From: Sulfurimonas sp. HSL3-1
Lineage (GTDB): Bacteria; Campylobacterota; Campylobacteria; Campylobacterales; Sulfurimonadaceae
Assembly: GCF_039645995.1 (NCBI RefSeq)
Contig: NZ_CP147920.1
Span: 1,302,001 to 1,366,000, forward strand
Reading direction: 5' to 3'
Length of the DNA stretch: 64,000 bases
The position numbers were made by a program, and so were the translations under genes. Below, piece by piece: positions 1 through 64,000 of this stretch (position 1 is the stretch's first letter; each line of letters starts with the position of its first letter). Under the pieces are notes generated by a model. The model ran no database searches. It was given only the letters and a program-made list of their open reading frames with translations, and had not been told where the DNA came from.

Positions 1-260
1 GCTTCGGACTGCTCTTCGGTAACCTCAATGCCATGGCGATGGAGCCGCTGGGACACATTGCCGGCATCGGCGCGGCGGTCGTCGGTTCGCTCTCGACCTT
101 CATCGCCCTGCCCATCGGCGTGACGATAGGCCGCCTCTACGATGGCGGTATCCTCGCCCTCGTCGGGGGCTTCGCCCTGCTCGGCGCCGCCGGGCTTGCC
201 GTCGTGCGCCGCACCGGCCGCGAAACGATGCAGCGTGTCCCCGTTCCTGCGGACGACTGA
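1..260 (+). CDS. MFS drug-resistance transporter, Bcr/CflA-like (C-terminal end only)
   Basis: Only the last 86 codons lie in the window, reading in frame from base 3. They contain two strongly hydrophobic segments and a stretch reading FGNLNAMAMEPLGHIAGIGA, which resembles the penultimate helices of Bcr/CflA-type proton-driven multidrug exporters of the inner membrane. A short charged tail ends the protein. The family call is from memory of this signature and the substrate cannot be told. The gene is cut by the window edge, not by a visible mutation. Confidence 0.7.
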   Translation, partial: FGLLFGNLNAMAMEPLGHIAGIGAAVVGSLSTFIALPIGVTIGRLYDGGILALVGGFALLGAAGLAVVRRTGRETMQRVPVPADD

Positions 261-358
261 GGTCTTCAAGTTACATATTAATTAATATACTATATAGTCG
301 CCGCCGTTCCGGGAGCTTTTTTTGCATTGATGCGGCACAATACGGCAAAAGGAGTCCC

Positions 359-820
359 ATGGAAACGCACAAGGACAGAGTCTTCCTGAGAGGCCGCGGA
401 GGAAGCGACGCGGCGCATCAGGCCGACGAGGCGCTCTACCACGAGCTGCTCGTCCGCCACGACGAACTCGACCGCACGACGCAGAGAACCGATGAGGGGA
501 TCGAAACGGTCACCCGCGTCACCTCGGGGGACGCCAAGCTCGTTACCATTCTGCACGAACACGTCGTCGGGATGAAGAAGCGCTACGACGGCGGCCGCGC
601 CGTGCGCTCCTGGGACCCCCTCTTTGTCGAGCTCTTTGACAACCGCGACGCCATGACGCTGTCGTGGGAGATGCTCGAAGACGGCATCAAGGTCACCCTT
701 ACCTCCGACGATCCCGCTGTCGTCGACATCATTCACCGCCACGACGAGACCCTGCAGATGTTCGTCCAGCACGGCCTGCAGGCGTCGCGCCACGAAAGCC
801 CTTACCAGCCGGAGGCGTAA
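359..820 (+). CDS. Hypothetical protein with two HxH-containing internal repeats
   Basis: The 153-residue product is soluble and has no signal peptide. The start is an ATG preceded by AAAGGAG. I do not recognise a named family. The protein contains an internal duplication: a segment near residues 50-66 (V-T-S-G-D then ILHEH) is echoed near residues 113-127 (L-T-S-D-D then IIHRH). Each copy therefore presents an HxH pair at the end of a hydrophobic strand or helix, which suggests metal or heme binding, although this is inference. It stands alone between the MFS gene and a GNAT gene. A short AT-rich stretch just upstream could hold its promoter. Confidence 0.6.
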   Translation: METHKDRVFLRGRGGSDAAHQADEALYHELLVRHDELDRTTQRTDEGIETVTRVTSGDAKLVTILHEHVVGMKKRYDGGRAVRSWDPLFVELFDNRDAMTLSWEMLEDGIKVTLTSDDPAVVDIIHRHDETLQMFVQHGLQASRHESPYQPEA

Positions 821-831
821 CGCGACACAAC

Positions 832-845
832 GTCCGAATTCGGAC
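832..845. promoter_or_regulatory. Perfect 14-bp palindrome, candidate operator
   Basis: GTCCGAATTCGGAC is its own reverse complement. It lies in the 100-base gap upstream of the GNAT gene and is followed directly by the AT-rich ACAATAATTATC. There is no T tract after it, so a terminator is unlikely. A dimeric repressor site is the simplest reading, but the regulator is unknown. Confidence 0.35.
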
Positions 846-920
846 AATAATTATCTGGCATCTTTTTTGCAGTTTCCCGCTCATGATAACGACAACTACC
901 AATATTCAGGAAAAAAACTG

Positions 921-1388
921 ATGCGATGGCAATGGTCCCTGTTTGAGACACTCTCCCCCTGGGAAATTCTGGAAATCATGAAACTCCGTCAGGCCGTCTT
1001 CGTCGTGGAGCAGGCATGCGCCTACCAGGACGCAGACGATCTTGATCCGCTGTCGTGGCACCTTACGGGGTGGGAAGAGGATTCGAAGGGAAAGCGGCTC
1101 GTCGCTTATCTGCGCGTCGTCTTCCCGGGCAGGAAGTTCGACGAACCCTCCATCGGGCGTGTCATCACCCCATTGGCGCTGCGCGGCAGGGGCCTGGGCA
1201 GTGCGCTCATCCATGAAGCGATAGAGCGTATCCCTTCTCTTTTCCAGAAGGAGTCCATCCGCATCTCCGCGCAGCAGCGTTTAGAGCCCTTTTATGCCGC
1301 TTTCGGCTTTGAGACGGTCTCCACCCCCTATGATGAAGACGGCATACCCCACGTCGAAATGCTCAGAATGCCCCAAAACGACAGCTGA
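921..1388 (+). CDS. GNAT-family N-acetyltransferase, ElaA type
   Basis: A 155-residue GNAT acyltransferase expected to use acetyl-CoA. The N-terminal region with LRQAVFVVEQ and YQDADDLD matches the ElaA subgroup. The acetyl-CoA binding loop is seen as ALRGRGLGSALIHEA near residue 95. I chose the ATG preceded by CAGGAAAAAA because the protein then begins MRWQWSLFETL, the usual ElaA start. An upstream in-frame ATG would add 18 non-homologous residues. The acceptor is unknown. Confidence 0.8.
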   Translation: MRWQWSLFETLSPWEILEIMKLRQAVFVVEQACAYQDADDLDPLSWHLTGWEEDSKGKRLVAYLRVVFPGRKFDEPSIGRVITPLALRGRGLGSALIHEAIERIPSLFQKESIRISAQQRLEPFYAAFGFETVSTPYDEDGIPHVEMLRMPQNDS

Positions 1389-1445
1389 TCGTCTTCCAAT
1401 AGTACGTATATTGCATCTCCTGCCGAACACGCAAGGAGACAGGTC

Positions 1446-1976
1446 ATGCAAGAGCGTTCGTGGGAAGAGGAGCAATTCATCATCTGGAACAGCGCGCTCG
1501 GTCTGCGCGACTTTGTCATGATCGACCGGGTCGAAGGCGACGAAGGAAGCCGGGTCGCCTGGCTGGAAGAGCCCTACGAGATGGTCGGCCCCTTCGACTT
1601 CGACGAGTTCGTCTCCACCGGCTGTATCAGCTTCGCCGCCTGCGTCGTCATGTCACGCCAGAAGTGGAACACGGACCGCACCCAGCTGCTGCAGGAGTCC
1701 ATGGAGCGGCGCCGCAAAAATCAGGAGAAGATCTTCGAGGACCTGGCACGGCGCAACCGTCACAAACGTCGCCACGGCAGCCCCTTTCAGCAGTTCAACG
1801 AGCGGGAGATGCGCGAGCTCCTGGAACTGCCCGTCAACGGGGAGCTCGAAGCGGCCCAGATCAAAGCCGCCTACCGTCGCCGCGCCAAAGAGGCGCACCC
1901 CGACGTCGGCGGCAGCCACGAGCTCTTTGTGCAGATCACTGAAGCGCGTAACCTCCTGCTCGAGTTCATCTCCTAA
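1446..1976 (+). CDS. J-domain protein with C-terminal J domain
   Basis: The 176-residue protein has a J domain at its C-terminus (about residues 120-176) with the HPD motif at residues 151-153, the signature that stimulates DnaK ATPase activity. The first 70 residues form an uncharacterised domain. They are followed by a very basic, probably helical linker (residues 75-112). J domains are more often N-terminal, so this is an accessory co-chaperone that presumably brings a specific client or site to DnaK. The ATG has a clear AAGGAGA site. It differs from the canonical dnaJ at 51.3 kb, lacking the Gly/Phe and cysteine-rich regions. Confidence 0.75.
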   Translation: MQERSWEEEQFIIWNSALGLRDFVMIDRVEGDEGSRVAWLEEPYEMVGPFDFDEFVSTGCISFAACVVMSRQKWNTDRTQLLQESMERRRKNQEKIFEDLARRNRHKRRHGSPFQQFNEREMRELLELPVNGELEAAQIKAAYRRRAKEAHPDVGGSHELFVQITEARNLLLEFIS

Positions 1977-2160
1977 TGCCGCACTGACCGGCCACCAAAA
2001 CAGTAGAAGACGGCACATAGATTACATCTTCCTCTCAAATAAATGTCAATAAATTATGCTATATTGTTATCTATTACTAATTTTTCTCCAATGGAAAAAA
2101 TTCAATGGGAACAGATAATCTGCTAATCCAGATGCAGTTGAGCACAGTATCACAGGTTCC

Positions 2161-2271
2161 ATGTTGCACTACCTGCGCTATGGCATCTTGGCCCATACGA
2201 CACAGAGCACAGTAGCGCAGGAGATGACTATCATGAATCAACGAACTGACGACGCGGCGGGATCGGAATGA
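2161..2271 (+). CDS. Possible 36-residue ORF overlapping the diguanylate cyclase start
   Basis: An open frame starting at an ATG (MLHYLRYGIL) runs to a TGA that overlaps the ATG of the next gene as ATGA. The same frame stays open upstream to 2119. No good ribosome site or homology is recognised, so this may be a translationally coupled leader or the decayed end of a lost gene. The preceding 180 bases are AT-rich with a TATATT-like -10 near 2062 and nothing else I can identify. Confidence 0.25.
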   Translation: MLHYLRYGILAHTTQSTVAQEMTIMNQRTDDAAGSE

Positions 2272-3788
2272 AACGGCAGGTGCCGGCCGCTCGCACAAGC
2301 GATTACCGGTCTGACACGTTAGCGATGGAACAGATGCGGGTGCTCTACGCCCATCTGCCCTCATCGCTCAGTATCAGCGCTATACTGGCTTTGATCCTGG
2401 TAATGATTCAAGCGCCAGTCATTGAGTCCGGTCTGCGATATAGTTGGCTCGCGCTCCTTTTCGCTGTTCTGCTGGGGCGGGTGGCCCTCCTGATTGCCTG
2501 GCGACGGTCGGCTGACACTGTGACCCCGGCTGACGCCAAACACTGGCTGCTGCGTTTCCGCCTAGCACTTACAGTGACTGGTATGGTCTGGGGCCTGGGC
2601 GGTGTCGTCTTAGTTCCTGCCGAAGACATCTCCCATCAAGTCTATGTTGCATTCACACTTGCCGGACTGAGCGCCGGCAGCGCCACGGTACTGGCTATTG
2701 ATCGCATATCCGTGTTTGGCTTTATTCTGCCAGTTCTCTTGTCGCTGATTGTGCCTCTTTCAGTCACGGACAATACCCTTTCTCAGGGTATGGGCGCAAT
2801 GCTCTCCCTCTTCTTGCTCTTTTTACTGCTAAGCGCCCGCGATACCAGGCAAAGGCTCGAAGAGAATTTTCACCTGCGCGTCAAGGCGGCTCAAAACGAG
2901 GAGAGTCTCCTTAAAATGCTGGAGAGCAGCCCCATTGCGACGCGCATCTCGGATCTGGCCAGTAATAGCGTGGTGTTTGCCAACAGTCGTTACAACGCCC
3001 TACTCGAACTGCCTTCAGAAGAGATCATCGGTATACAACCCTCCCGCTATTACGCCCATCCGGAAGAGCTCTCCGACATTGATGCCATTGTCACCGGGGG
3101 AGAAAAAGTTGTCGACAGATTGATAGAACTTCGCTCGCCCGGATCGTCTCCGTGGACCAAATGGGTTTTGGCATCCTACTTCCCGATCGAATATCACGGC
3201 AAACCTGCAGTACTTGGATGGTTTTACGATATCACCGATCGCAAACTGGAAGAGGATGTGGTCGAGCACGAGGCTTTCCACGACATGCTGACCGGCCTGC
3301 CGAACCGTCTGCATTTCCACAACCGGATTCATAAAGCGATTGCCCATGCCGAGCGCAAGGGTACCGACCTCGCCCTGATGTTTATCGATCTGGATAAGTT
3401 TAAACCCGTCAACGATCAATTCGGCCACGACATCGGCGATATGCTGCTCAAGGCGGTTGCCAATCGCCTAGTCGATTGTCTGCGCCAAACCGACATCGCC
3501 GCGCGCATCGGCGGTGACGAATTTGTGGTGCTGCTTTCCGACGTGGGGGGCGAAGAGAACGCCGTTGCGATCGGGGAAAAGATTCGGCATGCGCTGGCGA
3601 TGCCGTTCAAGATCGTGGGGCAGATGATCAACATATCATCAAGCATCGGGGTAGCCATCTACCCCAAGGATGCCGCGCAGGAAGACGAGCTGATCAAGCG
3701 CGCGGATATCGCCATGTACAACGCCAAAGCCAAAGGGCGGAACAGTGTGGTGACCTATGAACCGGGCATGCAGGGGGAAGGCGATTAA
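2268..3788 (+). CDS. Membrane-anchored PAS-GGDEF diguanylate cyclase
   Basis: The 506-residue protein should make cyclic di-GMP from two GTP. The first 190 residues hold about six hydrophobic segments, forming a membrane sensor module that I cannot assign to a named class. A PAS-like domain covers about residues 212-325, ending in the typical WFYDITDRK. The GGDEF domain follows from about 330, with an intact GGDEF active site at 415-419. An RxxD product-inhibition site (RQTD, 406-409) sits five residues before it, so catalysis and feedback inhibition both look intact. No EAL domain is present. Codon use is less GC-biased than in the flanking genes, consistent with a foreign origin for this block. 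Confidence 0.9.
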   Translation: MKRQVPAARTSDYRSDTLAMEQMRVLYAHLPSSLSISAILALILVMIQAPVIESGLRYSWLALLFAVLLGRVALLIAWRRSADTVTPADAKHWLLRFRLALTVTGMVWGLGGVVLVPAEDISHQVYVAFTLAGLSAGSATVLAIDRISVFGFILPVLLSLIVPLSVTDNTLSQGMGAMLSLFLLFLLLSARDTRQRLEENFHLRVKAAQNEESLLKMLESSPIATRISDLASNSVVFANSRYNALLELPSEEIIGIQPSRYYAHPEELSDIDAIVTGGEKVVDRLIELRSPGSSPWTKWVLASYFPIEYHGKPAVLGWFYDITDRKLEEDVVEHEAFHDMLTGLPNRLHFHNRIHKAIAHAERKGTDLALMFIDLDKFKPVNDQFGHDIGDMLLKAVANRLVDCLRQTDIAARIGGDEFVVLLSDVGGEENAVAIGEKIRHALAMPFKIVGQMINISSSIGVAIYPKDAAQEDELIKRADIAMYNAKAKGRNSVVTYEPGMQGEGD

Positions 3789-3829
3789 TCACCGTCTGCC
3801 GCATCACTAAACAAAAAAGGAAATACTTC

Positions 3830-4348
3830 ATGAACCCGTATTCCACTGAGACAAATCCCCAATTGCCACATCAGGAGTGCTTCGCGTTCAGATTACGCAT
3901 GCTCGAACAAGGTGCAAAAGAGCTTCAAGAGCATATCAGAAGAGTAGATGACATCCTTTTTAAAATAAAGACCAGTGCCATTACTGTTTGGATTGCACTG
4001 ATGGGCTGGTCTTTTACAGAAAAAATATGGCATCTGATTCCGTTCGGTCTTATTGTGATTTTGGGCTTCTGGTTGTTTGAAGGTTTCTTTAGGGGCATAC
4101 AGGCACGCTACTTATTGGCATCGGGAAGATTAACGGCTTTTTTGAATGACGATACGTTGATAAACACCTCATTTGACAGGAGAAGCTTTCCGGCCGACAC
4201 CATCTATCCCATGACCTTTCAAAGCAACGAACGTGAAAAGTTCATATGGTATCTCAAAGGCCTTATCGCTCCTTCTGTTGCAATTTTATATATCTTCTTG
4301 CTGTTTTTGAACATATTTTTAGTGTATACATTGACGACGTTCAATTAA
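3830..4348 (+). CDS. Unknown three-helix membrane protein
   Basis: A 172-residue protein with a polar N-terminus, two closely spaced hydrophobic segments (about residues 48-63 and 69-90), a soluble loop, and a third very hydrophobic helix at 143-168. The layout recalls SLATT-type small membrane proteins, some of which act as effectors in defence systems, but I see no diagnostic motif and leave it unnamed. It follows the diguanylate cyclase by 41 bases, has an AAAAAAGGAAA site before the ATG, and is clearly AT-richer than the neighbouring housekeeping genes. Confidence 0.6.
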
Positions 4349-4416
4349 TCTGGAATAGTTATCTACAGCATTGTATAACGCTGCTAAAACGTAATGAAAA
4401 ATTGGGAAACAGAACC

Positions 4417-4893
4417 ATGCAAAAGATTTTCAGTCAAAGAATGACCGCCAGACCCGAAGGGGAATTTGTCGTCTTCCTGATCGGGATGCGTATCAACAAA
4501 CCGTGGAAGGTCCACAAGTGGCTGCCCGTCGCGCTGGCCATGCCGCGGATGCTCAAAGAGCTTCAGGCCGATCCGGAGCTGGGGCTGCTGCATTACGAGC
4601 AGTGGTTCGGGCGCACGATCATTCTGGTGCAGTACTGGAAGTCGTTCGAGCATCTGGAGCAGTTCGCGGGAATGAAAGAAGGGGAGCACCCGCCGGCATG
4701 GGCGCAGTTCAACAAGCGCGTCGGGTCAAGCGGCGACGTCGGCATCTGGCACGAGACCTATGTCGTGCGGCCAGGACAGTATGAAAACATCTATCACAAT
4801 ATGCCGCAATTTGGGCTGGCGAAGGCCTTCGGTTCTGTCGAAGCGGAGGGCCGCCATACGACGGCCAGGGGGCGCCTGGAGGGCGAGAAGTAG
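4417..4893 (+). CDS. DUF4188 family protein
   Basis: The 158-residue protein matches the DUF4188 family in its recurring phrases [26 protein letters not shown] and [12 protein letters not shown]. The family has a dimeric ferredoxin-like (monooxygenase-type) fold and its reaction is not established. I start at the ATG giving [16 protein letters not shown], because the in-frame upstream extension runs through the AT-rich spacer and lacks family similarity. The stop codon directly abuts the stop of glyS on the other strand with no base between them. Confidence 0.75.
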
Positions 4894-6942
4894 TTAGATC
4901 GAGATCTCTTTGATGTCCGCGATGCCCAGCAGCGTCTTGTAGACGGAGGCGACGAGAACCTTGCGGTTGTAGCGGACGGCTTCGTCCTCGGCGTTGACCA
5001 TGACGTTGTCAAAAAAGGCGTCGAGCTGCGGCTTCAGGCCGAAGAGAGCGTCGAGCTCCGCTTCGTAGCTGTCGTACTCGGCATCGACGACGGCTTTGAA
5101 GGCTTTGTAGAGTGCGCCCTCTTCCACCGCCTCGAAACGGCTGAGGTCAATGTTGAGCGGGCCGTTGACGTCGAAGTCCTTGGTAATGTTCGCAACGCGT
5201 TTGAAGGTCGAGAACATCGTGGAGAAGCTGTCCGACTCCACAAAGCTTGCGACGGCCTTGATCTTCGCGTCGAGGGAGAGGATCTCCCGTTCGCCGGAGG
5301 CGAGGACCGCCGCGACGATGGAGGGGTTGACCTTGTAGTACTGGTTGACCCGTTCGATGAAGAAGGATTCGAGTTTTTCGAAGTCGATCCCCTCGTACTT
5401 GGCGCCGAGTTCGCGCAGGGTCGCCGCGATGTCAAAGGGCAGATCGTGAGCCAGGGCGATGCGGACGATCCCGTTGACGGCGCGGCGCAGACCGAAGGGG
5501 TCGCGGGAGCCGGTCGGGATCTGGTCGACGCTGAAAAGGCCCAGGAGTGTGTCGAGCTTGATCGCGAGGGCCACGAGGGCGCTGAAGCGTGTCGAAGGTA
5601 CAGGGGAGTCCTCGCCTTCGGGGAGGTACTGCTCTTTGATGGCGAGGGCGACTTCGTCCGCCTCACCCAGCGCCTGCGCGTAGTAATAACCCATCAGACC
5701 CTGCAGCTCGGTAAATTCGTAGACCATCTCGCTCATCAGGTCGGCCTTGGCCAGTTCGACGGCACGCTGCACGAGCTCCTGGTTCATCTCGTAAGAGAGG
5801 CTGTTCTCCGCCGCCACGAGGTCGCCGTAGCGCTCAAAGAGGGCATCGGCGATGTCGTGCTCGCGGTTGATCTTGTCGCGCAGCGTTCCCAGACCGTCCA
5901 TAAAGACGACCTTCTCCAGCCCCTCGGTGCTGAGGCCTTTGTTCAGGTCGTTGTCGTAGAAGAAGAGCGCATCGGCCAGGCGCGGGCGCAGGACCCGCTC
6001 GTTACCTTCGATGACCTTACTGAAGTCCTCCGTCAAAGCGTTGGAGACGACGACGAACTGGTTGACGAGCTTGCCGTCCTTGAAAACGGGGAAGTAGCGC
6101 TGGTGCTCCTTCATGGAGGTGATGATGACCTCCGGCGGCAGGCGCAGGAAGGTGTCGTCGAAACTGCCCAGCAGCGGCGTCGGGTTCTCCGTGATGGCGA
6201 TGACCTCGTCAAGCAGGTCGCCGTCAACCTCGATGGCGATGCCGTGCTCTTTCTCGAGTGCTTCGAACGCGTCGAGGATCGTCTTGCGGCGGTCGTCGGC
6301 AAAGAGCGTGACCGCGCCCGATTCGAGCAGCTCGAAGTACTGCTTCTCGTCCGCGACCATCTGCGGCTCGAAGCTGTGCATGCGGTGCACGTAAGTGACC
6401 GGAGCGCTCTTGACGTTGAAGAGGGTCATGTCGACGCTCTCGCCCTCCATCATGACGTTGATCCAGCGGATCGGGCGGATGAAGCTCTCTTCGAGCGCGC
6501 CCCAGCGCATGGATTTTCCAAAGCTGAGGCTACGCAGCCACTGGGAGATCATCCCCTCGAGCAGCGCCTGGGAGGGCTGACCCTTGATCTCTTTCTTATA
6601 GTAGAGGACCTCTTTGCCGCCCTTCTCCGCGCGGCCGACCTCGTCGAGGGAGACGCCGCATTTGCGGGCAAACCCCTCCGCCGCCGGCGTCGGCTTACCC
6701 TCTTTGAAGGCGATGGCTACCGGCGCTCCGAAAAGCTCCTCGGTCGTGTCGTCCTGGGCGGACTTGAACTCGCGGTGCCACAGCACGAGGCGGCGCGGCG
6801 TGTAGTAGAACTCGAACTCGCACATCAGCGCGTTCTCCTCGAGCACCTTCGCCCACTTCTTCTCGATGTTTCCAAGCTCGCCCAGCAGCGGTACCGCCGG
6901 AAGCTCCTCTACCCCGATCTCGATCAATAGTGTCTTCAGCAT
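4894..6942 (-). CDS. glyS: Glycine--tRNA ligase beta subunit
   Basis: The 682-residue protein is the beta chain of the bacterial alpha2beta2 glycyl-tRNA synthetase, which charges tRNA-Gly. It opens with LLIEIGVEELPA and contains EHQRYFPVF and the later segment with GLRRAVNGIVRIAL, all typical of GlyS. The C-terminal region (about 560-680) matches the anticodon-binding domain. The length is normal for the family. The alpha subunit (glyQ) is not in this window, so the two genes are separated here. Confidence 0.95.
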   Translation of the reverse strand: MLKTLLIEIGVEELPAVPLLGELGNIEKKWAKVLEENALMCEFEFYYTPRRLVLWHREFKSAQDDTTEELFGAPVAIAFKEGKPTPAAEGFARKCGVSLDEVGRAEKGGKEVLYYKKEIKGQPSQALLEGMISQWLRSLSFGKSMRWGALEESFIRPIRWINVMMEGESVDMTLFNVKSAPVTYVHRMHSFEPQMVADEKQYFELLESGAVTLFADDRRKTILDAFEALEKEHGIAIEVDGDLLDEVIAITENPTPLLGSFDDTFLRLPPEVIITSMKEHQRYFPVFKDGKLVNQFVVVSNALTEDFSKVIEGNERVLRPRLADALFFYDNDLNKGLSTEGLEKVVFMDGLGTLRDKINREHDIADALFERYGDLVAAENSLSYEMNQELVQRAVELAKADLMSEMVYEFTELQGLMGYYYAQALGEADEVALAIKEQYLPEGEDSPVPSTRFSALVALAIKLDTLLGLFSVDQIPTGSRDPFGLRRAVNGIVRIALAHDLPFDIAATLRELGAKYEGIDFEKLESFFIERVNQYYKVNPSIVAAVLASGEREILSLDAKIKAVASFVESDSFSTMFSTFKRVANITKDFDVNGPLNIDLSRFEAVEEGALYKAFKAVVDAEYDSYEAELDALFGLKPQLDAFFDNVMVNAEDEAVRYNRKVLVASVYKTLLGIADIKEISI

Positions 6943-7070
6943 ATCTATCCCGTCGAATAAAAAGTATCGCGATTTTAGCGCGTGGCAGGTTAAAAGCGGA
7001 TGATAGATGCCCCACCCGGGGGCCGTTGCCCGTTAAAACGGCACACTCTCTCCGTTTTTTTACGCAGGTA

Positions 7071-7084
7071 CCCTATAATAGGGG
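7071..7084 (+). promoter_or_regulatory. Promoter -10 inside a palindrome
   Basis: CCCTATAATAGGGG contains a consensus TATAAT (7074-7079), and its flanks form an inverted repeat (CCCTAT/ATAGGG). It lies about 35 bases before the HugZ-like gene. No clear -35 is seen, which is usual for sigma-70 promoters in Campylobacterota. The symmetry could serve a repressor. Confidence 0.45.
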
Positions 7085-7114
7085 CAGATTTCGCCATTGA
7101 AAAGGCCTGAACTT

Positions 7115-7591
7115 ATGCTCGATTTTCTCTCCGCCTTCCAAAGCACCGTCATCGGGACCGTCGACGCCGACGGATTTCCCTTCTCCTCCTACGCCCCCTT
7201 CATCCGGGACGATCACCGCTACTATGTCTTTATCAGCGACATCGCCCGCCATGCGGCCAACCTCCGCCGCGAAGGTCGCGCGTCGCTCTTTTTTATCGAG
7301 GACGAGTGCAACGCCGGGAACCTCTTTGCCCGCAAAAGGGTCTCGCTGCAGTGCGAAACGCGCATCGTCCCCCGCGGCACCGCGCGCTTCGACGCCGTCA
7401 TGTCCCGTTTCAAGGAGACCTTCAACCCCGAGCTGATCTCGGGCCTGATGCAGATGCAGGACTTCAACCTATACGAATTCACCCCCGTCGCCGGGGAAGC
7501 GGTTTTCGGTTTCGGCGAGGCCTATACCCTCGGCGGGGAGCATATGGAGACCCTCCTCCCCCGCCGCGGCGGCGGGCACAAAAAGGGGTAA
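7115..7591 (+). CDS. HugZ/pyridoxamine oxidase-like split-barrel protein
   Basis: The 158-residue protein has the FMN-binding split-barrel fold shared by pyridoxamine-phosphate oxidases and HugZ heme oxygenases. Visible signs are the opening QSTVIGTVDADGFPFSSYAP, the middle strand ASLFFIEDE, and a C-terminal FGFGEAYTLGG followed by a His-rich GGGHKKG tail like the heme-binding tail of HugZ. It may therefore degrade heme or bind it. It is much shorter than the roughly 250-residue HugZ of Helicobacter and Campylobacter and lacks their N-terminal extension. A TTG upstream (7097) is possible, but the ATG with an AAAGG site is preferred. Confidence 0.65.
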   Translation: MLDFLSAFQSTVIGTVDADGFPFSSYAPFIRDDHRYYVFISDIARHAANLRREGRASLFFIEDECNAGNLFARKRVSLQCETRIVPRGTARFDAVMSRFKETFNPELISGLMQMQDFNLYEFTPVAGEAVFGFGEAYTLGGEHMETLLPRRGGGHKKG

Positions 7592-7627
7592 ATCACGCTA
7601 TGCTTTCGGTAAACGCAAAGGGGTGAG

Positions 7628-9016
7628 ATGAATTTCGACTGGCTGCACCTGCTGCTCTTTCACACCTTCGTCATCCTCGGCGAGCTGATGGTCATCGCCT
7701 CGCTGCTGCACATGGTCTACCAGCGGCGCACCCCGGCAAGCATGATGGCCTGGATGCTCGCCATCGTGCTGCTGCCCTACCTGGCCGTTCCCCTCTACTT
7801 CGTCCTGGGGTCGCGTAAACGCCGCTCGCGCTACCTCAAGACGGCTTTCGACATGCGCGAGACCGAGGCCGCCGTCACCCAGGCCAACCCTATCGACGGC
7901 ATCCTGCGCAGCAACGGCATCCCCGGGGCGACTTCCGGCAACCGTTTTACCATGCTCTTCGAAGGGACGGAGGCTTACAGTACCCTCCTGGAGCAGATCC
8001 GTGCGGCACAAGAGAGCATCTGGCTGAGCACCTACGTTCTCAAGCACGACGCGGTGACGGCGACGCTTTTCGAAGCGCTCATTGCCAAACGGCGCGAGGG
8101 CATCGAGGTTAAGCTCCTGATCGACGCCCTGGGCTCCTGGCCGCTCTACTTCTGGCAGTTTCCCCTTCGCGCCCTGCGCAGCGCCGGGGTGGAGGTCTGC
8201 TTTTTCATGCCGATCCTGCGGATGCCGTTTCGCAACTACATCAACCTCCGCAACCACCGCAAAATCTATCTTTTCGACCGCACCACGGTGCTGACCGGCG
8301 GCATGAACCTCTCCGCCGAATACATAGGCCCCGATGTCGAACCGAAACGGTGGGAGGACCTGCTCTTTCGCATCGAAGGACCGGCGGCCTACCACTACGC
8401 GGAGATCTTCGCCGCCGACTGGGCCTACGCCTCCGAAGCGGCACCCCCCGCGCCGGGCACCCCCGTCCATACCGACGGCGATGCCTACGTGCAGGTCGTT
8501 CCCTCCGGCCCCGACGTGGCGGACGACGCCCTCTTCGAGGCGCTTCTGAGCGCCGTCTATGCCGCCCACGAACGCATCTGGATCGTGACGCCCTATTTCG
8601 TGCCCGACGCTTCGCTGATGCAGGCCCTCACCATCGCCAACACCAAGGGCGTCGACGTCAAGCTCATCACCCCGCGGGACTCCAACCACCTCCTCGCCGA
8701 TCTCGCCCGCAGCAGCTACATGCGCGAGCTCGAAGAGGCCGGCATCCACGTCGCCCTTTACGAGGGGCCGATGCTCCACGCCAAGGCAATCCTTTTCGAC
8801 AATCTCGGCGCCATGCTGGGATCGGTCAATATCGACAACCGCAGCCTGCTGCTCAACTACGAAGTCGTCAGTTTCGCCTACTCCGAACGCATCATAAGCG
8901 AGACCGAATCATGGATGGAAAAACTGCTCTCCCGCTCGACGACAGTGGTGCATCCGGCGGGGCGTCTGCGGCGGCTCGGAGAGAACCTGATGCGCCTTAT
9001 CGCACCGCAGCTGTAG
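7628..9016 (+). CDS. cls: Cardiolipin synthase
   Basis: The 462-residue inner-membrane enzyme of the phospholipase D superfamily condenses phosphatidylglycerol molecules into cardiolipin. Two N-terminal transmembrane helices (about 3-55) are followed by two HKD motifs: NHRKIYLFD with GGMNLS near residue 218, and LHAKAILFD with GSVNIDNRS near 383. Length and architecture match bacterial ClsA-like enzymes. The AAAGGGGTGAG ribosome site supports the ATG. It follows the HugZ-like gene by 36 bases and is probably co-transcribed with it. Confidence 0.93.
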   Translation: MNFDWLHLLLFHTFVILGELMVIASLLHMVYQRRTPASMMAWMLAIVLLPYLAVPLYFVLGSRKRRSRYLKTAFDMRETEAAVTQANPIDGILRSNGIPGATSGNRFTMLFEGTEAYSTLLEQIRAAQESIWLSTYVLKHDAVTATLFEALIAKRREGIEVKLLIDALGSWPLYFWQFPLRALRSAGVEVCFFMPILRMPFRNYINLRNHRKIYLFDRTTVLTGGMNLSAEYIGPDVEPKRWEDLLFRIEGPAAYHYAEIFAADWAYASEAAPPAPGTPVHTDGDAYVQVVPSGPDVADDALFEALLSAVYAAHERIWIVTPYFVPDASLMQALTIANTKGVDVKLITPRDSNHLLADLARSSYMRELEEAGIHVALYEGPMLHAKAILFDNLGAMLGSVNIDNRSLLLNYEVVSFAYSERIISETESWMEKLLSRSTTVVHPAGRLRRLGENLMRLIAPQL

Positions 9017-9041
9017 CCCCGCTTTCCCGGGCCCTTAGGGA

Positions 9042-9087
9042 TTTATTAAATCAGATATAATTTCTCTTATTTATGTTTTATTAAATC
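9042..9087 (+). promoter_or_regulatory. Twin 11-bp direct repeats around a -10 box upstream of superoxide reductase
   Basis: TTTATTAAATC occurs at 9042-9052 and again at 9077-9087, with TATAAT at 9055-9060 between them. A second -10-like TACAAT lies at 9099-9104. Two identical sites bracketing a promoter suggest cooperative binding of an oxidative-stress or iron regulator, but the regulator is not identified. Confidence 0.45.
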
Positions 9088-9135
9088 TTTGCAGGTGTAC
9101 AATGCACGCGTAAATCAAAAACAGAAGGAAATGCC

Positions 9136-9525
9136 ATGCCAACTATCAACCGCTATGTCGACATCGACACTGTCGAACGCGAAGCAAAAAAAGACTACAT
9201 CGACCGCCACTCTCCGTTCATCCACTGTGATGCAACGGCGAAAAAAGGTGAAAAATTTCCGGTAACGGTCAAAATGGGTAACGAATACACGCACCCGGAC
9301 GATCCGGACCACTTCATCGAAAGCATCCGCCTCTTCAACGGCGAAACGCTCCTCGGTGAAGCCTCTTTCACTTCCGGCATGCTCGGCGGACAGGACATGA
9401 AAGGACACGCAGAAGTCACTTTCAACATCATCCCGAGCAAAAAGATGAAGCTGGTTGCGCAGGCTTACTGTACAAAACACGGTCTCTGGGAAAACGAGCC
9501 CGTCGACGTCGCAGTCGAAGACTGA
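9136..9525 (+). CDS. Superoxide reductase, neelaredoxin type
   Basis: The 129-residue protein reduces superoxide to hydrogen peroxide at a mononuclear iron centre without making oxygen. The expected ligands can be placed: His25 in DRHSPFI, His53 and His59 in YTHPDDPDHFI, Cys112 and His115 in YCTKHGLWE. There is no N-terminal desulforedoxin domain, so it is the one-iron class. The usual Glu-Lys pair before the first His is Asp23-Arg24 here, a conservative change at residues that assist catalysis. It is a single-gene unit with its own promoter region and terminator, typical of a microaerophile defence gene. Confidence 0.85.
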   Translation: MPTINRYVDIDTVEREAKKDYIDRHSPFIHCDATAKKGEKFPVTVKMGNEYTHPDDPDHFIESIRLFNGETLLGEASFTSGMLGGQDMKGHAEVTFNIIPSKKMKLVAQAYCTKHGLWENEPVDVAVED

Positions 9526-9535
9526 TTTCCCTCTT

Positions 9536-9562
9536 CCGCCGCGCCTTTGCGGCGGTTTTTTT
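9536..9562 (+). terminator. Rho-independent terminator after superoxide reductase
   Basis: A perfect 7-bp GC stem (CCGCCGC with GCGGCGG, six-base loop) is followed directly by seven T residues. It begins ten bases after the stop codon. Confidence 0.9.
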
Positions 9563-9602
9563 ATAATCCCCTTTTAACACCGCATTCACTATACTCTGAT
9601 TC

Positions 9603-10265
9603 ATGAAATCGTACCAGAACGCTGCGCTACTGCAGAACCTTTACCGGCTCAAAGCCCTGGGTTTCGACTACTGCGACCCGGTCATCGTCAACCCGCGCAA
9701 CGTTGAAGGGGAACTCCCCGACGATCTTGCCTCCCTGCAGCGCATCGTCGCGAACTGCCACCTCTGCGACCTGGCCAAGATACGCCGCCAGAGCATGGTC
9801 GGTACGGGCAGCGGCGGCGCGGACCTCATGATCATCGACGCCTACGTCTCCATGGCCCAGGACGAGAGCGGGGACTACTTCGCCGGCCGGTCCGGGGCCT
9901 CGCTCGAGAGCATGATCACCAACGTCCTCGGACGCCCTACGGCGTCGGTCTACCTAACCCATGCCGTCAAATGCAAAGGGGCCGGAACCCAGAAGCCGAC
10001 ACCGTCGGAGTGCAGCAGCTGCAAGCCCTACTGGCGCAAAGAGATCGAACTGCTCCGACCGAAGGTCATCGTCACCCTCGGCCCCGACGCCTACCGCATC
10101 GTCACCGACGACAGCACCCCTTTCGAACAGGTGCGCGGGCACAAGATCGACTATGACAAAGGCACCCTCCTCGTGCCGCTGTACCACCCGCAGTACCTGC
10201 TCCGTAACCCGTCGCTCAAAAAGGTGACGTTCTTTGACCTTCAAAACATCAAGGCTGCCCTGTGA
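9603..10265 (+). CDS. Uracil-DNA glycosylase superfamily protein, family 4-like
   Basis: The 220-residue protein resembles the iron-sulfur family 4 UDGs, which remove uracil from DNA. It has a CHLC pair near residue 56, a further C-x2-C pair (ECSSC), YFAGRSG, YLTHAVKCK, and a C-terminal YHPQYLLRNP carrying the expected HP. The normally invariant GEAPG of motif A reads DAYVS instead, so uracil excision is uncertain. About 50 residues precede the first cysteine pair. It overlaps the next gene by four bases. Confidence 0.75.
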   Translation: MKSYQNAALLQNLYRLKALGFDYCDPVIVNPRNVEGELPDDLASLQRIVANCHLCDLAKIRRQSMVGTGSGGADLMIIDAYVSMAQDESGDYFAGRSGASLESMITNVLGRPTASVYLTHAVKCKGAGTQKPTPSECSSCKPYWRKEIELLRPKVIVTLGPDAYRIVTDDSTPFEQVRGHKIDYDKGTLLVPLYHPQYLLRNPSLKKVTFFDLQNIKAAL

Positions 10266-11539
10266 AAACCCTTCTGTTTACCCTGTTACTCCTCCCCGTG
10301 CTGCTCTTTGCCCGCAGCGGCATCGTCTCCGGCCTTCCCCTGCCCAAGACCTACGTGCTCAACCTCGACCCCTACGAATGCGACACCGACTGCCTCGAGG
10401 ATCTCGTCGAACACGAGCAGTTCTTCTCCCTGCTCGCGCAGATGCCCGAACCGATCGAGGACGAGGAGCTGAACGAACAGCGCCTTATCTACGTTGCGCT
10501 GTTCAACATCGACGGGGCCGTCATCGGCACCGGGGTACGTTTCGCGCTGCTGCTGCCCGAACGCGTCATCGGACGCTACGCCGCATCCACGACGAACAGC
10601 GTGCTGGCCTACCTGCTGGGCAAAAACCGCGACTTCGAGCTCAAGACTTTCAATATCGGGACCGAAAGCCCTGATGATATCCGCGCCGGGCTCAGCGCCG
10701 TCAGCCAGGACCATTTCCACTATGTTATCGCCCCCTTCACCAAAAAGGGCGCCGAGACCCTCGTGCAGCTTCGCCCGCGCTGCAACGTCTATCTTCCCAC
10801 CGTCAATATCGCCGATATCAACGCCACCGAGCTCGAGGAGAGCGACGGACACTTCTACTTCGGCGGGATCGACTACCGGGCACAGATCGGGAAACTTGTG
10901 GAGAATGCCACACCGCCGCTGGTGATCTTCTACGACCAATCCGCCCTGGGCGAAGAGCTGAAAAACGCGGCGGAGTCCGCCTACATGGAACGCTTCTCGG
11001 ACAACGACCCCCGCAGTTACGATGCGGCAGGCCGCGCCGTTTACGCCTATCCCATCGACAAGCGCACCACGAACCTGAAACACATTCTCGACAAGAATGA
11101 ACGGCTCCAGCACGGCACCTTCCTGCTCAACACCCCGCTCATCAAAAGCGCGATGATCATGTCGCAACTGACCCTTTACGATGCCAATGCCACGCAGGTG
11201 CTTGCAACCCAGATCGGCTACAACTCCATGCTCTTCGACATCACCCAGCCCCTGGACCGCGAGCACATGCTCGTCGCCAACTCCATCAGCAAGCAGAACG
11301 GGGTCCTTGTCGAAAGCAACAAGCTGCTGCAGAACGACATCGAATACGACTGGATCAACTACGCCACGACGCTTGGGGTAGACTACTTCTACTCCCTTGC
11401 CGCCGGTACGCCGCGCGAATATACGATTCCGATCGAAGATCATCAGGTGGCCTACCCCGTGACGCTCTACCGCGCCGGGATATCAAAGTTTGCGTTGCTG
11501 GATGAGGAGGAGGAAGACGAGGGGTCACTCTTCGAGTAG
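10262..11539 (+). CDS. Exported protein of unknown function, periplasmic-binding-protein-like
   Basis: The 425-residue protein begins with a clear signal peptide (MKTLLFTLLLLPVLLFA, cleavage expected before RSG). The middle, with repeated alpha/beta phrases such as HYVIAPFTKKGAETL and PLVIFYDQSALGEELK, looks like a type I periplasmic-binding fold of the LpoA kind. This is inference. An acidic tail (DEEEEDEG) closes it. It is translationally coupled to the UDG-like gene through a four-base overlap and converges with the thioesterase gene, overlapping its end by 15 bases. I do not know its role. Confidence 0.6.
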   Translation: MKTLLFTLLLLPVLLFARSGIVSGLPLPKTYVLNLDPYECDTDCLEDLVEHEQFFSLLAQMPEPIEDEELNEQRLIYVALFNIDGAVIGTGVRFALLLPERVIGRYAASTTNSVLAYLLGKNRDFELKTFNIGTESPDDIRAGLSAVSQDHFHYVIAPFTKKGAETLVQLRPRCNVYLPTVNIADINATELEESDGHFYFGGIDYRAQIGKLVENATPPLVIFYDQSALGEELKNAAESAYMERFSDNDPRSYDAAGRAVYAYPIDKRTTNLKHILDKNERLQHGTFLLNTPLIKSAMIMSQLTLYDANATQVLATQIGYNSMLFDITQPLDREHMLVANSISKQNGVLVESNKLLQNDIEYDWINYATTLGVDYFYSLAAGTPREYTIPIEDHQVAYPVTLYRAGISKFALLDEEEEDEGSLFE

Positions 11540-11914
11540 GGTTTTGAGCTTCTCCCGCTTGGCGGCATCGAGCCGCCCGACCCGTCCGTCGGTCATGAGG
11601 TAGACCAGCCGGACATCGAGGGTAAAGAGCACCTCGTTTCCGCGCCGCACGGTCTGATGCATCTGCAGTCCCGTACCCCTTATAGACACCACTTCCGCAG
11701 AGACCTCCAGCAGATCCCCCAGCACCGCCGAACCGAGGTAATCCGCTTCGATGTGCCGCACGACAAAGTGCCCCCCTTCAAACAGCGGTGACTCCCCTTT
11801 GGAGAAGAAAAGTTCGCTGCGGGCGCGTTCGCAGAACTTCAGGTAGTTCGCGTAGTAGACGACCCCGCCCACGTCCGTATCTTCGTAATAGACGCGTATC
11901 GTCATCGGGGTCAC
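11525..11914 (-). CDS. YbgC/FadM-type acyl-CoA thioesterase
   Basis: The 129-residue hotdog-fold protein hydrolyses acyl-CoA thioesters. The signature YYEDTDVGGVVYYANYLKF, with the catalytic Asp, lies near residues 9-27 and is typical of YbgC. The length is usual. The start is either the GTG that overlaps the phosphorylase-like stop as GTGA (used here) or an ATG nine bases later; neither has a strong ribosome site, so coupling to the upstream gene is likely. In many proteobacteria ybgC belongs with tol-pal, but here it ends the glycogen cluster. Confidence 0.85.
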   Translation of the reverse strand: MTPMTIRVYYEDTDVGGVVYYANYLKFCERARSELFFSKGESPLFEGGHFVVRHIEADYLGSAVLGDLLEVSAEVVSIRGTGLQMHQTVRRGNEVLFTLDVRLVYLMTDGRVGRLDAAKREKLKTLLEE

Positions 11915-13548
11915 TTGTACATCAGTTCGTAGTACTCATGGGCCATCCGGCCCGAATCGAACTTCGGAATGACATCGGACATCGCCCGCTTCATCATGTG
12001 CGTCCACTGTTCGGGATGGTCGTAGTAGAGCGGGATAATCTGCTGTTCAAGCATATCCATCAGGTTTTTGTTGTCCTCGCGGTCCTGCACCTCCGTCGGG
12101 GTGCTGTGGTCGATCGGCGGGATGGTAAAGGCATTCATCCCGTTGATGGCGAACTCGGGGTGCCACCCGTCATCGGTGGAGAGGTGCAGTGTGCCGTTCA
12201 TGCTCGCGCTCATCCCGCTCGTCCCGCTGGCTTCCCGGGAGACCCGCGGCGTATTGAGCCAGATGTCGCTCCCTTTTTTAAGCACCGCGGAGAGTTCCAG
12301 CTCGTATCCCGTCAGTACGGCCATGCGCTTGAACTGGTGGCTGATATGGATCAGCTCGTTGAAGAGGTTGACCGCGCTGGTATCGAAGGGGTACGGTTTC
12401 CCGGCCCAGATCACCTGGATGGGCTGTTCCGTCCGCTCGATGAGCGCCTTGAAACGTTCGAAATCGAGCTTGAGCAGTCCGGGACGCTTGTACTCGGCGA
12501 AACGGCGCCCCCAGACGATGGTCAGGATATCCGGGTCGAACATTTTTCCGGTCTGGTCGGCCACGATATTGAAAAGCTGCCGCTTGAGGTGCTTTTTGCG
12601 GGCGAGCAGTTCGTAATCCTCGTGGCTGTCCAGGGCGGACTGCATCCCCTTGTCCGTCCAGAAACGGCGGTTCTGGGCATTCGTGATGGAGATGATCTCC
12701 GAGCGCCCTTTGCAGTTCGCCCACATGCGGTTTGCCACCTCTTCATGGAACTTGGAGACGGCATTGGTCATCTTTGACGCCCGCAGGGCGCCGACGGTCA
12801 GGTTGAAGTTTTCGCCGTACTCGCCCGTGATGTTGCGCACTTCGTCCATCTCCAGGCCGTTAAAGAAGCCGAAACGGTGCAGCAGGTGGATGTTGTGTTC
12901 CTCGTTGCCGGCGGCCTCGGGAGTATGGGTCGTGAAGGCGACGTGCTGCTTCAGCTCTTCAAGCGAACCGTAGCGTTTGTAGAGTTCGTAAGCCAGTGGC
13001 AGCGCGTGCCCCTCATTGAGGTGGTAGACATCCACATGGTGCTTGAGCGACTCCAGCACCTTGACGCCTCCGATGCCCAGGACGATCTCCTGGGAGATGC
13101 GGGTCTCCTCGTTGGCATCGTAGAGCTTATGGGTGATGGTGCGCGCGAGGAAGTCGTTTTCGGGGATGTCCGTCGAGAGCAGGATCACCGGAGCCGAGGA
13201 GAAGATGTCCGGCGGCAGGTAGTAGGCCTTGATATAGACCTCCTCCCCGTGGATCTTCACCGTCGCGCAGATGCCGAGATCTTTGAGGAAGTAATAGTGC
13301 TTGCGGATAAAGTTGATCTTGAGGCTGCGGTCCTCGTGCCGTCCCTGGTCGTAATAGCCGTAGCTCCACATAATACCCACACCGACCATGTTCTGTCGCA
13401 GGTCGTAGGCACTGCGCATGTGCGAACCCGCCAGGAACCCGAGGCCGCCCGAATAGACCTTCAGGGCCTGGTGAATGGCGAACTCCATGGAGAAGTAGGC
13501 AACAGGTTTGGCGTACTTGGGATCGAAATCGTAATCATGCAGGATCAT
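11911..13548 (-). CDS. GT35 glycogen phosphorylase-like protein lacking the PLP lysine
   Basis: The 545-residue protein belongs to the alpha-glucan phosphorylase family (short form). Evidence is AYFSMEFA with YSGGLGFLAGSH at the N-terminus, YHLNEGHA near 175, FTTHTPEAAGNEEH near 205, FAEYKRPG near 349 and EASGTSG near 439. The family uses pyridoxal phosphate bound to a lysine in the motif GTSGMKxxxNG to release glucose 1-phosphate. Here that position is serine (residue 447 in GTSGMSASMNG, confirmed from the codons). It may therefore be inactive as a phosphorylase or use another mechanism. It sits six bases after pgi, so a role in glucan metabolism is likely. Confidence 0.8.
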   Translation of the reverse strand: MILHDYDFDPKYAKPVAYFSMEFAIHQALKVYSGGLGFLAGSHMRSAYDLRQNMVGVGIMWSYGYYDQGRHEDRSLKINFIRKHYYFLKDLGICATVKIHGEEVYIKAYYLPPDIFSSAPVILLSTDIPENDFLARTITHKLYDANEETRISQEIVLGIGGVKVLESLKHHVDVYHLNEGHALPLAYELYKRYGSLEELKQHVAFTTHTPEAAGNEEHNIHLLHRFGFFNGLEMDEVRNITGEYGENFNLTVGALRASKMTNAVSKFHEEVANRMWANCKGRSEIISITNAQNRRFWTDKGMQSALDSHEDYELLARKKHLKRQLFNIVADQTGKMFDPDILTIVWGRRFAEYKRPGLLKLDFERFKALIERTEQPIQVIWAGKPYPFDTSAVNLFNELIHISHQFKRMAVLTGYELELSAVLKKGSDIWLNTPRVSREASGTSGMSASMNGTLHLSTDDGWHPEFAINGMNAFTIPPIDHSTPTEVQDREDNKNLMDMLEQQIIPLYYDHPEQWTHMMKRAMSDVIPKFDSGRMAHEYYELMYK

Positions 13549-13553
13549 TGCGA

Positions 13554-14819
13554 TCAGCCTTTGTCTGTAAATGTTTCGTAAAGGATCACCTTGCCGAGCT
13601 CGACGCCCGGCTGGTCATAGGTATTGACCAGCAGCATCGCTCCGACGAGGGACGTCAGCAGTTCGTAGTAGATGATCATGGTGCCGACGCTCGCGGCATC
13701 GATCTGTTCGATGACGATGCCGTCCGTCGGCACGCCGCTGCGCACGAGGCTTTCGCGGGTAGCCGCGCACTGGGCGTTGATGAGGGTACTGAAGCTCTTG
13801 CCGTTGATGAAATCGGTCTTTTCGATGTGCTTGAGCGAGATCTCGGGGATGACGAGCGGCGCGCCGAAATCCTCGATGCTGATAAAGGTGACCGTCTTGT
13901 CCTTCGGTCCTTCGATCAGCAGCTGCAAAAAGGAGTGCTGGTCCACCGAACCGATCAGCCCCACCGGCGTCATGCCGACGTGCGATCCCATCGCATCCAC
14001 CTTGCCCAGCGATTCGCCCCAGAGCTGCACGTACCACTTGGTAAAGTTCTCCAGGTCGTTGGCGTAGGAGAAGAGGACGTTGACGGAGTGTTCTCTGTCA
14101 TGTTCGTAGATGAAACACGCTTTCTCCAGCAGGTGCTGCTCTTTGCCCTCGAAGAAGGAGGTGAGGAAGCTTCCCGCCCCCGCCAGCAGCGCCGCCGTAT
14201 CGTAACCCGCCAGCGTCAGCGGAATGATGCCCACGGCGCTGAGCACGGAGAAGCGCCCGCCGACATTGTCGGGGATGTTGAACTGCCCAAGGCCGTACGC
14301 GTCGCCGAACTTTGAGAGGCTTGAACCTGCGTCGGTGATGACAAAGACACGCTCCCGGTCCGCACCGTCCAGTTCCAGGCCGAAATGCGCGATCAGCGTC
14401 TTGAAGATGGAGGTCGTTTCGATCGTACCGCCGGACTTGGAGATGACAACGAAGAGGGTCTTCTCCTTCGTCAGCTTCGCCATCGTGCGGGTGATGTCGA
14501 TGGGGTCGGAGTTCTCGAAAAAGTGCAGTTCGCGGGTTTTGTCGCCCCGGGACGCCAGCAGCGAATCCACCGCCTTGATCCCCAGTGAGGAGCCGCCGAT
14601 GCCGATGACGGCGATGTCCGTGATCGCCCCCGATGCCAGCAGGCTGTTCTGTGTCTCCAGCGCTTTGGCCGCTTCCACCAGCGTCCGGGAGCCTTCCGGA
14701 AGGTCATAATAGCCGATCCGTCCCTTGTGTTCTTCAGTGACGACGGCAAACGCCTCCTCCATGACCCGGTGCTGTGCCTCTGAACCCTCAAACGTAAAAT
14801 CGCGATCAAAACGTAACAT
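13554..14819 (-). CDS. pgi: Glucose-6-phosphate isomerase
   Basis: The 421-residue cytoplasmic enzyme interconverts glucose 6-phosphate and fructose 6-phosphate. The sugar-phosphate binding loop IGIGGSSLGIKAV is near residue 70, and VISKSGGTIETTS and the GGRFSVLS signature follow. The catalytic Glu/His region around VGMTPVGLIGSVDQHS is present. It is on the shorter side for the family. Position between glgB and the phosphorylase-like gene links the glucan cluster to central metabolism. The ATG has a GAGGGGA site. Confidence 0.93.
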   Translation of the reverse strand: MLRFDRDFTFEGSEAQHRVMEEAFAVVTEEHKGRIGYYDLPEGSRTLVEAAKALETQNSLLASGAITDIAVIGIGGSSLGIKAVDSLLASRGDKTRELHFFENSDPIDITRTMAKLTKEKTLFVVISKSGGTIETTSIFKTLIAHFGLELDGADRERVFVITDAGSSLSKFGDAYGLGQFNIPDNVGGRFSVLSAVGIIPLTLAGYDTAALLAGAGSFLTSFFEGKEQHLLEKACFIYEHDREHSVNVLFSYANDLENFTKWYVQLWGESLGKVDAMGSHVGMTPVGLIGSVDQHSFLQLLIEGPKDKTVTFISIEDFGAPLVIPEISLKHIEKTDFINGKSFSTLINAQCAATRESLVRSGVPTDGIVIEQIDAASVGTMIIYYELLTSLVGAMLLVNTYDQPGVELGKVILYETFTDKG

Positions 14820-14893
14820 TATTCATTCCCCTCATTCTTATTCATATTAGTATAGCCCCATTCTGGCCGAAAAATCACCACCTGACTGCGCGA

Positions 14894-16816
14894 CTATTGT
14901 GCAATCAGCTTTTTAAAGTAGACGACGCCCATCGGGGGCAGCGTCATCGCGAGCGAGAAGGGACGGCCGCATAGCGGCGTCTCTTCGGCATAGAGCACAC
15001 CCTCATTGCCGATCTCCCACCCCTCGTAAGCCTTGGCCTGGGAGTTGAAGATCTCCACGTATTCTCCGCCCTCGGGGAGTGCGAGCCGGTACCCCTCGCG
15101 CGTCTCGTCGGCGAAGTTGCAGACGACGTAGACGGTCTCGTCTGGGTTCTCGCTTTTGCGCATGAAGCTGATGCAGTTATGGCTGTAGTCGGCGTCGTCG
15201 ATCCACTCGAACCCCTTACGCTCTACGTCGTGCAGGTAGAGCGCCGGTTCGCTGCGGTAGAGACGGTTGAGCTCCGCCATCATCTTCTGCAGTCCCTGGT
15301 GCAGCGGGAACTCCAGCAGGTGCCACTCGAGGCTGTGCTTATACGCCCACTCGGCGTACTGGGCGAATTCCCCGCCCATAAAGAGCAGTTTCTTGCCCGG
15401 GTGGGCCATCATGTAGCCGTAAAGCGCGCGAAGGTTGGCGAACTTCTGGTTCGTATCGCCGGGCATCTTGTTGATGAGCGACCCTTTCATGTGGACCACT
15501 TCGTCGTGGCTCAGCGGCAGCATGAAGTTTTCGTCGAAAGCGTACCACATGCTGAAGGTGAGCTGGTCGTGGTGGTGCTGGCGGTAGACCGGGTCGCGGT
15601 GCATGTACGCAAGCGTGTCGTGCATCCACCCCATGTTCCATTTGAAGCCGAACCCGAGCCCGCCGACCTCGATCGGGCGCGTCACCATCGGCCAGGCCGT
15701 CGACTCCTCGGCGATCATCATGATATCCGGGTGTGCTCCGTAGGCCGCCGCGTTGAGCTGGCGCAGGAAGGCGACCGCTTCGAGATTCTCGTTGCCGCCG
15801 TGCTCGTTCGGGACCCATTCGCCCTCTTCGCGGGCGTAGTTGAGGTAGAGCATCGAGGCGACGGCGTCGACGCGGATCCCGTCGATGTGGTACTTCTCCA
15901 GCCAGAAGAGTGCCGAACTGATGAGGAAAGCCCTCACTTCGTTGCGGCCGTAGTTGAAGATGATGCTCCCCCACTCCGGGTGGTATCCCTGCCGCGGATC
16001 GGCATGTTCGTACAAAGCGGTGCCGTCGAAGTTGATCAGCCCGTGCATATCGACGGCGAAGTGCGAGGGCACCCAGTCCATGATGACGCCGATGCCGTTT
16101 TGGTGCAGGGCGTCGATCAGGTGCATCAGGTCCTGCGGTTCCCCGTAGCGCGCCGTCGCGCTGTAGTAGCCCGTCACCTGGTAGCCCCAGGAGCCGTAGT
16201 AGGGGTATTCGGTCAGCGGCATGAACTCGACGTGGGTATAGTTCATCTCCTTGAGATAGGCCACCAGCTCGTCCGCCAGCTCGCGGTAGGTCAGATAGCG
16301 GTCGCTCTCCTCGACCTTCCGTCGCCAAGAGCCCAAGTGCATCTCGTAGACGCTGACGGGAGCGTCGTGGCGGTTGTGCAGCGCGCGCGTTTGCATCCAT
16401 CCCCCGTCGTTCCAGCCGTAGCCGTCCAGCTCCCAGATGCGCGACGCGGAGTTGGAGGGCACCTCCGCGTAAAAGGCGAAGGGGTCCGCCTTGTCGTGCA
16501 CGATGTTATGGAATTTCGAGACGATATGGTACTTGTAGGTCAGCCCCGCTTCGACCCCCTGGATGAACCCTTCCCAGATCCCCGAGCCGTCTTCGCGCAG
16601 CCGGAGCGGGTGGCGATGGGTGTCGTAATCGTTGAAGTCTCCCCGGACGCTGACGCGCTCCGCGTTGGGCGCCCAGACGGCGAAATAGACGCCGCGCGCG
16701 CCGTCGCGCTCCATAAAGTGCGCCCCCATCTTCTCATAAAGCTTGGTATGGGTCCCCTCTTTGAAGAGGTAGATGTCCATGTCGGTAAAGCGGGAGATAT
16801 CGTAGTGGATCGTCAT
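14894..16816 (-). CDS. glgB: 1,4-alpha-glucan branching enzyme
   Basis: The 640-residue GH13 enzyme introduces alpha-1,6 branches into glycogen. An N-terminal CBM48-like domain (YFAVWAPNAERVSVRGDFN) is followed by the catalytic barrel with VEFMPLTEYP, GIRVDAVASMLY (nucleophile Asp), MIAEESTAWP (acid/base Glu) and LPLSHDEVVH. I start at the ATG giving MTIHYDISRF, preceded by CGGAGCC. A longer in-frame start would run 56 residues into glgA and is non-homologous. It follows glgA by 11 bases. Confidence 0.95.
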   Translation of the reverse strand: MTIHYDISRFTDMDIYLFKEGTHTKLYEKMGAHFMERDGARGVYFAVWAPNAERVSVRGDFNDYDTHRHPLRLREDGSGIWEGFIQGVEAGLTYKYHIVSKFHNIVHDKADPFAFYAEVPSNSASRIWELDGYGWNDGGWMQTRALHNRHDAPVSVYEMHLGSWRRKVEESDRYLTYRELADELVAYLKEMNYTHVEFMPLTEYPYYGSWGYQVTGYYSATARYGEPQDLMHLIDALHQNGIGVIMDWVPSHFAVDMHGLINFDGTALYEHADPRQGYHPEWGSIIFNYGRNEVRAFLISSALFWLEKYHIDGIRVDAVASMLYLNYAREEGEWVPNEHGGNENLEAVAFLRQLNAAAYGAHPDIMMIAEESTAWPMVTRPIEVGGLGFGFKWNMGWMHDTLAYMHRDPVYRQHHHDQLTFSMWYAFDENFMLPLSHDEVVHMKGSLINKMPGDTNQKFANLRALYGYMMAHPGKKLLFMGGEFAQYAEWAYKHSLEWHLLEFPLHQGLQKMMAELNRLYRSEPALYLHDVERKGFEWIDDADYSHNCISFMRKSENPDETVYVVCNFADETREGYRLALPEGGEYVEIFNSQAKAYEGWEIGNEGVLYAEETPLCGRPFSLAMTLPPMGVVYFKKLIAQ

Positions 16817-16827
16817 GTTGGCTCCGT

Positions 16828-18315
16828 TTATTGATGGCGGCTGCTGCGCCGTCCGCCGATAATGCGACAGTAGAGGTCGCCGTAGGCTTCGGCCGCGACT
16901 TCCCAGTCGAAACGCTGCTGCATCGCATTGAGACGCATCTGGTCGATGGCATCCGGGTCCCCGTACCAGATCTCCGTTGCCCATTTGACGGTATTGCTTA
17001 GCGCATCCGGCGTCGCAAAATCGAACTTGAAGCCGGTACCGCTTTGATGGTCGTTCCCGTAATTCCGGATCGTATCGTCCAGTCCGCCCGTTGCGCGGAC
17101 GATGGGCAGGGTGCCGTAGCGGAGGCTGTAGATCTGGTTCAGCCCGCAGGGCTCGAACAGGGAGGGCATCAGGAAAAGGTCGCTGCCCGCCTCGATGCGG
17201 TGGGCCAGGTCGTTGCGGTAGCCGATGTAACAGCCGAATTTATCCGGGTACTTGGCGGCCACGTCGCTGAAGAAGAATTCCGCCCAGGTCTCGCCCGTGC
17301 CCAGCAGCACGATCTGGATGTCCAGCTCCATCAGGTTCCAGATCGCCCCGGCCAGCAGGCCGATACCCTTCTGCTCCGCGAGCCGTCCGACCAGGCCGAT
17401 CAGCGGCACGTCCTCGCGTTCGGGGAGACCGAATTCGCGCTGCAGCTCCTGTTTGCAAATCGCTTTTCCGGCAAGGTTGTCGACGTCGAAGGTCTGCGGG
17501 ATCAGCGGATCGACCGCCGGGCTCCACTCGTCGTAATCGACGCCGTTGAGGATGCCGTAAAGCTTATGGGCGTTGGCGTCTATAAGCCCCTCCAGCCCCC
17601 AGCCGAACTCCGCCGTGCGGATCTCGTTGGCGTACTTGCGGCTGACGGCGTTGACGGCATCGGCGTGCACGATGCCCGCTTTGAGCAGGTTCACCCCGCC
17701 GAACTCTTCGAGTTCGTCGGCGTTGTAGTGTTCCCAGCCGACGCCGAGCACATCCATCGCGCCCTTGTAGAACTTGCCCTGGTGCTGGAGGTTGTGGATC
17801 GTCAGCAGCGTCCCGGTGTTCTCGAAGTCGGGATCGAAGGCGTAGGTCGTGTTGAGCAGCAGCGGGATCGACGCCGTGTGCCAGTCGTTCGCGTGGATGA
17901 CGTCGGGTTTGAACCGCAGCATCTTTGCGAGCTGGAACACCGCCTTGGAGAAAAAGATGAAACGATTGTCGTTGTCGCCGTAGGCCTGGCCGCCCTCGTC
18001 GTAGAGCCCCTTGCGGCCGAAAAAGCCTTCGTGATCGATAAAGTAGACGGGGACGTCGCTGCCGGGCAGCACCCCTTCGTACACGGCCGCCCACGCTTCG
18101 CCCATGCTTCCCATCGGCACGCCGAGGGAACCGTTGAGCTTTTTCAGCCCGTACTTCTCGGTATCAACAATGTAGTAACGCGGCATTACGACGCGGACAT
18201 CGTGTCCCAACGCGCGCAACGCCTTCGGAAGCGCGCCCGCTACGTCGGCGAGACCGCCGCTCTTGGCAAAAGGAACGGCTTCGGAGGCCGCCAGAAGAAT
18301 ATTGAATGATGTCAT
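16828..18315 (-). CDS. glgA: Glycogen/starch synthase (first of two paralogues)
   Basis: The 495-residue GT5 enzyme extends alpha-1,4-glucan from ADP-glucose (or UDP-glucose). The nucleotide-sugar motif KSGGLADVAGALPKAL is at the N-terminus, IHANDWHTASIPLLL follows in the middle, and the C-terminal FEPCGLNQIYSLRYGT carries the catalytic Glu. Length is normal. The ATG has a GAGGCAA site. It lies between the second synthase and glgB with short gaps, forming the elongation and branching core of the cluster. Confidence 0.93.
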   Translation of the reverse strand: MTSFNILLAASEAVPFAKSGGLADVAGALPKALRALGHDVRVVMPRYYIVDTEKYGLKKLNGSLGVPMGSMGEAWAAVYEGVLPGSDVPVYFIDHEGFFGRKGLYDEGGQAYGDNDNRFIFFSKAVFQLAKMLRFKPDVIHANDWHTASIPLLLNTTYAFDPDFENTGTLLTIHNLQHQGKFYKGAMDVLGVGWEHYNADELEEFGGVNLLKAGIVHADAVNAVSRKYANEIRTAEFGWGLEGLIDANAHKLYGILNGVDYDEWSPAVDPLIPQTFDVDNLAGKAICKQELQREFGLPEREDVPLIGLVGRLAEQKGIGLLAGAIWNLMELDIQIVLLGTGETWAEFFFSDVAAKYPDKFGCYIGYRNDLAHRIEAGSDLFLMPSLFEPCGLNQIYSLRYGTLPIVRATGGLDDTIRNYGNDHQSGTGFKFDFATPDALSNTVKWATEIWYGDPDAIDQMRLNAMQQRFDWEVAAEAYGDLYCRIIGGRRSSRHQ

Positions 18316-18364
18316 ATATTGCCTCGTGTTGGAATACGGAATTTCCCGGACGCGATAAAGGGGC

Positions 18365-19798
18365 TCATTTTAACGCGCTCCCGCTGATTTTCCGGTACAG
18401 CGCGGCGTACGCCGAGGCACTTTGACCCCAGGAGACATCCGCCTTCATATTGTGGGTTGCGACCCTGCTCCACGCTTTCGCGTCATTGAAGAGCCCGAGG
18501 GCCGCCTCAAAGGCGCCCAGGAGCGCCTCGGGAGTTGCGGCGTCAAAGGCGATCCCGCAGGGGCTCTGCGCTTCGGGGGCATACGCGACCGGGGCCACCG
18601 TATCGGCAAGCCCGCCGACACGGTGCACGACCGGCACGGCACCGTAGTGCGCCGCGATGAGCTGGTTCAGCCCGCAGGGTTCGAACAGGGAGGGCATCAG
18701 CAGGAAATCCGCCGCCGCGTACATGCGGTGGGCCAGCGCCTCGTCGTAGCCGAAAAAGAGGTGGATGTTGGGGTGCGCCTCCGCCGCCTTCTCGAAACGC
18801 GGGGCATACTGCGGCTCCCCCTCCCCCAGAACGGCGATATTGCACGGCAGCGCCGCCATCTGCGGCAGTGCCTCGAGGAGCAGGTCTATCCCCTTCTGCC
18901 AGGTAAAGCGCCCGATGAAGATAAAGAGCGGGAGCTCGGCATCGCAGAGGCCCGCCTCCGCCAGATAGTGCTTTTTGTTGGCGTGCTTGCCCCGCGGCGT
19001 TTTATAGAGGCGAAAAAGGCTACTGTCCGACTGCGGTGCGAAATGCTCCGTATCGATCCCGTTCGCGATGCCGGTCACTTTAGCCCGGTGGTGCTGCAGG
19101 TACCCCTCCAGCCCGCAGCCGAACCGGTGGGTGAGGATCTCCTCCGCATAGGTAGGGCTGACGGTCGTGACGGCATCGGCATACCCTATGCCCGCCTTCA
19201 TCAGGTTGATCCGGTCGTAGAATTCGATCCCTTCGAGGGTAAAGTGGCGCTTGTCCACTCCCAGCGCAGAGAGCGCACTTTTCGGGAACTCCCCCTGATA
19301 CGCGAGGTTGTGGATCGTATAGACGGTAGAGGCCTTCAGGGTATCGTCCTCGGCGATGATCAGCGCCGTCAGGGCCGTCTGCCAGTCGTTGAGATGGACG
19401 ATATCGCTCTGCAGGCGCCGGGCGAGCTCGCTTACCGCATAACTGAAAAGACCGAAACGCTGCGCATTGTCGTCGTACCCCTCGCCCGGCGGGCCGTAGA
19501 GGTAATCGCGGTCGCAGAGCTGCGGTTCATAGACAAAGAGGTAGGCGCGCCCTTCGAAGCGGCTCTCATAGACGGAAACGGTACGGCGTTCTATGCCCAG
19601 CATCACGTCAAAGAAGTCCGTCGGCCCTTCGATGCCGAAGCGCTGCCGGTCCACCGTGTGGTAGAGCGGCATCACCACGGTCACGTCGAAGGCGTCCGAG
19701 AGAGCCTTGGGGAGGCTGTAGCCGACGTCCGCCAGACCGCCGGTCTTTGCGAACGGGTACACCTCGCTGGCGGCGAAGAGTACACTCTGCTTACGCAT
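18365..19798 (-). CDS. glgA: Glycogen/starch synthase (second paralogue)
   Basis: The 477-residue GT5 protein has KTGGLADVGYSLPKAL, IVHLNDWQTALTALII and FEPCGLNQLIAAHYG, so the donor-binding and catalytic elements are intact. It is clearly diverged from the neighbouring glgA. I prefer the ATG at 19798, eight bases after an AGGGG site and overlapping the galT stop as ATGCGTAA; a GTG nine bases upstream is the alternative. In organisms with two synthases one copy often initiates or makes short chains, but which copy does so here cannot be told. Confidence 0.88.
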   Translation of the reverse strand: MRKQSVLFAASEVYPFAKTGGLADVGYSLPKALSDAFDVTVVMPLYHTVDRQRFGIEGPTDFFDVMLGIERRTVSVYESRFEGRAYLFVYEPQLCDRDYLYGPPGEGYDDNAQRFGLFSYAVSELARRLQSDIVHLNDWQTALTALIIAEDDTLKASTVYTIHNLAYQGEFPKSALSALGVDKRHFTLEGIEFYDRINLMKAGIGYADAVTTVSPTYAEEILTHRFGCGLEGYLQHHRAKVTGIANGIDTEHFAPQSDSSLFRLYKTPRGKHANKKHYLAEAGLCDAELPLFIFIGRFTWQKGIDLLLEALPQMAALPCNIAVLGEGEPQYAPRFEKAAEAHPNIHLFFGYDEALAHRMYAAADFLLMPSLFEPCGLNQLIAAHYGAVPVVHRVGGLADTVAPVAYAPEAQSPCGIAFDAATPEALLGAFEAALGLFNDAKAWSRVATHNMKADVSWGQSASAYAALYRKISGSALK

Positions 19799-20816
19799 CA
19801 GGTTCACCCCTCAGCAGTCTTGCCGCCGTTTCGGGGGCGACGGGGTTGATCATGACCTGCGTCGAGAGCTCAAACCCGCCGTGCCTGTAGAGCCGCGGCT
19901 GGATCCGGAGGGTAAAGCGGAACATATCGTCCGTCGTCGCATAGGGCGCCATGCCCTCGGGGACATGGAACGGGGGCGTGGCGATCTCGACGTTGAAAGC
20001 CAGGCACCCCAGCTGCCGTTCCAGCTTCGCGAGGACGTCCAGCAGCAGCGGTGCCAGGGGCTCGAAATCCTTCGGGCCGAGGGTGTCGATCTGGCCGCGC
20101 CGTTTTTCCGAGGCAATGATCACCTCGAACGGGTAGGCGCTTGCAAAGGGGCAATATGCCGTATAGCCCCCCTGCTCGGCGATGATGCGTTCTCCCGCCT
20201 GGCGCTCGTGGCTGATGATCGCCGCAACGAGCGGCGTGCCGTGCTCGCGAAAATAGTGTGCGTTGCGTTCATAATAGGCGCGCTGCGCCTCCGGGAGGAT
20301 CGGCAGGCCGATGAGCTGGGTGTGCGAATGGGGCTGGGTCGCCCCCGCGTCGCTCCCCTCGTTTTTAAACAGGGAGATATAGCCGATACGGATGTCCCGC
20401 CGCAGGTCCGCCACCCGCGCGCCCAGGGTCAGGAGCCAGTCCACGACCTCCTGTTCGCTCCACTGCGTCATGGAGGTGCGGTGCTCAGGTGTGTCGATGA
20501 TCACTTCGTGGGCCCCGAACCCGTCGTGGTATTCAAAAAGCCCGTAATGGTGCCGGTGGGGCGTCTCGATCTGCACGGCCTTGTAGAGGTTGGGGACGAC
20601 GCGGGTCTTCCACCCCGGCTCGTTTGCAAAACTCCCTTCGTCTCTGAGGGCGAAGATCTCCGGCGGCGTCAGCGATTCGTTCCCCTCGCAGAAGGGACAT
20701 TTGGCCACATGGTGGAACGCCTTGACACGTTTGGGGATGCAGTCAGGACGGTGGAGCCGTTCGGGGGCGATGAGGACGTGCACGTCGTGCAGCTTGTCGT
20801 ACCGGATCTCAGACAT
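19791..20816 (-). CDS. galT: Galactose-1-phosphate uridylyltransferase-like (GalT)
   Basis: The 341-residue HIT-superfamily protein has the nucleophile motif as HSHTQ (H-x-H-x-Q), an N-terminal CPFC pair probably binding zinc, and the C-terminal LRIQPRLYRHGGFELST. GalT exchanges UMP between UDP-glucose and galactose 1-phosphate. No galK or galE is in the cluster, and related proteins act as ADP-glucose phosphorylases, so a role in supplying or recycling nucleotide glucose for the two GlgA enzymes is plausible. The ATG has an AAAGGGGCGG site. Confidence 0.8.
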   Translation of the reverse strand: MSEIRYDKLHDVHVLIAPERLHRPDCIPKRVKAFHHVAKCPFCEGNESLTPPEIFALRDEGSFANEPGWKTRVVPNLYKAVQIETPHRHHYGLFEYHDGFGAHEVIIDTPEHRTSMTQWSEQEVVDWLLTLGARVADLRRDIRIGYISLFKNEGSDAGATQPHSHTQLIGLPILPEAQRAYYERNAHYFREHGTPLVAAIISHERQAGERIIAEQGGYTAYCPFASAYPFEVIIASEKRRGQIDTLGPKDFEPLAPLLLDVLAKLERQLGCLAFNVEIATPPFHVPEGMAPYATTDDMFRFTLRIQPRLYRHGGFELSTQVMINPVAPETAARLLRGEPDA

Positions 20817-20860
20817 TGCCGCCCCTTTGCATCAGATCGTGTACCATGTGCTCTTTTCTC

Positions 20861-22894
20861 CTAGACAAACCAGTGCTCCGCGTAAGTTTCATTCATATCG
20901 ATATGCAGCGATCCGTACCCCGGCAGCGTTTGGATAATCTCGTCGCCGTGGGTAATCTCGAAACGCAGATGGAAGACATCGAGCCCGAGGAACCCCTCGC
21001 GTGAGAGCGCCAGTTCCGGGCGCTCGTCGAAGGCGAACGCGAGCCGCTTATCCTGCAGGGTTCTCGCCATCGGCACCACCGCTTGCCGGCCGTTCTCTTC
21101 GATCGTCACAACCAGCATGCACCCCTTGGTGCGCAGCATCTCGGTGTCCCCTTCGAAAGCGAGGTAGACCTGTTCCTCGTCATGCCCGTAGTGGATCTTC
21201 TCGATGGGGCCGCGGACCCGGTCCATCGTCGAGTACCCCTTGCTTTCGTCGACCATACCGCTGCCCAGCCACTCGAAAAAGCTCGATTCCTTTCCGTCGA
21301 TGATCGGCGAGACCGCGCTCTGCGGGTAGGTGAGGAAAGCATCGCGCCCCTTCTGGGTGATGATCGGATCGAAAAGATCGGCCGGGGGCTGCATCCCCAG
21401 CAGGCGGTAGATAGCGATAAGGTGGTCGCGGAAAAGCGCGTCGAACTCTTCGGCGAAGTCCGTCGCGTGGTCGTCGCCGTACCACCAGAACCAGTCGCTG
21501 CATTCGGCGGCCAGGAAATGAAATCGGATCTTTTCCGCCGTCTCCGGGTCAACCCCGCCCCCGTGGTGGTCGGCATCGCGGCGGGTCTGGTAGATCAGTT
21601 CCCAGGCGCGGTTCTTCTCGACGTGGCCGCTCCAGGTGTCGAAGTTGCCGTAGATCCAGCTTCCCGGCGCCAGATGCGGCAGCGTCGGCTGATCGGGCTG
21701 GAGTGCAACCTCGTTCATCGTCACCGTCTGCAGGCCGTCGCTGCTCTTCAATCGGGCGTAGAGCGCGGTGAAGAAGTCGTAGGCGTTGTTTTCAAAGAAC
21801 TCCCAGGCGTTCTCCCCGTCAAGGATGACGAAGACGGTACGCTCCGCTTTTCCCGAAGCGATACCGCCGACGGAACGGATAAAGTGCTCCGCCGCTTCGT
21901 CCGCCGGTTTGAAACGGTAGGTAAAGCCGATGAGGTCGCTGAGCCCGTGGTCGCGGAAGCCGATGGTGACGCCGTCGAAACGGTAGGGGCTGTAGAGGTC
22001 CTCGCGGGCGCTGTTTTTGAGCGAACGGAACAAGATCTCCTCGTCCGTCGCAATCCATTTGAGACCGTGTTCCCGGTAAATGCCGACGCTGCGCTCGTCC
22101 ACCGCCCCTTCTGCCGGCCAGAACCCGACCGGGTCCGTTCCGAACGTCTTTTGATACAGGGCGATCGCGCGCCGTACCTGCTCCACCGCGTCTCCCTCGA
22201 GCGAGAGCGGGTTGGCCGGCAGCGTCGTGTGGGGATTGGCCTTTTTGGCGTTCCCGACATCGAGCAGCAGTGGCAGAATGGGGTGGTTGTACGGCGTCGT
22301 CGAGACGGCGATCGTCCCCGACTTCTGCAGCTGCGCGTAAAAAGGGAGGATCGTTGCGACAAAGGAGGTCAGCTCCTCGAGCAGCGCATGCTTGTCCCGC
22401 TGGGAGTAGGCATCCTGCTGCGCCAAAAGCTTCTTAACTACGCTGCTGTGCTGGCGCAGGTAGTTGCCGCACCATGCCAGCATAAAGAGCAGCTGCAGCT
22501 CCAGCAGCTGCGCGTGGCTGTAATCGTCGCGGTGGAAGAGCGCCGCATAGCGCGGCAGCGGCCGCACCATCGTTTCGAACTGCGTCGATTTGCACATCTT
22601 GACCATCCAGGCGCGCTCATGCTCCTCGAGCTGCTCCGTCGGTTTGATCCAGAGCGCCAAAAAGGCGTCGTTGGCAAGCGGATCGCGGTAGAGGTTCAGC
22701 TGTTCGATCAGCGGAGGGGTGACGTTGAACGTCGCCTTGAGACCCGGGAACCGCGTCAGCAGCCACGGCATCTCGTAGTAATCTTTGATGGCATGCAGGA
22801 ACACCCACGGCATCGTCATGACACCGCTGCTGTCCCGGTAATCGGGCTGGTGCATGTGCCAGATGAATGCGAGGTTCAGCGATGCTCTGCGCAT
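20861..22894 (-). CDS. Glycoside hydrolase family 57 (alpha-amylase/branching type)
   Basis: The 677-residue protein is a GH57 retaining alpha-glucan enzyme. Family motifs seen are WHMHQPDY at residues 12-19, WPAEGAVDE near 259, and FVILDGENAWEFF near 354-366, whose Asp is the acid/base. GH57 includes amylases, 4-alpha-glucanotransferases and branching enzymes, and I cannot choose between them from these motifs. The chosen ATG overlaps the preceding stop as TAATG, indicating translational coupling; an upstream in-frame ATG adds five residues. Confidence 0.88.
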   Translation of the reverse strand: MRRASLNLAFIWHMHQPDYRDSSGVMTMPWVFLHAIKDYYEMPWLLTRFPGLKATFNVTPPLIEQLNLYRDPLANDAFLALWIKPTEQLEEHERAWMVKMCKSTQFETMVRPLPRYAALFHRDDYSHAQLLELQLLFMLAWCGNYLRQHSSVVKKLLAQQDAYSQRDKHALLEELTSFVATILPFYAQLQKSGTIAVSTTPYNHPILPLLLDVGNAKKANPHTTLPANPLSLEGDAVEQVRRAIALYQKTFGTDPVGFWPAEGAVDERSVGIYREHGLKWIATDEEILFRSLKNSAREDLYSPYRFDGVTIGFRDHGLSDLIGFTYRFKPADEAAEHFIRSVGGIASGKAERTVFVILDGENAWEFFENNAYDFFTALYARLKSSDGLQTVTMNEVALQPDQPTLPHLAPGSWIYGNFDTWSGHVEKNRAWELIYQTRRDADHHGGGVDPETAEKIRFHFLAAECSDWFWWYGDDHATDFAEEFDALFRDHLIAIYRLLGMQPPADLFDPIITQKGRDAFLTYPQSAVSPIIDGKESSFFEWLGSGMVDESKGYSTMDRVRGPIEKIHYGHDEEQVYLAFEGDTEMLRTKGCMLVVTIEENGRQAVVPMARTLQDKRLAFAFDERPELALSREGFLGLDVFHLRFEITHGDEIIQTLPGYGSLHIDMNETYAEHWFV

Positions 22895-25401
22895 TAGACT
22901 GTGGCCCACTCCGCGATCTTGGCGGTATATTCCGAAAGGATCTCCTCGCCGCGTTTATCCGACTCCGCCTGGATATAGAGGTTGAGACTGTCGTTGTACT
23001 GGTCTGGGATCATCAGGATCCAGTCGTTGGCATCGAGCCAGATCTTCACCCCGTCGAGGGTCGACGCGTCTTTACCCTTGGCATCCTCGAGGAAGCGGCG
23101 CATCATCTTGCCCTTGTGGGACTGGCTGCACGCTGCCTGGGCCGCGCGGTAATAGAATTTCGGCAGCGATGCGATCAGGTCGGAGAGTTTGACGTCGAAC
23201 TTGATCATCAGCTCCAGGATCTTCAACGTCGCGAACATGCTGTCACGGTGCGTCGCGAAGGCGGTAAAGGCGAAGTTCCCCTCCCCTGTCGCCACCAGGT
23301 CGTACTGGCGCATCTGCTCGGATTTGAAGTTCGCGTACTGCCCCCGTTCGATCTCCAGGGCGTCGAAGTAGACAATGTCCGCCGCCCAGGTCGGCAGGAA
23401 GACTTTCATCTTCTCGCCCCGTTCGCGCGCTTCCATGTTCAGCAGCGTCAGTACGATATAGAGGGCCGTCTGCTTCTCGAGCACCTTCCCTTCGTCGCAC
23501 ACGATCTCCAGACGCTGGCCGTAGGGGTAGACCAAAAAGCCTGCATCGAGTTGCATGGATTGGATCACGGCGCTCAGGTCGCTGACGGAGCGCTTGACCA
23601 GGGAGTTGATGTTCGCGAGGCGCTGCTCATCCGCATAGGCGTTGAAGATGATATTGTCCACCTCCATGTCCCGCAGGATATCCGGATAGACCTCGTACCC
23701 CATCCCGTGCATCACGTCCACGGCGATCCGGTACCCGCCGCGCTTGAAGAGGTGGGCATCGAAGAGGCGTTCCATCTGCTTCTGATAGGCGGCATACTCT
23801 TTGGCGTGGTCGGACTCGAAAATCTGGCCGATCTGGGAGAAGTCCACCCGGCGGAAGGTCTCTTTGAAAAAGGCCTTTTCCACCTTCTTTGCCACCTCGT
23901 TGTTGATCCGCAGGGCTTCATGGTTGTAGAAGGTGATGACCGTACTGGTCGGGTCGTCGATCTGCTGGCGGAAGTAGACCCCGGCGACGACGCCGTTGTC
24001 CATGGAGAGGCTGCAGCGCAGGACCGAGGAGGGAATGCCGTTGTAATCCTTGACGTTGACGCCGGACGAGAGCAGGCCCCCGACGAAGGCGCGCTTGAGC
24101 ATCCGCGATCCCTTGTTGTAGTCCCGGGCCATGACGACCGTCGAACCGATGGGCAGCTGGGCGCCGAACGCTTCGGCAAGCTTCGTTGCCATCTCGCAGG
24201 AGAGCTCGACGTTGGATTTCCCGATGACGTAGCCGTTCTCGAAGATGGAGTTCTTGTAGCGGCTCCCGAGGATGACGCTGCGGCTGACGATGGCGGCGTC
24301 CTCGATCACCTTGTGCGGCCAGATCGTGACGTCTTTTTCGACGGTGACCAGCTGGCCGATCTCACACTCTTCGGCCAGGATCATCCCCGCCTTCGCCGTG
24401 ACGTTCTTGCCGATCTTGTTGTCGTTGCAGATGACGCAGCCGTCAAAGAGGGCGTGTTTGTCGACGTTGACCCGCTCCCACAGTACGCTGTTGCGCACCT
24501 TGCTCTCTTTCCCGATCTCGCAGTCGTCGCCGACAACGACGTTGTTCAGCTTTGTCCCCTTGCCGATCGTGACGTTCCGTCCCAGGACGACCGTCCCGAT
24601 GATCTCGACGCTGCTGTCGAGTTCATAGGGCTCGTCGCTGAAGAGCACGCCGTCAGGGTACTGCCGGCGGACCGGCGGCATCTGCACCTTCACCCTGCCC
24701 CCGAGGATATCCTCGTAGACATCGCGGTAGCTCTCCGGGTTGCCGACGTCGCGCCAGTACCCTTCGGCGTTCCCGGCCATCAGGGGAACCCCTTCGCGCA
24801 TCAGCAGCGGGAAAAGGTCCTTGGCGAAGTCGAAGTTCTCGTTGCTCGGGATATAGGAGAGGATCTCCGGTTCGATGACGTAGATCCCCGTATTGATCGT
24901 ATCGCTGAAGACCTCGCCCCAGCTCGGCTTTTCAAGAAACTTCTCGATCCGGCCCTCTTCGTTCGCGATCACCACCCCGAACTCCAGGGGGTTTTCGACG
25001 GAAGTGAGCGTAATCGTCAGCTTCGAATCTTTCTGCGCGTGGTAATCGAAGATCTTCTTGAAATCGAAATCGGTCACCAGGTCACCGCTGATGATGATGA
25101 AGTTGTCGTCGCCGATATGCTCTTCGGCCAGCTTGACCGCCCCCGCCGTGCCGTAATCGTCATCGGGCAGGACGTAGGTGATATTGATGCCCAGGTGGCT
25201 ACCGTCTTTGAAATAGTCCCGGATGACATCGGGCTTGAAGTAGAGCAGCACGATAAACTCGGTGATCCCGAGCTCCTTCAGGGTCAACATCGTGTGCTCC
25301 ATCATCGGACGGTTCACGATCGGCAGCATCGGCTTGGGACGCGAATGGGTTAACGGCTGGATCCTCGTTCCAAACCCACCTGCCATAACAACGGCTTTCA
25401 T
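22894..25401 (-). CDS. Nucleotidyltransferase / left-handed helix / degenerate phosphohexomutase fusion
   Basis: The 835-residue protein has three parts. Residues 1-235 form a sugar-phosphate nucleotidyltransferase with MAGGFGTRIQPLT and the metal/substrate motifs SGDLVTDFDF and FLEKPSWGEV. Residues 255-385 form hexapeptide repeats. Residues 390-835 form a phosphomannomutase/phosphoglucomutase-like domain. The mutase domain has lost its phosphoserine loop (FRQQIDDPTS near 477-486) and its DGDxDR metal loop (YPYGQR, 625-630), so mutase activity is unlikely. Such fusions are often annotated mannose-1-phosphate guanylyltransferase. Here it may make the NDP-glucose used by GlgA, since no separate glgC is seen. 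Confidence 0.8.
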   Translation of the reverse strand: MKAVVMAGGFGTRIQPLTHSRPKPMLPIVNRPMMEHTMLTLKELGITEFIVLLYFKPDVIRDYFKDGSHLGINITYVLPDDDYGTAGAVKLAEEHIGDDNFIIISGDLVTDFDFKKIFDYHAQKDSKLTITLTSVENPLEFGVVIANEEGRIEKFLEKPSWGEVFSDTINTGIYVIEPEILSYIPSNENFDFAKDLFPLLMREGVPLMAGNAEGYWRDVGNPESYRDVYEDILGGRVKVQMPPVRRQYPDGVLFSDEPYELDSSVEIIGTVVLGRNVTIGKGTKLNNVVVGDDCEIGKESKVRNSVLWERVNVDKHALFDGCVICNDNKIGKNVTAKAGMILAEECEIGQLVTVEKDVTIWPHKVIEDAAIVSRSVILGSRYKNSIFENGYVIGKSNVELSCEMATKLAEAFGAQLPIGSTVVMARDYNKGSRMLKRAFVGGLLSSGVNVKDYNGIPSSVLRCSLSMDNGVVAGVYFRQQIDDPTSTVITFYNHEALRINNEVAKKVEKAFFKETFRRVDFSQIGQIFESDHAKEYAAYQKQMERLFDAHLFKRGGYRIAVDVMHGMGYEVYPDILRDMEVDNIIFNAYADEQRLANINSLVKRSVSDLSAVIQSMQLDAGFLVYPYGQRLEIVCDEGKVLEKQTALYIVLTLLNMEARERGEKMKVFLPTWAADIVYFDALEIERGQYANFKSEQMRQYDLVATGEGNFAFTAFATHRDSMFATLKILELMIKFDVKLSDLIASLPKFYYRAAQAACSQSHKGKMMRRFLEDAKGKDASTLDGVKIWLDANDWILMIPDQYNDSLNLYIQAESDKRGEEILSEYTAKIAEWATV

Positions 25402-25494
25402 ACACTCTCCTCACAATTAAATCGACCCCTCCGTTTAACGACCGGTAAGGCAGTTACGTCGTCCTTACTGCATTATTTAAAGTTCAAAGGGCAT

Positions 25495-25776
25495 TCAAAG
25501 CTCCAGCAAAGCGTTGTCGCTGCCGAACGGCGAGGGAACGCAAGTACAGTCGGTTTCCGCCATCCAGGCGCCGTCACCGCTTTTGTAGCCGAATTCAAAT
25601 GTGCTACCGGCGGGCAATACCTTTGTCAGATAAAACTCGCCGTTCTTCTTCTGCTTCATCGGCTCGTCCGACCAGCCGTTCCAGGCGCCGCACAGTGCGA
25701 CCGTTTCCATCCCTGTTTCAGGGGACACCGTAAACGTAACCCAGACTTTTTGTCCGTTCTGTTTTTTTCTGATCAT
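25495..25776 (-). CDS. Small CBM48/isoamylase early-set domain protein
   Basis: The 93-residue protein is a stand-alone glycogen-binding-type beta-sandwich. Its phrases VWVTFTVSP, VALCGAWNGWSDEPM, FYLTKVLPAGSTFEFGYK match the CBM48/AMPK-beta domain. There is no catalytic domain. As the first gene of the minus-strand glucan cluster it could tether enzymes to glycogen or act as an accessory subunit. It lies 93 bases upstream of the nucleotidyltransferase fusion. Confidence 0.8.
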   Translation of the reverse strand: MIRKKQNGQKVWVTFTVSPETGMETVALCGAWNGWSDEPMKQKKNGEFYLTKVLPAGSTFEFGYKSGDGAWMAETDCTCVPSPFGSDNALLEL

Positions 25777-25954
25777 TACCCACCTCGTATGTTTTGAAAT
25801 GTGCGTAAAGGATTTTACTACAAAATAGTATGCAAAACAGATTACAAAGTGATTGCAATTTAATCAACCCTCCCTGCTGCAGGGTCAAAGTAGCCCTCAG
25901 AATCTAAGTATCTTTTCGCTACAATTAATATCATTACGTCAAAAAAGGTATGCC

Positions 25955-26245
25955 ATGCAAATCGACGACGCCCTGTTAAGCCGTCTGGAAAAACTCTCAA
26001 TGCTCAAAATCGATGAGGCCCATCGCGAGGAAGTGATCGGCCAGCTCAGCGAGATCGTCTCATTCGTCGACAATCTTAGCGCGCTTGACACAACAGACGT
26101 TCCCGACACCTTCGCCATGACCTCCAATGCGACGCAGCTGCGCGAAGATGTTCCGAACTGTGACACCGCCGTCAACGACGACATCCTGGCGCACGCCCCG
26201 CACAGCGACGAGCACTTCTTTATCGTTCCGAAGATTATCGAATGA
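25955..26245 (+). CDS. gatC: Aspartyl/glutamyl-tRNA amidotransferase subunit C
   Basis: The 96-residue subunit of GatCAB stabilises the amidase that converts Glu-tRNA-Gln and Asp-tRNA-Asn into the correct amidated tRNAs. It has the typical LSRLEKLSMLKI, QLSEIVSFVDNLSALDTTDVP and C-terminal FIVPKIIE. The ATG follows AAAAAAGG. A candidate -10 TACAAT lies about 30 bases upstream. gatA and gatB are not in this window. Confidence 0.93.
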   Translation: MQIDDALLSRLEKLSMLKIDEAHREEVIGQLSEIVSFVDNLSALDTTDVPDTFAMTSNATQLREDVPNCDTAVNDDILAHAPHSDEHFFIVPKIIE

Positions 26246-26589
26246 TCACGGTCTACGGCATCAAAAACTGCGACAGCGTCAAAAAGGCCCTCGCCTTTTT
26301 CAAAAAGCACGCCATCGACTACACCTTCGTCGACTTCAAGAAAGATCCCGTCGGCGAATCGGACGTCGGCCGCTGGCTGTCGCAAGGTGCCGAAATGCAG
26401 CAGCTTTTCAACACCCGGGGCACGACCTACCGCACCCTGAAACTCAAAGAGCTGAACCTGGATGATGCCGGAAAACGCACCTGGCTCACAAAAGAAAACC
26501 TGTTAATAAAACGCCCTGTTGTCGAAACCGGAAATCATGTTATAATCGGTTTCAATGAACCCCTCTACGAAGGAGAATTTCTCTCATGA
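26242..26589 (+). CDS. ArsC/Spx-family thioredoxin-fold protein (YffB-like)
   Basis: The 115-residue protein has the ArsC/Spx fold: MITVYGIKNCDSVKKALAFF with one N-terminal cysteine (Cys10) and a C-terminal WLTKENLLIKRPVVET. It has the length of YffB rather than true arsenate reductase, which it might still resemble in activity as a glutathione- or thioredoxin-dependent reductase. It overlaps gatC and pilT by four bases on each side, so all three genes are one transcript. Confidence 0.8.
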   Translation: MITVYGIKNCDSVKKALAFFKKHAIDYTFVDFKKDPVGESDVGRWLSQGAEMQQLFNTRGTTYRTLKLKELNLDDAGKRTWLTKENLLIKRPVVETGNHVIIGFNEPLYEGEFLS

Positions 26590-27662
26590 GTCAGACCCTG
26601 GATATCCGTAAACTATTAAAAAGCGTCGTTGCCTACAATGCATCGGACCTTCACCTCGTTTCCCGTTCCGAACCGCAGATCCGTATCGACGGGCGCCTGG
26701 TCGCACTGAACCTTCCCGTCCTCGACGGCAAAACAATTGAGGATATGTCCTACTCCCTGCTGACAGAGAAACAGAAGAAAGAGTTCGAAGAGCATAACGA
26801 ACTCGACTTCGCGATCCTGCTCCCCGAAGTCGGCCGTTTCCGTGCGAACTACTATAAAACGATGGGCGACATCGCCTGCGCCTTCCGTATCATTCCGATC
26901 GAGATCCCGAGCCTGGACGATCTCAATGCCAAGCCGATCTTCAAAAAACTCGTCAAACGCGAAAAAGGACTGATTCTCGTCACCGGACCGACCGGTAGCG
27001 GTAAGTCCACCACCCTGGCCGCGATGCTCAACGAGATCAACGAAACGGAAAACCGCCACATTATCAGTGTCGAGGACCCGGTCGAATTCGTCCACACCAA
27101 CAAGCAGTGTCTCTTCTCCCACCGTAACGTCGGGACCGATACCGCCAACTTCGCCAACGCGCTCAAATACGCGATGCGTGAAGACCCCGACGTCATCCTC
27201 GTCGGGGAGATGCGTGACAAGGAGACCATCGCCGCAGCACTCACCGCCGCCGAGACCGGTCACCTCGTTTTCGGTACCCTGCACACCAACTCCGCGCCGC
27301 AGACGATCAACCGTATCATCGACGTCTTCAGCGGGGACGAGCAGCCGCAGGTCCGCGCCCAGCTCTCCACGTCCATCATCGCCATTATCGCCCAGGCGCT
27401 GCTGCCGCGCCTCGGCGGCGGCCGTGTCGCAGCCCAGGAGCTGATGATCAACATCCCGGCGATCGCCAACCTGATCCGCGAAGACAAGGTCCACCAGCTC
27501 TACTCACAGATGCAGCTCAACCAGCAGGAGACCGGCATGGTCACCCAGACCCAGGAACTCTTCGACCTGGTACGCAAACGCGTCATCTCCAAGCAAGACG
27601 CCATCCAGTGGTCCAACCGCCCCGACGAACTCATCAAGGCGCTTGACGCCGCCGCGCTCTAA
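26586..27662 (+). CDS. pilT: Type IV pilus retraction ATPase, PilT family
   Basis: The 358-residue hexameric ATPase powers pilus retraction. Walker A GPTGSGKSTT is near residue 138, the Asp box near 163 (ISVEDPVEF), Walker B DVILVGEMRD near 202, and the His box GHLVFGTLHTNSA near 225. Length and order match PilT. No other pilus gene is nearby, which is common for pilT. Four-base overlap with the gene before it indicates coupling. Confidence 0.93.
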   Translation: MSQTLDIRKLLKSVVAYNASDLHLVSRSEPQIRIDGRLVALNLPVLDGKTIEDMSYSLLTEKQKKEFEEHNELDFAILLPEVGRFRANYYKTMGDIACAFRIIPIEIPSLDDLNAKPIFKKLVKREKGLILVTGPTGSGKSTTLAAMLNEINETENRHIISVEDPVEFVHTNKQCLFSHRNVGTDTANFANALKYAMREDPDVILVGEMRDKETIAAALTAAETGHLVFGTLHTNSAPQTINRIIDVFSGDEQPQVRAQLSTSIIAIIAQALLPRLGGGRVAAQELMINIPAIANLIREDKVHQLYSQMQLNQQETGMVTQTQELFDLVRKRVISKQDAIQWSNRPDELIKALDAAAL

Positions 27663-27756
27663 GCGCACCGCTTCGCACATCCCCGCTCGGGGAAAAATCA
27701 CTTATTTGTTTTTCTTGAAATTGTTTTGAATCTGAAGGGTGCCGCCGCGTGTAAAA

Positions 27757-29106
27757 TTACGCGCGTGCAGCTTTGAGGGTATCGGCGATCAGGAACGCCA
27801 GTTCGAGGGACTGGTCCGCATTGAGACGCGGGTCGCAGTGGGTGTGGTAACGGCTGTTGAGGTCCTCTTCGGTGATCTGGAAGGCCCCGCCGAGACACTC
27901 GGTGACGTTCTTGCCCGTCATCTCCAGGTGGACGCCGCCGCCGTAGGTGCCTTCGGATTTGTGGACTTGGAAGAACTCTTTCATCTCGGTGAGGATGTCG
28001 TCGACGCGGCGGGTCTTGTAGCCGTTGCCGGACTTGATGATGTTGCCGTGCATCGGGTCGCAGCTCCAGAGCACCTTTTTGCCTTCACGCTCGACGGCGC
28101 GGATCAGCTCCGGCAGATGGTTGCCGACCTTGCCCGCACCCATGCGCACGATAACGTTGATGCGTCCCGCTTCGTTCTCCGGGTTGAGGGTGTCGCAGAG
28201 CTTCAACAGGTCTTCGGTCGTCATGGACGGGCCGGCTTTGAACGCCAGCGGGTTCTTGACGCCGCGCAGGAACTCGACGTGCGCGCCGTCGACCTGGCGC
28301 GTGCGGTCGCCGATCCAGAGCATGTGCGAGGAGACGTCGTACCAGTCGCCCGTCAGGGAGTCCTGGCGGGTGAAGGCCTCTTCGTAGTTGAGCAGGAGCG
28401 CTTCGTGGGAGGTAAAGTAGTCCGTTTCGCGCAGGGTGCGGTAGCTCTGCGACGTCACGCCGCACGCCTCCATAAAGCGCAGGGACTGTTCGATCTGCCC
28501 CGCGAAGGCTTCGTACTTCTCCGACATCTCCGTCTGCTTGACGAAATCGAGGTTCCACTTGTGCACCTGGTGCAGGTCCGCCATCCCGCCCGAAGCAAAG
28601 GCACGCAGCAGGTTCAGCGTCGGGGCCGCCTGGTGGTAGGCATGGATCATGCGTTCCGGGTCCGGGATACGCGCGGCCTCCGTGAACTCGATGCTGTTGA
28701 TAATGTCACCGCGGTAGCTTGGCAGTGTGACATCGTCGACGGTCTCCGTATCGGAAGAACGCGGTTTGGCGAACTGACCTCCCATGCGTCCCACTTTGAC
28801 GACCGGCAGGCCGCTGGCAAAACTCATCACGACCGCCATCTGCAGCATCACTTTGAAGGTGTCGCGGATATTGTCGGCATGGAACTCGGAGAAACTTTCG
28901 GCGCAGTCACCGCCCTGGAGCAGGAATGCCTTACCGTCGGAAACCTGAGCCAGCTGGGCCTTGAGATTGCGCGCTTCGCCCGCGAAGACCAGCGGGGGAT
29001 AACGCCGTAGCTCCGCTTCGACCCGTTTCAGATGATCCTGATCGGGGTATGTCGGTTGCTGCTTGATCGGAAAACTTCTCCAGCTCGATGGTGACCAGTT
29101 GCTCAT
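27757..29106 (-). CDS. aroG: 3-deoxy-7-phosphoheptulonate synthase, class II
   Basis: The 449-residue enzyme condenses phosphoenolpyruvate and erythrose 4-phosphate, the first step of the shikimate pathway. It is the plant-type class II form, shown by [45 protein letters not shown] and CDPMHGN. The class II form is standard in Campylobacterota. It is a single-gene unit. The symbol is conventional and other names (aroF, aroH) are used. Confidence 0.93.
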
Positions 29107-29256
29107 AGCTCTCTATACCTTATAACTAATTTTGGGTGGGAATCATACATCAGGAAGCTTTAACAGGGGGTTAATAACGCGCTCCGGGCACTTTGTCAAG
29201 CTATTTTTAGTGAGAGTTGTTTATAATTCTTCTCAATTTCAAAACGGGCGTTCTGA

Positions 29257-29859
29257 ATGGATTTCAACTACTTCGACCTGGTCGTCTCCGTCATCATCTT
29301 GCTGCTTGGCCTCAAAGGCATTCTCAACGGCTTCTTCAAAGAGCTTTTCGGGCTGATCGGCATCATCGGCGGTATCTTTGTCGCTTCACGTGTCAGCGGC
29401 GAGGTCGGTGCCTTCCTCAGCGACAACATTTTTCATTTCGAAAGCCCGTCTCTTATCGCTTTTTCCGGCTTCCTCCTCACCCTCGCCCTCTTCTGGCTCG
29501 TGATGGTCGGCCTGGGGCACCTTTTCAAACGCCTGAGTGCGGCCAGCGGGCTGGGGGCGCTCGACCGCATCGCCGGTTTCGTCTTCGGGAGCGGGAAGTT
29601 CTTCCTGATCGCGGCCGTCATCGCCTACGCCCTCAACAACGTCGTGACGATACGCGACAACATCAAAGAGCCGCTCGAAGGGAGTATTCTCTTCCCGATT
29701 CTCGTTGAAACGGGCGGCTATATCATGCACCTCGACACCGAGAGCCTGCAGCCCGAACCCGCACCGGCAAACGAGACGAACGACACCGGCATCTCGCTTG
29801 AACGCGCCGGCGAGATCATCGATACGGTAAAATCGCAGTTGAAGGAGAAGACGCAATGA
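29257..29859 (+). CDS. cvpA: CvpA family membrane protein
   Basis: The 200-residue protein has four hydrophobic helices in the first 150 residues, beginning FNYFDLVVSVIILLLGLKGILNGFFKE, the CvpA signature. The C-terminal 50 residues are polar. CvpA is linked to envelope stress and colicin V production in enterobacteria, with unclear mechanism. It opens the conserved cvpA-fur-lysS-glyA run. A TATAAT at 29222-29227 is a likely -10. The four-base overlap with fur shows coupling. Confidence 0.88.
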   Translation: MDFNYFDLVVSVIILLLGLKGILNGFFKELFGLIGIIGGIFVASRVSGEVGAFLSDNIFHFESPSLIAFSGFLLTLALFWLVMVGLGHLFKRLSAASGLGALDRIAGFVFGSGKFFLIAAVIAYALNNVVTIRDNIKEPLEGSILFPILVETGGYIMHLDTESLQPEPAPANETNDTGISLERAGEIIDTVKSQLKEKTQ

Positions 29860-30338
29860 GCCAAGATAACGACTTTACCGCGAAGACGATCGAGTACGAA
29901 CAGCTCCTTGAGGATTTCAAACAGCTGCTCAAAAAGAACGGCCTGAAGTTCACGATCCAGCGCGAAGTGATCCTCGAAACCCTTTACAACTCCGACGAGC
30001 ACCTGACCCCCGAAGCGCTCCACAAGAAGATCCAGGAGAACTATCCGGACCTCAAAACGGGGATCGCGACGATCTACCGCACGCTGGGGCTGCTGGAGAA
30101 CGAGGATATCGTCACCTCCCTCTCCTTCGGCGCCCAGGGCAAAAAGTACGAACTGGGGGCCAAGGAGCACCACGACCACATGATCTGCACCGAGTGCGGC
30201 TCCATCACGGAGTTCGTCGACGCGGAGATCGAGAAGCGGCAGCACGCCATCGCCGACGCGCTTGGCTTCCTGATGAAGGACCACTCCATGCAGATCTACG
30301 GGGTCTGCGCCGAGTGCCGGAAAAAACTAAACATCTAA
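29856..30338 (+). CDS. fur: Fur family transcriptional regulator
   Basis: The 160-residue dimeric metalloregulator has a winged-helix N-terminal domain (FTIQREVILETLY, ATIYRTLGLLE) and the metal-binding dimerisation domain with HHDHMICTECG and a C-terminal CAEC pair for structural zinc. Synteny with cvpA and lysS, as in other Campylobacterota, supports the iron regulator Fur rather than PerR. The N-terminus carries about 20 extra residues, as in Campylobacter Fur. Confidence 0.9.
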   Translation: MSQDNDFTAKTIEYEQLLEDFKQLLKKNGLKFTIQREVILETLYNSDEHLTPEALHKKIQENYPDLKTGIATIYRTLGLLENEDIVTSLSFGAQGKKYELGAKEHHDHMICTECGSITEFVDAEIEKRQHAIADALGFLMKDHSMQIYGVCAECRKKLNI

Positions 30339-30353
30339 CAGAGGAGATCGCTA

Positions 30354-31910
30354 TTGTCTTTTTTTGACAACAAATATATCCAGCAACGTATCGAAAAAGC
30401 CGAAGCGCTCAAGGCGGCGGGCATCAACCCCTACGCCAACGACTCGGCCCGCAATACGACCATCGACAAATTCCTGAACGTCAACTCCGACCTGGCGCAC
30501 AGCGAGACCAAACGCGACGAGAATCGCCGCTACTGCGTGGCGGGGCGCATCAAATTCTTCCGCATCATGGGAAAAGCGAGCTTCGTCAAGATCGAAGACG
30601 AAAGCGCCATGCTGCAGATCTACGTCACCCGCGACAACCTGCCGGAGGGATTCTACAACGAGGTCTTCAAAAAACAGATCGAGGTCGGCGACATCATTGA
30701 GGTCGAAGGTTTCCCCTTCGTCACCAAACAGGGTGAGCTCTCCCTGCACGTCGACGCCCTCAAACTCCTGACCAAGGCGATCGCCCCGCTGCCGGAGAAG
30801 TTCCACGGTCTCACCGACAAAGAGATGCGCTACCGCCAGCGCTACCTCGACCTGATCATGAACAGCGAAGTGCGCAAGACCTTCAAGATTCGCAGCCAGA
30901 TCATTTCGCTCACGCGCCGCTTCTTCGAGGACAAAGGTTTCCTCGAGGTCGAAACGCCGATGATGCACCCTATCGCCGGCGGCGCCAACGCCAAGCCCTT
31001 CGTGACGCACCATAACGCCCTGGGCGTCGACCGCTACCTGCGTATCGCCCCGGAGCTCTACCTCAAGCGCCTCATCGTCGGCGGCTTCGAAGCGGTCTTC
31101 GAGATCAACCGCAACTTCCGCAACGAGGGAATGGACGCAACACACAACCCGGAGTTCACCTCCATCGAGTTCTACTGGGCCTTCAAGACCTACAAGGACC
31201 TCATTGCGCTGACGAAGGAGTATTTCGAGTACCTCTTCGACCACCTGAACCTGCCGACGCTGCTCCCCTACGGTGAGATGGAAGTCGACTTCTCCAAGTT
31301 CACGGAGATCCCGCTGGTCGAATCGCTGAGCGCGATCGGCGGCGTACCGGAGATCATCGTCCACGACAAAGAGAAGATGCTTGTCTACCTCCGCGAAAAC
31401 GGCTTTGAGGTGAGCGACAGTCTCAACGTCGGCCAGCTCCAGGGCGAGATGTTCGACGCCTTCGTCGAGGAGAAGCTGATCAACCCGACGTTCATCACCA
31501 TGTACCCGGTCGAGATCTCCCCGCTGGCGCGCCGTAACGACGCCAACCCCGCCCTCACCGACCGTTTCGAACTCTTTATCGCGGGGCGCGAGATCGCCAA
31601 CGCCTTCAGCGAGCTCAACGACCCCATCGACCAGCTCGGCCGTTTCGAGGGACAGCTCGAAGCCAAAGCCGGCGGTGACGAAGAGGCGCACGAGATGGAC
31701 GAGGACTTCGTCCGCGCGCTGAGCTACGGGATGGCGCCGACCGCCGGCCAGGGGATCGGTATCGACCGTCTCGTCATGTTGCTGACCAACGAGCACTCCA
31801 TCCGCGACGTGCTCCTGTTCCCGGCGATGAAGCCGCTGAAACACGAAACCAATCAATCTAACGACGGAGAAGACACAAACGAACCTGACGTAGACTTGAG
31901 CGAGATTTAG
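30354..31910 (+). CDS. lysS: Lysine--tRNA ligase, class II
   Basis: The 518-residue class II synthetase charges tRNA-Lys. An N-terminal OB fold binds the anticodon, and the catalytic domain has motif 1 around [17 protein letters not shown], motif 2 [11 protein letters not shown], and motif 3 near the end ([12 protein letters not shown]). The start is TTG, preceded by GAGGAG at good spacing. The final 20 residues are an acidic tail. Slightly longer than the usual 500 residues. Confidence 0.95.
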
Positions 31911-31930
31911 AGAAGAAAAACATGAGTGCG

Positions 31931-32004
31931 GTTCACCTGCACGCGGGCCCACCGCCGAGGTGAACATAGCGTTAGCGTAGGCAGCCGGACTTTGTTCGGA
32001 TGCC
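31931..32004 (+). other. Two consecutive hairpins in the lysS-glyA gap
   Basis: GTTCACCT (31931-31938) pairs perfectly with AGGTGAAC (31958-31965). A second hairpin has CCGGAC and GTTCGG (31985-31990/31994-31999) with outer GGC/GCC pairs. Neither is followed by a T tract. A TATAAA at 32006-32011 follows. They may be a structured glyA leader or an intergenic repeat; no known riboswitch is recognised. Confidence 0.4.
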
Positions 32005-32034
32005 GTATAAAACAAATCAACAAAGAGGAAAAAA

Positions 32035-33282
32035 ATGAGCTTTCTGCAAGAGTTTGACAACGAAGTCTATGCCCTGTGTGAAAAAGAGCTGGAGCGTCAG
32101 ACCGACCACCTTGAGATGATCGCTTCCGAAAACTTTACCCTGCCGGCCGTCATGGAGGCGATGGGTTCCGTGTTTACGAACAAATATGCCGAGGGTTACC
32201 CGCAAAAACGCTATTACGGCGGTTGTGAATTCGCCGATGCCGTCGAGCAGCTGGCCATCGACCGCGCCTGCGAACTCTTCGGCTGTAAATTCGCCAACGT
32301 CCAGCCCCACGCCGGTTCCCAGGCGAACGGTGCCGTCTACGCCGCGCTGATCAAAGCCGGCGACAAGATCCTCGGTATGGACCTGAGCCACGGCGGTCAC
32401 CTGACCCACGGCGCCAAGCCGAGCTTCTCGGGCAAGAACTACCAGAGCTTCACCTACGGTGTCGAACTCGACGGCCGCATCAACTACGAGCGCGTCATGG
32501 ATATCGCCCGCATCGTCCAGCCGAAGATCATCGTCTGCGGCGCTTCCGCCTATGCCCGTGAGATCGACTTCAAGAAGTTTAGAGAGATCGCCGACGAAGT
32601 CGGTGCGATCCTCTTTGCGGACATCGCCCATATCGCCGGCCTCGTTGCCGCCGGTGAGCACCCGAGCCCGTTCCCGTACGCGGACGTTGTCACGACGACG
32701 ACGCACAAGACCCTCGCCGGTCCGCGCGGCGGTCTCATCATGACCAACGATGAAGAGATCGCGAAGAAGATCAACTCCGCGATCTTCCCGGGCCTGCAGG
32801 GCGGACCGCTGGTCCACGTCATCGCCGCCAAAGCCGTCGGCTTCAAATACAACCTCTCCGAGGAGTGGAAAGCCTACGCAAAGCAGGTTAAGTCCAATGC
32901 GAGCGTCCTCGCCGAGGTCATCATGAAACGCGGCTACAAGGTCGTCAGCGACGGTACGGACAACCACCTCGTCCTCGTCTCTTTCCTGGACCGAGACTTC
33001 AGCGGTAAAGACGCCGACGCGGCGCTGGGCCGCGCGGGCATCACCGTCAACAAAAACACCGTCCCGGGCGAATTCCGCTCGCCCTTTGTCACTTCCGGTA
33101 TCCGTATCGGTTCGCCGGCACTTACGTCGCGCGGCATGAAAGAGGAGCAGTTCGAGATCATCGCCAACCGCATCTGCGACGTCCTTGATGATATCGAGAA
33201 CGAAGCCAAGCAGGCCGAGATCAAAGAAGAGCTCAAAGCACTCGCCCAGCAGTTCGTCATCTACTCCCAGCCGACGTATTGA
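32035..33282 (+). CDS. glyA: Serine hydroxymethyltransferase
   Basis: The 415-residue PLP enzyme converts serine and tetrahydrofolate to glycine and methylene-tetrahydrofolate. Seen are the N-terminal [29 protein letters not shown], and the PLP-lysine motif [16 protein letters not shown] near residue 220. Length is normal. The ATG follows AGAGGAAAAAA. Its TGA overlaps the next ATG as TGATG. Confidence 0.96.
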
Positions 33283-33818
33283 TGGACAGAGAGGCCCGTT
33301 TTTTCGAAGGGATCGTCCGGAACCACTACTGGCAGAAGATGCCGGAGGTGGCTGAGAAGATCTCCTTCGGGAACCGCACCTTCTTTTCAAAATACAAACA
33401 CATCGAGGCGCCGCTGAGCGATGCGCTGATCAACGCGCACCGCGCCGGGCAGCTCACCCTGGCCCATCCCCTTGTCGACGATGACGGTAACGTCCCTTTT
33501 ATCGTGATCGACTACAACGGCGATGCGGCAAAACATTTCTACCACCATGCGGGAAAAGTCCTTGCCGCCCTGGGCTACGGGGAGCTGGTCACCTTCCAGT
33601 CGGCCACCCCGCAGCACCTGCACCTCTACATTCCCTGCGGCAACGCTTTACAACAGGCCGTTGAAATGGGTAAAATCATTTCCCAAAAACTAGAAGAGAA
33701 AATGAACCGGCAATGGCGGGTCTTTCCGACCGATACCCTGCCCGATGCCTACAACATCATCAATCTTCCCTACGCCCTGTTTACACCCGGCGGCAGCAAA
33801 GGAGCCCAGCATGCCTGA
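33282..33818 (+). CDS. DUF1882 family protein
   Basis: The 178-residue soluble protein matches the Campylobacterota-specific DUF1882 family, found directly after glyA in Campylobacter. It has an aromatic N-terminus (IVRNHYWQKMPEVAEKI), FIVIDYNGDAAKHFYHHAG, TPQHLHLYIPCG, and no membrane segment. The function is unknown. I start at the ATG overlapping the glyA stop; a TTG three bases upstream also reads in frame. It overlaps the SPOR gene by eight bases. Confidence 0.8.
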   Translation: MDREARFFEGIVRNHYWQKMPEVAEKISFGNRTFFSKYKHIEAPLSDALINAHRAGQLTLAHPLVDDDGNVPFIVIDYNGDAAKHFYHHAGKVLAALGYGELVTFQSATPQHLHLYIPCGNALQQAVEMGKIISQKLEEKMNRQWRVFPTDTLPDAYNIINLPYALFTPGGSKGAQHA

Positions 33819-34500
33819 CGAACACCACAACGAACTCAACGATATCATCCTCAACCGGAGCGCACGGGACGGTACCCGCAAGAAGATGCTTATCGGAGTC
33901 GGCACGCTGGTGGTCGTCGCCATCGTCATTGTCGTCATCATGGGGCGTATGAGCGGTTCCTCGCCCGTGCAGGTGGCCCATCCCGAAGTCGTCACCCAGC
34001 CCGTTGCGGAACCGGTAACGCCTCCGGCATCCGTCAACGCAACGGCCGAAATGCCTGAACCGGCCCCGCTCCCGACAGCCGATGCCACGCCGGCCGCGGC
34101 CCCCGAAGTCGCCAACCCGGTGCCGATCGAACAAAGCGACATCATCGTCATCGACGAAACGGAACCCGAAGTCGCACCGCAGCCGAAGCCGGCGCCTGCA
34201 CCGGTCGCGACGCCCAAACCGACGCCGACACCTACGCCGACCGTCGCGGGTCACCCGGCACCGGGCGACATCTATATCCAGGTCGGCTCGTTCAGCCGTT
34301 ACAAGCCCAACCGCGCCTTCCTGGACAACATCAAGCGCAGCGGCTACGACTACACCTTCCACCGGGTCGTCATCAACGGTGCAACGGCCAACAAGGTCCT
34401 CGTCGGTCCGTTCAAAAACCGCACCGATGCCAAGGCACATCTGCAGGACGTCCGCCGCAAGATCGAGTCCGGCGCGTTCATCTATACCATCAAACCGTAA
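33811..34500 (+). CDS. SPOR domain membrane protein
   Basis: The 229-residue protein has a short cytoplasmic N-terminus, one transmembrane helix (about 27-45), a long Pro/Ala-rich periplasmic linker, and a C-terminal SPOR domain (about 150-229, IYIQVGSFSRYKPN to the end). SPOR domains bind glycan strands lacking stem peptides at division sites, so a septal peptidoglycan role is likely. An AAAGGAG site supports the ATG. Position after glyA and DUF1882 matches the Campylobacter gene order. Confidence 0.88.
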   Translation: MPDEHHNELNDIILNRSARDGTRKKMLIGVGTLVVVAIVIVVIMGRMSGSSPVQVAHPEVVTQPVAEPVTPPASVNATAEMPEPAPLPTADATPAAAPEVANPVPIEQSDIIVIDETEPEVAPQPKPAPAPVATPKPTPTPTPTVAGHPAPGDIYIQVGSFSRYKPNRAFLDNIKRSGYDYTFHRVVINGATANKVLVGPFKNRTDAKAHLQDVRRKIESGAFIYTIKP

Positions 34501-34512
34501 GAAGCGAGAGTT

Positions 34513-35919
34513 ATGTTCCACCATACCCAGTTTATGCTCGATCAGTTCGCACCGATCGCGCTTTACCAGAAACTCAAAAACGCCTTCGCGGACGAGATCA
34601 CCTTTTTGTTCGAGAGTGCCGGCGGCAGCGGCGGCAAGAACAGCATCGTCCTGATCGGCGCGCGCGAGCGGCTGCAGTACCGCGAAGGCGAGACCCGCTA
34701 TACGAACGGCGCGGGCGAAACCGATGTTTCCGCAACCTCCCCCTTTGATTTTCTCAAGTCCTACTACGCCGCGATCGACACCGCCCCGTACAAAGCGGTC
34801 TGCAAGAGCCTCGACATCGGCTACGCCGACGGCTTTATCGGCTACATCGGCTACGACATGGTCAAGGTGTTCGAACCGGTACTGAAGAGCTACATGGAGA
34901 AGCTCGACGACCCGATGCAGGTGCCCGACCTCGACCTGATCCTGCCCAAACTCGTCGTCGTCTACTCCCACCAGAACCACAAGGTTACCCTGCTGACGAC
35001 CCTGGACGCGATGGCGGAGCTCTTCGGCACCCTCGAGGCCGAGATCAAGGGCGAGTACGACTACACGCCGCTCGTGCCGATGCACAATGACGAAGGGGGC
35101 AGCTTCGCCTTTACGAAGGAGCGCTTCTTCGAGATGGTGGCGGACTCCAAAGAGATGATCAAGAGCGGCGACGTCTTCCAGATCCTGATGACGAACCGCT
35201 ACACCCGCAAAGCGCATGTGGACCCCTTCAGCTTCTACCGCATCCTCCGCACCAAGAACCCTTCGCCCTATATGTTCCTGATGGAGTACGAGGATTTCGC
35301 CATTGTCGGAAGCTCCCCGGAGGTCATGGTGCGACTGCAGGAGAACGAACTGCTGCTGCGCCCCATCGCGGGCACCCGCAAACGCGGCGACACCAAAGAG
35401 CGCGACCGTGAACTCGAGGAGGAGCTGCTGGCAGACCCCAAAGAGCTCTCCGAGCACCTTATGCTCATCGACCTGGGCCGCAACGACATCGGCCGCGTCG
35501 CCAAGACCGGTACGGTCAAGGTCGAGGATATGATGCACATCGAGCGCTACTCCCACGTCATGCACATCGTCAGCGACGTCACCGCGGAACTGCGCGACGA
35601 TAAAGATATGTTCGACCTCTTTATGGCGACTTTCACCGCCGGCACCATGACCGGGGCGCCGAAGATCCGCGCGATGGAGCTTATCGCCGAATTCGAAGGC
35701 CTCAAGCGCGGCTTCTACAGCGGTGCCATCGGCTACTTCGGCTTCGACGGCAACATGGACAGCGCCATTACGATCCGGACCTCCCTCGTCAAACCGGGCG
35801 AGGTGATCCTGCAGGCGGGCGCGGGCATCGTCGCCGACTCCCAGCCCGAACTGGAGTACCTCGAAGTCCAGAACAAACTGGGCGCACTGATGAGCTCCCT
35901 GGAGGACCTGAAGTTTTGA
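34513..35919 (+). CDS. trpE: Anthranilate synthase component I
   Basis: The 468-residue chorismate-utilising enzyme, with its glutamine amidotransferase partner, makes anthranilate for tryptophan. The catalytic domain contains LLRPIAGTRKRGDTKERDRE, DLGRNDIGRVAKTG, AGTMTGAPKIRAMELI and the C-terminal QAGAGIVADSQPELEYLE. Other chorismate enzymes such as PabB are less likely on length and motif. trpD/trpG are absent from the window. Its stop overlaps the TTG start of aroE. Confidence 0.9.
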   Translation: MFHHTQFMLDQFAPIALYQKLKNAFADEITFLFESAGGSGGKNSIVLIGARERLQYREGETRYTNGAGETDVSATSPFDFLKSYYAAIDTAPYKAVCKSLDIGYADGFIGYIGYDMVKVFEPVLKSYMEKLDDPMQVPDLDLILPKLVVVYSHQNHKVTLLTTLDAMAELFGTLEAEIKGEYDYTPLVPMHNDEGGSFAFTKERFFEMVADSKEMIKSGDVFQILMTNRYTRKAHVDPFSFYRILRTKNPSPYMFLMEYEDFAIVGSSPEVMVRLQENELLLRPIAGTRKRGDTKERDRELEEELLADPKELSEHLMLIDLGRNDIGRVAKTGTVKVEDMMHIERYSHVMHIVSDVTAELRDDKDMFDLFMATFTAGTMTGAPKIRAMELIAEFEGLKRGFYSGAIGYFGFDGNMDSAITIRTSLVKPGEVILQAGAGIVADSQPELEYLEVQNKLGALMSSLEDLKF

Positions 35920-36713
35920 CCCCCGCCCTCTTCGCCATCTTCGGCGATCCCGTCCACCACTCCCGCTCGCCGCTGATGCACAACCACGTCTTCAAACGCC
36001 TGGGGTTTCCCGGCTGCTACACGCGGGTACACCTTACCGACGGCACCAAGCTGCGCAAAACCTTCTTCGACCTGGGGCTTCAGGGCGCGAACATCACCGT
36101 ACCGCACAAAGAGGCCGCCTATAACGCCTGCGACGAGATCCGCGGCTTCGCCCGCGAGGTCGGCGTCGTCAACACGATCATCAACGAAAACGGGAAGCTC
36201 ATCGGCTACAACACCGATGCCGACGGCTTCCTCTTCGCCATCCGCAACTTTGAGAACGTCAATGACGTCCTGATCCTCGGCGCGGGCGGTACGGCCCGCG
36301 CGCTGGCCTCGCGGCTGCGACAGGAGGGCAAGAGCGTCCATGTGCTCAACCGCTCCGCCGGACGCCTCGCCCCCTTTGCCGACGACGGCTTCGCGACGAT
36401 GACCTGGGACGATTTCACCCCTAAAGGCTACGACCTCGTCGTCAACACGACCTCGGCCGGGCTCGAAGACGACAGCCTCCCCGCCCCCGAAGCCCTGCTG
36501 CTCCCGCTGCTGCAGCAGAGCCGCTACGGGGCCGATGCCATCTACGGCAAGGTGACGCCCTTTCTGGCCCTTTGCGCCGATAACGGCCTGCGCGCCATCG
36601 ACGGTGCCGAGATGCTCCTGGGCCAGGGGGTCCTGGCCAACCGCTTCTTCACCGAAGAGCGCTACAGTGCCGAATCCATCGAAGAGGTGATGCGTGAAAG
36701 TTTTGCCTTCTAA
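35916..36713 (+). CDS. aroE: Shikimate dehydrogenase
   Basis: The 265-residue NADPH enzyme reduces 3-dehydroshikimate to shikimate. It has the substrate loop HSRSPLMHN, the catalytic Lys in ITVPHKE, NTDADGF, the cofactor loop LILGAGGTARAL and the C-terminal GAEMLLGQGVLA. The start is TTG, overlapping the trpE stop as TTGA, with a GGAGG about ten bases upstream. Confidence 0.94.
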   Translation: MTPALFAIFGDPVHHSRSPLMHNHVFKRLGFPGCYTRVHLTDGTKLRKTFFDLGLQGANITVPHKEAAYNACDEIRGFAREVGVVNTIINENGKLIGYNTDADGFLFAIRNFENVNDVLILGAGGTARALASRLRQEGKSVHVLNRSAGRLAPFADDGFATMTWDDFTPKGYDLVVNTTSAGLEDDSLPAPEALLLPLLQQSRYGADAIYGKVTPFLALCADNGLRAIDGAEMLLGQGVLANRFFTEERYSAESIEEVMRESFAF

Positions 36714-37680
36714 GCGCGCTGCCGCCCTCCTGCTTCCCCTGCTTGGCACCACCCTCTTCGCCTACAGCGACTGCGCCTTCAGGCTGGACGCCTACGAAAC
36801 TATCTGCAAAAAAGCCGTCTCCAAGGGCGTCAGCATCGACTACGCCAACCGCTACCTTCTCGACTCCCAGACCGCCCTGCGCGACGGCCAGAGTCTCCGC
36901 CTCTTCAGCCCCAAGATGATCACGGTGCACCACGCCAACGAAAAACGCGCCAACAACGCCCTTGTCACCTTCGTGCCCGCGATGGTCGAGAACCTGCGGC
37001 AGTACCGCGCCGTCTACGACGAAGCCGAACGGCGTTTTCACGTCAACCGCGAGGTCATCGCCGCCATCCTCGCCAAGGAAACAAGGCTGGGACGTTTCGG
37101 CTCCAAGCACGACGCCTTTACCGTCTTCAACACCCTCGTGCGCGAACTTCCCGGCAATACCCCGCGCAACAAGGGGCTCCTCGCCATGGCCGAACGCAAC
37201 ATCGTCTCGCTGATGCAGTTTTGCTACGCCAACGGCATCGCGCCGGCCCAGTGCCGCTTTAAAAGCTCCTACGCCGGGGCCGTCGGCATCCCCCAGTTCA
37301 TGCCCCAGAACTTCTATCTCATCGAGCGCTACGGCGAGGGGACGGGCGACCTGGAACGGATGGAGGACGCTATCCTCTCCACCGCGCGCTTCCTGAACGA
37401 AAACGCCGCGTTTAAAGCATTGATCGACTGGAAGCAGTTCCCGGAGATGCCGACGGTGGAGTCCGCGTGGTACGACTACGATTTTGCCAACGACAACGCC
37501 TCGTTCGCCTTCGACAAAGGGCGCAACGGACACACCTACAACTGTTTCGCCTGCAAAAAGCCGGAACTGGATTACCTCTCGCTCTACGTCAAGAAGATCA
37601 TGCGCTACAACAACTCCAGCAACTACGCGCTCGGCGTGCTGCGGCTCGCCTACGACGCCCACGTTCTTTTAAACAAATAA
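36694..37680 (+). CDS. Lytic murein transglycosylase, MltB-like
   Basis: The 328-residue exported protein cleaves peptidoglycan glycan strands to 1,6-anhydro ends. The GTG start leads into a signal peptide (PSKRAAALLLPLLGTTLFAYS). The catalytic region has AAILAKETRLGRFGS with the Glu near residue 129, then SYAGAVGIPQFMPQNFY, typical of the MltB (SLT family 3) fold. A pair of late cysteines (CFAC) is unusual for MltB. It overlaps aroE by 20 bases. Confidence 0.82.
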   Translation: MKVLPSKRAAALLLPLLGTTLFAYSDCAFRLDAYETICKKAVSKGVSIDYANRYLLDSQTALRDGQSLRLFSPKMITVHHANEKRANNALVTFVPAMVENLRQYRAVYDEAERRFHVNREVIAAILAKETRLGRFGSKHDAFTVFNTLVRELPGNTPRNKGLLAMAERNIVSLMQFCYANGIAPAQCRFKSSYAGAVGIPQFMPQNFYLIERYGEGTGDLERMEDAILSTARFLNENAAFKALIDWKQFPEMPTVESAWYDYDFANDNASFAFDKGRNGHTYNCFACKKPELDYLSLYVKKIMRYNNSSNYALGVLRLAYDAHVLLNK

Positions 37681-37682
37681 TA

Positions 37683-37709
37683 CGGTATCCGGGCAAAACA
37701 AGGGTACCG
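37683..37709. terminator. Hairpin between convergent genes, candidate bidirectional terminator
   Basis: CGGTATCC pairs with GGGTACCG over eight base pairs (one G-T) with an 11-base loop. It begins three bases after the stop of the transglycosylase gene and lies before the end of the nickel operon. No strong T tract follows, so efficiency is uncertain. Confidence 0.4.
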
Positions 37710-37734
37710 CTCGCGTAGCGATGTTTCAAATGGC

Positions 37735-38517
37735 CTACGCCCAGTCGTGCAGGTGCGCGTGGGTATGTTCCTTGCCCTCGTGGGTATGGCGGTGGCGGTG
37801 CAGCAGCCTCGCCTCATCCAGGATCTCCAGGCGCTCGAACAGCGCTTCGACCGGGCCGTCGTAATGCAGGGTATGGTCTGGACCGAGCACCAGGGCCCTT
37901 GTTCCCAGCTCCCGGCCGAGGCTGAGGTTGTGCGTGCACAGCAGGGTCGTGATCTTCATCTCCTGCAGCAGCTCCACGAGCCACCCCGTCGTCGGCGGGT
38001 CCAGGTGCGCCGTCGGTTCGTCCATCATCAGGAATTTCGGCTCGACGGCCAGCAGGGACGCCAGCAGCACGCGCTGCTTCTCCCCGCCGCTGAGCCGGTA
38101 GGGGGCGCGTTCAAGCAGCTTGGTCACCCCGAAGAGCTCCGCGAAGTGCCTTACCCTTTCGTCGACGTCGTCAAACCCGAAACTGCGGGGCCCGAAGGCG
38201 ATCTCCTCGTAGACGCTGGTGTTGAAGAGCATGCTGTTGGGGTCCTGCATCTGCAGTACGTTCTCCCGCCGGAACGTCCCTTTATTCGCTTTGAGAAAAC
38301 GTTTGTCCATCAAGGCGCCGCCGTAGAGGATCTCGCCGCTTTTGGGATACTCCAGCCCGTTGAGGAGTTTGAGCAGCGTCGATTTGCCCGAACCGTTGAT
38401 CCCGAAGAGCACGATCTTCTCCCCCTCCCCTATGGTGAAAGAGACGTCGCGCAGGAGCGGGAACTTCTCCCCCTCGAAATCGGTCGCGTCGAAACAGACG
38501 TTACGGCACTCAATCAT
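37735..38517 (-). CDS. nikO: Nickel/cobalt ECF transporter ATPase
   Basis: The 260-residue ABC ATPase energises metal uptake. Walker A GINGSGKSTLL is near residue 38, the signature YRLSGGEKQRV near 140, Walker B FLMMDEPTAHLD near 165. The C-terminus is His-rich (HRHRHTHEGKEHTHAHLH), which probably binds nickel or cobalt. Last gene of the operon, overlapping nikQ by eight bases. The nickel assignment comes from the NikK/NikL-like genes upstream. Confidence 0.85.
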   Translation of the reverse strand: MIECRNVCFDATDFEGEKFPLLRDVSFTIGEGEKIVLFGINGSGKSTLLKLLNGLEYPKSGEILYGGALMDKRFLKANKGTFRRENVLQMQDPNSMLFNTSVYEEIAFGPRSFGFDDVDERVRHFAELFGVTKLLERAPYRLSGGEKQRVLLASLLAVEPKFLMMDEPTAHLDPPTTGWLVELLQEMKITTLLCTHNLSLGRELGTRALVLGPDHTLHYDGPVEALFERLEILDEARLLHRHRHTHEGKEHTHAHLHDWA

Positions 38518-39058
38518 CCATCACCCCCCGTGAGCGCATCCCCATCGCATTCTCCTGCGACAATGAGAGCGTTTTGTACATGAAAAAATAGAGCTGGGCC
38601 AGCAGCGCGTGCAGCCTCGTGCCGCGCTGCCGCCCGGCATGGCGGCTCTTCAGCCCCTCCGAGAACGCCGCGTAACTGCGCATAAAGGCGATGACCTGCG
38701 ACACGCAGAGCGTATAGAGCAGCGAGAGCGTCTTTGAGAAGGAAAGTGCCCGGGCCATGTTAATGCGCGACACGAGCGTAAAGGTCATCAGCGTCATCGC
38801 CAGGGCGCGCAGGTTTATCAGCAGCAGGGCGGCCTCGGGGAGCCCGAAAAAGTAGTGGGCGAGCAGATAGGTCAGGGTCACCGTCGCGTTAAAAAGCAGC
38901 AGGGCCGCGACCGCCCGGCGCAGCAGCAGCCAGCGCCGCCGCCCGCCCAGCGCGACAAGCACGAGCACGGCGGCGGCGACCACGCGGACGTCGTGGATGT
39001 AGCCGAGCGCGACGATCCCCGCGAGGTACGCGAAGAGCCAGAGACGCTCACGCTGCAT
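38510..39058 (-). CDS. nikQ: ECF transporter transmembrane subunit (CbiQ/NikQ)
   Basis: The 182-residue membrane protein is mostly hydrophobic (about four to five helices) with the coupling-helix-like segment SYAAFSEGLKSRHAGR near residues 129-144. It is shorter than typical CbiQ (about 220-260 residues), lacking part of the N-terminal helices, but the core is present. It couples NikO ATP hydrolysis to NikM. It overlaps both neighbours. Confidence 0.75.
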   Translation of the reverse strand: MQRERLWLFAYLAGIVALGYIHDVRVVAAAVLVLVALGGRRRWLLLRRAVAALLLFNATVTLTYLLAHYFFGLPEAALLLINLRALAMTLMTFTLVSRINMARALSFSKTLSLLYTLCVSQVIAFMRSYAAFSEGLKSRHAGRQRGTRLHALLAQLYFFMYKTLSLSQENAMGMRSRGVMDD

Positions 39059-39695
39059 AAAACACCCCCTTGAAGTAGCGCTTTACGAAACGCACCATCA
39101 TCACCGTCACAGCCCCCTCGGCAACCCCCGCGATCAGGTGCGGGATAACGATGCTCGGCAGCGTCACTTCCAGCCCGAAAGGGAAAAAGAGCGGTTTGCC
39201 CCAGGCGTCGTGGGCGATCAGCGGCTGGATGCCCAGCACCGCCGCGACGATCACCGCCGGGACGACGAGACCCATCCAGCCCGCCGCGAAGAGGGCAATG
39301 GACTCCGAAACGCGTTTGAGGAAATGGTAGATGCCGTAGGCGGAGAGCGTGCCGGCAAAGGCGATCGCGATGACGTGCACCCCGTACGCGGTGACACCCC
39401 CTTCCCCGAAAAGCAGCGCTTGCACCAGCAGCACCAGGGAGAGCGCGCCGAAGGCCGTCCAGGGGCCGAAAAGCACCGCCATCAGCCCCACCCCGCCCAG
39501 GTGCACCGAGGTGCCGCCGGGCATCGGGATCGCAAAGAGCATTGCGACAAAGCTGAAGGCGCTGATCGCCGCGATGCCGGCGATCCTGTCCGCATCAAGC
39601 TCGGTGCGCTTCAGGGCCAGGATGATAAGCCCCGCCGCCACGGCGGTGGCGGGGAGGTAGGTGGCCGGGGAGAGAAAACCGTCGGGTATATGCAT
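39048..39695 (-). CDS. nikM: Nickel/cobalt ECF transporter substrate-binding subunit (CbiM/NikM)
   Basis: The 215-residue integral membrane subunit starts MHIPDGFLSP, the diagnostic N-terminus in which His2 and the free amino terminus bind the metal ion. Six to seven hydrophobic helices follow, with PMPGGTSVHLGG carrying further ligands. The family takes up Ni2+ or Co2+. It is the third from last gene in the operon and overlaps nikQ. Confidence 0.9.
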   Translation of the reverse strand: MHIPDGFLSPATYLPATAVAAGLIILALKRTELDADRIAGIAAISAFSFVAMLFAIPMPGGTSVHLGGVGLMAVLFGPWTAFGALSLVLLVQALLFGEGGVTAYGVHVIAIAFAGTLSAYGIYHFLKRVSESIALFAAGWMGLVVPAVIVAAVLGIQPLIAHDAWGKPLFFPFGLEVTLPSIVIPHLIAGVAEGAVTVMMVRFVKRYFKGVFYAA

Positions 39696-39704
39696 TGTTA
39701 AGCC

Positions 39705-40679
39705 TTAAAAGAGGGTCGAAAAGGTAAAGATGAAGCGGTAGCGCTCCTTGCCCTCGGAGCCCTGCTGCAGATCCTCTTCGTTCAGGTCGGTCGCCGTCGG
39801 CAGCTTCACGCCCATCGCGGCCGAGATCGTCTTGTAGGTCAAGCGCAGGCTGGGAGTCGTGTAAAGGATAGACCCGCCCGTCGCTTCGGCGCCCACGCCG
39901 TCCTCCTCGTCCCGGCCGAGGTAGAGGTAGTTCGCCTCAAGAGACGCGTCGACCCGAAGCCGCGACTTCGGCACTTCGTAGACCCTTGCCGTCACCGCGC
40001 CGTTGACGCGGTACTCGTCACCGAAGCGTAGCTTGGTACCGTCGTCATAGGTGTGTTCAAAAAAGGTATTGTACGAACAGTCGCCGACAAAGGTAAAGGC
40101 GTTGCCGAACCACTTGGTCATGCTGGCGCCGACCATCAGCGAGGGTTCGCCGAACCCCGTCTGCATCCCCGGGTCAATGAGTGCACCGCCGGCGTCCTTG
40201 CGTTCGGAATTGCCCGTTGGCAGGGTACCGTTGGCAAAAATTGTAAAGTGCCAATCCTCCATGTCGTCCAGACTTTCATTTTTGCGCGCGAGTTTGAACC
40301 CCTCGTCGTAGACCAGGCCGAGAACGACCTGGAAATTGACGTCATGGAAGCCCGATACCATCGTCGAATCGTCCAGCGCCTTCGTATAGTAGGGCATAAA
40401 GACATAGGCGCTCAGGTAAGGGGTCGCCCCGTAGCCCAGACCGTAGAGCCAGTAGTCCGTCCGATCCATCTCGCCGTCCCTGGCACTCGTATAGGTTTTG
40501 TACTTCGCGTGGTCGAGTTTCAGATACCCAAGAAAGGAGCCTTCGGGCAGCGTGGATGAGCTCGTCGTCTCCAGCGGCGCCCCCGGCCCGTCGACCCCGG
40601 TCAGGCTGATCGACGGTACGCCGTGATGCCCCCATGCCGCGGCACATGCCAATAATGAACCTCCCAATACCTTTTTCAT
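39705..40679 (-). CDS. Outer-membrane beta-barrel protein, MetA-pathway/phenol-degradation type
   Basis: The 324-residue exported protein has a signal peptide (MKKVLGGSLLACAAAWG) and then alternating amphipathic strands rich in Tyr, Phe and Gly, ending in aromatic FTFSTLF, the C-terminal Phe expected for barrel insertion. Phrases such as YGLGYGATPYLSAYVFMPY resemble transporter-like barrels of the phenol_MetA_deg group. Set inside the nickel operon between the NikL-like gene and nikM, it may pass nickel across the outer membrane (inference). Confidence 0.7.
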   Translation of the reverse strand: MKKVLGGSLLACAAAWGHHGVPSISLTGVDGPGAPLETTSSSTLPEGSFLGYLKLDHAKYKTYTSARDGEMDRTDYWLYGLGYGATPYLSAYVFMPYYTKALDDSTMVSGFHDVNFQVVLGLVYDEGFKLARKNESLDDMEDWHFTIFANGTLPTGNSERKDAGGALIDPGMQTGFGEPSLMVGASMTKWFGNAFTFVGDCSYNTFFEHTYDDGTKLRFGDEYRVNGAVTARVYEVPKSRLRVDASLEANYLYLGRDEEDGVGAEATGGSILYTTPSLRLTYKTISAAMGVKLPTATDLNEEDLQQGSEGKERYRFIFTFSTLF

Positions 40680-41095
40680 TTACTCCTCCTTTTTTTATAC
40701 AGATACAGCGTGCAGAACAGCGCAAAGATCAGCGCCAGCCCGACGAAGATCTTCTGAAACTTCTCGTACAGCGGCTGCGCATACCCGCTGAGCGCCAGAT
40801 GCTCATTGACGGTGATTTCCACCGACGCGCCGTGCCCGTCCTCGCCGAAGGCTTTCAGGGTCCACACCCCCTGCTTCGTCGGCCGGAAACAGAGCGAGGA
40901 GGTTTTGTCCGTCCGCCCGACCTGGTAAGGGATCGTCTCCCCCGGGGCGTAGAGCTCATACGCCTGGTAGGAGAAGTCGCTTTGGTCGGCGTAGGCGAAG
41001 GAGACGGCGATGCACTCCGAATGCGACACCCGGTGCACAAGGTCATGGGCCGATAGCAGCGACACCAGGGCCAACAGCGCGAGGAACAAGCGCAT
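40676..41095 (-). CDS. NikL-like periplasmic/membrane accessory protein
   Basis: The 139-residue protein has a signal peptide (MRLFLALLALVSLLSAHDLVH), a small beta-sandwich-like domain (about 20-98), one C-terminal transmembrane helix (about 115-132) and a basic tail. This plan matches NikL, the accessory subunit that replaces CbiN/NikN in some nickel ECF systems. The mature N-terminus begins His-Asp, a possible metal ligand. It overlaps the barrel gene by four bases. Confidence 0.65.
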   Translation of the reverse strand: MRLFLALLALVSLLSAHDLVHRVSHSECIAVSFAYADQSDFSYQAYELYAPGETIPYQVGRTDKTSSLCFRPTKQGVWTLKAFGEDGHGASVEITVNEHLALSGYAQPLYEKFQKIFVGLALIFALFCTLYLYKKRRSK

Positions 41096-41763
41096 TACTT
41101 CACCTCCAGGTTCAGCGTCGCATTGTAGAGGCGCTCGGCGACGGGTGCGTTTGTCAACGGCTGCCGCAGGGTGGCACGGACCAGCTGCAGTCCCGCATGG
41201 CGGATGCGGACGTTGATGCGCCCCGCGTCGTCCGTCGTGCCGACGACCCGCCCCTCGTAGGCAACGACCGCGCCCGCTTTCGGCGCGCCGTCATAGGTTG
41301 CCAGGAGCCGCATCTTGTCCCCCGCTTCCAGGCCGGAGGGGTCCCGGCTGAAACTGAGTTCAAACCCTTTGCCCAGGGGTGCGAAATCCGACAGCTGGTT
41401 CAGGCGCTTGACACTCTCAATACTCTCCCAGCTCTTAAGTACCATCGCCGGGTTCGCCTCTGAGGCAGCGACGATGCCGTAAGGGGTTTTGGCGTAGTCG
41501 CCCAGGTGCAATATGACCATCATCGTGTCGCAGGCCGTGCCGACACGCTCGGAGACCCCGAACACCCCTTTCACTTCGTCCACGGCGCCACTTTGGCGGC
41601 AGTAGCGCTCCGAGGGGTACTGCTTCACCGCTTCGTCCTTGTGCATATGCTCCGATGCATCCGCGCCCAGGTGTCCCCGCTGAAGGCTTCCCGACGCGTC
41701 GATCCAGTACTCGTGTGCCGTGAGCGTCGCCGCCGTCGCCAACAGAAGAAAGAGTCGGTACAT
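41095..41763 (-). CDS. NikK-like DUF4198 exported protein
   Basis: The 222-residue protein has a signal peptide (MYRLFLLLATAATLTA) directly followed by HEYWID, the typical start of DUF4198/NikK proteins that bind metal through an N-terminal His. A C-terminal carboxypeptidase-regulatory-like sandwich (AVVAYEGRVVGTTDDAGRI) follows. It is the first gene of the nickel operon. I chose the ATG with a GGGAGG site; an upstream in-frame start adds 18 residues before the signal peptide. Confidence 0.7.
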   Translation of the reverse strand: MYRLFLLLATAATLTAHEYWIDASGSLQRGHLGADASEHMHKDEAVKQYPSERYCRQSGAVDEVKGVFGVSERVGTACDTMMVILHLGDYAKTPYGIVAASEANPAMVLKSWESIESVKRLNQLSDFAPLGKGFELSFSRDPSGLEAGDKMRLLATYDGAPKAGAVVAYEGRVVGTTDDAGRINVRIRHAGLQLVRATLRQPLTNAPVAERLYNATLNLEVK

Positions 41764-41796
41764 GCATGCCTCCCGATCAGCCTGCGCTGATTTAAA

Positions 41797-41848
41797 TGAA
41801 TCATTATTCACCTGCATCTTAAAGAAGGATCACTAAAGCCGCACTAAA
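41797..41848 (-). promoter_or_regulatory. Candidate operator region of the nickel operon
   Basis: Upstream of the NikK-like gene lie an inverted repeat TGAATCATTATTCA (41797-41810) and a direct repeat of CACTAAA (41831-41837 and 41842-41848) spaced exactly 11 bp, one helical turn. A TTAAGAT-like -10 on the minus strand lies between them. A nickel- or iron-responsive repressor is plausible but not identified. Confidence 0.4.
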
Positions 41849-41990
41849 CGAAATCATTTCTTATATCGTTTTGGGACCAAAAAAGATGAAATATGCTTTT
41901 TTCCGCCGCCGTCCCCTCCCCTGAGGCGGCACGTTACAAAAAACTGATACACTGACAGCAAAGATTCTACCGTTTTGCCAAGGAGCCGCC

Positions 41991-43334
41991 ATGCACCCGA
42001 CCCGTCCGCTTTTTCTGACGCTGCTCGCCTCCCCCCTTCTTTTCGCCGCCACCCTGTCGCCCGCGTCGACGGAAACGGCCCTCGTCATCTACAACGCCGG
42101 CATCGGACTGGTGCATGAGAAACGGCAGCTCACCGTCGAGAAGGGAAAACAGAGCATCGTCTACCCCGGCGTCGCGACGACCGTGCAGACCGACGCCGTC
42201 AGCGTGAAGCTGCCCTCTGGCGTAACGCTCTACTCGCAGCAGTACCGCTTCGACAAGATCACCCTCTCCAAGATCATCGAGGCAAATATCGGCAAGCGCG
42301 TGCGCTTCAAAACCGGCGACGCCGAACATCCGGGCATCGGCGGCGGAACGCTTCTGGCGGCATCGCCTGCCGTCGTGCGGACCGACCGCGGCATCGAGAG
42401 CGGCATCAATAATGAGGATTTCATCTTCGACGCCATCCCCGACACGCTCATCATGAAACCTTCCCTCGTCTGGAACGTCGAAGCGTCCAAACGGATCCGG
42501 GGCGAGATGGCGCTGGACTACCTCATAGGCAGCATCCAGTGGAAAAGCGACTATACCCTCACCATGGACGGCGACAAAGGGGACCTGACGGGATGGATCA
42601 CCGTCGACAACCGTTCGGGCAAGCGTTTTGAAGATACGAAGCTGCACCTGCTCGCCGGAGAGATCAACAGGGCTGCCCAGCCGCGTCTCTATGTCGGCAA
42701 GGTGATGATGGAGGCCGCGGCGGCGCCGGTGGCGGAGCAGGCCGTCGAGGGGTACCACCTCTACAGCGTCCCCTTCGAGGTCACCCTCGCCGACAATGAA
42801 AAGACGCAGATCAGATTTATCGACCGGCCCTCGCACGCGCTCAAGAGGCGCTACGAGGTGACCATGCCCGCGCCCCTGCAGAGCGGTGCGGAGCTCAAAC
42901 GCCCCGTCAGCCAGTTCGTCGACCTCGAAGGCTTCGACATCCCGCTGCCCGCGGGCACCGTGCGCACCTACGCCGAAACGGACGGCACGACCATCCTGCT
43001 GGGCGAAAGCGCGCTGGACAATACCCCCAAAGACGAGACGGTCACCCTGCGCCTGGGGACGAACTTCGACCTCGTCGCCAAGAGCACGCTGGAGACGCGC
43101 AAGGACGAGGGGTCCTACTGGAACGTGAAAGTTGCCTACCGCCTCTCCAACCGCTCCGACAGCGCCAAAGATGTCGACGTCCTCGTCCCCGGCGTCTCCT
43201 CGGACGGCAAAGCCACCATCAAAAGCACCCTCTCCTACGAACGCCGCGACGGCTACACCATCCGCTTCTCGCCGACGCTGAAGGCGGGGGAGACCAAAAC
43301 GTGGCAGGTCACGTACCGCAGCCCCAAGCCCTAA
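41991..43334 (+). CDS. DUF4139 family exported protein
   Basis: The 447-residue protein starts with a signal peptide (RPLFLTLLASPLLFAATLS) and continues with LVIYNAGIGLVHEKRQL, LVWNVEA, LDYLIGSIQWKSDYTLTMD, NRSGKRFEDTKLHLLAGEIN and a C-terminal beta-rich region ending KTWQVTYRSPKP, all typical of DUF4139 proteins. Function is unknown; an envelope location is expected. It is transcribed divergently from the nickel operon and its stop overlaps that of the kinase gene on the other strand. Confidence 0.82.
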   Translation: MHPTRPLFLTLLASPLLFAATLSPASTETALVIYNAGIGLVHEKRQLTVEKGKQSIVYPGVATTVQTDAVSVKLPSGVTLYSQQYRFDKITLSKIIEANIGKRVRFKTGDAEHPGIGGGTLLAASPAVVRTDRGIESGINNEDFIFDAIPDTLIMKPSLVWNVEASKRIRGEMALDYLIGSIQWKSDYTLTMDGDKGDLTGWITVDNRSGKRFEDTKLHLLAGEINRAAQPRLYVGKVMMEAAAAPVAEQAVEGYHLYSVPFEVTLADNEKTQIRFIDRPSHALKRRYEVTMPAPLQSGAELKRPVSQFVDLEGFDIPLPAGTVRTYAETDGTTILLGESALDNTPKDETVTLRLGTNFDLVAKSTLETRKDEGSYWNVKVAYRLSNRSDSAKDVDVLVPGVSSDGKATIKSTLSYERRDGYTIRFSPTLKAGETKTWQVTYRSPKP

Positions 43335-44869
43335 CTTTTTTGCGCCCCTATAAACGCCGCCAGCGCCTTTACCGGCAGCGGCGCGTCGCACTGCAATACA
43401 AAACGGTACGCCTGCTCTGATTGTAAGAGCGGTTTAACTCTGCTCTGCTGCATGGCCAGGACCGCTTCGTCCGCTTCGGAGACGTCGTCGCCCTTCTCGC
43501 CGCGCAGCCGTATGCGGCGCAGAAGTTCCTCTTCACCGCACTCGATATCCAAAATGGCATAGGGCACGCCCAGGCGCGCAGCCAGCACGGCAAAGGGCGC
43601 GCGCTGTACCGGCAGGAGAAAAGTCGCGTCGGCGACGGCGCTGCAGCCCGCCTCCAACAGCGTTTCGGCAAGCGTTTCGAGCCTGCCGTAGGTTGCAGTC
43701 GTCGCTTCCGGTGTGTAGATGTCGACTTCTTCCCCTTCGCTGCGGAACAGGCGCATCCGCTCGATGTCCGAGCGCAGCCGCAGCGCGCCGAACGCTTCGA
43801 CGGCTTCCAGGGCCAGGGTGCTCTTGCCCGAAGCGGAGACCCCGTGCATGATCATCAGGAAGGGCTCGCCTTTCTCCCCGTAGTTTTTTGCCAGCGCGAT
43901 GTAAGATCGTACTTCCTCAACGACGCTTTCGCGCTCCTCCTCCGTAATCTCCTGCGCGGCATGGAGGGCGAGAACCTTCGCCCGCACCATGGCCCGGTAG
44001 GTCTTGTAAAAGGGCAAAAGGGCCACGGCGGCGTAGTCGCCCGTATGCTCGAGGTAGCGGTTGAGGATGCGGCGGCTCTGACGGGCCAGTCCCCTGTACT
44101 CCAGATCCATCAGCAAAAAGGCGAGGTCGCTGATGACGTCGATGTGGTTGAGGTAGGGGTTGAACTCGATGGCGTCGAAGAGCATGGGCCTGCCCTCGAA
44201 GAGCGCCATGTTGTGCAGGTGCATGTCGCCGTGGACTTCGCGCACGAAGCCCTCATCCCGCCGGCGCTGCAGCAGCGGGGTCAGGCGCGCGTGCTCCGCC
44301 TGCGTCCACCGCGCGAGCGCCGCGACGTCCGCGGCCAGGTCACCGTCGCGGTGCAGGGAGGCCATGAGGTCGAAGTTCTCCTGCATCGGCATGATGACCC
44401 TCGCGGGCGTACCGTAGTCGCTCTCACTGTCGACAACACTCGCCCCGTCGTGCATGGCCGCGGCCGTGTCGGCGACGGCGTCACACTCTTCGTCTGTCAG
44501 TCCACGCTCGGAAGCGATGTTGTCCAGCTGCGCCCCGGCGTCGAAACGGCGCATCTTGACGGCGTACTCTATGGCAGGGCCCTCTCCGTCCAGCTCCGGC
44601 GATGCGATGCTGCCCGTGACGGCGACAACCCCCAGGTAGAGCAGCGGGGCGTAGCGGCCGTTGATGCGCACCTCCTCCTGGCAGAAACGCTTGCGCCGCT
44701 CAAGGGTGGAGTAGTCCAGGAAACCGAAGTCGACGGGTTTTTTCAGCTTGTAGACGACGTCTTTGGCAATGATGACGCTGGAGATGTGTGTCTGGATAAG
44801 GGAGGATTCGGGCTGCCCCAATGTTTGCAGCAGGTTGCGCACCAGCCGGTCGTGGTCGCGCTCGGTCAT
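43331..44869 (-). CDS. Fusion of aminoglycoside-phosphotransferase-like and P-loop kinase domains
   Basis: The 512-residue protein has an N-terminal APH/choline-kinase-like domain (about 20-320) with the Brenner-type motif HGDMHLHN and FDAIEFNP. The C-terminal P-loop kinase domain has Walker A GVSASGKSTLAL near residue 343. Proteins of this layout are conserved but uncharacterised, and the phosphate acceptor is unknown. I start at the ATG six bases after the recR stop; the longer open frame upstream lies inside recR in another frame and is spurious. Confidence 0.8.
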   Translation of the reverse strand: MTERDHDRLVRNLLQTLGQPESSLIQTHISSVIIAKDVVYKLKKPVDFGFLDYSTLERRKRFCQEEVRINGRYAPLLYLGVVAVTGSIASPELDGEGPAIEYAVKMRRFDAGAQLDNIASERGLTDEECDAVADTAAAMHDGASVVDSESDYGTPARVIMPMQENFDLMASLHRDGDLAADVAALARWTQAEHARLTPLLQRRRDEGFVREVHGDMHLHNMALFEGRPMLFDAIEFNPYLNHIDVISDLAFLLMDLEYRGLARQSRRILNRYLEHTGDYAAVALLPFYKTYRAMVRAKVLALHAAQEITEEERESVVEEVRSYIALAKNYGEKGEPFLMIMHGVSASGKSTLALEAVEAFGALRLRSDIERMRLFRSEGEEVDIYTPEATTATYGRLETLAETLLEAGCSAVADATFLLPVQRAPFAVLAARLGVPYAILDIECGEEELLRRIRLRGEKGDDVSEADEAVLAMQQSRVKPLLQSEQAYRFVLQCDAPLPVKALAAFIGAQKS

Positions 44870-44874
44870 TTTGC

Positions 44875-45444
44875 CTAGACCTTGACGCGGTCTTCGAGGG
44901 CCCGGGCGAGGGAGAGCATGTCGATGTTCTCCAGGCTCACGCCCGTGGGCACCCCCTGGGCGATCCGGGTAAACCGCACGTCCATCCCCTGCAGCTTGTC
45001 CTCGATGTAGAGGATGACCGCGTCGTTGGCGATGGAAGGCGTCAGCGCAAAGATGATCTCCTCGACGCCGCTGCCCGCCGTGGCGCGCAGGTGGTCGATG
45101 TCGAGGCGGTCGAGGGCGTCGAGGACGTAGTAGCGGCCGCCGAAAAGGCCGTTCTCCTCGATAGTAAGGATGTCCTTCGCGTTCTCGACGATGCACAGCA
45201 GCGACACGTCTCGCCCCTCGTCGGAGCATACGCCGCAGAGCTCGTCCTCGCTCATCCCCCCGCAGGAACGGCACTTTTTGATGCTGCCGACGGCATCCTC
45301 GATGGCATGGGCAATCTTCATCGCCCCAAAGCTGTCATGCATCAGCATATGGTAGGCCAGGCGGGTCGCCGACTTCTGCCCGATGGTCGGGAGCTCCTGC
45401 AGGGCGTCGACAAGGCGCGTAAACTTCTCAAGGCTGTGTTTCAT
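44875..45444 (-). CDS. recR: Recombination protein RecR
   Basis: The 189-residue DNA-binding ring protein works with RecO/RecF in gap repair. It has the N-terminal helix-hairpin-helix region (LQELPTIGQKSATRLAYHML), a four-cysteine zinc motif (CRSCGGMSEDELCGVC, residues 57-72), and a Toprim domain. The family is usually about 200 residues. It precedes the kinase fusion by five bases and shares its transcript. Confidence 0.93.
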   Translation of the reverse strand: MKHSLEKFTRLVDALQELPTIGQKSATRLAYHMLMHDSFGAMKIAHAIEDAVGSIKKCRSCGGMSEDELCGVCSDEGRDVSLLCIVENAKDILTIEENGLFGGRYYVLDALDRLDIDHLRATAGSGVEEIIFALTPSIANDAVILYIEDKLQGMDVRFTRIAQGVPTGVSLENIDMLSLARALEDRVKV

Positions 45445-45589
45445 AGCGCTATTTTAGCGTAAAGCCGCCCCGGTGAGGCGCTGCCGCCTGAAAGATTTTT
45501 CAGCAATTTCGCCGGGAACGGCGACGATAGAAAACCTTTACCTGTTACGGCCTAAAATAAACCATTGTAGCAGAGCAAGGAGTAGCGCG

Positions 45590-46261
45590 ATGGCAGAGTT
45601 TGACCCCGAGACATACCGGCAGATGGTCCGTTCCTACCAGGAGCGCGACGACCCGCTGGGGTGGTTCGACAGCATCTACAGCAGCGCAGAAGGCGACCAC
45701 ACCGCCGTCTTCTGGGCCGATCTCGCCCCCAACCCCTACCTCTCGGGCTGGCTCAAAGCGCACCCTCTCGCACCGGGGGAGAAGAAAAAAGCCATCGCCG
45801 TCGGCTGCGGGGTCGGTGACGACGCCGAAGAGCTCTCCGCCTTCGGCTACGACGTCACCGCCTTCGACATCGCCCCCAGCGCCATCGCGCTGTGCAAGAA
45901 CCGCTACCCCGACAGCAAAGTGGAGTACCTCATCGCCGACCTGTTCGACTACCCCGAAGCGTGGCGGGAAGCCTTCGACGTCGTCTACGAATGCAACACC
46001 ATCCAGGTGCTGCCGGGCAAGTACCGCATCATGGCACGGGACGCCATGGTCTCGCTCCTCGCCCACGGCGGCACCATCCTCGTCTCCTGCCGCAGCCGCC
46101 TGGCCGGGGAACAGGAAGAAGCCATTCCCCTCCCCCTCGACAAAGACGAAATAAGCGGCTTCGTCCGCGCAGGCCTTAACCAGGAGAGCTTCGTCGCCTA
46201 CGACGATGACCAGACTCCGCCGGTGCCGCACTTTTTTGCTACCTACAGCAAGCCTCTCTAG
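45590..46261 (+). CDS. Class I SAM-dependent methyltransferase
   Basis: The 223-residue protein has a Rossmann methyltransferase core with AIAVGCGVGDDAEELSAFGY (motif I) near residue 65, VTAFDIAPSAI next, and FDVVYECNTIQVL (motif IV region). It resembles TPMT/TehB-like small-molecule methyltransferases, substrate unknown. The ATG after AAGGAG is chosen over an upstream in-frame start. It is the last high-GC gene before the AT-rich island. Confidence 0.75.
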   Translation: MAEFDPETYRQMVRSYQERDDPLGWFDSIYSSAEGDHTAVFWADLAPNPYLSGWLKAHPLAPGEKKKAIAVGCGVGDDAEELSAFGYDVTAFDIAPSAIALCKNRYPDSKVEYLIADLFDYPEAWREAFDVVYECNTIQVLPGKYRIMARDAMVSLLAHGGTILVSCRSRLAGEQEEAIPLPLDKDEISGFVRAGLNQESFVAYDDDQTPPVPHFFATYSKPL

Positions 46262-46276
46262 CTGTCAATTCCCAAG

Positions 46277-46371
46277 CTCAAATGTATGATTAAAACCAAA
46301 AACTTCCGATCGACCTGCAATTTGTTAATCGGGCACTTAATATCAGTATTAGTCATACATTCATTTTTGAG
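46277..46371. repeat. Long-range inverted repeat at the left edge of the AT-rich island
   Basis: CTCAAA-TGTATGA (46277-46289) is complementary to TCATACA (46353-46359) and TTTGAG (46366-46371), with a six-base bulge on the right arm. A smaller CCGAT/ATCGG stem nests inside. The element could fold into a structured RNA or be a recombination remnant. It lies between the methyltransferase stop and the first island gene. Confidence 0.45.
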
Positions 46372-46461
46372 TTTATGATCAAAAAGAACTATAGCATATG
46401 TTAAAGTGTTATATATTGTGCAGCTTATTCTAATGGATAAATTTATATACTTCTCAAAGGA

Positions 46462-46518
46462 GAGTAATCGAAAACCTGGAAGCAGCTTTTTGATTACTCA
46501 TTTCGAGACATCATACAC
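46462..46518. repeat. Left copy of imperfect direct repeat flanking the island, with hairpin
   Basis: The segment shares GAGTAAT, GCTTTTTGATTnCTCA and GAGACATnAnACAC-like blocks in the same order with the copy at 49119-49164. In this copy GAGTAATCGAAAA pairs with TTTTTGATTACTC (13 bp, one G-T) around a 12-base loop. It ends 24 bases before the first island gene and may be an insertion boundary or a structured leader. Confidence 0.6.
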
Positions 46519-46542
46519 CATTAATTAGACTACGGAGTAATA

Positions 46543-47502
46543 ATGCTTCTTAATAAAGAAACAATAGAAAATTTATCAGTTAATAAGCAAGGTGCCGATT
46601 ACTGGAACACAATCAAAAAGAATATATCGGAAAACTTTGGACAAATAATCAATAATCCATATTTTGATAATTATTTGAAAACAAAGTTAGATATTTCATT
46701 TGAATTCGATTCAGAGGATAAGCCAAAAATTGATGGCCCTAATGCGTATGCAGGAAAACTTGAAAATAAAAAGTATGAGATTGTAATAAGTAGAGAACTT
46801 CTCATTTTAATGAGACATTATTCATATAAAATTATCGATTACTCTTTACTATTTTCTGAGTTAGAAAGATGTGAAAAAAATAAAAAAACCTTGTCACAAG
46901 TCTCCGACATTATTTTTTACTTTTGGATGGATTTCATTTGTTTACACGAATGGTCTCATATTGTAAAAGGACATTTGGAAGATTATGATAATAACAATTC
47001 AACTAAAAAGTTACATTTTGAATTTGGGAAATTATGTGAAGATAATGAAGACAGTATTTATTTAGAAATAGATGCAGATAGAAATGCGGGTAAAATCATG
47101 TTTGGAAGGTTTGCTTGGAGTATTCCAAGAATACAAGAAGTTCTCAATGTTGATGAATCAGAAATTGTGTTTAATTTTTGTATCGGTATGCTTTATTTGT
47201 TTGACTTGATTTTCTTTATAGGAGGGAACAACAGACAATGCCACCCCTCCCCTGTTGATAGAATGATGATCTTAGGAGCTTCTATGTCAGAAGCACTACA
47301 TATCAAACATGATATCCTCAAGATGAGTGAAAAAGAATTGAATAAAATTGTAGAAAGAAGTGCTCAAAGGTTTATCCTAGAATATCATATTGACTATAAG
47401 CTAAACGCATCAAAAATGCTTAATGAATTTCCAAAATTATTAGAAGAATATACAAAAAAAATGAAGGATTTAAAGCTTTCAAATTATGACTTTATCAAGT
47501 AG
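46543..47502 (+). CDS. Putative HExxH zinc peptidase (Lit/U49-like), first gene of candidate defence module
   Basis: The 319-residue soluble protein carries HEWSH at residues 135-139, a zinc-metallopeptidase HExxH. About 36 residues later, EIDADRNAGK fits the third-ligand ExxAD-x2-A pattern of gluzincins. Further on, CHPSPVDRM resembles the HP-x-x-R element of peptidases such as the phage-exclusion protease Lit (family U49), which cuts EF-Tu in infected cells. I infer a peptidase and the Lit link is tentative. It is strongly AT-rich against GC-rich neighbours. An ATG with GGAG starts it. A 119-base gap separates it from the caspase-like gene. Confidence 0.65.
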   Translation: MLLNKETIENLSVNKQGADYWNTIKKNISENFGQIINNPYFDNYLKTKLDISFEFDSEDKPKIDGPNAYAGKLENKKYEIVISRELLILMRHYSYKIIDYSLLFSELERCEKNKKTLSQVSDIIFYFWMDFICLHEWSHIVKGHLEDYDNNNSTKKLHFEFGKLCEDNEDSIYLEIDADRNAGKIMFGRFAWSIPRIQEVLNVDESEIVFNFCIGMLYLFDLIFFIGGNNRQCHPSPVDRMMILGASMSEALHIKHDILKMSEKELNKIVERSAQRFILEYHIDYKLNASKMLNEFPKLLEEYTKKMKDLKLSNYDFIK

Positions 47503-47511
47503 ATATCTAAA

Positions 47512-47587
47512 TACAATGAGAATGGCACTTTACAGTCAATCGAAGCGAATGAATGTCCCCTCAACTCCAATTTATTCACTCATTGTA
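47512..47587. repeat. Perfect 9-bp inverted repeat spanning the gap before the caspase-like gene
   Basis: TACAATGAG (47512-47520) is the exact reverse complement of CTCATTGTA (47579-47587), with 58 bases between. The element nearly fills the gap between the peptidase-like and caspase-like genes. It could close a structured RNA, control read-through, or hold a separate promoter or operator. Confidence 0.5.
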
Positions 47588-47621
47588 CTATGCATAAAAA
47601 TTTCAAAAAAAGGATAGAGAT

Positions 47622-48341
47622 TTGAGACGAAGAGCATTAATCATTGGAGCCCCTGGAAAAAGTCAAGAGTATTTACCCGGTGTTAGAAAAGATGTTGAAA
47701 ACTATACTAATTTTCTTACTTCTAATATTGGTGGTAAATGGTTGAAGGACGAAATTGTTTCGCTATATGACCAAGACATCAATACTGTCCAGAGAACCAT
47801 CAATTTAGTTAAATCCGAGAATAATGATTTTGTACTCGTAGTATTTTCAGGTCATGGCAATTATTCTGCAATCATGTCGAATAGAAGATTATACATTGAT
47901 CATGACAATTATATCTACGAAGATAATCTGAAAGGTCTATCAAAAAAAGAACTTCTTATTATTGATACATGTGCAGGAATAGAACGAGAAGTTGGTGAGC
48001 GTAAAGTAAAAAAATCAGCTTTTGCTTTATTTCGAGAGAGTTATACAGACTATAGAAAGAAATACGAAGATGCTATATTGAGCTGTCTTGATCAAGAGAT
48101 TGTATTGTATGCCAGCGATGTTGATGAATATTCAGCTGATACTTCAAAAGGTGGGCTATACTCAAAAAACTTGCTTGAAACTGCTTACAATAATTCGTAT
48201 GAAGAAGTTTTGAGTAGCTTGGTAGCACATGACATAGCAAGTAGCATCGTAAGGAAAGAGTCGAAAAACAAGCAAAATCCACAATATTCATGTAGCGTCA
48301 GAAAAGGCAATAAATTGCCCTTTGCTTTGAAAGAACTGTAA
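47622..48341 (+). CDS. Caspase-like (C14) protease, candidate defence protease
   Basis: The 239-residue protein is a caspase-fold peptidase: RRRALIIGAPG strand, YLPGVRKDVENYTNFL, catalytic His78 in VVFSGHGNYS, catalytic Cys117 in LLIIDTCAG. The His and Cys are spaced as in metacaspase-type bacterial proteases. No other domain is fused, so its trigger is likely another protein of the island. The start is TTG after AAGGATAGAG. Its TAA is followed immediately by the ATG of the membrane protein, which argues that the two work as a pair. Confidence 0.85.
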   Translation: MRRRALIIGAPGKSQEYLPGVRKDVENYTNFLTSNIGGKWLKDEIVSLYDQDINTVQRTINLVKSENNDFVLVVFSGHGNYSAIMSNRRLYIDHDNYIYEDNLKGLSKKELLIIDTCAGIEREVGERKVKKSAFALFRESYTDYRKKYEDAILSCLDQEIVLYASDVDEYSADTSKGGLYSKNLLETAYNNSYEEVLSSLVAHDIASSIVRKESKNKQNPQYSCSVRKGNKLPFALKEL

Positions 48342-49124
48342 ATGGCTGTTGATTATAATGAAGCAAAATGGGGAGAATTGGAAGTAAAGTATTTAGTACT
48401 TGATTCTCAAGAATATATCGTTTTCATAGACAATCAGAATCAACTAGATTGGATTACATCTGATGAATACGATGCAAAGGGACATGCTGATTTATCAAAA
48501 CACAATAGTGTTCTACATCGAATCGCAGTATTAGAATGTAGGCCAAACGATCATCTGTCAGAAAAAGTAATTTTAGATTTTAAACGGCTATTAGGAGAAG
48601 CTCTTTCAAGCAGTCTATCTGATGACTATGAAACAGCTGACAAAATAATCATAGATGCAGCTCATTTCATCCAAAATAGAGGAGAAGAACTATCTAGGCA
48701 ATGGTATTTGTCAACAGCTGGATATTCAACATTAATCATCTTATTAATTGGTATTGTAGCTTGGTTGTTTAGGGATTATCTTATTACAATGGTTGGAAAA
48801 ACATTTTTCATTTGCTCTCTTTCGATGGTTGCCGGAGCATTAGGGGCTCTTCTCTCTATCATTATGCGTATGGGTGAAGCAAAATTAGATGTCCATGCAG
48901 GTAAAACAATCCATGAATTAGAAAGTAGATACAGAATAATAGCAGGCATGCTTTCAGCATTCTTAATCACACTTGGAATTTCAAGTGAAACCATATTCCC
49001 CGCATTAGCAACAGTACACAATCCAAATATATTTATCATTTTCATTAGTTTTGTTGCGGGTATGAGCGAACGTTTAGCTCCTTCTATTTCATCTAAACTA
49101 ATAGAGAAAAATGAAGGTGAGTAA
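48342..49124 (+). CDS. Four-helix membrane protein, candidate effector or target of the caspase-like protease
   Basis: The 260-residue protein has a soluble N-terminal region (1-122, acidic, no family recognised) and four transmembrane helices (about 128-147, 154-175, 198-214, 228-243), with the conserved-looking AGMSERLAP after the last helix. The tail is short and charged. Because it begins on the base after the caspase-like stop, I infer that it is a membrane partner whose cleavage or activation could permeabilise the cell, by analogy with bacterial gasdermin systems, though it is no gasdermin. AT-rich like its two partners. Confidence 0.65.
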   Translation: MAVDYNEAKWGELEVKYLVLDSQEYIVFIDNQNQLDWITSDEYDAKGHADLSKHNSVLHRIAVLECRPNDHLSEKVILDFKRLLGEALSSSLSDDYETADKIIIDAAHFIQNRGEELSRQWYLSTAGYSTLIILLIGIVAWLFRDYLITMVGKTFFICSLSMVAGALGALLSIIMRMGEAKLDVHAGKTIHELESRYRIIAGMLSAFLITLGISSETIFPALATVHNPNIFIIFISFVAGMSERLAPSISSKLIEKNEGE

Positions 49125-49164
49125 TTCGTAAGCTGCTTTTTGATTTCTCACAGAGACATTACAC
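49119..49164. repeat. Right copy of imperfect direct repeat flanking the island
   Basis: It starts within the stop of the membrane-protein gene (GAGTAAT) and contains GCTGCTTTTTGATTTCTCA and GAGACATTACAC, matching the left copy in order and spacing apart from two small gaps. It includes the stop codon of the opposite-strand methyltransferase, suggesting that the island entered at the 3-prime end of that gene. Confidence 0.6.
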
Positions 49165-50112
49165 TTGCTGGTGAAGCTTAAATGGAGTTGCGCTCAAATA
49201 AAGATAGGGTTTCCCTGTCAGCGTCACCCGGAACTTTTTCTGCTGCAGATACTTCTTGCAGAAGTAAACATCCTTGTAGAGCAGTGACTGTTCCGAAAAG
49301 GCATAATTTGGTGCTTTGGCACCGTAGATGAGTTCGCCGTCTGTCCAGCGGCTGTTGGGGAAGCCGAGGATGACGCTGCCGCCGGGGGCGAGGTAGTTTT
49401 GTATCAGTGACATAAACAGAGGCTTGAACTCCACGCCCGGACTCTGCAGGGTGCCGATGCTCATAATGAGGTCGAAACGGCCCAGTTCGAGACTGTCGAG
49501 ATCATTGATGTCGTGGACGTGGAAGTTCACGTTTGGCTCGGGGAACTTCGCCCGGGCTTCGGCGATGGCCGTGGCCGAGTGGTCCACCCCTACAAGCTCC
49601 ATATCACCAAACTTTTCGCCGAGCATCCGGCGGATAAGCTCGAATTCCTCCCCGCTGTTGATGCCGAGGTTGAGCACCCGCTTCCGCTGTTCCACTTTTA
49701 CCCGCTCCAATGAATGGCGGTAGGCCCAGAGGAAAGCCGGTTCTTCGTTCTTGTTGATGGCCGCAAAAGGAGAAGCCGCGCCGTACTTTTCCGTCTTCTC
49801 CTCCACCTCTTCCCGGTGAAAGGATGATGCCGTGTTGAGCTTCATAAAGCGCAGACTTATCGTGCCGTTTTCGAGGCGTTCGGGGGTCATCATCCGGCAC
49901 AGCAGAAGCTCCGCTAGGTCAGTCCACGCCTTGTAGCCGCGGTAGAGGTACTCCACGCCTTCAACGGTAACAGTCGCTCCGGCGTAGTTGCCAGCCCCCA
50001 GGTCCGGGTCGAGGGCGGAGAACTCAACAATCTCCCCCGCACCGAGCTGCGCCACCTGCGCCTCGAGCAGGGGCAGGATCTCCGCCATCGGTTCTACTGT
50101 AAACGTCAGCAT
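49159..50112 (-). CDS. Class I SAM-dependent methyltransferase, larger type
   Basis: The 317-residue protein has an uncharacterised N-terminal half and a Rossmann methyltransferase domain from about residue 145: RVLNLGINSGEEFELI (motif I), ELVGVDHSATAIAEARAKF, FDLIMSIGTLQSPG, LAPGGSVILGFP. Substrate unknown. I chose the ATG with GGGAG upstream; an in-frame start nine residues earlier would overlap mltA. GC content returns to the genomic level here. Confidence 0.75.
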   Translation of the reverse strand: MLTFTVEPMAEILPLLEAQVAQLGAGEIVEFSALDPDLGAGNYAGATVTVEGVEYLYRGYKAWTDLAELLLCRMMTPERLENGTISLRFMKLNTASSFHREEVEEKTEKYGAASPFAAINKNEEPAFLWAYRHSLERVKVEQRKRVLNLGINSGEEFELIRRMLGEKFGDMELVGVDHSATAIAEARAKFPEPNVNFHVHDINDLDSLELGRFDLIMSIGTLQSPGVEFKPLFMSLIQNYLAPGGSVILGFPNSRWTDGELIYGAKAPNYAFSEQSLLYKDVYFCKKYLQQKKFRVTLTGKPYLYLSATPFKLHQQV

Positions 50113-50119
50113 CTGCTCC

Positions 50120-51217
50120 CTACTCTGCTTTCGGCACAAGGAGCCAGAGACGCAGCGGCGACTTCATACGGCCCGCTTCCGCTTCCGCATGTTCGCCGTA
50201 GCCCCAGAAGAGGTCGGCGCGCACCTGCCCCTTGATGGCGCTGCCCGTGTCCTGCGCCATCGCCAGGAGCTGTAGCGGTTTGCCTCCCAGGGGTTCTACG
50301 GCGTCGACGTAGACGGGGTAACCCAGCGGGATGCGCGTGCGGTCGACGGCGACGGAGTGCATCGGCGTCAGCTCCGCGCCGAGGGTGCCCGTCGCCCCCT
50401 GGGTGCGCAGGCCGAAGAAGATGTAGCTTGGGTTCGACTCCAGAATGCGTTTCTTCTCTGCAGGGTGGCTGCGCAGATAGGTGCGGATAGTCTGCAGGGA
50501 GATTTCGGCTTTGGGGATGAGCCCCTCCTCGACCATCAGCTTCCCGATGGAGTGGTAGGGATGGCCATTGCGGTCGGTGTGGCCGACGTAGAGGGTCGTG
50601 TTATCATCAAGCAGAACACGCCCGGAGCCCTGGACATGGAGAAAGAAGCGGTCGATGTCGCTGCTGACATAGCACAGCGGCCGTGCGTCAACGTCCCCGG
50701 CATTGATCTGCGCGCGGGAGGGGTACGGCACCACGCGGTTGCCCTCTGCTCTGCCGCGCAGATAGCGGTGGGTCAGGTCCGGGTAGAGCGAAGCGAGTTC
50801 GACGCGCAGCAGGTCCTTCGGCGGCGCATACAAAGGATAGGGATACGCTTCGCTTTGCCGATTGGAACCATGCAGGAGCGGTTCGTAGTAGCCCGTCATC
50901 AGCCCCTCACTCTCCCCCTTTTCCGACAGCATAAAGGGGCGGAAGTATGTTTCAAAAAAGACTTTGGCTTCCGTACTCTTTTCCGCCTCGGCGCAGAGGG
51001 GCTGCAGCGCAGGCACCCTGTTTAGGCCGCACTGCTTTTTGAAAACGGCCAGACCTGCTTCCGCGCGGGACATGTCCCAATTTGGCAGCACGTCGAAGGA
51101 AACGAAGACGCCGCTGCTGTCCGCTTCGCCGTTCAAACTCAAGTGCGTTGCCTTCTCGGCACAGCCGGCCAAAAAGATCAGAAAAACGAGGGTAAAAAGG
51201 GAATGAAAAATGTACAA
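50120..51217 (-). CDS. mltA: Membrane-bound lytic murein transglycosylase A
   Basis: The 365-residue outer-membrane lipoprotein cleaves peptidoglycan. It has a lipobox (FLAGC) after a hydrophobic signal, GLMTGYYEPLLHGSN, YLRGRAEGNRVVPYPSRAQI, and the double-psi barrel end AMAQDTGSAIKGQVRADLFWG with the catalytic Asp. Length is normal. It is followed by a methyltransferase gene seven bases downstream and is divergent from dnaJ. Confidence 0.93.
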   Translation of the reverse strand: MYIFHSLFTLVFLIFLAGCAEKATHLSLNGEADSSGVFVSFDVLPNWDMSRAEAGLAVFKKQCGLNRVPALQPLCAEAEKSTEAKVFFETYFRPFMLSEKGESEGLMTGYYEPLLHGSNRQSEAYPYPLYAPPKDLLRVELASLYPDLTHRYLRGRAEGNRVVPYPSRAQINAGDVDARPLCYVSSDIDRFFLHVQGSGRVLLDDNTTLYVGHTDRNGHPYHSIGKLMVEEGLIPKAEISLQTIRTYLRSHPAEKKRILESNPSYIFFGLRTQGATGTLGAELTPMHSVAVDRTRIPLGYPVYVDAVEPLGGKPLQLLAMAQDTGSAIKGQVRADLFWGYGEHAEAEAGRMKSPLRLWLLVPKAE

Positions 51218-51242
51218 CTTTATATCACTTCACTCAAGATGG

Positions 51243-51282
51243 TATAATTCCGAAAATTTTTTCGGGGCACCTCATTTGTGCC
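51243..51282 (+). promoter_or_regulatory. dnaJ promoter -10 and two hairpins in its leader
   Basis: TATAAT (51243-51248) is followed by CCGAAAA/TTTTCGG (51250-51256 and 51259-51265) and then GGCAC/GTGCC (51266-51270 and 51278-51282). The ribosome site AACAAGGGA is further down. The hairpins may be an operator or a heat-sensing RNA element. They do not match the HrcA CIRCE consensus as I know it. Confidence 0.45.
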
Positions 51283-51314
51283 GATCAAAAAAAACAGTAT
51301 AACAAGGGATTTGT

Positions 51315-52436
51315 ATGGAAGAGATGAGCTATTACGAAATTTTGGAGATCAGCCAGAGCGCTGAAAAGACCGAGATCAAGAAAGCCTATCGCAAAATGGC
51401 AAAGAAGTACCATCCCGACGCCAACCCGGACGACCCGGAAGCGGAACACAAATTCAAGCTCTGCAACGAGGCCTACCAGGTTCTCAGCGACGATGAAAAA
51501 CGGAGCATCTACGACCGCTACGGCAAGCAGGGGCTCGAAGGGATGGCCGGCGGCGGTGCGCGCGGCGGTTTCGGCGGGTTTGAGGACCTGGGCGAGATCT
51601 TCGAAGAGATGTTCGGCGGCGGCGGACGCCGTTCGCGCCAGAACCCTGCGGACATGGACAAATACCCCCTCGACCTCGGCGTCGATATCGTACTCAGCTT
51701 CAAAGAGGCGGTCTTCGGCTGCGACAAAGAGATCAGCTTCAGCTACAAAAAGGCGTGCGCGATGTGCGACGGCACCGGCGCCAAAGACGGCAAGCTCGCC
51801 CCCTGCCAGCAGTGCGGCGGCAAGGGCCAGGTCTACGTGCGCCAGGGCTTCATGACCTTCTCCCAAACCTGTCCGGTCTGCCACGGCGCGGGTACAATGC
51901 CGGGCGAGCCCTGCTCCGAGTGCCACGGCGCGGGCTTTGAAGAGGTCGAAGAGACCATCACCATCAAAGTCCCCGCGGGCGTCGACAGCGATAACCGCCT
52001 GCGCGTCTCCGGCAAAGGCAACGTCGGCAAGCGCGGCAACCGCGGCGACCTCTACGTCACCTTCCAGGTCGAACACGACGAGACCTTCCAGCGCCACGGC
52101 AACGACGTCTACGTCGAAGTCCCCGTCTTCTTCACCCAGGCGATCCTCGGCGAAGCCATCACCATCCCGTCGCTCACCGGCGAGATCGAGCTCAACCTCG
52201 ACCAGGGGACCCGCGACAAGCAGCAGTACCGCTTCCGCGACGAGGGGATCGAAGACGTCCACGGCCACGGCAAAGGGAGCCTGATCGCCCAGGTCAAGCT
52301 CGTCTACCCGAAAAAACTCAACGATGACCAGAAAGCCCTGCTCGAACAGCTCCAGGAGAGCTTCGGCATCGAATCGAAACCCCACGAAAGCGTCTTCGAG
52401 TCGGCCTTTGAAAAAGTGAAAGGGTGGTTTAAATAA
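51315..52436 (+). CDS. dnaJ: Chaperone protein DnaJ
   Basis: The 373-residue co-chaperone stimulates DnaK. The J domain has HPD near residue 36, then a Gly/Phe-rich linker ([12 protein letters not shown]), four CxxCxGxG zinc repeats (from CAMCDGTG to CSECHGAG, about 145-205), and the substrate-binding C-terminal domain. Length is standard. dnaK and grpE are not adjacent. Confidence 0.97.
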
Positions 52437-52477
52437 GGGGCGGTAAAATACCTCTATAATCCCTACAGGAGCGCCCT

Positions 52478-52771
52478 ATGAAAGAGTGCAACTCCCTTGC
52501 AGAAGTCCGCGACGAGATCGACCAGCTTGACGACCAGATCGTCGAGCTCATTGCCAAACGCAACAAGTACATCAAGCAGGCCGCCCGCTTCAAGAACACC
52601 ATCGACGAGGTCAAAGCCCCCGACCGCATCGATGCCGTCATCCAGCGCCTGCGGCGCAAGGCCCTCGACCTCGACCTCTCCCCCAACCTCGTCGCCGACC
52701 TCTACAAACTGATGATCGACGAGATGGTCGAAACGGAAATCGCCGAACTCCGCAACGCGAAGGACCTGTAG
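52478..52771 (+). CDS. Chorismate mutase, AroQ type
   Basis: The 97-residue all-helical enzyme rearranges chorismate to prephenate. It has VRDEIDQLDDQIVELIAKRNKYIKQAARFK and a later DLYKLMIDEMVETE, in AroQ order. An isochorismate-pyruvate lyase, which shares the fold, cannot be excluded. ATG after CAGGAG. The stop is followed at once by the next ATG. With trpE, aroE and DAHP synthase it makes several aromatic-pathway genes scattered through this window. Confidence 0.85.
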   Translation: MKECNSLAEVRDEIDQLDDQIVELIAKRNKYIKQAARFKNTIDEVKAPDRIDAVIQRLRRKALDLDLSPNLVADLYKLMIDEMVETEIAELRNAKDL

Positions 52772-53371
52772 ATGTCCCGTTTCGACGCCGCGGCCGCCGA
52801 CTGGGACAAGGGGGACCTGCGCCAGCAAATCGCCGCGCACACCGCCGACGCCGTCATCGGCACCATCCCCCTGAACGACACCATGTCCCTGCTTGACTTC
52901 GGTGCGGGGACGGGGCTGCTCACCTACCGCGTCGCCCCTTTGGTACACTCCGTCACCGCCGTCGACACCTCCGAGAAGATGCTGGAGGTACTGCAGAGCA
53001 AAAGCACACCGGAGCACCAGATCAAGACCGTCTGCGCCGACATCACGCAGATCCCCCTCGAGGAGAACTTCGACGGCATCATCAGCTCCATGGCGATGCA
53101 CCATGTCAAAGACACCGAAGGGTTCCTCAAGACCCTCTATGAGCACCTCAATCCCGGCGGTTTCATCGCCGTCGCCGACCTCGACAAAGAGGATGGCAGC
53201 TTCCACTCCCACGGGAATGAGGGCGTCTTTCATTTCGGTTTCGATCGGGAAAAGTTGACGGAGATGGCAAAAAAGTGCGGATTCACCAACACAGCCTTTA
53301 CGACCGCGCTGACCATTGAAAAACCGGAGAAGAGTTACCCGGTCTTCCTCTTTACTGCGTACAAAGCATAA
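52772..53371 (+). CDS. Class I SAM-dependent methyltransferase (small)
   Basis: The 199-residue methyltransferase has LLDFGAGTGLLTYRVAP (motif I) near residue 37, VTAVDTSEKMLEVL, FDGIISSMAMHHVKD, and LNPGGFIAVADLD. Substrate is unknown; it resembles ubiquinone/menaquinone-type small-molecule methyltransferases. It is directly joined to the chorismate mutase gene (TAG-ATG), so a link to a chorismate-derived product is possible but unproven. Confidence 0.8.
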   Translation: MSRFDAAAADWDKGDLRQQIAAHTADAVIGTIPLNDTMSLLDFGAGTGLLTYRVAPLVHSVTAVDTSEKMLEVLQSKSTPEHQIKTVCADITQIPLEENFDGIISSMAMHHVKDTEGFLKTLYEHLNPGGFIAVADLDKEDGSFHSHGNEGVFHFGFDREKLTEMAKKCGFTNTAFTTALTIEKPEKSYPVFLFTAYKA

Positions 53372-53373
53372 GA

Positions 53374-53400
53374 CGATATCCGGGCCAAGCCCGCATATCG
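53374..53400. terminator. GC-rich hairpin between convergent genes
   Basis: CGATAT plus CGGGC pair with GCCCG plus ATATCG, with single mismatched C residues between the two stem parts and a three-base loop. It lies just after the methyltransferase stop and before the end of the DUF2892 gene. The trailing sequence is CTAAAAAAT rather than a T run. Confidence 0.5.
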
Positions 53401-53437
53401 ACGCTAAAAAATTATGATCAGCACCGAAAGTTGCCGA

Positions 53438-53653
53438 TCACTCCGCTTCTTCTTTCTTCTCTTCGTGCTTGCACCCCGTATTGAGCTTCAGCGGAATGTA
53501 CAGCGGACAGACGCCGAATACGCCCGTCAGCAGCGGCACGAGCCCGATCACGGCAACAATGTAGTTCGGGGCGACAAGCCCGTAGGCGATCAGGGCGATG
53601 CCCAGAATGATCCGGATGACCTTATCGACGGTTCCCATATTGATACACATCAT
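53438..53653 (-). CDS. DUF2892 (YgaP-like) small membrane protein
   Basis: The 71-residue protein has two hydrophobic helices with the DUF2892 pattern (NMGTVDKVIRIILGIALIAYG, VPLLTGVFGVCPLYIPLKLNT) and a charged tail. These proteins are often linked to rhodanese and sulfur metabolism, but alone its role is unknown. An AAGGAG site lies before the first of two adjacent ATG codons. Confidence 0.85.
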   Translation of the reverse strand: MMCINMGTVDKVIRIILGIALIAYGLVAPNYIVAVIGLVPLLTGVFGVCPLYIPLKLNTGCKHEEKKEEAE

Positions 53654-53737
53654 ATTCTCCTTGGTATTGAAAACTTGGATGCGTTCAGTATATACAAAAT
53701 AGGTAACCGCCGTCAGTAACCTAGGTCACCAAAGGCG

Positions 53738-55510
53738 TCAATGCACGAGCTGTTTCTGCACAAAGCGCTGGTAGAACCCCTCACGCCGCAGCAGCTCCTC
53801 GGGCGTGCCCGCCTCGACAATGCGCCCGTCGTCGAGGAAATAGACGTAGTCCGCATGCTCGACGGTACTGAGGCGGTGGGCAATGATGAGGGTCGTCTTG
53901 CCCTTGAGGTAGTCGCGCAGAGAGGTGAAGAGGTGGCTCTCCGTCTGCACGTCCAGCGCCGAGGTCGATTCGTCGAGGATAACGACGCTCGGCGCGTGCA
54001 GCAGCATCCGGGCGATGGAGAGGCGCTGGCGCTCCCCGCCGGAAAGCCGGATGCCGTCTTTGCCGATCATCGTCTCCAGCCCCTCCGTGAGCTTGGACAC
54101 GACGTCGTCAAGCTGCGCGACGTGCAGCACGTCGTAGAGCTTGTCGTCGGGGAGATCCCGCCCGAGGGTCAGGTTCTGCCGCAGGGTGTCGTTGAACATC
54201 TTCGGCGTCTGCAGCACCAGGGCGACATGGTCGCGGATGACGTCGAGGCCGATCTGCTGCACCGGGATGTCGTCAATGCAGATGCTCCCCTCCTGCGGGG
54301 CGTAAAGGCCCAGCACCAGCTGCGCCAGCGTCGTTTTGCCGCTGCCGCTGTGCCCCAGCAGGGCCACGGTCTTGCCCGCGTCGATCTGCATCGAGATGTC
54401 GTGGAGTACCCGCTTTTTGCCGTAGCCGAAACTGAGGTGTTCCACGGAGATGGCGTTCGTCGCCCTCCCCTCGAAGGGGTTCTGCTCGTGGGGGTATTTG
54501 GGCTCCTTCTCCAGGCGCAGCAGCGCGTTGAGGCGCTCGAGTGCCGCCGTGGCGTTCTGGTAGGAGAAGATGATCTGCAGCATATCCTGCAACGGCGTCA
54601 CCATGAACCAGAGGTAGCCCAGCACGGCGAACATCTCGCCGATGGAGAGCGATGAGAAGAGCACCATCAGCATGGAGCTCGCCCGGAAGAACTCGAACCC
54701 GCTCAGAAAAAGCAGCGAGGAGAGCTGCCCCGCCGCCTCGCTCTTCCAGCCGTACTGCGTCGAGGCGTCGCGGATGGAGCGGGCGTCGTCGATCATGCTG
54801 TCGATGTAACGACGCTCCTGGTTATAGGTACGGATCTGCACAAAGAGGTCCAGGGTCTCGGAGAGGCGGTTCTGGAACCGTTCGATCCTCTGGTTCTCCG
54901 TCTTTTTCAGCCGCCGCACCTTCTTGCCCAGCCAGGTCGTCAGCGCGACGACGGCGGGATTGAGCAACAAAATGATCAGGGCCAGCTGCCAGTTGATGAA
55001 AAGCAGCACGAGCGCCACCCCGATCAGGGAGAGGGCCGAGACGAAAAAGCGGCCGATGCTCACCCCGATGAAGGCGTCGACCGTGTCGATGTCCGTCACC
55101 AGCCGCGCGCTCACGCCCCCGCCGCCCAGGGCTTCGTACTCGGAGACGGAGACGCGGCGCAGGTGTTCCAGGATGCGCCGGCGGATCGTAAAGACAAGGT
55201 GCTTGGAGATGATCGTAAAGAGGCGGGACTGGAAGACGTTGGCGACGACAAAGAGCATGCGCAGGAACAGCGTCGTCAGCAGCACGACGACAATGTAGCC
55301 CCAGGGGTGTTCGGGCGCGAACAGCAGGTCAATCAGCCCCGTCAGCTGCGCGGGTTTTTCGAGCAGCACCTGGTCAACGAGCAGCGGGAAGAGCAGCGGC
55401 ACCGGGAGGGAGATCGCGACGGCCAGCACCGCGACGAGCTGCCCCAGGGTGATCCGCTTTCGAAAAGGTTTCGTATCGCGCAGCAGCGTGCGCCAGGTCA
55501 TTTCTTGCAT
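53738..55510 (-). CDS. ABC exporter, fused permease and ATPase
   Basis: The 590-residue half-transporter has a six-helix membrane domain (about 1-320) and an ATPase domain with Walker A GHSGSGKTTLA, signature RLSGGERQRLSIAR and Walker B VVILDESTSALD. It works as a homodimer and is MsbA/multidrug-like; the substrate is unknown. A TATAAT on the minus strand lies only six bases before the first ATG, so either the mRNA is nearly leaderless or translation starts at the second ATG (55501). Confidence 0.9.
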   Translation of the reverse strand: MQEMTWRTLLRDTKPFRKRITLGQLVAVLAVAISLPVPLLFPLLVDQVLLEKPAQLTGLIDLLFAPEHPWGYIVVVLLTTLFLRMLFVVANVFQSRLFTIISKHLVFTIRRRILEHLRRVSVSEYEALGGGGVSARLVTDIDTVDAFIGVSIGRFFVSALSLIGVALVLLFINWQLALIILLLNPAVVALTTWLGKKVRRLKKTENQRIERFQNRLSETLDLFVQIRTYNQERRYIDSMIDDARSIRDASTQYGWKSEAAGQLSSLLFLSGFEFFRASSMLMVLFSSLSIGEMFAVLGYLWFMVTPLQDMLQIIFSYQNATAALERLNALLRLEKEPKYPHEQNPFEGRATNAISVEHLSFGYGKKRVLHDISMQIDAGKTVALLGHSGSGKTTLAQLVLGLYAPQEGSICIDDIPVQQIGLDVIRDHVALVLQTPKMFNDTLRQNLTLGRDLPDDKLYDVLHVAQLDDVVSKLTEGLETMIGKDGIRLSGGERQRLSIARMLLHAPSVVILDESTSALDVQTESHLFTSLRDYLKGKTTLIIAHRLSTVEHADYVYFLDDGRIVEAGTPEELLRREGFYQRFVQKQLVH

Positions 55511-55540
55511 GCAGGATTATAGACTAGGAAGGGTGTATGA

Positions 55541-55573
55541 AACGTAAAGCGGGGAGACAACGCCCCCGCGTTT
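55541..55573 (-). terminator. Terminator of the DUF4382 gene
   Basis: On the minus strand, GCGGGG and CCCCGC form a stem around a nine-base loop, followed by TTTACGTTT. It lies about 25 bases past the stop of the lipoprotein gene and before the exporter gene. Confidence 0.6.
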
Positions 55574-55596
55574 ACCCGTGTGAAAGGTTGAAGCGT

Positions 55597-56151
55597 TTAC
55601 TTCGTATCGACGTGCAGGACCGGCTTGAGCATCCACTTGTTGCTGCCGGTGGAGTGGATCGACTGGTTCGCGTCGAAGTCGACCGTCATCGTCATGTTGC
55701 CGTCCGCCGCCATCACGAAGTTGTGGCTCTCTTTGATGACCATGCTCGGTACCGTCAGTTCGCTGGGAGTACCACCGATAACGACATAGTTACCGTACGG
55801 GTGAACCGTAGAGTCGTTGCTCTCAGCGGAGAGGACCAGACGCATCTGCGTATACTTAGCCGCCGGGATGTTCGTGACGCCGATCATCGAGACGTTGCCG
55901 TCGCGCAGTTTCAGCAGGTCGTAGGTACCGTTGACGTCCGCCACGGTGAGCCAGGTCGCGTTCGATTCGTTGGTGTCGTCCGCACGGTGCACCATGACCT
56001 TGTCAATCGTCACATAGACGGCTTGAAAATCAGCCGGTGCGTCGATCAGGGCGACGTTCAGCGTCCCGCTGTCGGATGAACTGCCGCCGCACCCGGCGAT
56101 CCCGGCCATCAGCAGTGCGGCCGCGGCAATACTTGCGTAAATACTTTTCAT
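55597..56151 (-). CDS. DUF4382 lipoprotein
   Basis: The 184-residue protein has a lipoprotein signal (MKSIYASIAAAALLMAGIAGC, lipobox AGIAGC) and a beta-sandwich domain with LNVALIDAPADFQAVYVTID, the DUF4382 signature, and a YTQMRLVL strand. Expected to sit on the outer membrane or cell surface; function unknown. It stands alone with its own terminator. Confidence 0.85.
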   Translation of the reverse strand: MKSIYASIAAAALLMAGIAGCGGSSSDSGTLNVALIDAPADFQAVYVTIDKVMVHRADDTNESNATWLTVADVNGTYDLLKLRDGNVSMIGVTNIPAAKYTQMRLVLSAESNDSTVHPYGNYVVIGGTPSELTVPSMVIKESHNFVMAADGNMTMTVDFDANQSIHSTGSNKWMLKPVLHVDTK

Positions 56152-56234
56152 TCAGAGCTCCTTGTTATTTACTGTATACCAAAGATTATAACAAAGAAAA
56201 GTGACCGGCCTCAAAGCCCTGTTTATAGGGCTTT

Positions 56235-57434
56235 TTAGGAGATTGTGAAGAGTTTTTCGACCGTTCCATGAAGGGTTTCGCCGTTGTAGAGCGACTGACG
56301 GTTTTCCAGCATGCGGACGGGCCGCGGGTCGAAGAGCACCAGGTCTGTGCTTCCGACGCCGACGGTGCCGGCGTCGCGCCCGATCGTGCGGGCCGGTTCG
56401 CGCACGCAGAGCGCAATCAGCCGTTCCCAGCCGATCCAGCCCGAGGCGACGAGTTTCGTGTAGAGCAGCGGCAGCGCATCGGCAATGCTCTCGCAGCCGT
56501 AGGCCGCGTCGGCGTAGGCGACCTCTTTGTTCACCGGCGAGTTGGGCTGGTGCAGCAGGGTCAGCATGTCGACCGCCCCGGCTTCGAAAGCTTCGCGCAG
56601 CTTTGTCACGTCCGCTTCGGACTGCAGCGGCGGGTCGAGCTTGGCGACGGTGTTGAAGTCTTCGCACGCCGCGTCGCTTTTGAGCAGGTGGTGCAGGCTC
56701 ACTTCGCAGCGCACGTCCACCCCCTCGCGCTTGGCGGCGGAGATCATCTCGAGGGAGCGCGGAGAGGCGATGCTTTTGAAGACGATGGCGATCCCGAATT
56801 CGCGGGCGATCTCGATCATCCGCGCGACGTGGACCGGTTCGCCGAGCGACGGGATGCCGACCAGGCCGAGGCGCTGGGCCACCGCCCCTTCGTTCATCAC
56901 CCCGTTCGAGGAGAGGTTGCGGTCGTAGGCGCGGCAAAAAAGCGTCCCGCCGAACATCTTGACGTACTCGGCGACCCGCACGGCCAGGTGGTTGGAGATG
57001 GACGTCGTCATATAAGGAGCGACCGCCCCGCGCTTGAGCAGAATGGCGATGTTGCTGAAACGCTCGTCGTCAATGGTCGCGGCGATGGTCGTTTCGATCC
57101 GCGCCCCCTCGCATCCGTCACGCTGGTTCTGGACGAACTCCAGGGAAATCGCATCATTGACCGAGGGCGTGGAATCCGGGGAGAGGACCGCCGTACCGAC
57201 GCCTCCCTCCCGGGCCGCTTTGGCCAGTTCGGCCAGGTGGCGGCCCGTGAGGCGCCCGTCCTTGAGGCGGACGTTCGTATCCACGAGCGCCGGCAGCAGA
57301 ACCTTGCCGGTGGCATCGACCCGCTCGTCGCCGGCGATCTGTTCGGCGATCTCGGTGATGCGCCCCTCCTCGATGCGTACGGAAGCGACGCGTTCGCCGT
57401 CGCAGTCGCAAATCGTCACGTTTTCAAAAATCAT
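56235..57434 (-). CDS. Dihydroorotase-like protein, probably non-catalytic (PyrC')
   Basis: The 399-residue amidohydrolase-fold protein aligns with class I dihydroorotases (VLLPALVDTNVRLKDG, SLHHLLKSD, KLDPPLQ, ASGWIGWERLIAL). The metal-binding HxH is replaced: VDxHxH reads VDTNVR. The late TDHAPH is also lost (LLHQPNSP). It therefore probably has a structural role, supporting aspartate carbamoyltransferase as in organisms with inactive PyrC'. I start at the ATG giving MIFENVTICD; the extra 27 residues upstream are unlikely. Confidence 0.8.
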   Translation of the reverse strand: MIFENVTICDCDGERVASVRIEEGRITEIAEQIAGDERVDATGKVLLPALVDTNVRLKDGRLTGRHLAELAKAAREGGVGTAVLSPDSTPSVNDAISLEFVQNQRDGCEGARIETTIAATIDDERFSNIAILLKRGAVAPYMTTSISNHLAVRVAEYVKMFGGTLFCRAYDRNLSSNGVMNEGAVAQRLGLVGIPSLGEPVHVARMIEIAREFGIAIVFKSIASPRSLEMISAAKREGVDVRCEVSLHHLLKSDAACEDFNTVAKLDPPLQSEADVTKLREAFEAGAVDMLTLLHQPNSPVNKEVAYADAAYGCESIADALPLLYTKLVASGWIGWERLIALCVREPARTIGRDAGTVGVGSTDLVLFDPRPVRMLENRQSLYNGETLHGTVEKLFTIS

Positions 57435-57484
57435 GCCCGTGTCCTCACTCCCGGGCCCCGCAAGCGTGCGGGAAGGCCCGGATG

Positions 57485-57490
57485 CTATAA
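57485..57490 (+). promoter_or_regulatory. -10 element of the cytochrome/lpxB operon
   Basis: A consensus TATAAT lies 41 bases before the GTG of the cytochrome gene in the gap divergent from the dihydroorotase-like gene. No clear -35 is seen. Confidence 0.5.
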
Positions 57491-57531
57491 TGTCGACATT
57501 GTATTGCAAAACCAATAAGCCAGGGGTTAGA

Positions 57532-57900
57532 GTGCGTTTTTTTCTTTTGATTCTTTTCGCGGCCGTTGCATTCGCGGCGCAGGAGAGCGATGAGACCTAC
57601 GAACGGGGGAAGACCCTCTACTTTCAAAACGGCTGCAACAACTGCCACGGCTCACGGGCCGAGGGGACCGGCAACTACCCCTCCCTCGCCAACCGCGCCC
57701 AGGGGTTCCTCGCCTATAAACTCCAGACCTTCCGCAAAGGCGTCGCCGATACGCCGATGCAGGAGATGATGATCGGGTTCGCCGCCGCCCTCAGCGACGA
57801 GGACATCGAGGCCATCACGACCTTCCTGCACGACTTTCACGACGCCCAGACGGAACGCTACGACCCGGCCTTCCAGCAGTGGGGGGACGGCGGATCATGA
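57532..57900 (+). CDS. Small c-type cytochrome
   Basis: The 122-residue exported protein has a signal peptide (RFFLLILFAAVAFAAQ) and one heme c site CNNCH near residue 36. A distal methionine ligand is likely in TPMQEMM. It is a periplasmic class I cytochrome, possibly an electron shuttle. The start is GTG after AGGGG; longer in-frame starts upstream enter the divergent gene. It overlaps lpxB as ATGA. Confidence 0.88.
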   Translation: MRFFLLILFAAVAFAAQESDETYERGKTLYFQNGCNNCHGSRAEGTGNYPSLANRAQGFLAYKLQTFRKGVADTPMQEMMIGFAAALSDEDIEAITTFLHDFHDAQTERYDPAFQQWGDGGS

Positions 57901-58949
57901 AGCTGCTCGTTTCCGCCCTCGAACACTCCGCCAATGTCCACCTGAAAGCCCTCAAGGCTGAACTCGGGGACGACGTCGAACTGATCGGCATCTTCGACAG
58001 TTCCCTGGGCAAGCCCGTCGTCGACCTGCGCTCCCTGGCGATCATGGGTTTCGTCGACGCCCTGAAAAAGCTGCGCTACTTCTTCAAGCTCGCCGACGAG
58101 ATGGTCGCGCTCGCCGCCGAGGCCGACAAGGTGCTGCTGATGGACTCGTCGGGCTTCAACCTCCCCCTGGCCAAAAAGATAAAAAAGCGCTACCCCGACA
58201 AAGAGATCATCTACTACATCCTCCCCCAGGCCTGGGCGTGGAAACGCAAGCGTATCCCCGTGCTGGAGCGCACCATCGACCGCCTCGCCTCCATCCTCCC
58301 CTTCGAGAAGGATTACTACAGCCCGCAGGCCCCCATCGAGTACGTCGGCCACCCGCTGCTTGACGAGATCGCGCACTTCAAAACCGAGGCCGCCCCGACA
58401 CTCAAACGCGTCGCCTTCATGCCCGGAAGCCGCAAAAGCGAAATACGGCGTCTGATGCCGGTATTCAGGGAACTGCGCTCCCGCCTCGATGCCGAAGCGG
58501 TGCTCGTCGTGCCGAAGCATTTTGCGAAAGAAGAGCTGAATGATCTTTACGGTAACCTATCACCGTTTATTGTGGCACACGATGCGCATGCGGCCCTCTA
58601 CGAGAGCGATTTCGCCTTTATCTGCAGCGGCACCGCGACCCTGGAGGCTTCACTGATCGGTACCCCCTTCGTCCTCGCTTATGTGGCGAAACCGCTGGAC
58701 TACCTGATCGCAAAAAGTTTGGTCAAACTCGACTACATCGGCCTGGCGAACATCATGTTCTCCCGCTTCAAGGGGCGGCCGCTGCACCCGGAACTGATCC
58801 AGAACGACGTGACGGCGGAGGCGCTTTTGGGCGCAATGCAGGCCCTTGATCGGCAGGCATTCCTCGAAGACGCCAAGGCGCTCCGGGGGTACCTCGAGCA
58901 CGGCAGCAGCGCACGTGTGGCACATCTTATCGAAGGTGAACAGGAATGA
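57897..58949 (+). CDS. lpxB: Lipid-A-disaccharide synthase
   Basis: The 350-residue GT19 enzyme joins lipid X and UDP-2,3-diacyl sugar to form the lipid A disaccharide at the inner membrane. It has SALEHSANVHLKAL near the N-terminus, YYILPQAWAWK, EYVGHPLLDE, MPGSRKSEI and the donor-site CSGTATLEASLIGTPFVLAY. Slightly shorter than the E. coli enzyme. It starts the lipid A set that continues through the next three genes. Confidence 0.93.
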   Translation: MKLLVSALEHSANVHLKALKAELGDDVELIGIFDSSLGKPVVDLRSLAIMGFVDALKKLRYFFKLADEMVALAAEADKVLLMDSSGFNLPLAKKIKKRYPDKEIIYYILPQAWAWKRKRIPVLERTIDRLASILPFEKDYYSPQAPIEYVGHPLLDEIAHFKTEAAPTLKRVAFMPGSRKSEIRRLMPVFRELRSRLDAEAVLVVPKHFAKEELNDLYGNLSPFIVAHDAHAALYESDFAFICSGTATLEASLIGTPFVLAYVAKPLDYLIAKSLVKLDYIGLANIMFSRFKGRPLHPELIQNDVTAEALLGAMQALDRQAFLEDAKALRGYLEHGSSARVAHLIEGEQE

Positions 58950-60043
58950 AAATCAATTTTATCGATCTGCAGGCGCAGTATCAGGCATACAAAGAGGAGA
59001 TCGACCGCGAAGTCGGCGAGGTCATGGCATCGGCCCAGTTCATCGGCGGGCCGAAACTGCAGAAACTTGAGAGCGACCTGGCCGCCTACACCGGCGCCGC
59101 GCACGCCATCGGCTGCAGCAGCGGCACCGACGCCCTGCTGCTGGCCCTCATGGCCCTCGACATCAAAGCCGGCGACGAGGTCATCACCACCCCCTTCACC
59201 TTTATTGCCACGGCGGAAGTGATCGCCTTCCTCGGCGCCAAGGCGGTCTTTGTCGACATCGACGAAGCGACCTACAACATCGACGCCGCGCTGATCGAAG
59301 ACGCCATCACCGAACGCACCAAGGCGATCATCCCCGTCTCGCTCTACGGGCAGTGCGCCGACATGGACGCCGTCAACGCCATCGCCGCCAAACACGGCCT
59401 CCCCGTTATCGAGGACGCCTGCCAGAGCTTCGGGGCCGAGTACAAAGGCAAAAAGTCCTGTAACCTCTCCACGATCGGCTGTACCTCCTTCTTCCCGTCC
59501 AAACCGCTGGGCGCCTACGGGGACGGCGGTGCCGTCTTTACCAGTGACGACGCTCTGGCGGAAAAGATCCGCATGCTGCTCAACCACGGCCAGAACGAGC
59601 GCTACAAGCACAAGTACATCGGCATCAACGGCCGCCTCGACGCCATCCAGGCGGCGGTCCTTAATGTCAAGCTCGCCCACTTCGACGATGAAGTCGAGGC
59701 GCGAATGCGCATCGGTGCGGCCTACAGCGGAAAGCTCGCCAACGCGAACGTCGTTACCCCTGCCGTCATGGAAGAACGTACCAGCGTCTACGCCCAGTAC
59801 TCCGTCCGCGTCAAGCACCGCGAAGCCGTCGCCGCGGCCCTGAACGCCAAAGGCATCCCGACGGCGGTCCACTACCCCATGCCGCTGCACCTGCAGGAAG
59901 CCTTCGCACCGCTGGGCTACAAACCCGGCGACTTCCCCGTCTCCGAGCGTGTCAGCGAAGAGATCATGTCCCTGCCGATGAGCCCCTACCTCACCGCGGA
60001 GCAGCAGGACTTCATCGTCACCGCCCTGGAGGAGAACGCATGA
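58946..60043 (+). CDS. gnnB: DegT/DnrJ-family aminotransferase, probably GnnB
   Basis: The 365-residue PLP enzyme has the fold type I core with GCSSGTDALLLAL, IEDACQSFGAEYKGKKS and the PLP-lysine motif SFFPSKPLGAYGDGG near residue 180. Next to a Gfo/Idh oxidoreductase, lpxB and an LpxA-like gene it fits GnnB, which aminates UDP-3-keto-GlcNAc to give the 2,3-diamino sugar of amide-linked lipid A. A WlbC-like role in another sugar pathway is the alternative. Confidence 0.7.
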   Translation: MKINFIDLQAQYQAYKEEIDREVGEVMASAQFIGGPKLQKLESDLAAYTGAAHAIGCSSGTDALLLALMALDIKAGDEVITTPFTFIATAEVIAFLGAKAVFVDIDEATYNIDAALIEDAITERTKAIIPVSLYGQCADMDAVNAIAAKHGLPVIEDACQSFGAEYKGKKSCNLSTIGCTSFFPSKPLGAYGDGGAVFTSDDALAEKIRMLLNHGQNERYKHKYIGINGRLDAIQAAVLNVKLAHFDDEVEARMRIGAAYSGKLANANVVTPAVMEERTSVYAQYSVRVKHREAVAAALNAKGIPTAVHYPMPLHLQEAFAPLGYKPGDFPVSERVSEEIMSLPMSPYLTAEQQDFIVTALEENA

Positions 60044-60939
60044 TCAAGATCGCCCTCATCGGCCTGGGTTCCATGGGCCGCAACCACTACCGCATCCTCC
60101 ACGCCCTGGGCGAAAAAGTCGAGATCGTCGCGCTCTGCGACGTCGTGAAAAACGGCGAGTTTGCCGAGCCCTTCTTTACCGACGTCGACGAGATGCTCGA
60201 CACCGCCAAGCCCGATGCCGCCATCATCGTCGTGCCGACCTTCCTGCACAAAGAGGTCGCGCTCAAGTGTATCGAGCGCGGGGTGCACGTCTTTATCGAA
60301 AAACCGGCGGCCTCGACGATCGAAGACGCGAAACTGATCGCTAAGGCTGTCCAAGAGGCGGGGCTGAAAAGCTGCGTCGGCCACGTCGAACGCTTCAACC
60401 CCGTCGTCCAGGCGCTCAAAGAGGAGCTCGAGGGCAAGGAGATCTATACGATGTCCATCACCCGCGTCGGCCCCTTCCCGCCGCGCATCGCCGACGTCGG
60501 TGTCCTGACCGACCTTTCGGTGCACGACATCGACCTGATGCGCTTCATCACCCACCGCAACATCCTGGAAAAGAACATCTTCAAATCCCGCAAGATCCAC
60601 AACCACCACGAGGACAACGCGGTACTGAGCTTCGAGCTCGAAGACGCCATCGTCGGCGAGATCCTGACCAACTGGCTCACGCCGTTCAAAAAGCGTACCA
60701 TCGAGGTCGCCTGCAAGGACGCCTACTTCGAGGCGGACCTGATCACGCAGAACCTCACCGAGTACTCGAACTTCCACGTCAACAACTCCTACGTCGTGCG
60801 CGGCTGCCACATCAAGAAGGACGAGCCGCTGCTCAAAGAGGTTGAGGCCTTCATCACCTACCTCGAAACGGGCGAGCGCGGTTCGCTGGCCACGATCGAA
60901 GACAGCATCATTACCCTGCAGGTGGCAACCGAAGCATGA
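60040..60939 (+). CDS. gnnA: Gfo/Idh/MocA oxidoreductase, probably GnnA
   Basis: The 299-residue NAD-dependent dehydrogenase has the N-terminal Rossmann loop IGLGSMGRNHYR and the family EKP motif (VFIEKPAAS) with catalytic Lys, followed by VGHVERFNPV and DLSVHDIDLMRF. GnnA oxidises the 3-OH of UDP-GlcNAc before amination by GnnB. The assignment depends on the neighbours. It overlaps both flanking genes by four bases. Confidence 0.7.
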   Translation: MIKIALIGLGSMGRNHYRILHALGEKVEIVALCDVVKNGEFAEPFFTDVDEMLDTAKPDAAIIVVPTFLHKEVALKCIERGVHVFIEKPAASTIEDAKLIAKAVQEAGLKSCVGHVERFNPVVQALKEELEGKEIYTMSITRVGPFPPRIADVGVLTDLSVHDIDLMRFITHRNILEKNIFKSRKIHNHHEDNAVLSFELEDAIVGEILTNWLTPFKKRTIEVACKDAYFEADLITQNLTEYSNFHVNNSYVVRGCHIKKDEPLLKEVEAFITYLETGERGSLATIEDSIITLQVATEA

Positions 60940-61658
60940 TCCATCCTACCGCCGTCATTGCTCCGGGCGCCGTGATCGCCCCGGACGCCCATATCGGGCC
61001 CTTCTGCAACATCGGCGCCGACTGCGTGATCGGTGCGGGCGTACGCCTCGAGGCCCACGTCGTGCTTGAAGGCCCCGTCACCCTCGAAGCGGGCGTACGC
61101 CTCTTCTCCTTTGTCAAGATCGGCAACGGCGTCGCGCCCGTTACCGTCGGAAAAGGCACCTTTGTGCGCGAGTTCTGCCAGTTCGCGACGCAGAACGACA
61201 CCGCCGACGCCGTTGTCATCGGCGAAGAGAACTTCATCATGGCCTACGTCCAGCTCTTCCCCGGCGTCACCCTCGGCGCCAACTGCATCCTGACCAACGC
61301 CGTGACGATGCAGGCGAAGAGCCGCTGCGAAGAGCGCGTCATCATCGGCGGCCTCAGCACCGTGCACGCGGAGTGCACCATCGGCACGGGCGTGATGGTC
61401 GGGGGCGCGTCGAACCTGCAGTACGACGTCCCGCCCTTCTGCCTCGTCGAGGGGAACCCCGCCACCGTCCGGGGACTCAACCTGATCGGGATGCGTCGCC
61501 GTTTCGAGGACCGCGAGGACATCGAGAGTGTGCGCCGCTGCTTCCGCCAGCTGCACAAACAGTTCGACCCACACACCGCCGCCGAAATGAGCGAGGCCCT
61601 CGAGAATCCTCAGGCCAAACGTTTTACCGGTTTCATTGCCGCGCACCACTGCGCCTGA
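60936..61658 (+). CDS. LpxA-like left-handed helix protein lacking the catalytic histidine
   Basis: The 240-residue protein aligns along its length with UDP-GlcNAc acyltransferase LpxA: hexapeptide repeats, IIGGLSTVHAECTIG, VMVGGASNLQYDVPPF, EGNPATVRGLNLIGMRRR, and the C-terminal helices. The catalytic segment that reads NAHIAHDC in E. coli reads YVQLFPGV here (about residues 106-113), so His125 and His122 are gone, and His144 is Lys. Only the His160 equivalent remains. It is either a non-catalytic paralogue or an acyltransferase with another mechanism acting on the diamino sugar. Confidence 0.75.
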   Translation: MIHPTAVIAPGAVIAPDAHIGPFCNIGADCVIGAGVRLEAHVVLEGPVTLEAGVRLFSFVKIGNGVAPVTVGKGTFVREFCQFATQNDTADAVVIGEENFIMAYVQLFPGVTLGANCILTNAVTMQAKSRCEERVIIGGLSTVHAECTIGTGVMVGGASNLQYDVPPFCLVEGNPATVRGLNLIGMRRRFEDREDIESVRRCFRQLHKQFDPHTAAEMSEALENPQAKRFTGFIAAHHCA

Positions 61659-61668
61659 GGAGAAAAAA

Positions 61669-62136
61669 ATGCTGCAATTCAATACCTATGACAACGACAC
61701 CCTCGCGGCCATCCGCGAGCAGCTTAACGCCTGCGCCGAAGCCCTGGGCGGTACCGGCCGCCTGCTCGGCCTGGTGGAGACGATCCTCGGCATGAAGCCC
61801 TCGCCCCTGCAGAACAAGACGGCATCGTTCCACTTTGAGCAGGGCAAGGTGAGCTGGAACAAAGTCCTCTTCGCCGACAAGATCGAGACGATCACCCAGA
61901 TGGTCAAGAAGCATGACACGATGGAAAACCTGCTGGAAAAGGGCTCGAAAAAAGAGCAGAACGCCGTGCGGACCCTCTTCCCCGTCACCTTCACCATCAC
62001 GCCCAAAGAGGGCGAACCCTTCACCTTCAAGGCCGTCGACGCCCCCGATGCGAATACGGCGCGCATCGATCCGCTCTTCGAACTGCTCTTTTTCGCTTCG
62101 ACGGGGCTGATTAAAAAAGCAATCAAGGAGGCCTAA
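61669..62136 (+). CDS. Hypothetical protein upstream of hemF
   Basis: The 155-residue soluble protein is not recognised. It has a helical N-terminal third (TLAAIREQLNACAEALGG), a central beta-rich part (FPVTFTITPKEGEPFTFKAV) and a helical C-terminus. No cysteine pairs or catalytic motifs stand out. I use the ATG after GAGGAGAAAAAA. It follows the LpxA-like gene by ten bases and precedes hemF by three, so it belongs to the same transcript. Confidence 0.6.
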   Translation: MLQFNTYDNDTLAAIREQLNACAEALGGTGRLLGLVETILGMKPSPLQNKTASFHFEQGKVSWNKVLFADKIETITQMVKKHDTMENLLEKGSKKEQNAVRTLFPVTFTITPKEGEPFTFKAVDAPDANTARIDPLFELLFFASTGLIKKAIKEA

Positions 62137-62139
62137 GTC

Positions 62140-63180
62140 ATGGAACGCATCTATTCGAAAACGGCGGAGTCCGAGGCGGCGATCGCCCTGATGGAGAACC
62201 TGCAGCTCTACTTTGTCAACCGCCTCAACGGGCTGAGCCAGATCTTCGGCGGGAACGTCCCCTTCGAAGCCATAGAGTGGTTCCGCGACGAGGGGCGCCA
62301 CGGCGGCGGGATGCGCTACGAAGGGCGCGACGAGCGGCTCTTCAACCGTGCTTCCGTCAACGTATCGCAGGTGCATTACGAGGATATGCCCGAGAAGAAG
62401 CTCGACGCCGCCAGCGCCATCTCGACCATCATCCACCCGCGCAACCCCCATGTCCCCTCCATCCACATGCACATCAGCTATACCCGCATGAAGGACGGCG
62501 AGGGCTACTGGCGCATCATGGCGGACCTGAACCCCTCCATCTTCTACGAAGAGGATCAGCACCGTTTTATCGAACACCTCAATTTCATCACCCCGGACCT
62601 CTTTGAGCGGGGCGCGGAACAGGGTGACCGCTACTTCAACATCCCCGCCCTCGGACGCCACCGCGGCGTCGCGCACTTCTACCTTGAGCACCACAACAGC
62701 GGCGACTTCGGGACGGACTACGGGTTTGCGAAATATTTTGCCGAGCAGGTGATCGACGTCTATGTCTCCATCATCGCCGACGCCCTGGCCAAGCGGACGG
62801 AGGTGAGCGAAGAGGATGTCGCCGAACAGCTCGCCTACCACACCCTCTACCTCTTCCAGGTCCTCACCCTCGACCGCGGCACGACCTCGGGGCTGCTGAT
62901 CCACGACCAGAACGACGTCGGCATCATGGGCTCCATCCCCGAGTTCGTCGACAAGGCCCTGCTGCAGAGCTGGCTGCCGAAGATGGCTGCCCCGCAAGAC
63001 GCGCTCCTGCAGGCCATCATCGACGCCCTTCCCGAAGCGGACGAGATCGTCCTGGTCGACGAAGCGGTCAAGGCGCGCCTGGCCGAAGCGGTGCGCGCCC
63101 ATTACAAAGCCCATCCCGAAGCCCTCGCCATGCAGGCCGACAGCGCCGTTGTTCCCCCGACCGTGGAGAACCACCGCTGA
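62140..63180 (+). CDS. hemF: Oxygen-dependent coproporphyrinogen III oxidase
   Basis: The 346-residue enzyme decarboxylates coproporphyrinogen III to protoporphyrinogen IX using O2. Family signs are HPRNPHVPSIHMHISY, the segment around RDEGRHGGGMRYEG and the YFNIPALGRHRGVAHFY region. It has an extended C-terminal part relative to E. coli HemF (299 residues). It implies at least microaerobic growth. Confidence 0.85.
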   Translation: MERIYSKTAESEAAIALMENLQLYFVNRLNGLSQIFGGNVPFEAIEWFRDEGRHGGGMRYEGRDERLFNRASVNVSQVHYEDMPEKKLDAASAISTIIHPRNPHVPSIHMHISYTRMKDGEGYWRIMADLNPSIFYEEDQHRFIEHLNFITPDLFERGAEQGDRYFNIPALGRHRGVAHFYLEHHNSGDFGTDYGFAKYFAEQVIDVYVSIIADALAKRTEVSEEDVAEQLAYHTLYLFQVLTLDRGTTSGLLIHDQNDVGIMGSIPEFVDKALLQSWLPKMAAPQDALLQAIIDALPEADEIVLVDEAVKARLAEAVRAHYKAHPEALAMQADSAVVPPTVENHR

Positions 63181-63187
63181 TTTCAGG

Positions 63188-63193
63188 CTATAA
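63188..63193 (+). promoter_or_regulatory. -10 element before the 47-residue membrane protein
   Basis: A consensus TATAAT lies eight bases after the hemF stop and 31 bases before the next GTG start, so the small gene may have its own promoter. No -35 is obvious. Confidence 0.4.
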
Positions 63194-63223
63194 TGGTCTG
63201 AAGACAACCACGAGGAGTTGACA

Positions 63224-63367
63224 GTGGGCCCCGCGAACCTCCCGCCGGACAGTGCCGGCCATCTCAACACCGCCGCCCTGCCCGGCTTTATGGTCTGGGC
63301 CGGGGTCATCATCTGCCTCGTCGCCTTTGCCTGGTACCTCGAAAAGCAGCGCAACGACGACGAATAA
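63224..63367 (+). CDS. 47-residue single-helix membrane protein
   Basis: A GTG start after CGAGGAG encodes a short polar N-terminus rich in Pro and Ala, one transmembrane helix (about 22-39, GFMVWAGVIICLVAFAW), and a charged YLEKQRNDDE tail. The layout resembles small oxidase-associated or regulator peptides such as CcoQ, but no specific match can be claimed. Good ribosome site, TATAAT upstream and a terminator-like hairpin downstream support it as real. Confidence 0.6.
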   Translation: MGPANLPPDSAGHLNTAALPGFMVWAGVIICLVAFAWYLEKQRNDDE

Positions 63368-63381
63368 TCCCCAGCTCGTAC

Positions 63382-63414
63382 CCGGCGCATGGTTTTCACC
63401 TCCGCCGGCGATTT
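63382..63414 (+). terminator. Probable terminator before the TrkA-like gene
   Basis: CCGGCG and CGCCGG form a six-bp stem with a 15-base loop, followed by CGATTTTAA. The large loop makes it a moderate terminator. Confidence 0.45.
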
Positions 63415-63484
63415 TAAGCCCCCTCTTTTACAAACCGGATGCCCTTAAGAAACTGTGTACTACAATGCACCTCAAGGACACAGC

Positions 63485-64000
63485 GTGAATATAATCATTG
63501 CGGGTGCGGGACGGGTCGGCTACCGCCTGGCGGGTACCCTTTCGCACCGCCACAACGTCACCATCATCGACCAGAGGCCCTCCGCGCTGCAGCAGCTGCA
63601 GGAGAGCATCGACGTCTTCACCATCGCCGGGAACATCGAAGACCCAGACACCTACGCTCCCCTGAAAAACCGCCGTTTCGATATCTTCATCGCCGTCACC
63701 GACAGCGACGAGGCGAACATCCTCTCCACCCTCATTGCCGGGGACGTCATCGTCGCCGACCGGAAGATCATCCGCCTCAAGAACCCCTTCTTCGCCGACA
63801 GTACCATCGCCGGGAAGCTCGGGATCAGCACAGCCGTCTTCCCCTTCTCCTCCGCGGCAAAGTCCATCAGCGCGCTGCTGGATTTTCCCCAGGCGAACAA
63901 CGTCAAATCCTTCATCTACACCTCCTTCCTCATGATCTCCGTTTTCGTGGACGAAGCCCCCGAAGCGGGCATCCCGGTGTCGCATTTTATCCATGAAAGC
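63485..64000 (+). CDS. trkA: TrkA-type NAD-binding potassium uptake protein (N-terminal part)
   Basis: The first 172 residues lie in the window. The Rossmann (RCK) domain starts NIIIAGAGRVGYRLAGTL with the GxGxxG loop. Then VTIIDQRPSALQQL, a shortened switch region and FIAVTDSDEANIL follow. TrkA is the cytoplasmic regulatory subunit of Trk/Ktr potassium channels. The start is GTG after AAGGA, and a -10-like TACAAT lies about 20 bases upstream. The gene runs off the window end. Confidence 0.8.
   Translation, partial: MNIIIAGAGRVGYRLAGTLSHRHNVTIIDQRPSALQQLQESIDVFTIAGNIEDPDTYAPLKNRRFDIFIAVTDSDEANILSTLIAGDVIVADRKIIRLKNPFFADSTIAGKLGISTAVFPFSSAAKSISALLDFPQANNVKSFIYTSFLMISVFVDEAPEAGIPVSHFIHES

Follow-up and report, generated by a model that had tools for sequence, protein, structure and literature searches.

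The window analysed here is the whole 64,000-nucleotide stretch of DNA. An open reading frame at 11911..13548 on its minus strand, with an ATG start, encodes a 545-residue protein (P0001) and is the last of eight genes in a minus-strand glycogen cluster (11911–25401). The features of the locus are listed below.

11911..13548, minus strand: GT35-type protein P0001 without the PLP lysine (TIGR02094, 441 bits; the genome's sole GT35)
12193..12225, minus strand: GTSGMSASMNG motif, residues 442–452, including Ser447 in place of the PLP lysine (sequence and alignment)
12232..12234, minus strand: Glu439, corresponding to the glutamate conserved across GT35 (MalP E638), invariant (alignment)
12289..12312, minus strand: remodelled cofactor-pocket loop, residues 413–420 (TGYELELS; alignment; K forms have ENY/EDY, and Ala at 420)
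13554..14819, minus strand: glucose-6-phosphate isomerase (Pgi), same operon (NF003016, 548 bits)
14894..16834, minus strand: glycogen branching enzyme GlgB (TIGR01515, 876 bits)
16828..18315, minus strand: glycogen synthase GlgA, copy 1 (TIGR02095, 531 bits)
18365..19807, minus strand: glycogen synthase GlgA, copy 2 (TIGR02095, 496 bits)
19791..20816, minus strand: GalT-like hexose-1-phosphate nucleotidylyltransferase (below the galT_1 cut-off)
20861..22909, minus strand: GH57 alpha-glucan-active enzyme (PF03065)
22894..25401, minus strand: sugar-nucleotide synthase and phosphohexomutase fusion, 835 residues (PF00483, LbH, PF02878/PF02879)

The corresponding loci of relatives also contain Pgk, Pfk, GAPDH and phosphoglucomutase. 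The 835-residue fusion (NTP transferase, LbH and phosphohexomutase) may stand in for GlgC as the supplier of nucleotide sugar, because glgC models match only far below their cut-off. The GalT-like protein is divergent and is kept in related glycogen clusters.

P0001 scores 441 bits against TIGR02094 (alpha-glucan family phosphorylase; cut-off 191.7), which places it in family GT35, and 56.6 against PF00343 (cut-off 27); the curated GlgA (GT5) model gives 30.7 bits, below its cut-off of 328. The motifs YSGGLG (residue 32), LNEGH (177), FTTHTP (205) and EYKRPG (352) are all present, so the active-site framework described by the original prediction is indeed preserved. In place of the GT(S/G)xMK motif, which carries the Schiff-base lysine of GT35 enzymes, P0001 has GTSGMSASMNG. 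Ser447 is encoded by an AGC codon at window positions 12210–12208 on the minus strand and aligns with Lys646, the PLP lysine of E. coli MalP; the original prediction had read this serine codon correctly, without giving the strand. Judged by its sequence, P0001 is a GT35 protein, yet it departs from the family at the cofactor residue. No second GT35, PLP-type or other, was found elsewhere in the 2.5-Mb genome. Comparison of the gene with its two nearest orthologues (94% identical) gives a dN/dS of about 0.05, which indicates strong purifying selection and excludes a pseudogene; the original prediction had already judged one unlikely from the intact motifs.

A contig scan yielded 32 homologous loci (61–94% identity in Campylobacterota, 52–57% in Bacteroidota), all with serine or threonine at the lysine position. 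Such proteins are termed here the S/T form, and those that retain the lysine the K form. Together with sequences from the genome surveys, the full set comprises 84 short S/T-form and 48 K-form sequences; the former have threonine (55), serine (28) or alanine (1) at this position, and the latter have lysine in every case. In a tree built without the lysine column, the S/T sequences group in a single clade with 100/100 support, which answers the question, raised with the original prediction, of whether Ser/Thr at this position defines a clade in a GT35 alignment. The stem branch is long (0.88), and the sister of the clade is L086, a 552-residue, lysine-bearing protein from a Bacteroidota MAG (G254). 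A single clade with a lysine-bearing sister implies that the lysine was lost once, on the long stem, and was never regained in the sample. On this sequence evidence, the S/T clade is ancient and distinct, and spans two phyla, Campylobacterota and Bacteroidota. Sequencing error, chance or a mutation in a single strain is excluded by the agreement of 84 homologues. The alanine case (L054) is found in a genome that is 100% complete on a single contig (G061); it argues for the need for a small side chain, and not a hydroxyl, at this position, and makes a catalytic role of the Ser/Thr hydroxyl unlikely. As a short GT35 that keeps the PLP lysine, L086 (L154) is a useful intermediate.

Databases label the proteins of the S/T clade as ordinary 'alpha-glucan family phosphorylase', such that in many Campylobacterota and Bacteroidota glycogen breakdown is annotated on a lysine-less enzyme whose activity is a prediction. 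No description of a lysine-less GT35 was found in the literature accessible without subscription. The P0001 lineage is a real and previously uncharacterised variant of GT35.

The AlphaFold2 model of P0001, built with 66 sequences, displays a confident GT-B fold (pLDDT 94.2, pTM 0.93), which is predicted to be of the phosphorylase type. The best structural match (Foldseek, VIA-align 2) is the Segatella copri glycogen phosphorylase (PDB code 9l6i), with a Z of 35.4 and 2.1 Å over 534 residues; next come the human and E. coli phosphorylases, at Z of about 32 (MalP about 32.4). The E. coli glycogen synthase with ADP (PDB code 2qzs) has a Z of 32.3, level with MalP. For a K-form control (L041, AlphaFold2 pLDDT 90.2), the 50 matches listed are all phosphorylases with Z of at least 30, and none of them is a glycogen synthase. 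The models thus hint that the S/T form is more synthase-like in shape than the K form, in a comparison of Z values that is sensitive to model length and domain closure (open or closed).

Compared with other GT35/TIGR02094 proteins (9l6i and the Campylobacterota K forms), P0001 has the same fold, catalytic Arg/Lys/Glu/His/Asn residues, glycine and GTSG loops and glycogen operon, but it differs in the absence of the PLP lysine (Ser, Thr or Ala in the clade), in about ten further pocket changes and in about 40 missing profile positions. It shares the GT-B fold and all substrate-phosphate residues with the E. coli maltodextrin and glycogen phosphorylases (TIGR02093, PF00343 core), but is much shorter, is about 21% identical in structural alignment and has Lys646 replaced. 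The likeness to GT5 GlgA extends to the fold, the Arg/Lys phosphate pair, the glutamate, the G-Y pocket motif and the shared operon; in contrast to GlgA, to which it is 17% identical in structural alignment, P0001 retains the GT35 YSGGLG, HTP and GTSG elements and scores below the GT5 cut-offs.

Active-site residues are numbered as in P0001, with E. coli MalP numbers (Met1 = 1) in brackets. Residues Gly34 and Gly35 (114, 115), His208 (346), Asn290 (450), Trp297 (457), Arg349 (535), Tyr353 (539), Lys354 (540), Tyr415 (614), Glu439 (638), Thr443 (642) and Ser444 (MalP Gly643) are invariant and common to the S/T and K forms, and residue 348 (534) is arginine in 83 of 84 S/T sequences. The substrate and phosphate residues of GT35 enzymes (MalP R535, K540, E638, H346 and N450) are therefore all invariant in the P0001 clade. 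For the site assignment, PLP roles were drawn from the literature (PMC11046441). The established roles of PLP in muscle phosphorylase were used as well. By alignment, the invariant set spans the binding sites of glucose, of the substrate phosphate and of the PLP 5'-phosphate.

The fixed differences between the two forms (K-form residues in brackets) are Val345 (Gly), Trp346 (Phe), Pro385 (Ala), Tyr386 (His), Gly414 (Asn/Asp), Glu416 (Asn/Gly/Asp), Ser420 (Ala; Gly in L086), Gln292 (Val/Ile), Asn293 (His) and Ser447 (Lys). The sister protein L086 retains the K pattern at most of the differing pocket positions. Since about ten pocket positions changed alongside the lysine while the catalytic residues were retained, the PLP pocket was remodelled as one unit. 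About 40 positions of the TIGR02094 profile (325–364), after the ITN motif, are missing in P0001; this gap is excluded as the cause of PLP loss, because most of it is also present in the lysine-bearing L086.

Among 248 Campylobacterota genomes, a TIGR02094 protein is found in 35, GlgA in 35 and both in 34. The S/T form is present in 30 (20 alone and 10 with the K form), and the K form alone in four. All 30 S/T genomes contain GlgA (Fisher 8e-34, with shared ancestry ignored), and a GT35 of one form or the other (K or S/T) occurs in 34 of the 35 GlgA genomes. One family (f8) has both genes, K and S/T, in the same cluster, separated by a few kb. One Campylobacterota genome without GlgA has a GT35 frame with stops in all three matched pieces (G053:C1:456702-458231, L158); this copy has apparently been degenerating since the loss of glycogen synthesis.

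The S/T form was detected in 24 of 198 Bacteroidota genomes (23 were read, and one, G429, was assigned by match pattern only). A PLP-type GT35 (K-form TIGR02094 or TIGR02093) occurs in none of these 24 and in 146 of the other 174 (Fisher 9e-17, with ancestry ignored); for the 146, K-form sequences were read from some of the genomes, and the remainder were assigned by match pattern. It is as if the S/T form replaces the PLP-type phosphorylase in Bacteroidota, an exclusion that is confounded by phylogeny. The MAG G254, found by a separate route, has both the S/T form and the short K form L086. A homologue of the TIGR01515 branching enzyme is present in all S/T Bacteroidota tested, although in eight it scores under the curated cut-off. 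Most S/T Bacteroidota have a full-length GT5 GlgA or a GT3 synthase, which excludes the S/T protein as a general replacement for GlgA; six (G254, G261, G374, G457, G381 and G339) have the branching-enzyme homologue and neither a full-length GT5 nor a GT3. A protein of about 270 residues in S/T Bacteroidota (L165–L173) matches only the N-terminal half of GlgA; it was rejected as a partner of the S/T protein, since in the loci read it adjoins GlmS/PanC and not the S/T gene. The original prediction did not extend to the spread over two phyla, the setting in a glg operon, the coordinated changes in the PLP pocket or the way in which the S/T form and PLP-type phosphorylases exclude each other.

The S/T protein is probably catalytic and would act on alpha-1,4-glucan within glycogen metabolism; phosphorolysis is put forward tentatively as its reaction. 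The explanation that we favour over an NDP-sugar glucosyltransferase, with slightly less than even confidence, is that of an active retaining glucan phosphorylase working without covalent PLP. Phosphorolysis is the first choice, as the S/T form substitutes for PLP phosphorylases, separate synthases co-occur, and Pgi and, in relatives, glycolytic genes adjoin. The PLP aldehyde of ordinary GT35 enzymes serves to anchor the cofactor and takes no part in the chemistry; acid/base catalysis falls to the 5'-phosphate. As only the PLP phosphate is needed for chemistry, an untethered source of phosphate is plausible. The non-reducing end of the glucan would sit in the usual GT-B cleft; Arg349 and Lys354, together with the YSGGLG and GTSG loops, would bind the inorganic phosphate that receives the terminal glucose. 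The product, glucose-1-phosphate, would then enter glycolysis through phosphoglucomutase and the neighbouring Pgi. P0001 lacks the PLP anchor but has an intact 5'-phosphate site, and the phosphate there probably comes from a non-covalent ligand, which may be another phosphate, a nucleotide or PLP that is only loosely bound. The original prediction of a PLP-independent glycosyltransferase therefore stands in that activity without covalent PLP is most likely; 'PLP-independent' is unproven, as the lysine only tethers PLP, and loosely bound PLP or another phosphate may be in the pocket.

A precedent in working principle is provided by the GT4 trehalose phosphorylases, which need no PLP. These are also retaining GT-B enzymes and use glucose-1-phosphate (PMC8950772), but they belong to another family and act on another acceptor.

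Several observations weigh against phosphorolysis. The conserved Arg, Lys and Glu serve NDP-sugar enzymes such as GlgA too, so their conservation is not phosphate-specific. The ten Campylobacterota genomes with both forms are as compatible with a distinct activity as with redundancy, and the exclusion in Bacteroidota has the phylogenetic confound given above. Furthermore, the pocket change exceeds the loss of the lysine (Val345, Trp346, Pro385, Tyr386, Gly414, Glu416 and Ser420), which points to a new ligand more than to PLP that has simply lost its tether. A natural lysine-less lineage is in either case a test of the contribution of PLP: if the S/T protein still phosphorolyses glucan, PLP is replaceable, and if it uses nucleotide sugars, the lineage has switched between two retaining GT-B chemistries.

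The second of these outcomes, an NDP-sugar-dependent retaining alpha-glucosyltransferase of synthase- or primer-like type, is the main rival reading, possible but less likely than phosphorolysis. The nucleoside of ADP- or UDP-glucose would occupy the old PLP pocket, with its phosphates at the PLP-phosphate and substrate-phosphate sites. In agreement with this, the E-N/D-Y sequence ahead of the pocket tyrosine has become x-G-Y-E, and TGYELELS aligns with IGYHEAFS of E. coli GlgA, where the tyrosine of the G-Y motif (Tyr355) stacks on adenine. The near-equal Z values of 2qzs and MalP point the same way, as does the K-form control without a synthase among its 50 listed matches (an absence, not a proof), but Z varies with model length and open or closed state, and profile comparison to GlgA fails to separate the S/T from the K forms, the S/T form being no closer to it (scores 53.7 and 58.9). 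An NDP-sugar synthase is encoded in the operon, and the six Bacteroidota with neither GT5 nor GT3 could use the S/T protein in this way; however, nearly all remaining S/T genomes encode a canonical synthase of GT5 or GT3, with two in the P0001 genome, and the S/T distribution follows the loss of the PLP phosphorylase, not of the synthase. It is similarly possible, though less likely than not, that PLP was shed and the pocket returned to a nucleotide site, giving either an NDP-glucose alpha-glucosyltransferase or a nucleotide that replaces PLP in glycogen breakdown. If this reading is true, the S/T protein would be the first GT35 other than a PLP phosphorylase.

Relative to phosphorolysis without covalent PLP, an ordinary PLP phosphorylase that binds its cofactor through a different lysine, or non-covalently in the old site, is improbable. 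The aromatic pocket residues Trp297 and Tyr415 and the 5'-phosphate loop are retained, and the clade has specific, near-invariant lysines (Lys30, Lys83 and Lys318); these lysines do not align beside the face of the pocket ring, with the possible exception of Lys30 next to the glycine loop, and the pocket changes are concerted with the loss of the lysine. About equally improbable is a pseudoenzyme of glycogen metabolism that binds glucan or has a regulatory function without catalysis; the original prediction had raised a regulatory glucan-binding protein, but nothing found points to a purely regulatory one. In its favour, every characterised GT35 enzyme holds its essential cofactor by the residue that is lost here, and the K form co-occurs in 10 genomes. 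Pseudoenzymes usually lose some catalytic residues, however, whereas those of the glucosyl and phosphate sites are unchanged in all 84 sequences from two phyla, selection on the P0001 gene is not relaxed, and the S/T protein is the sole GT35 in most genomes that have it.
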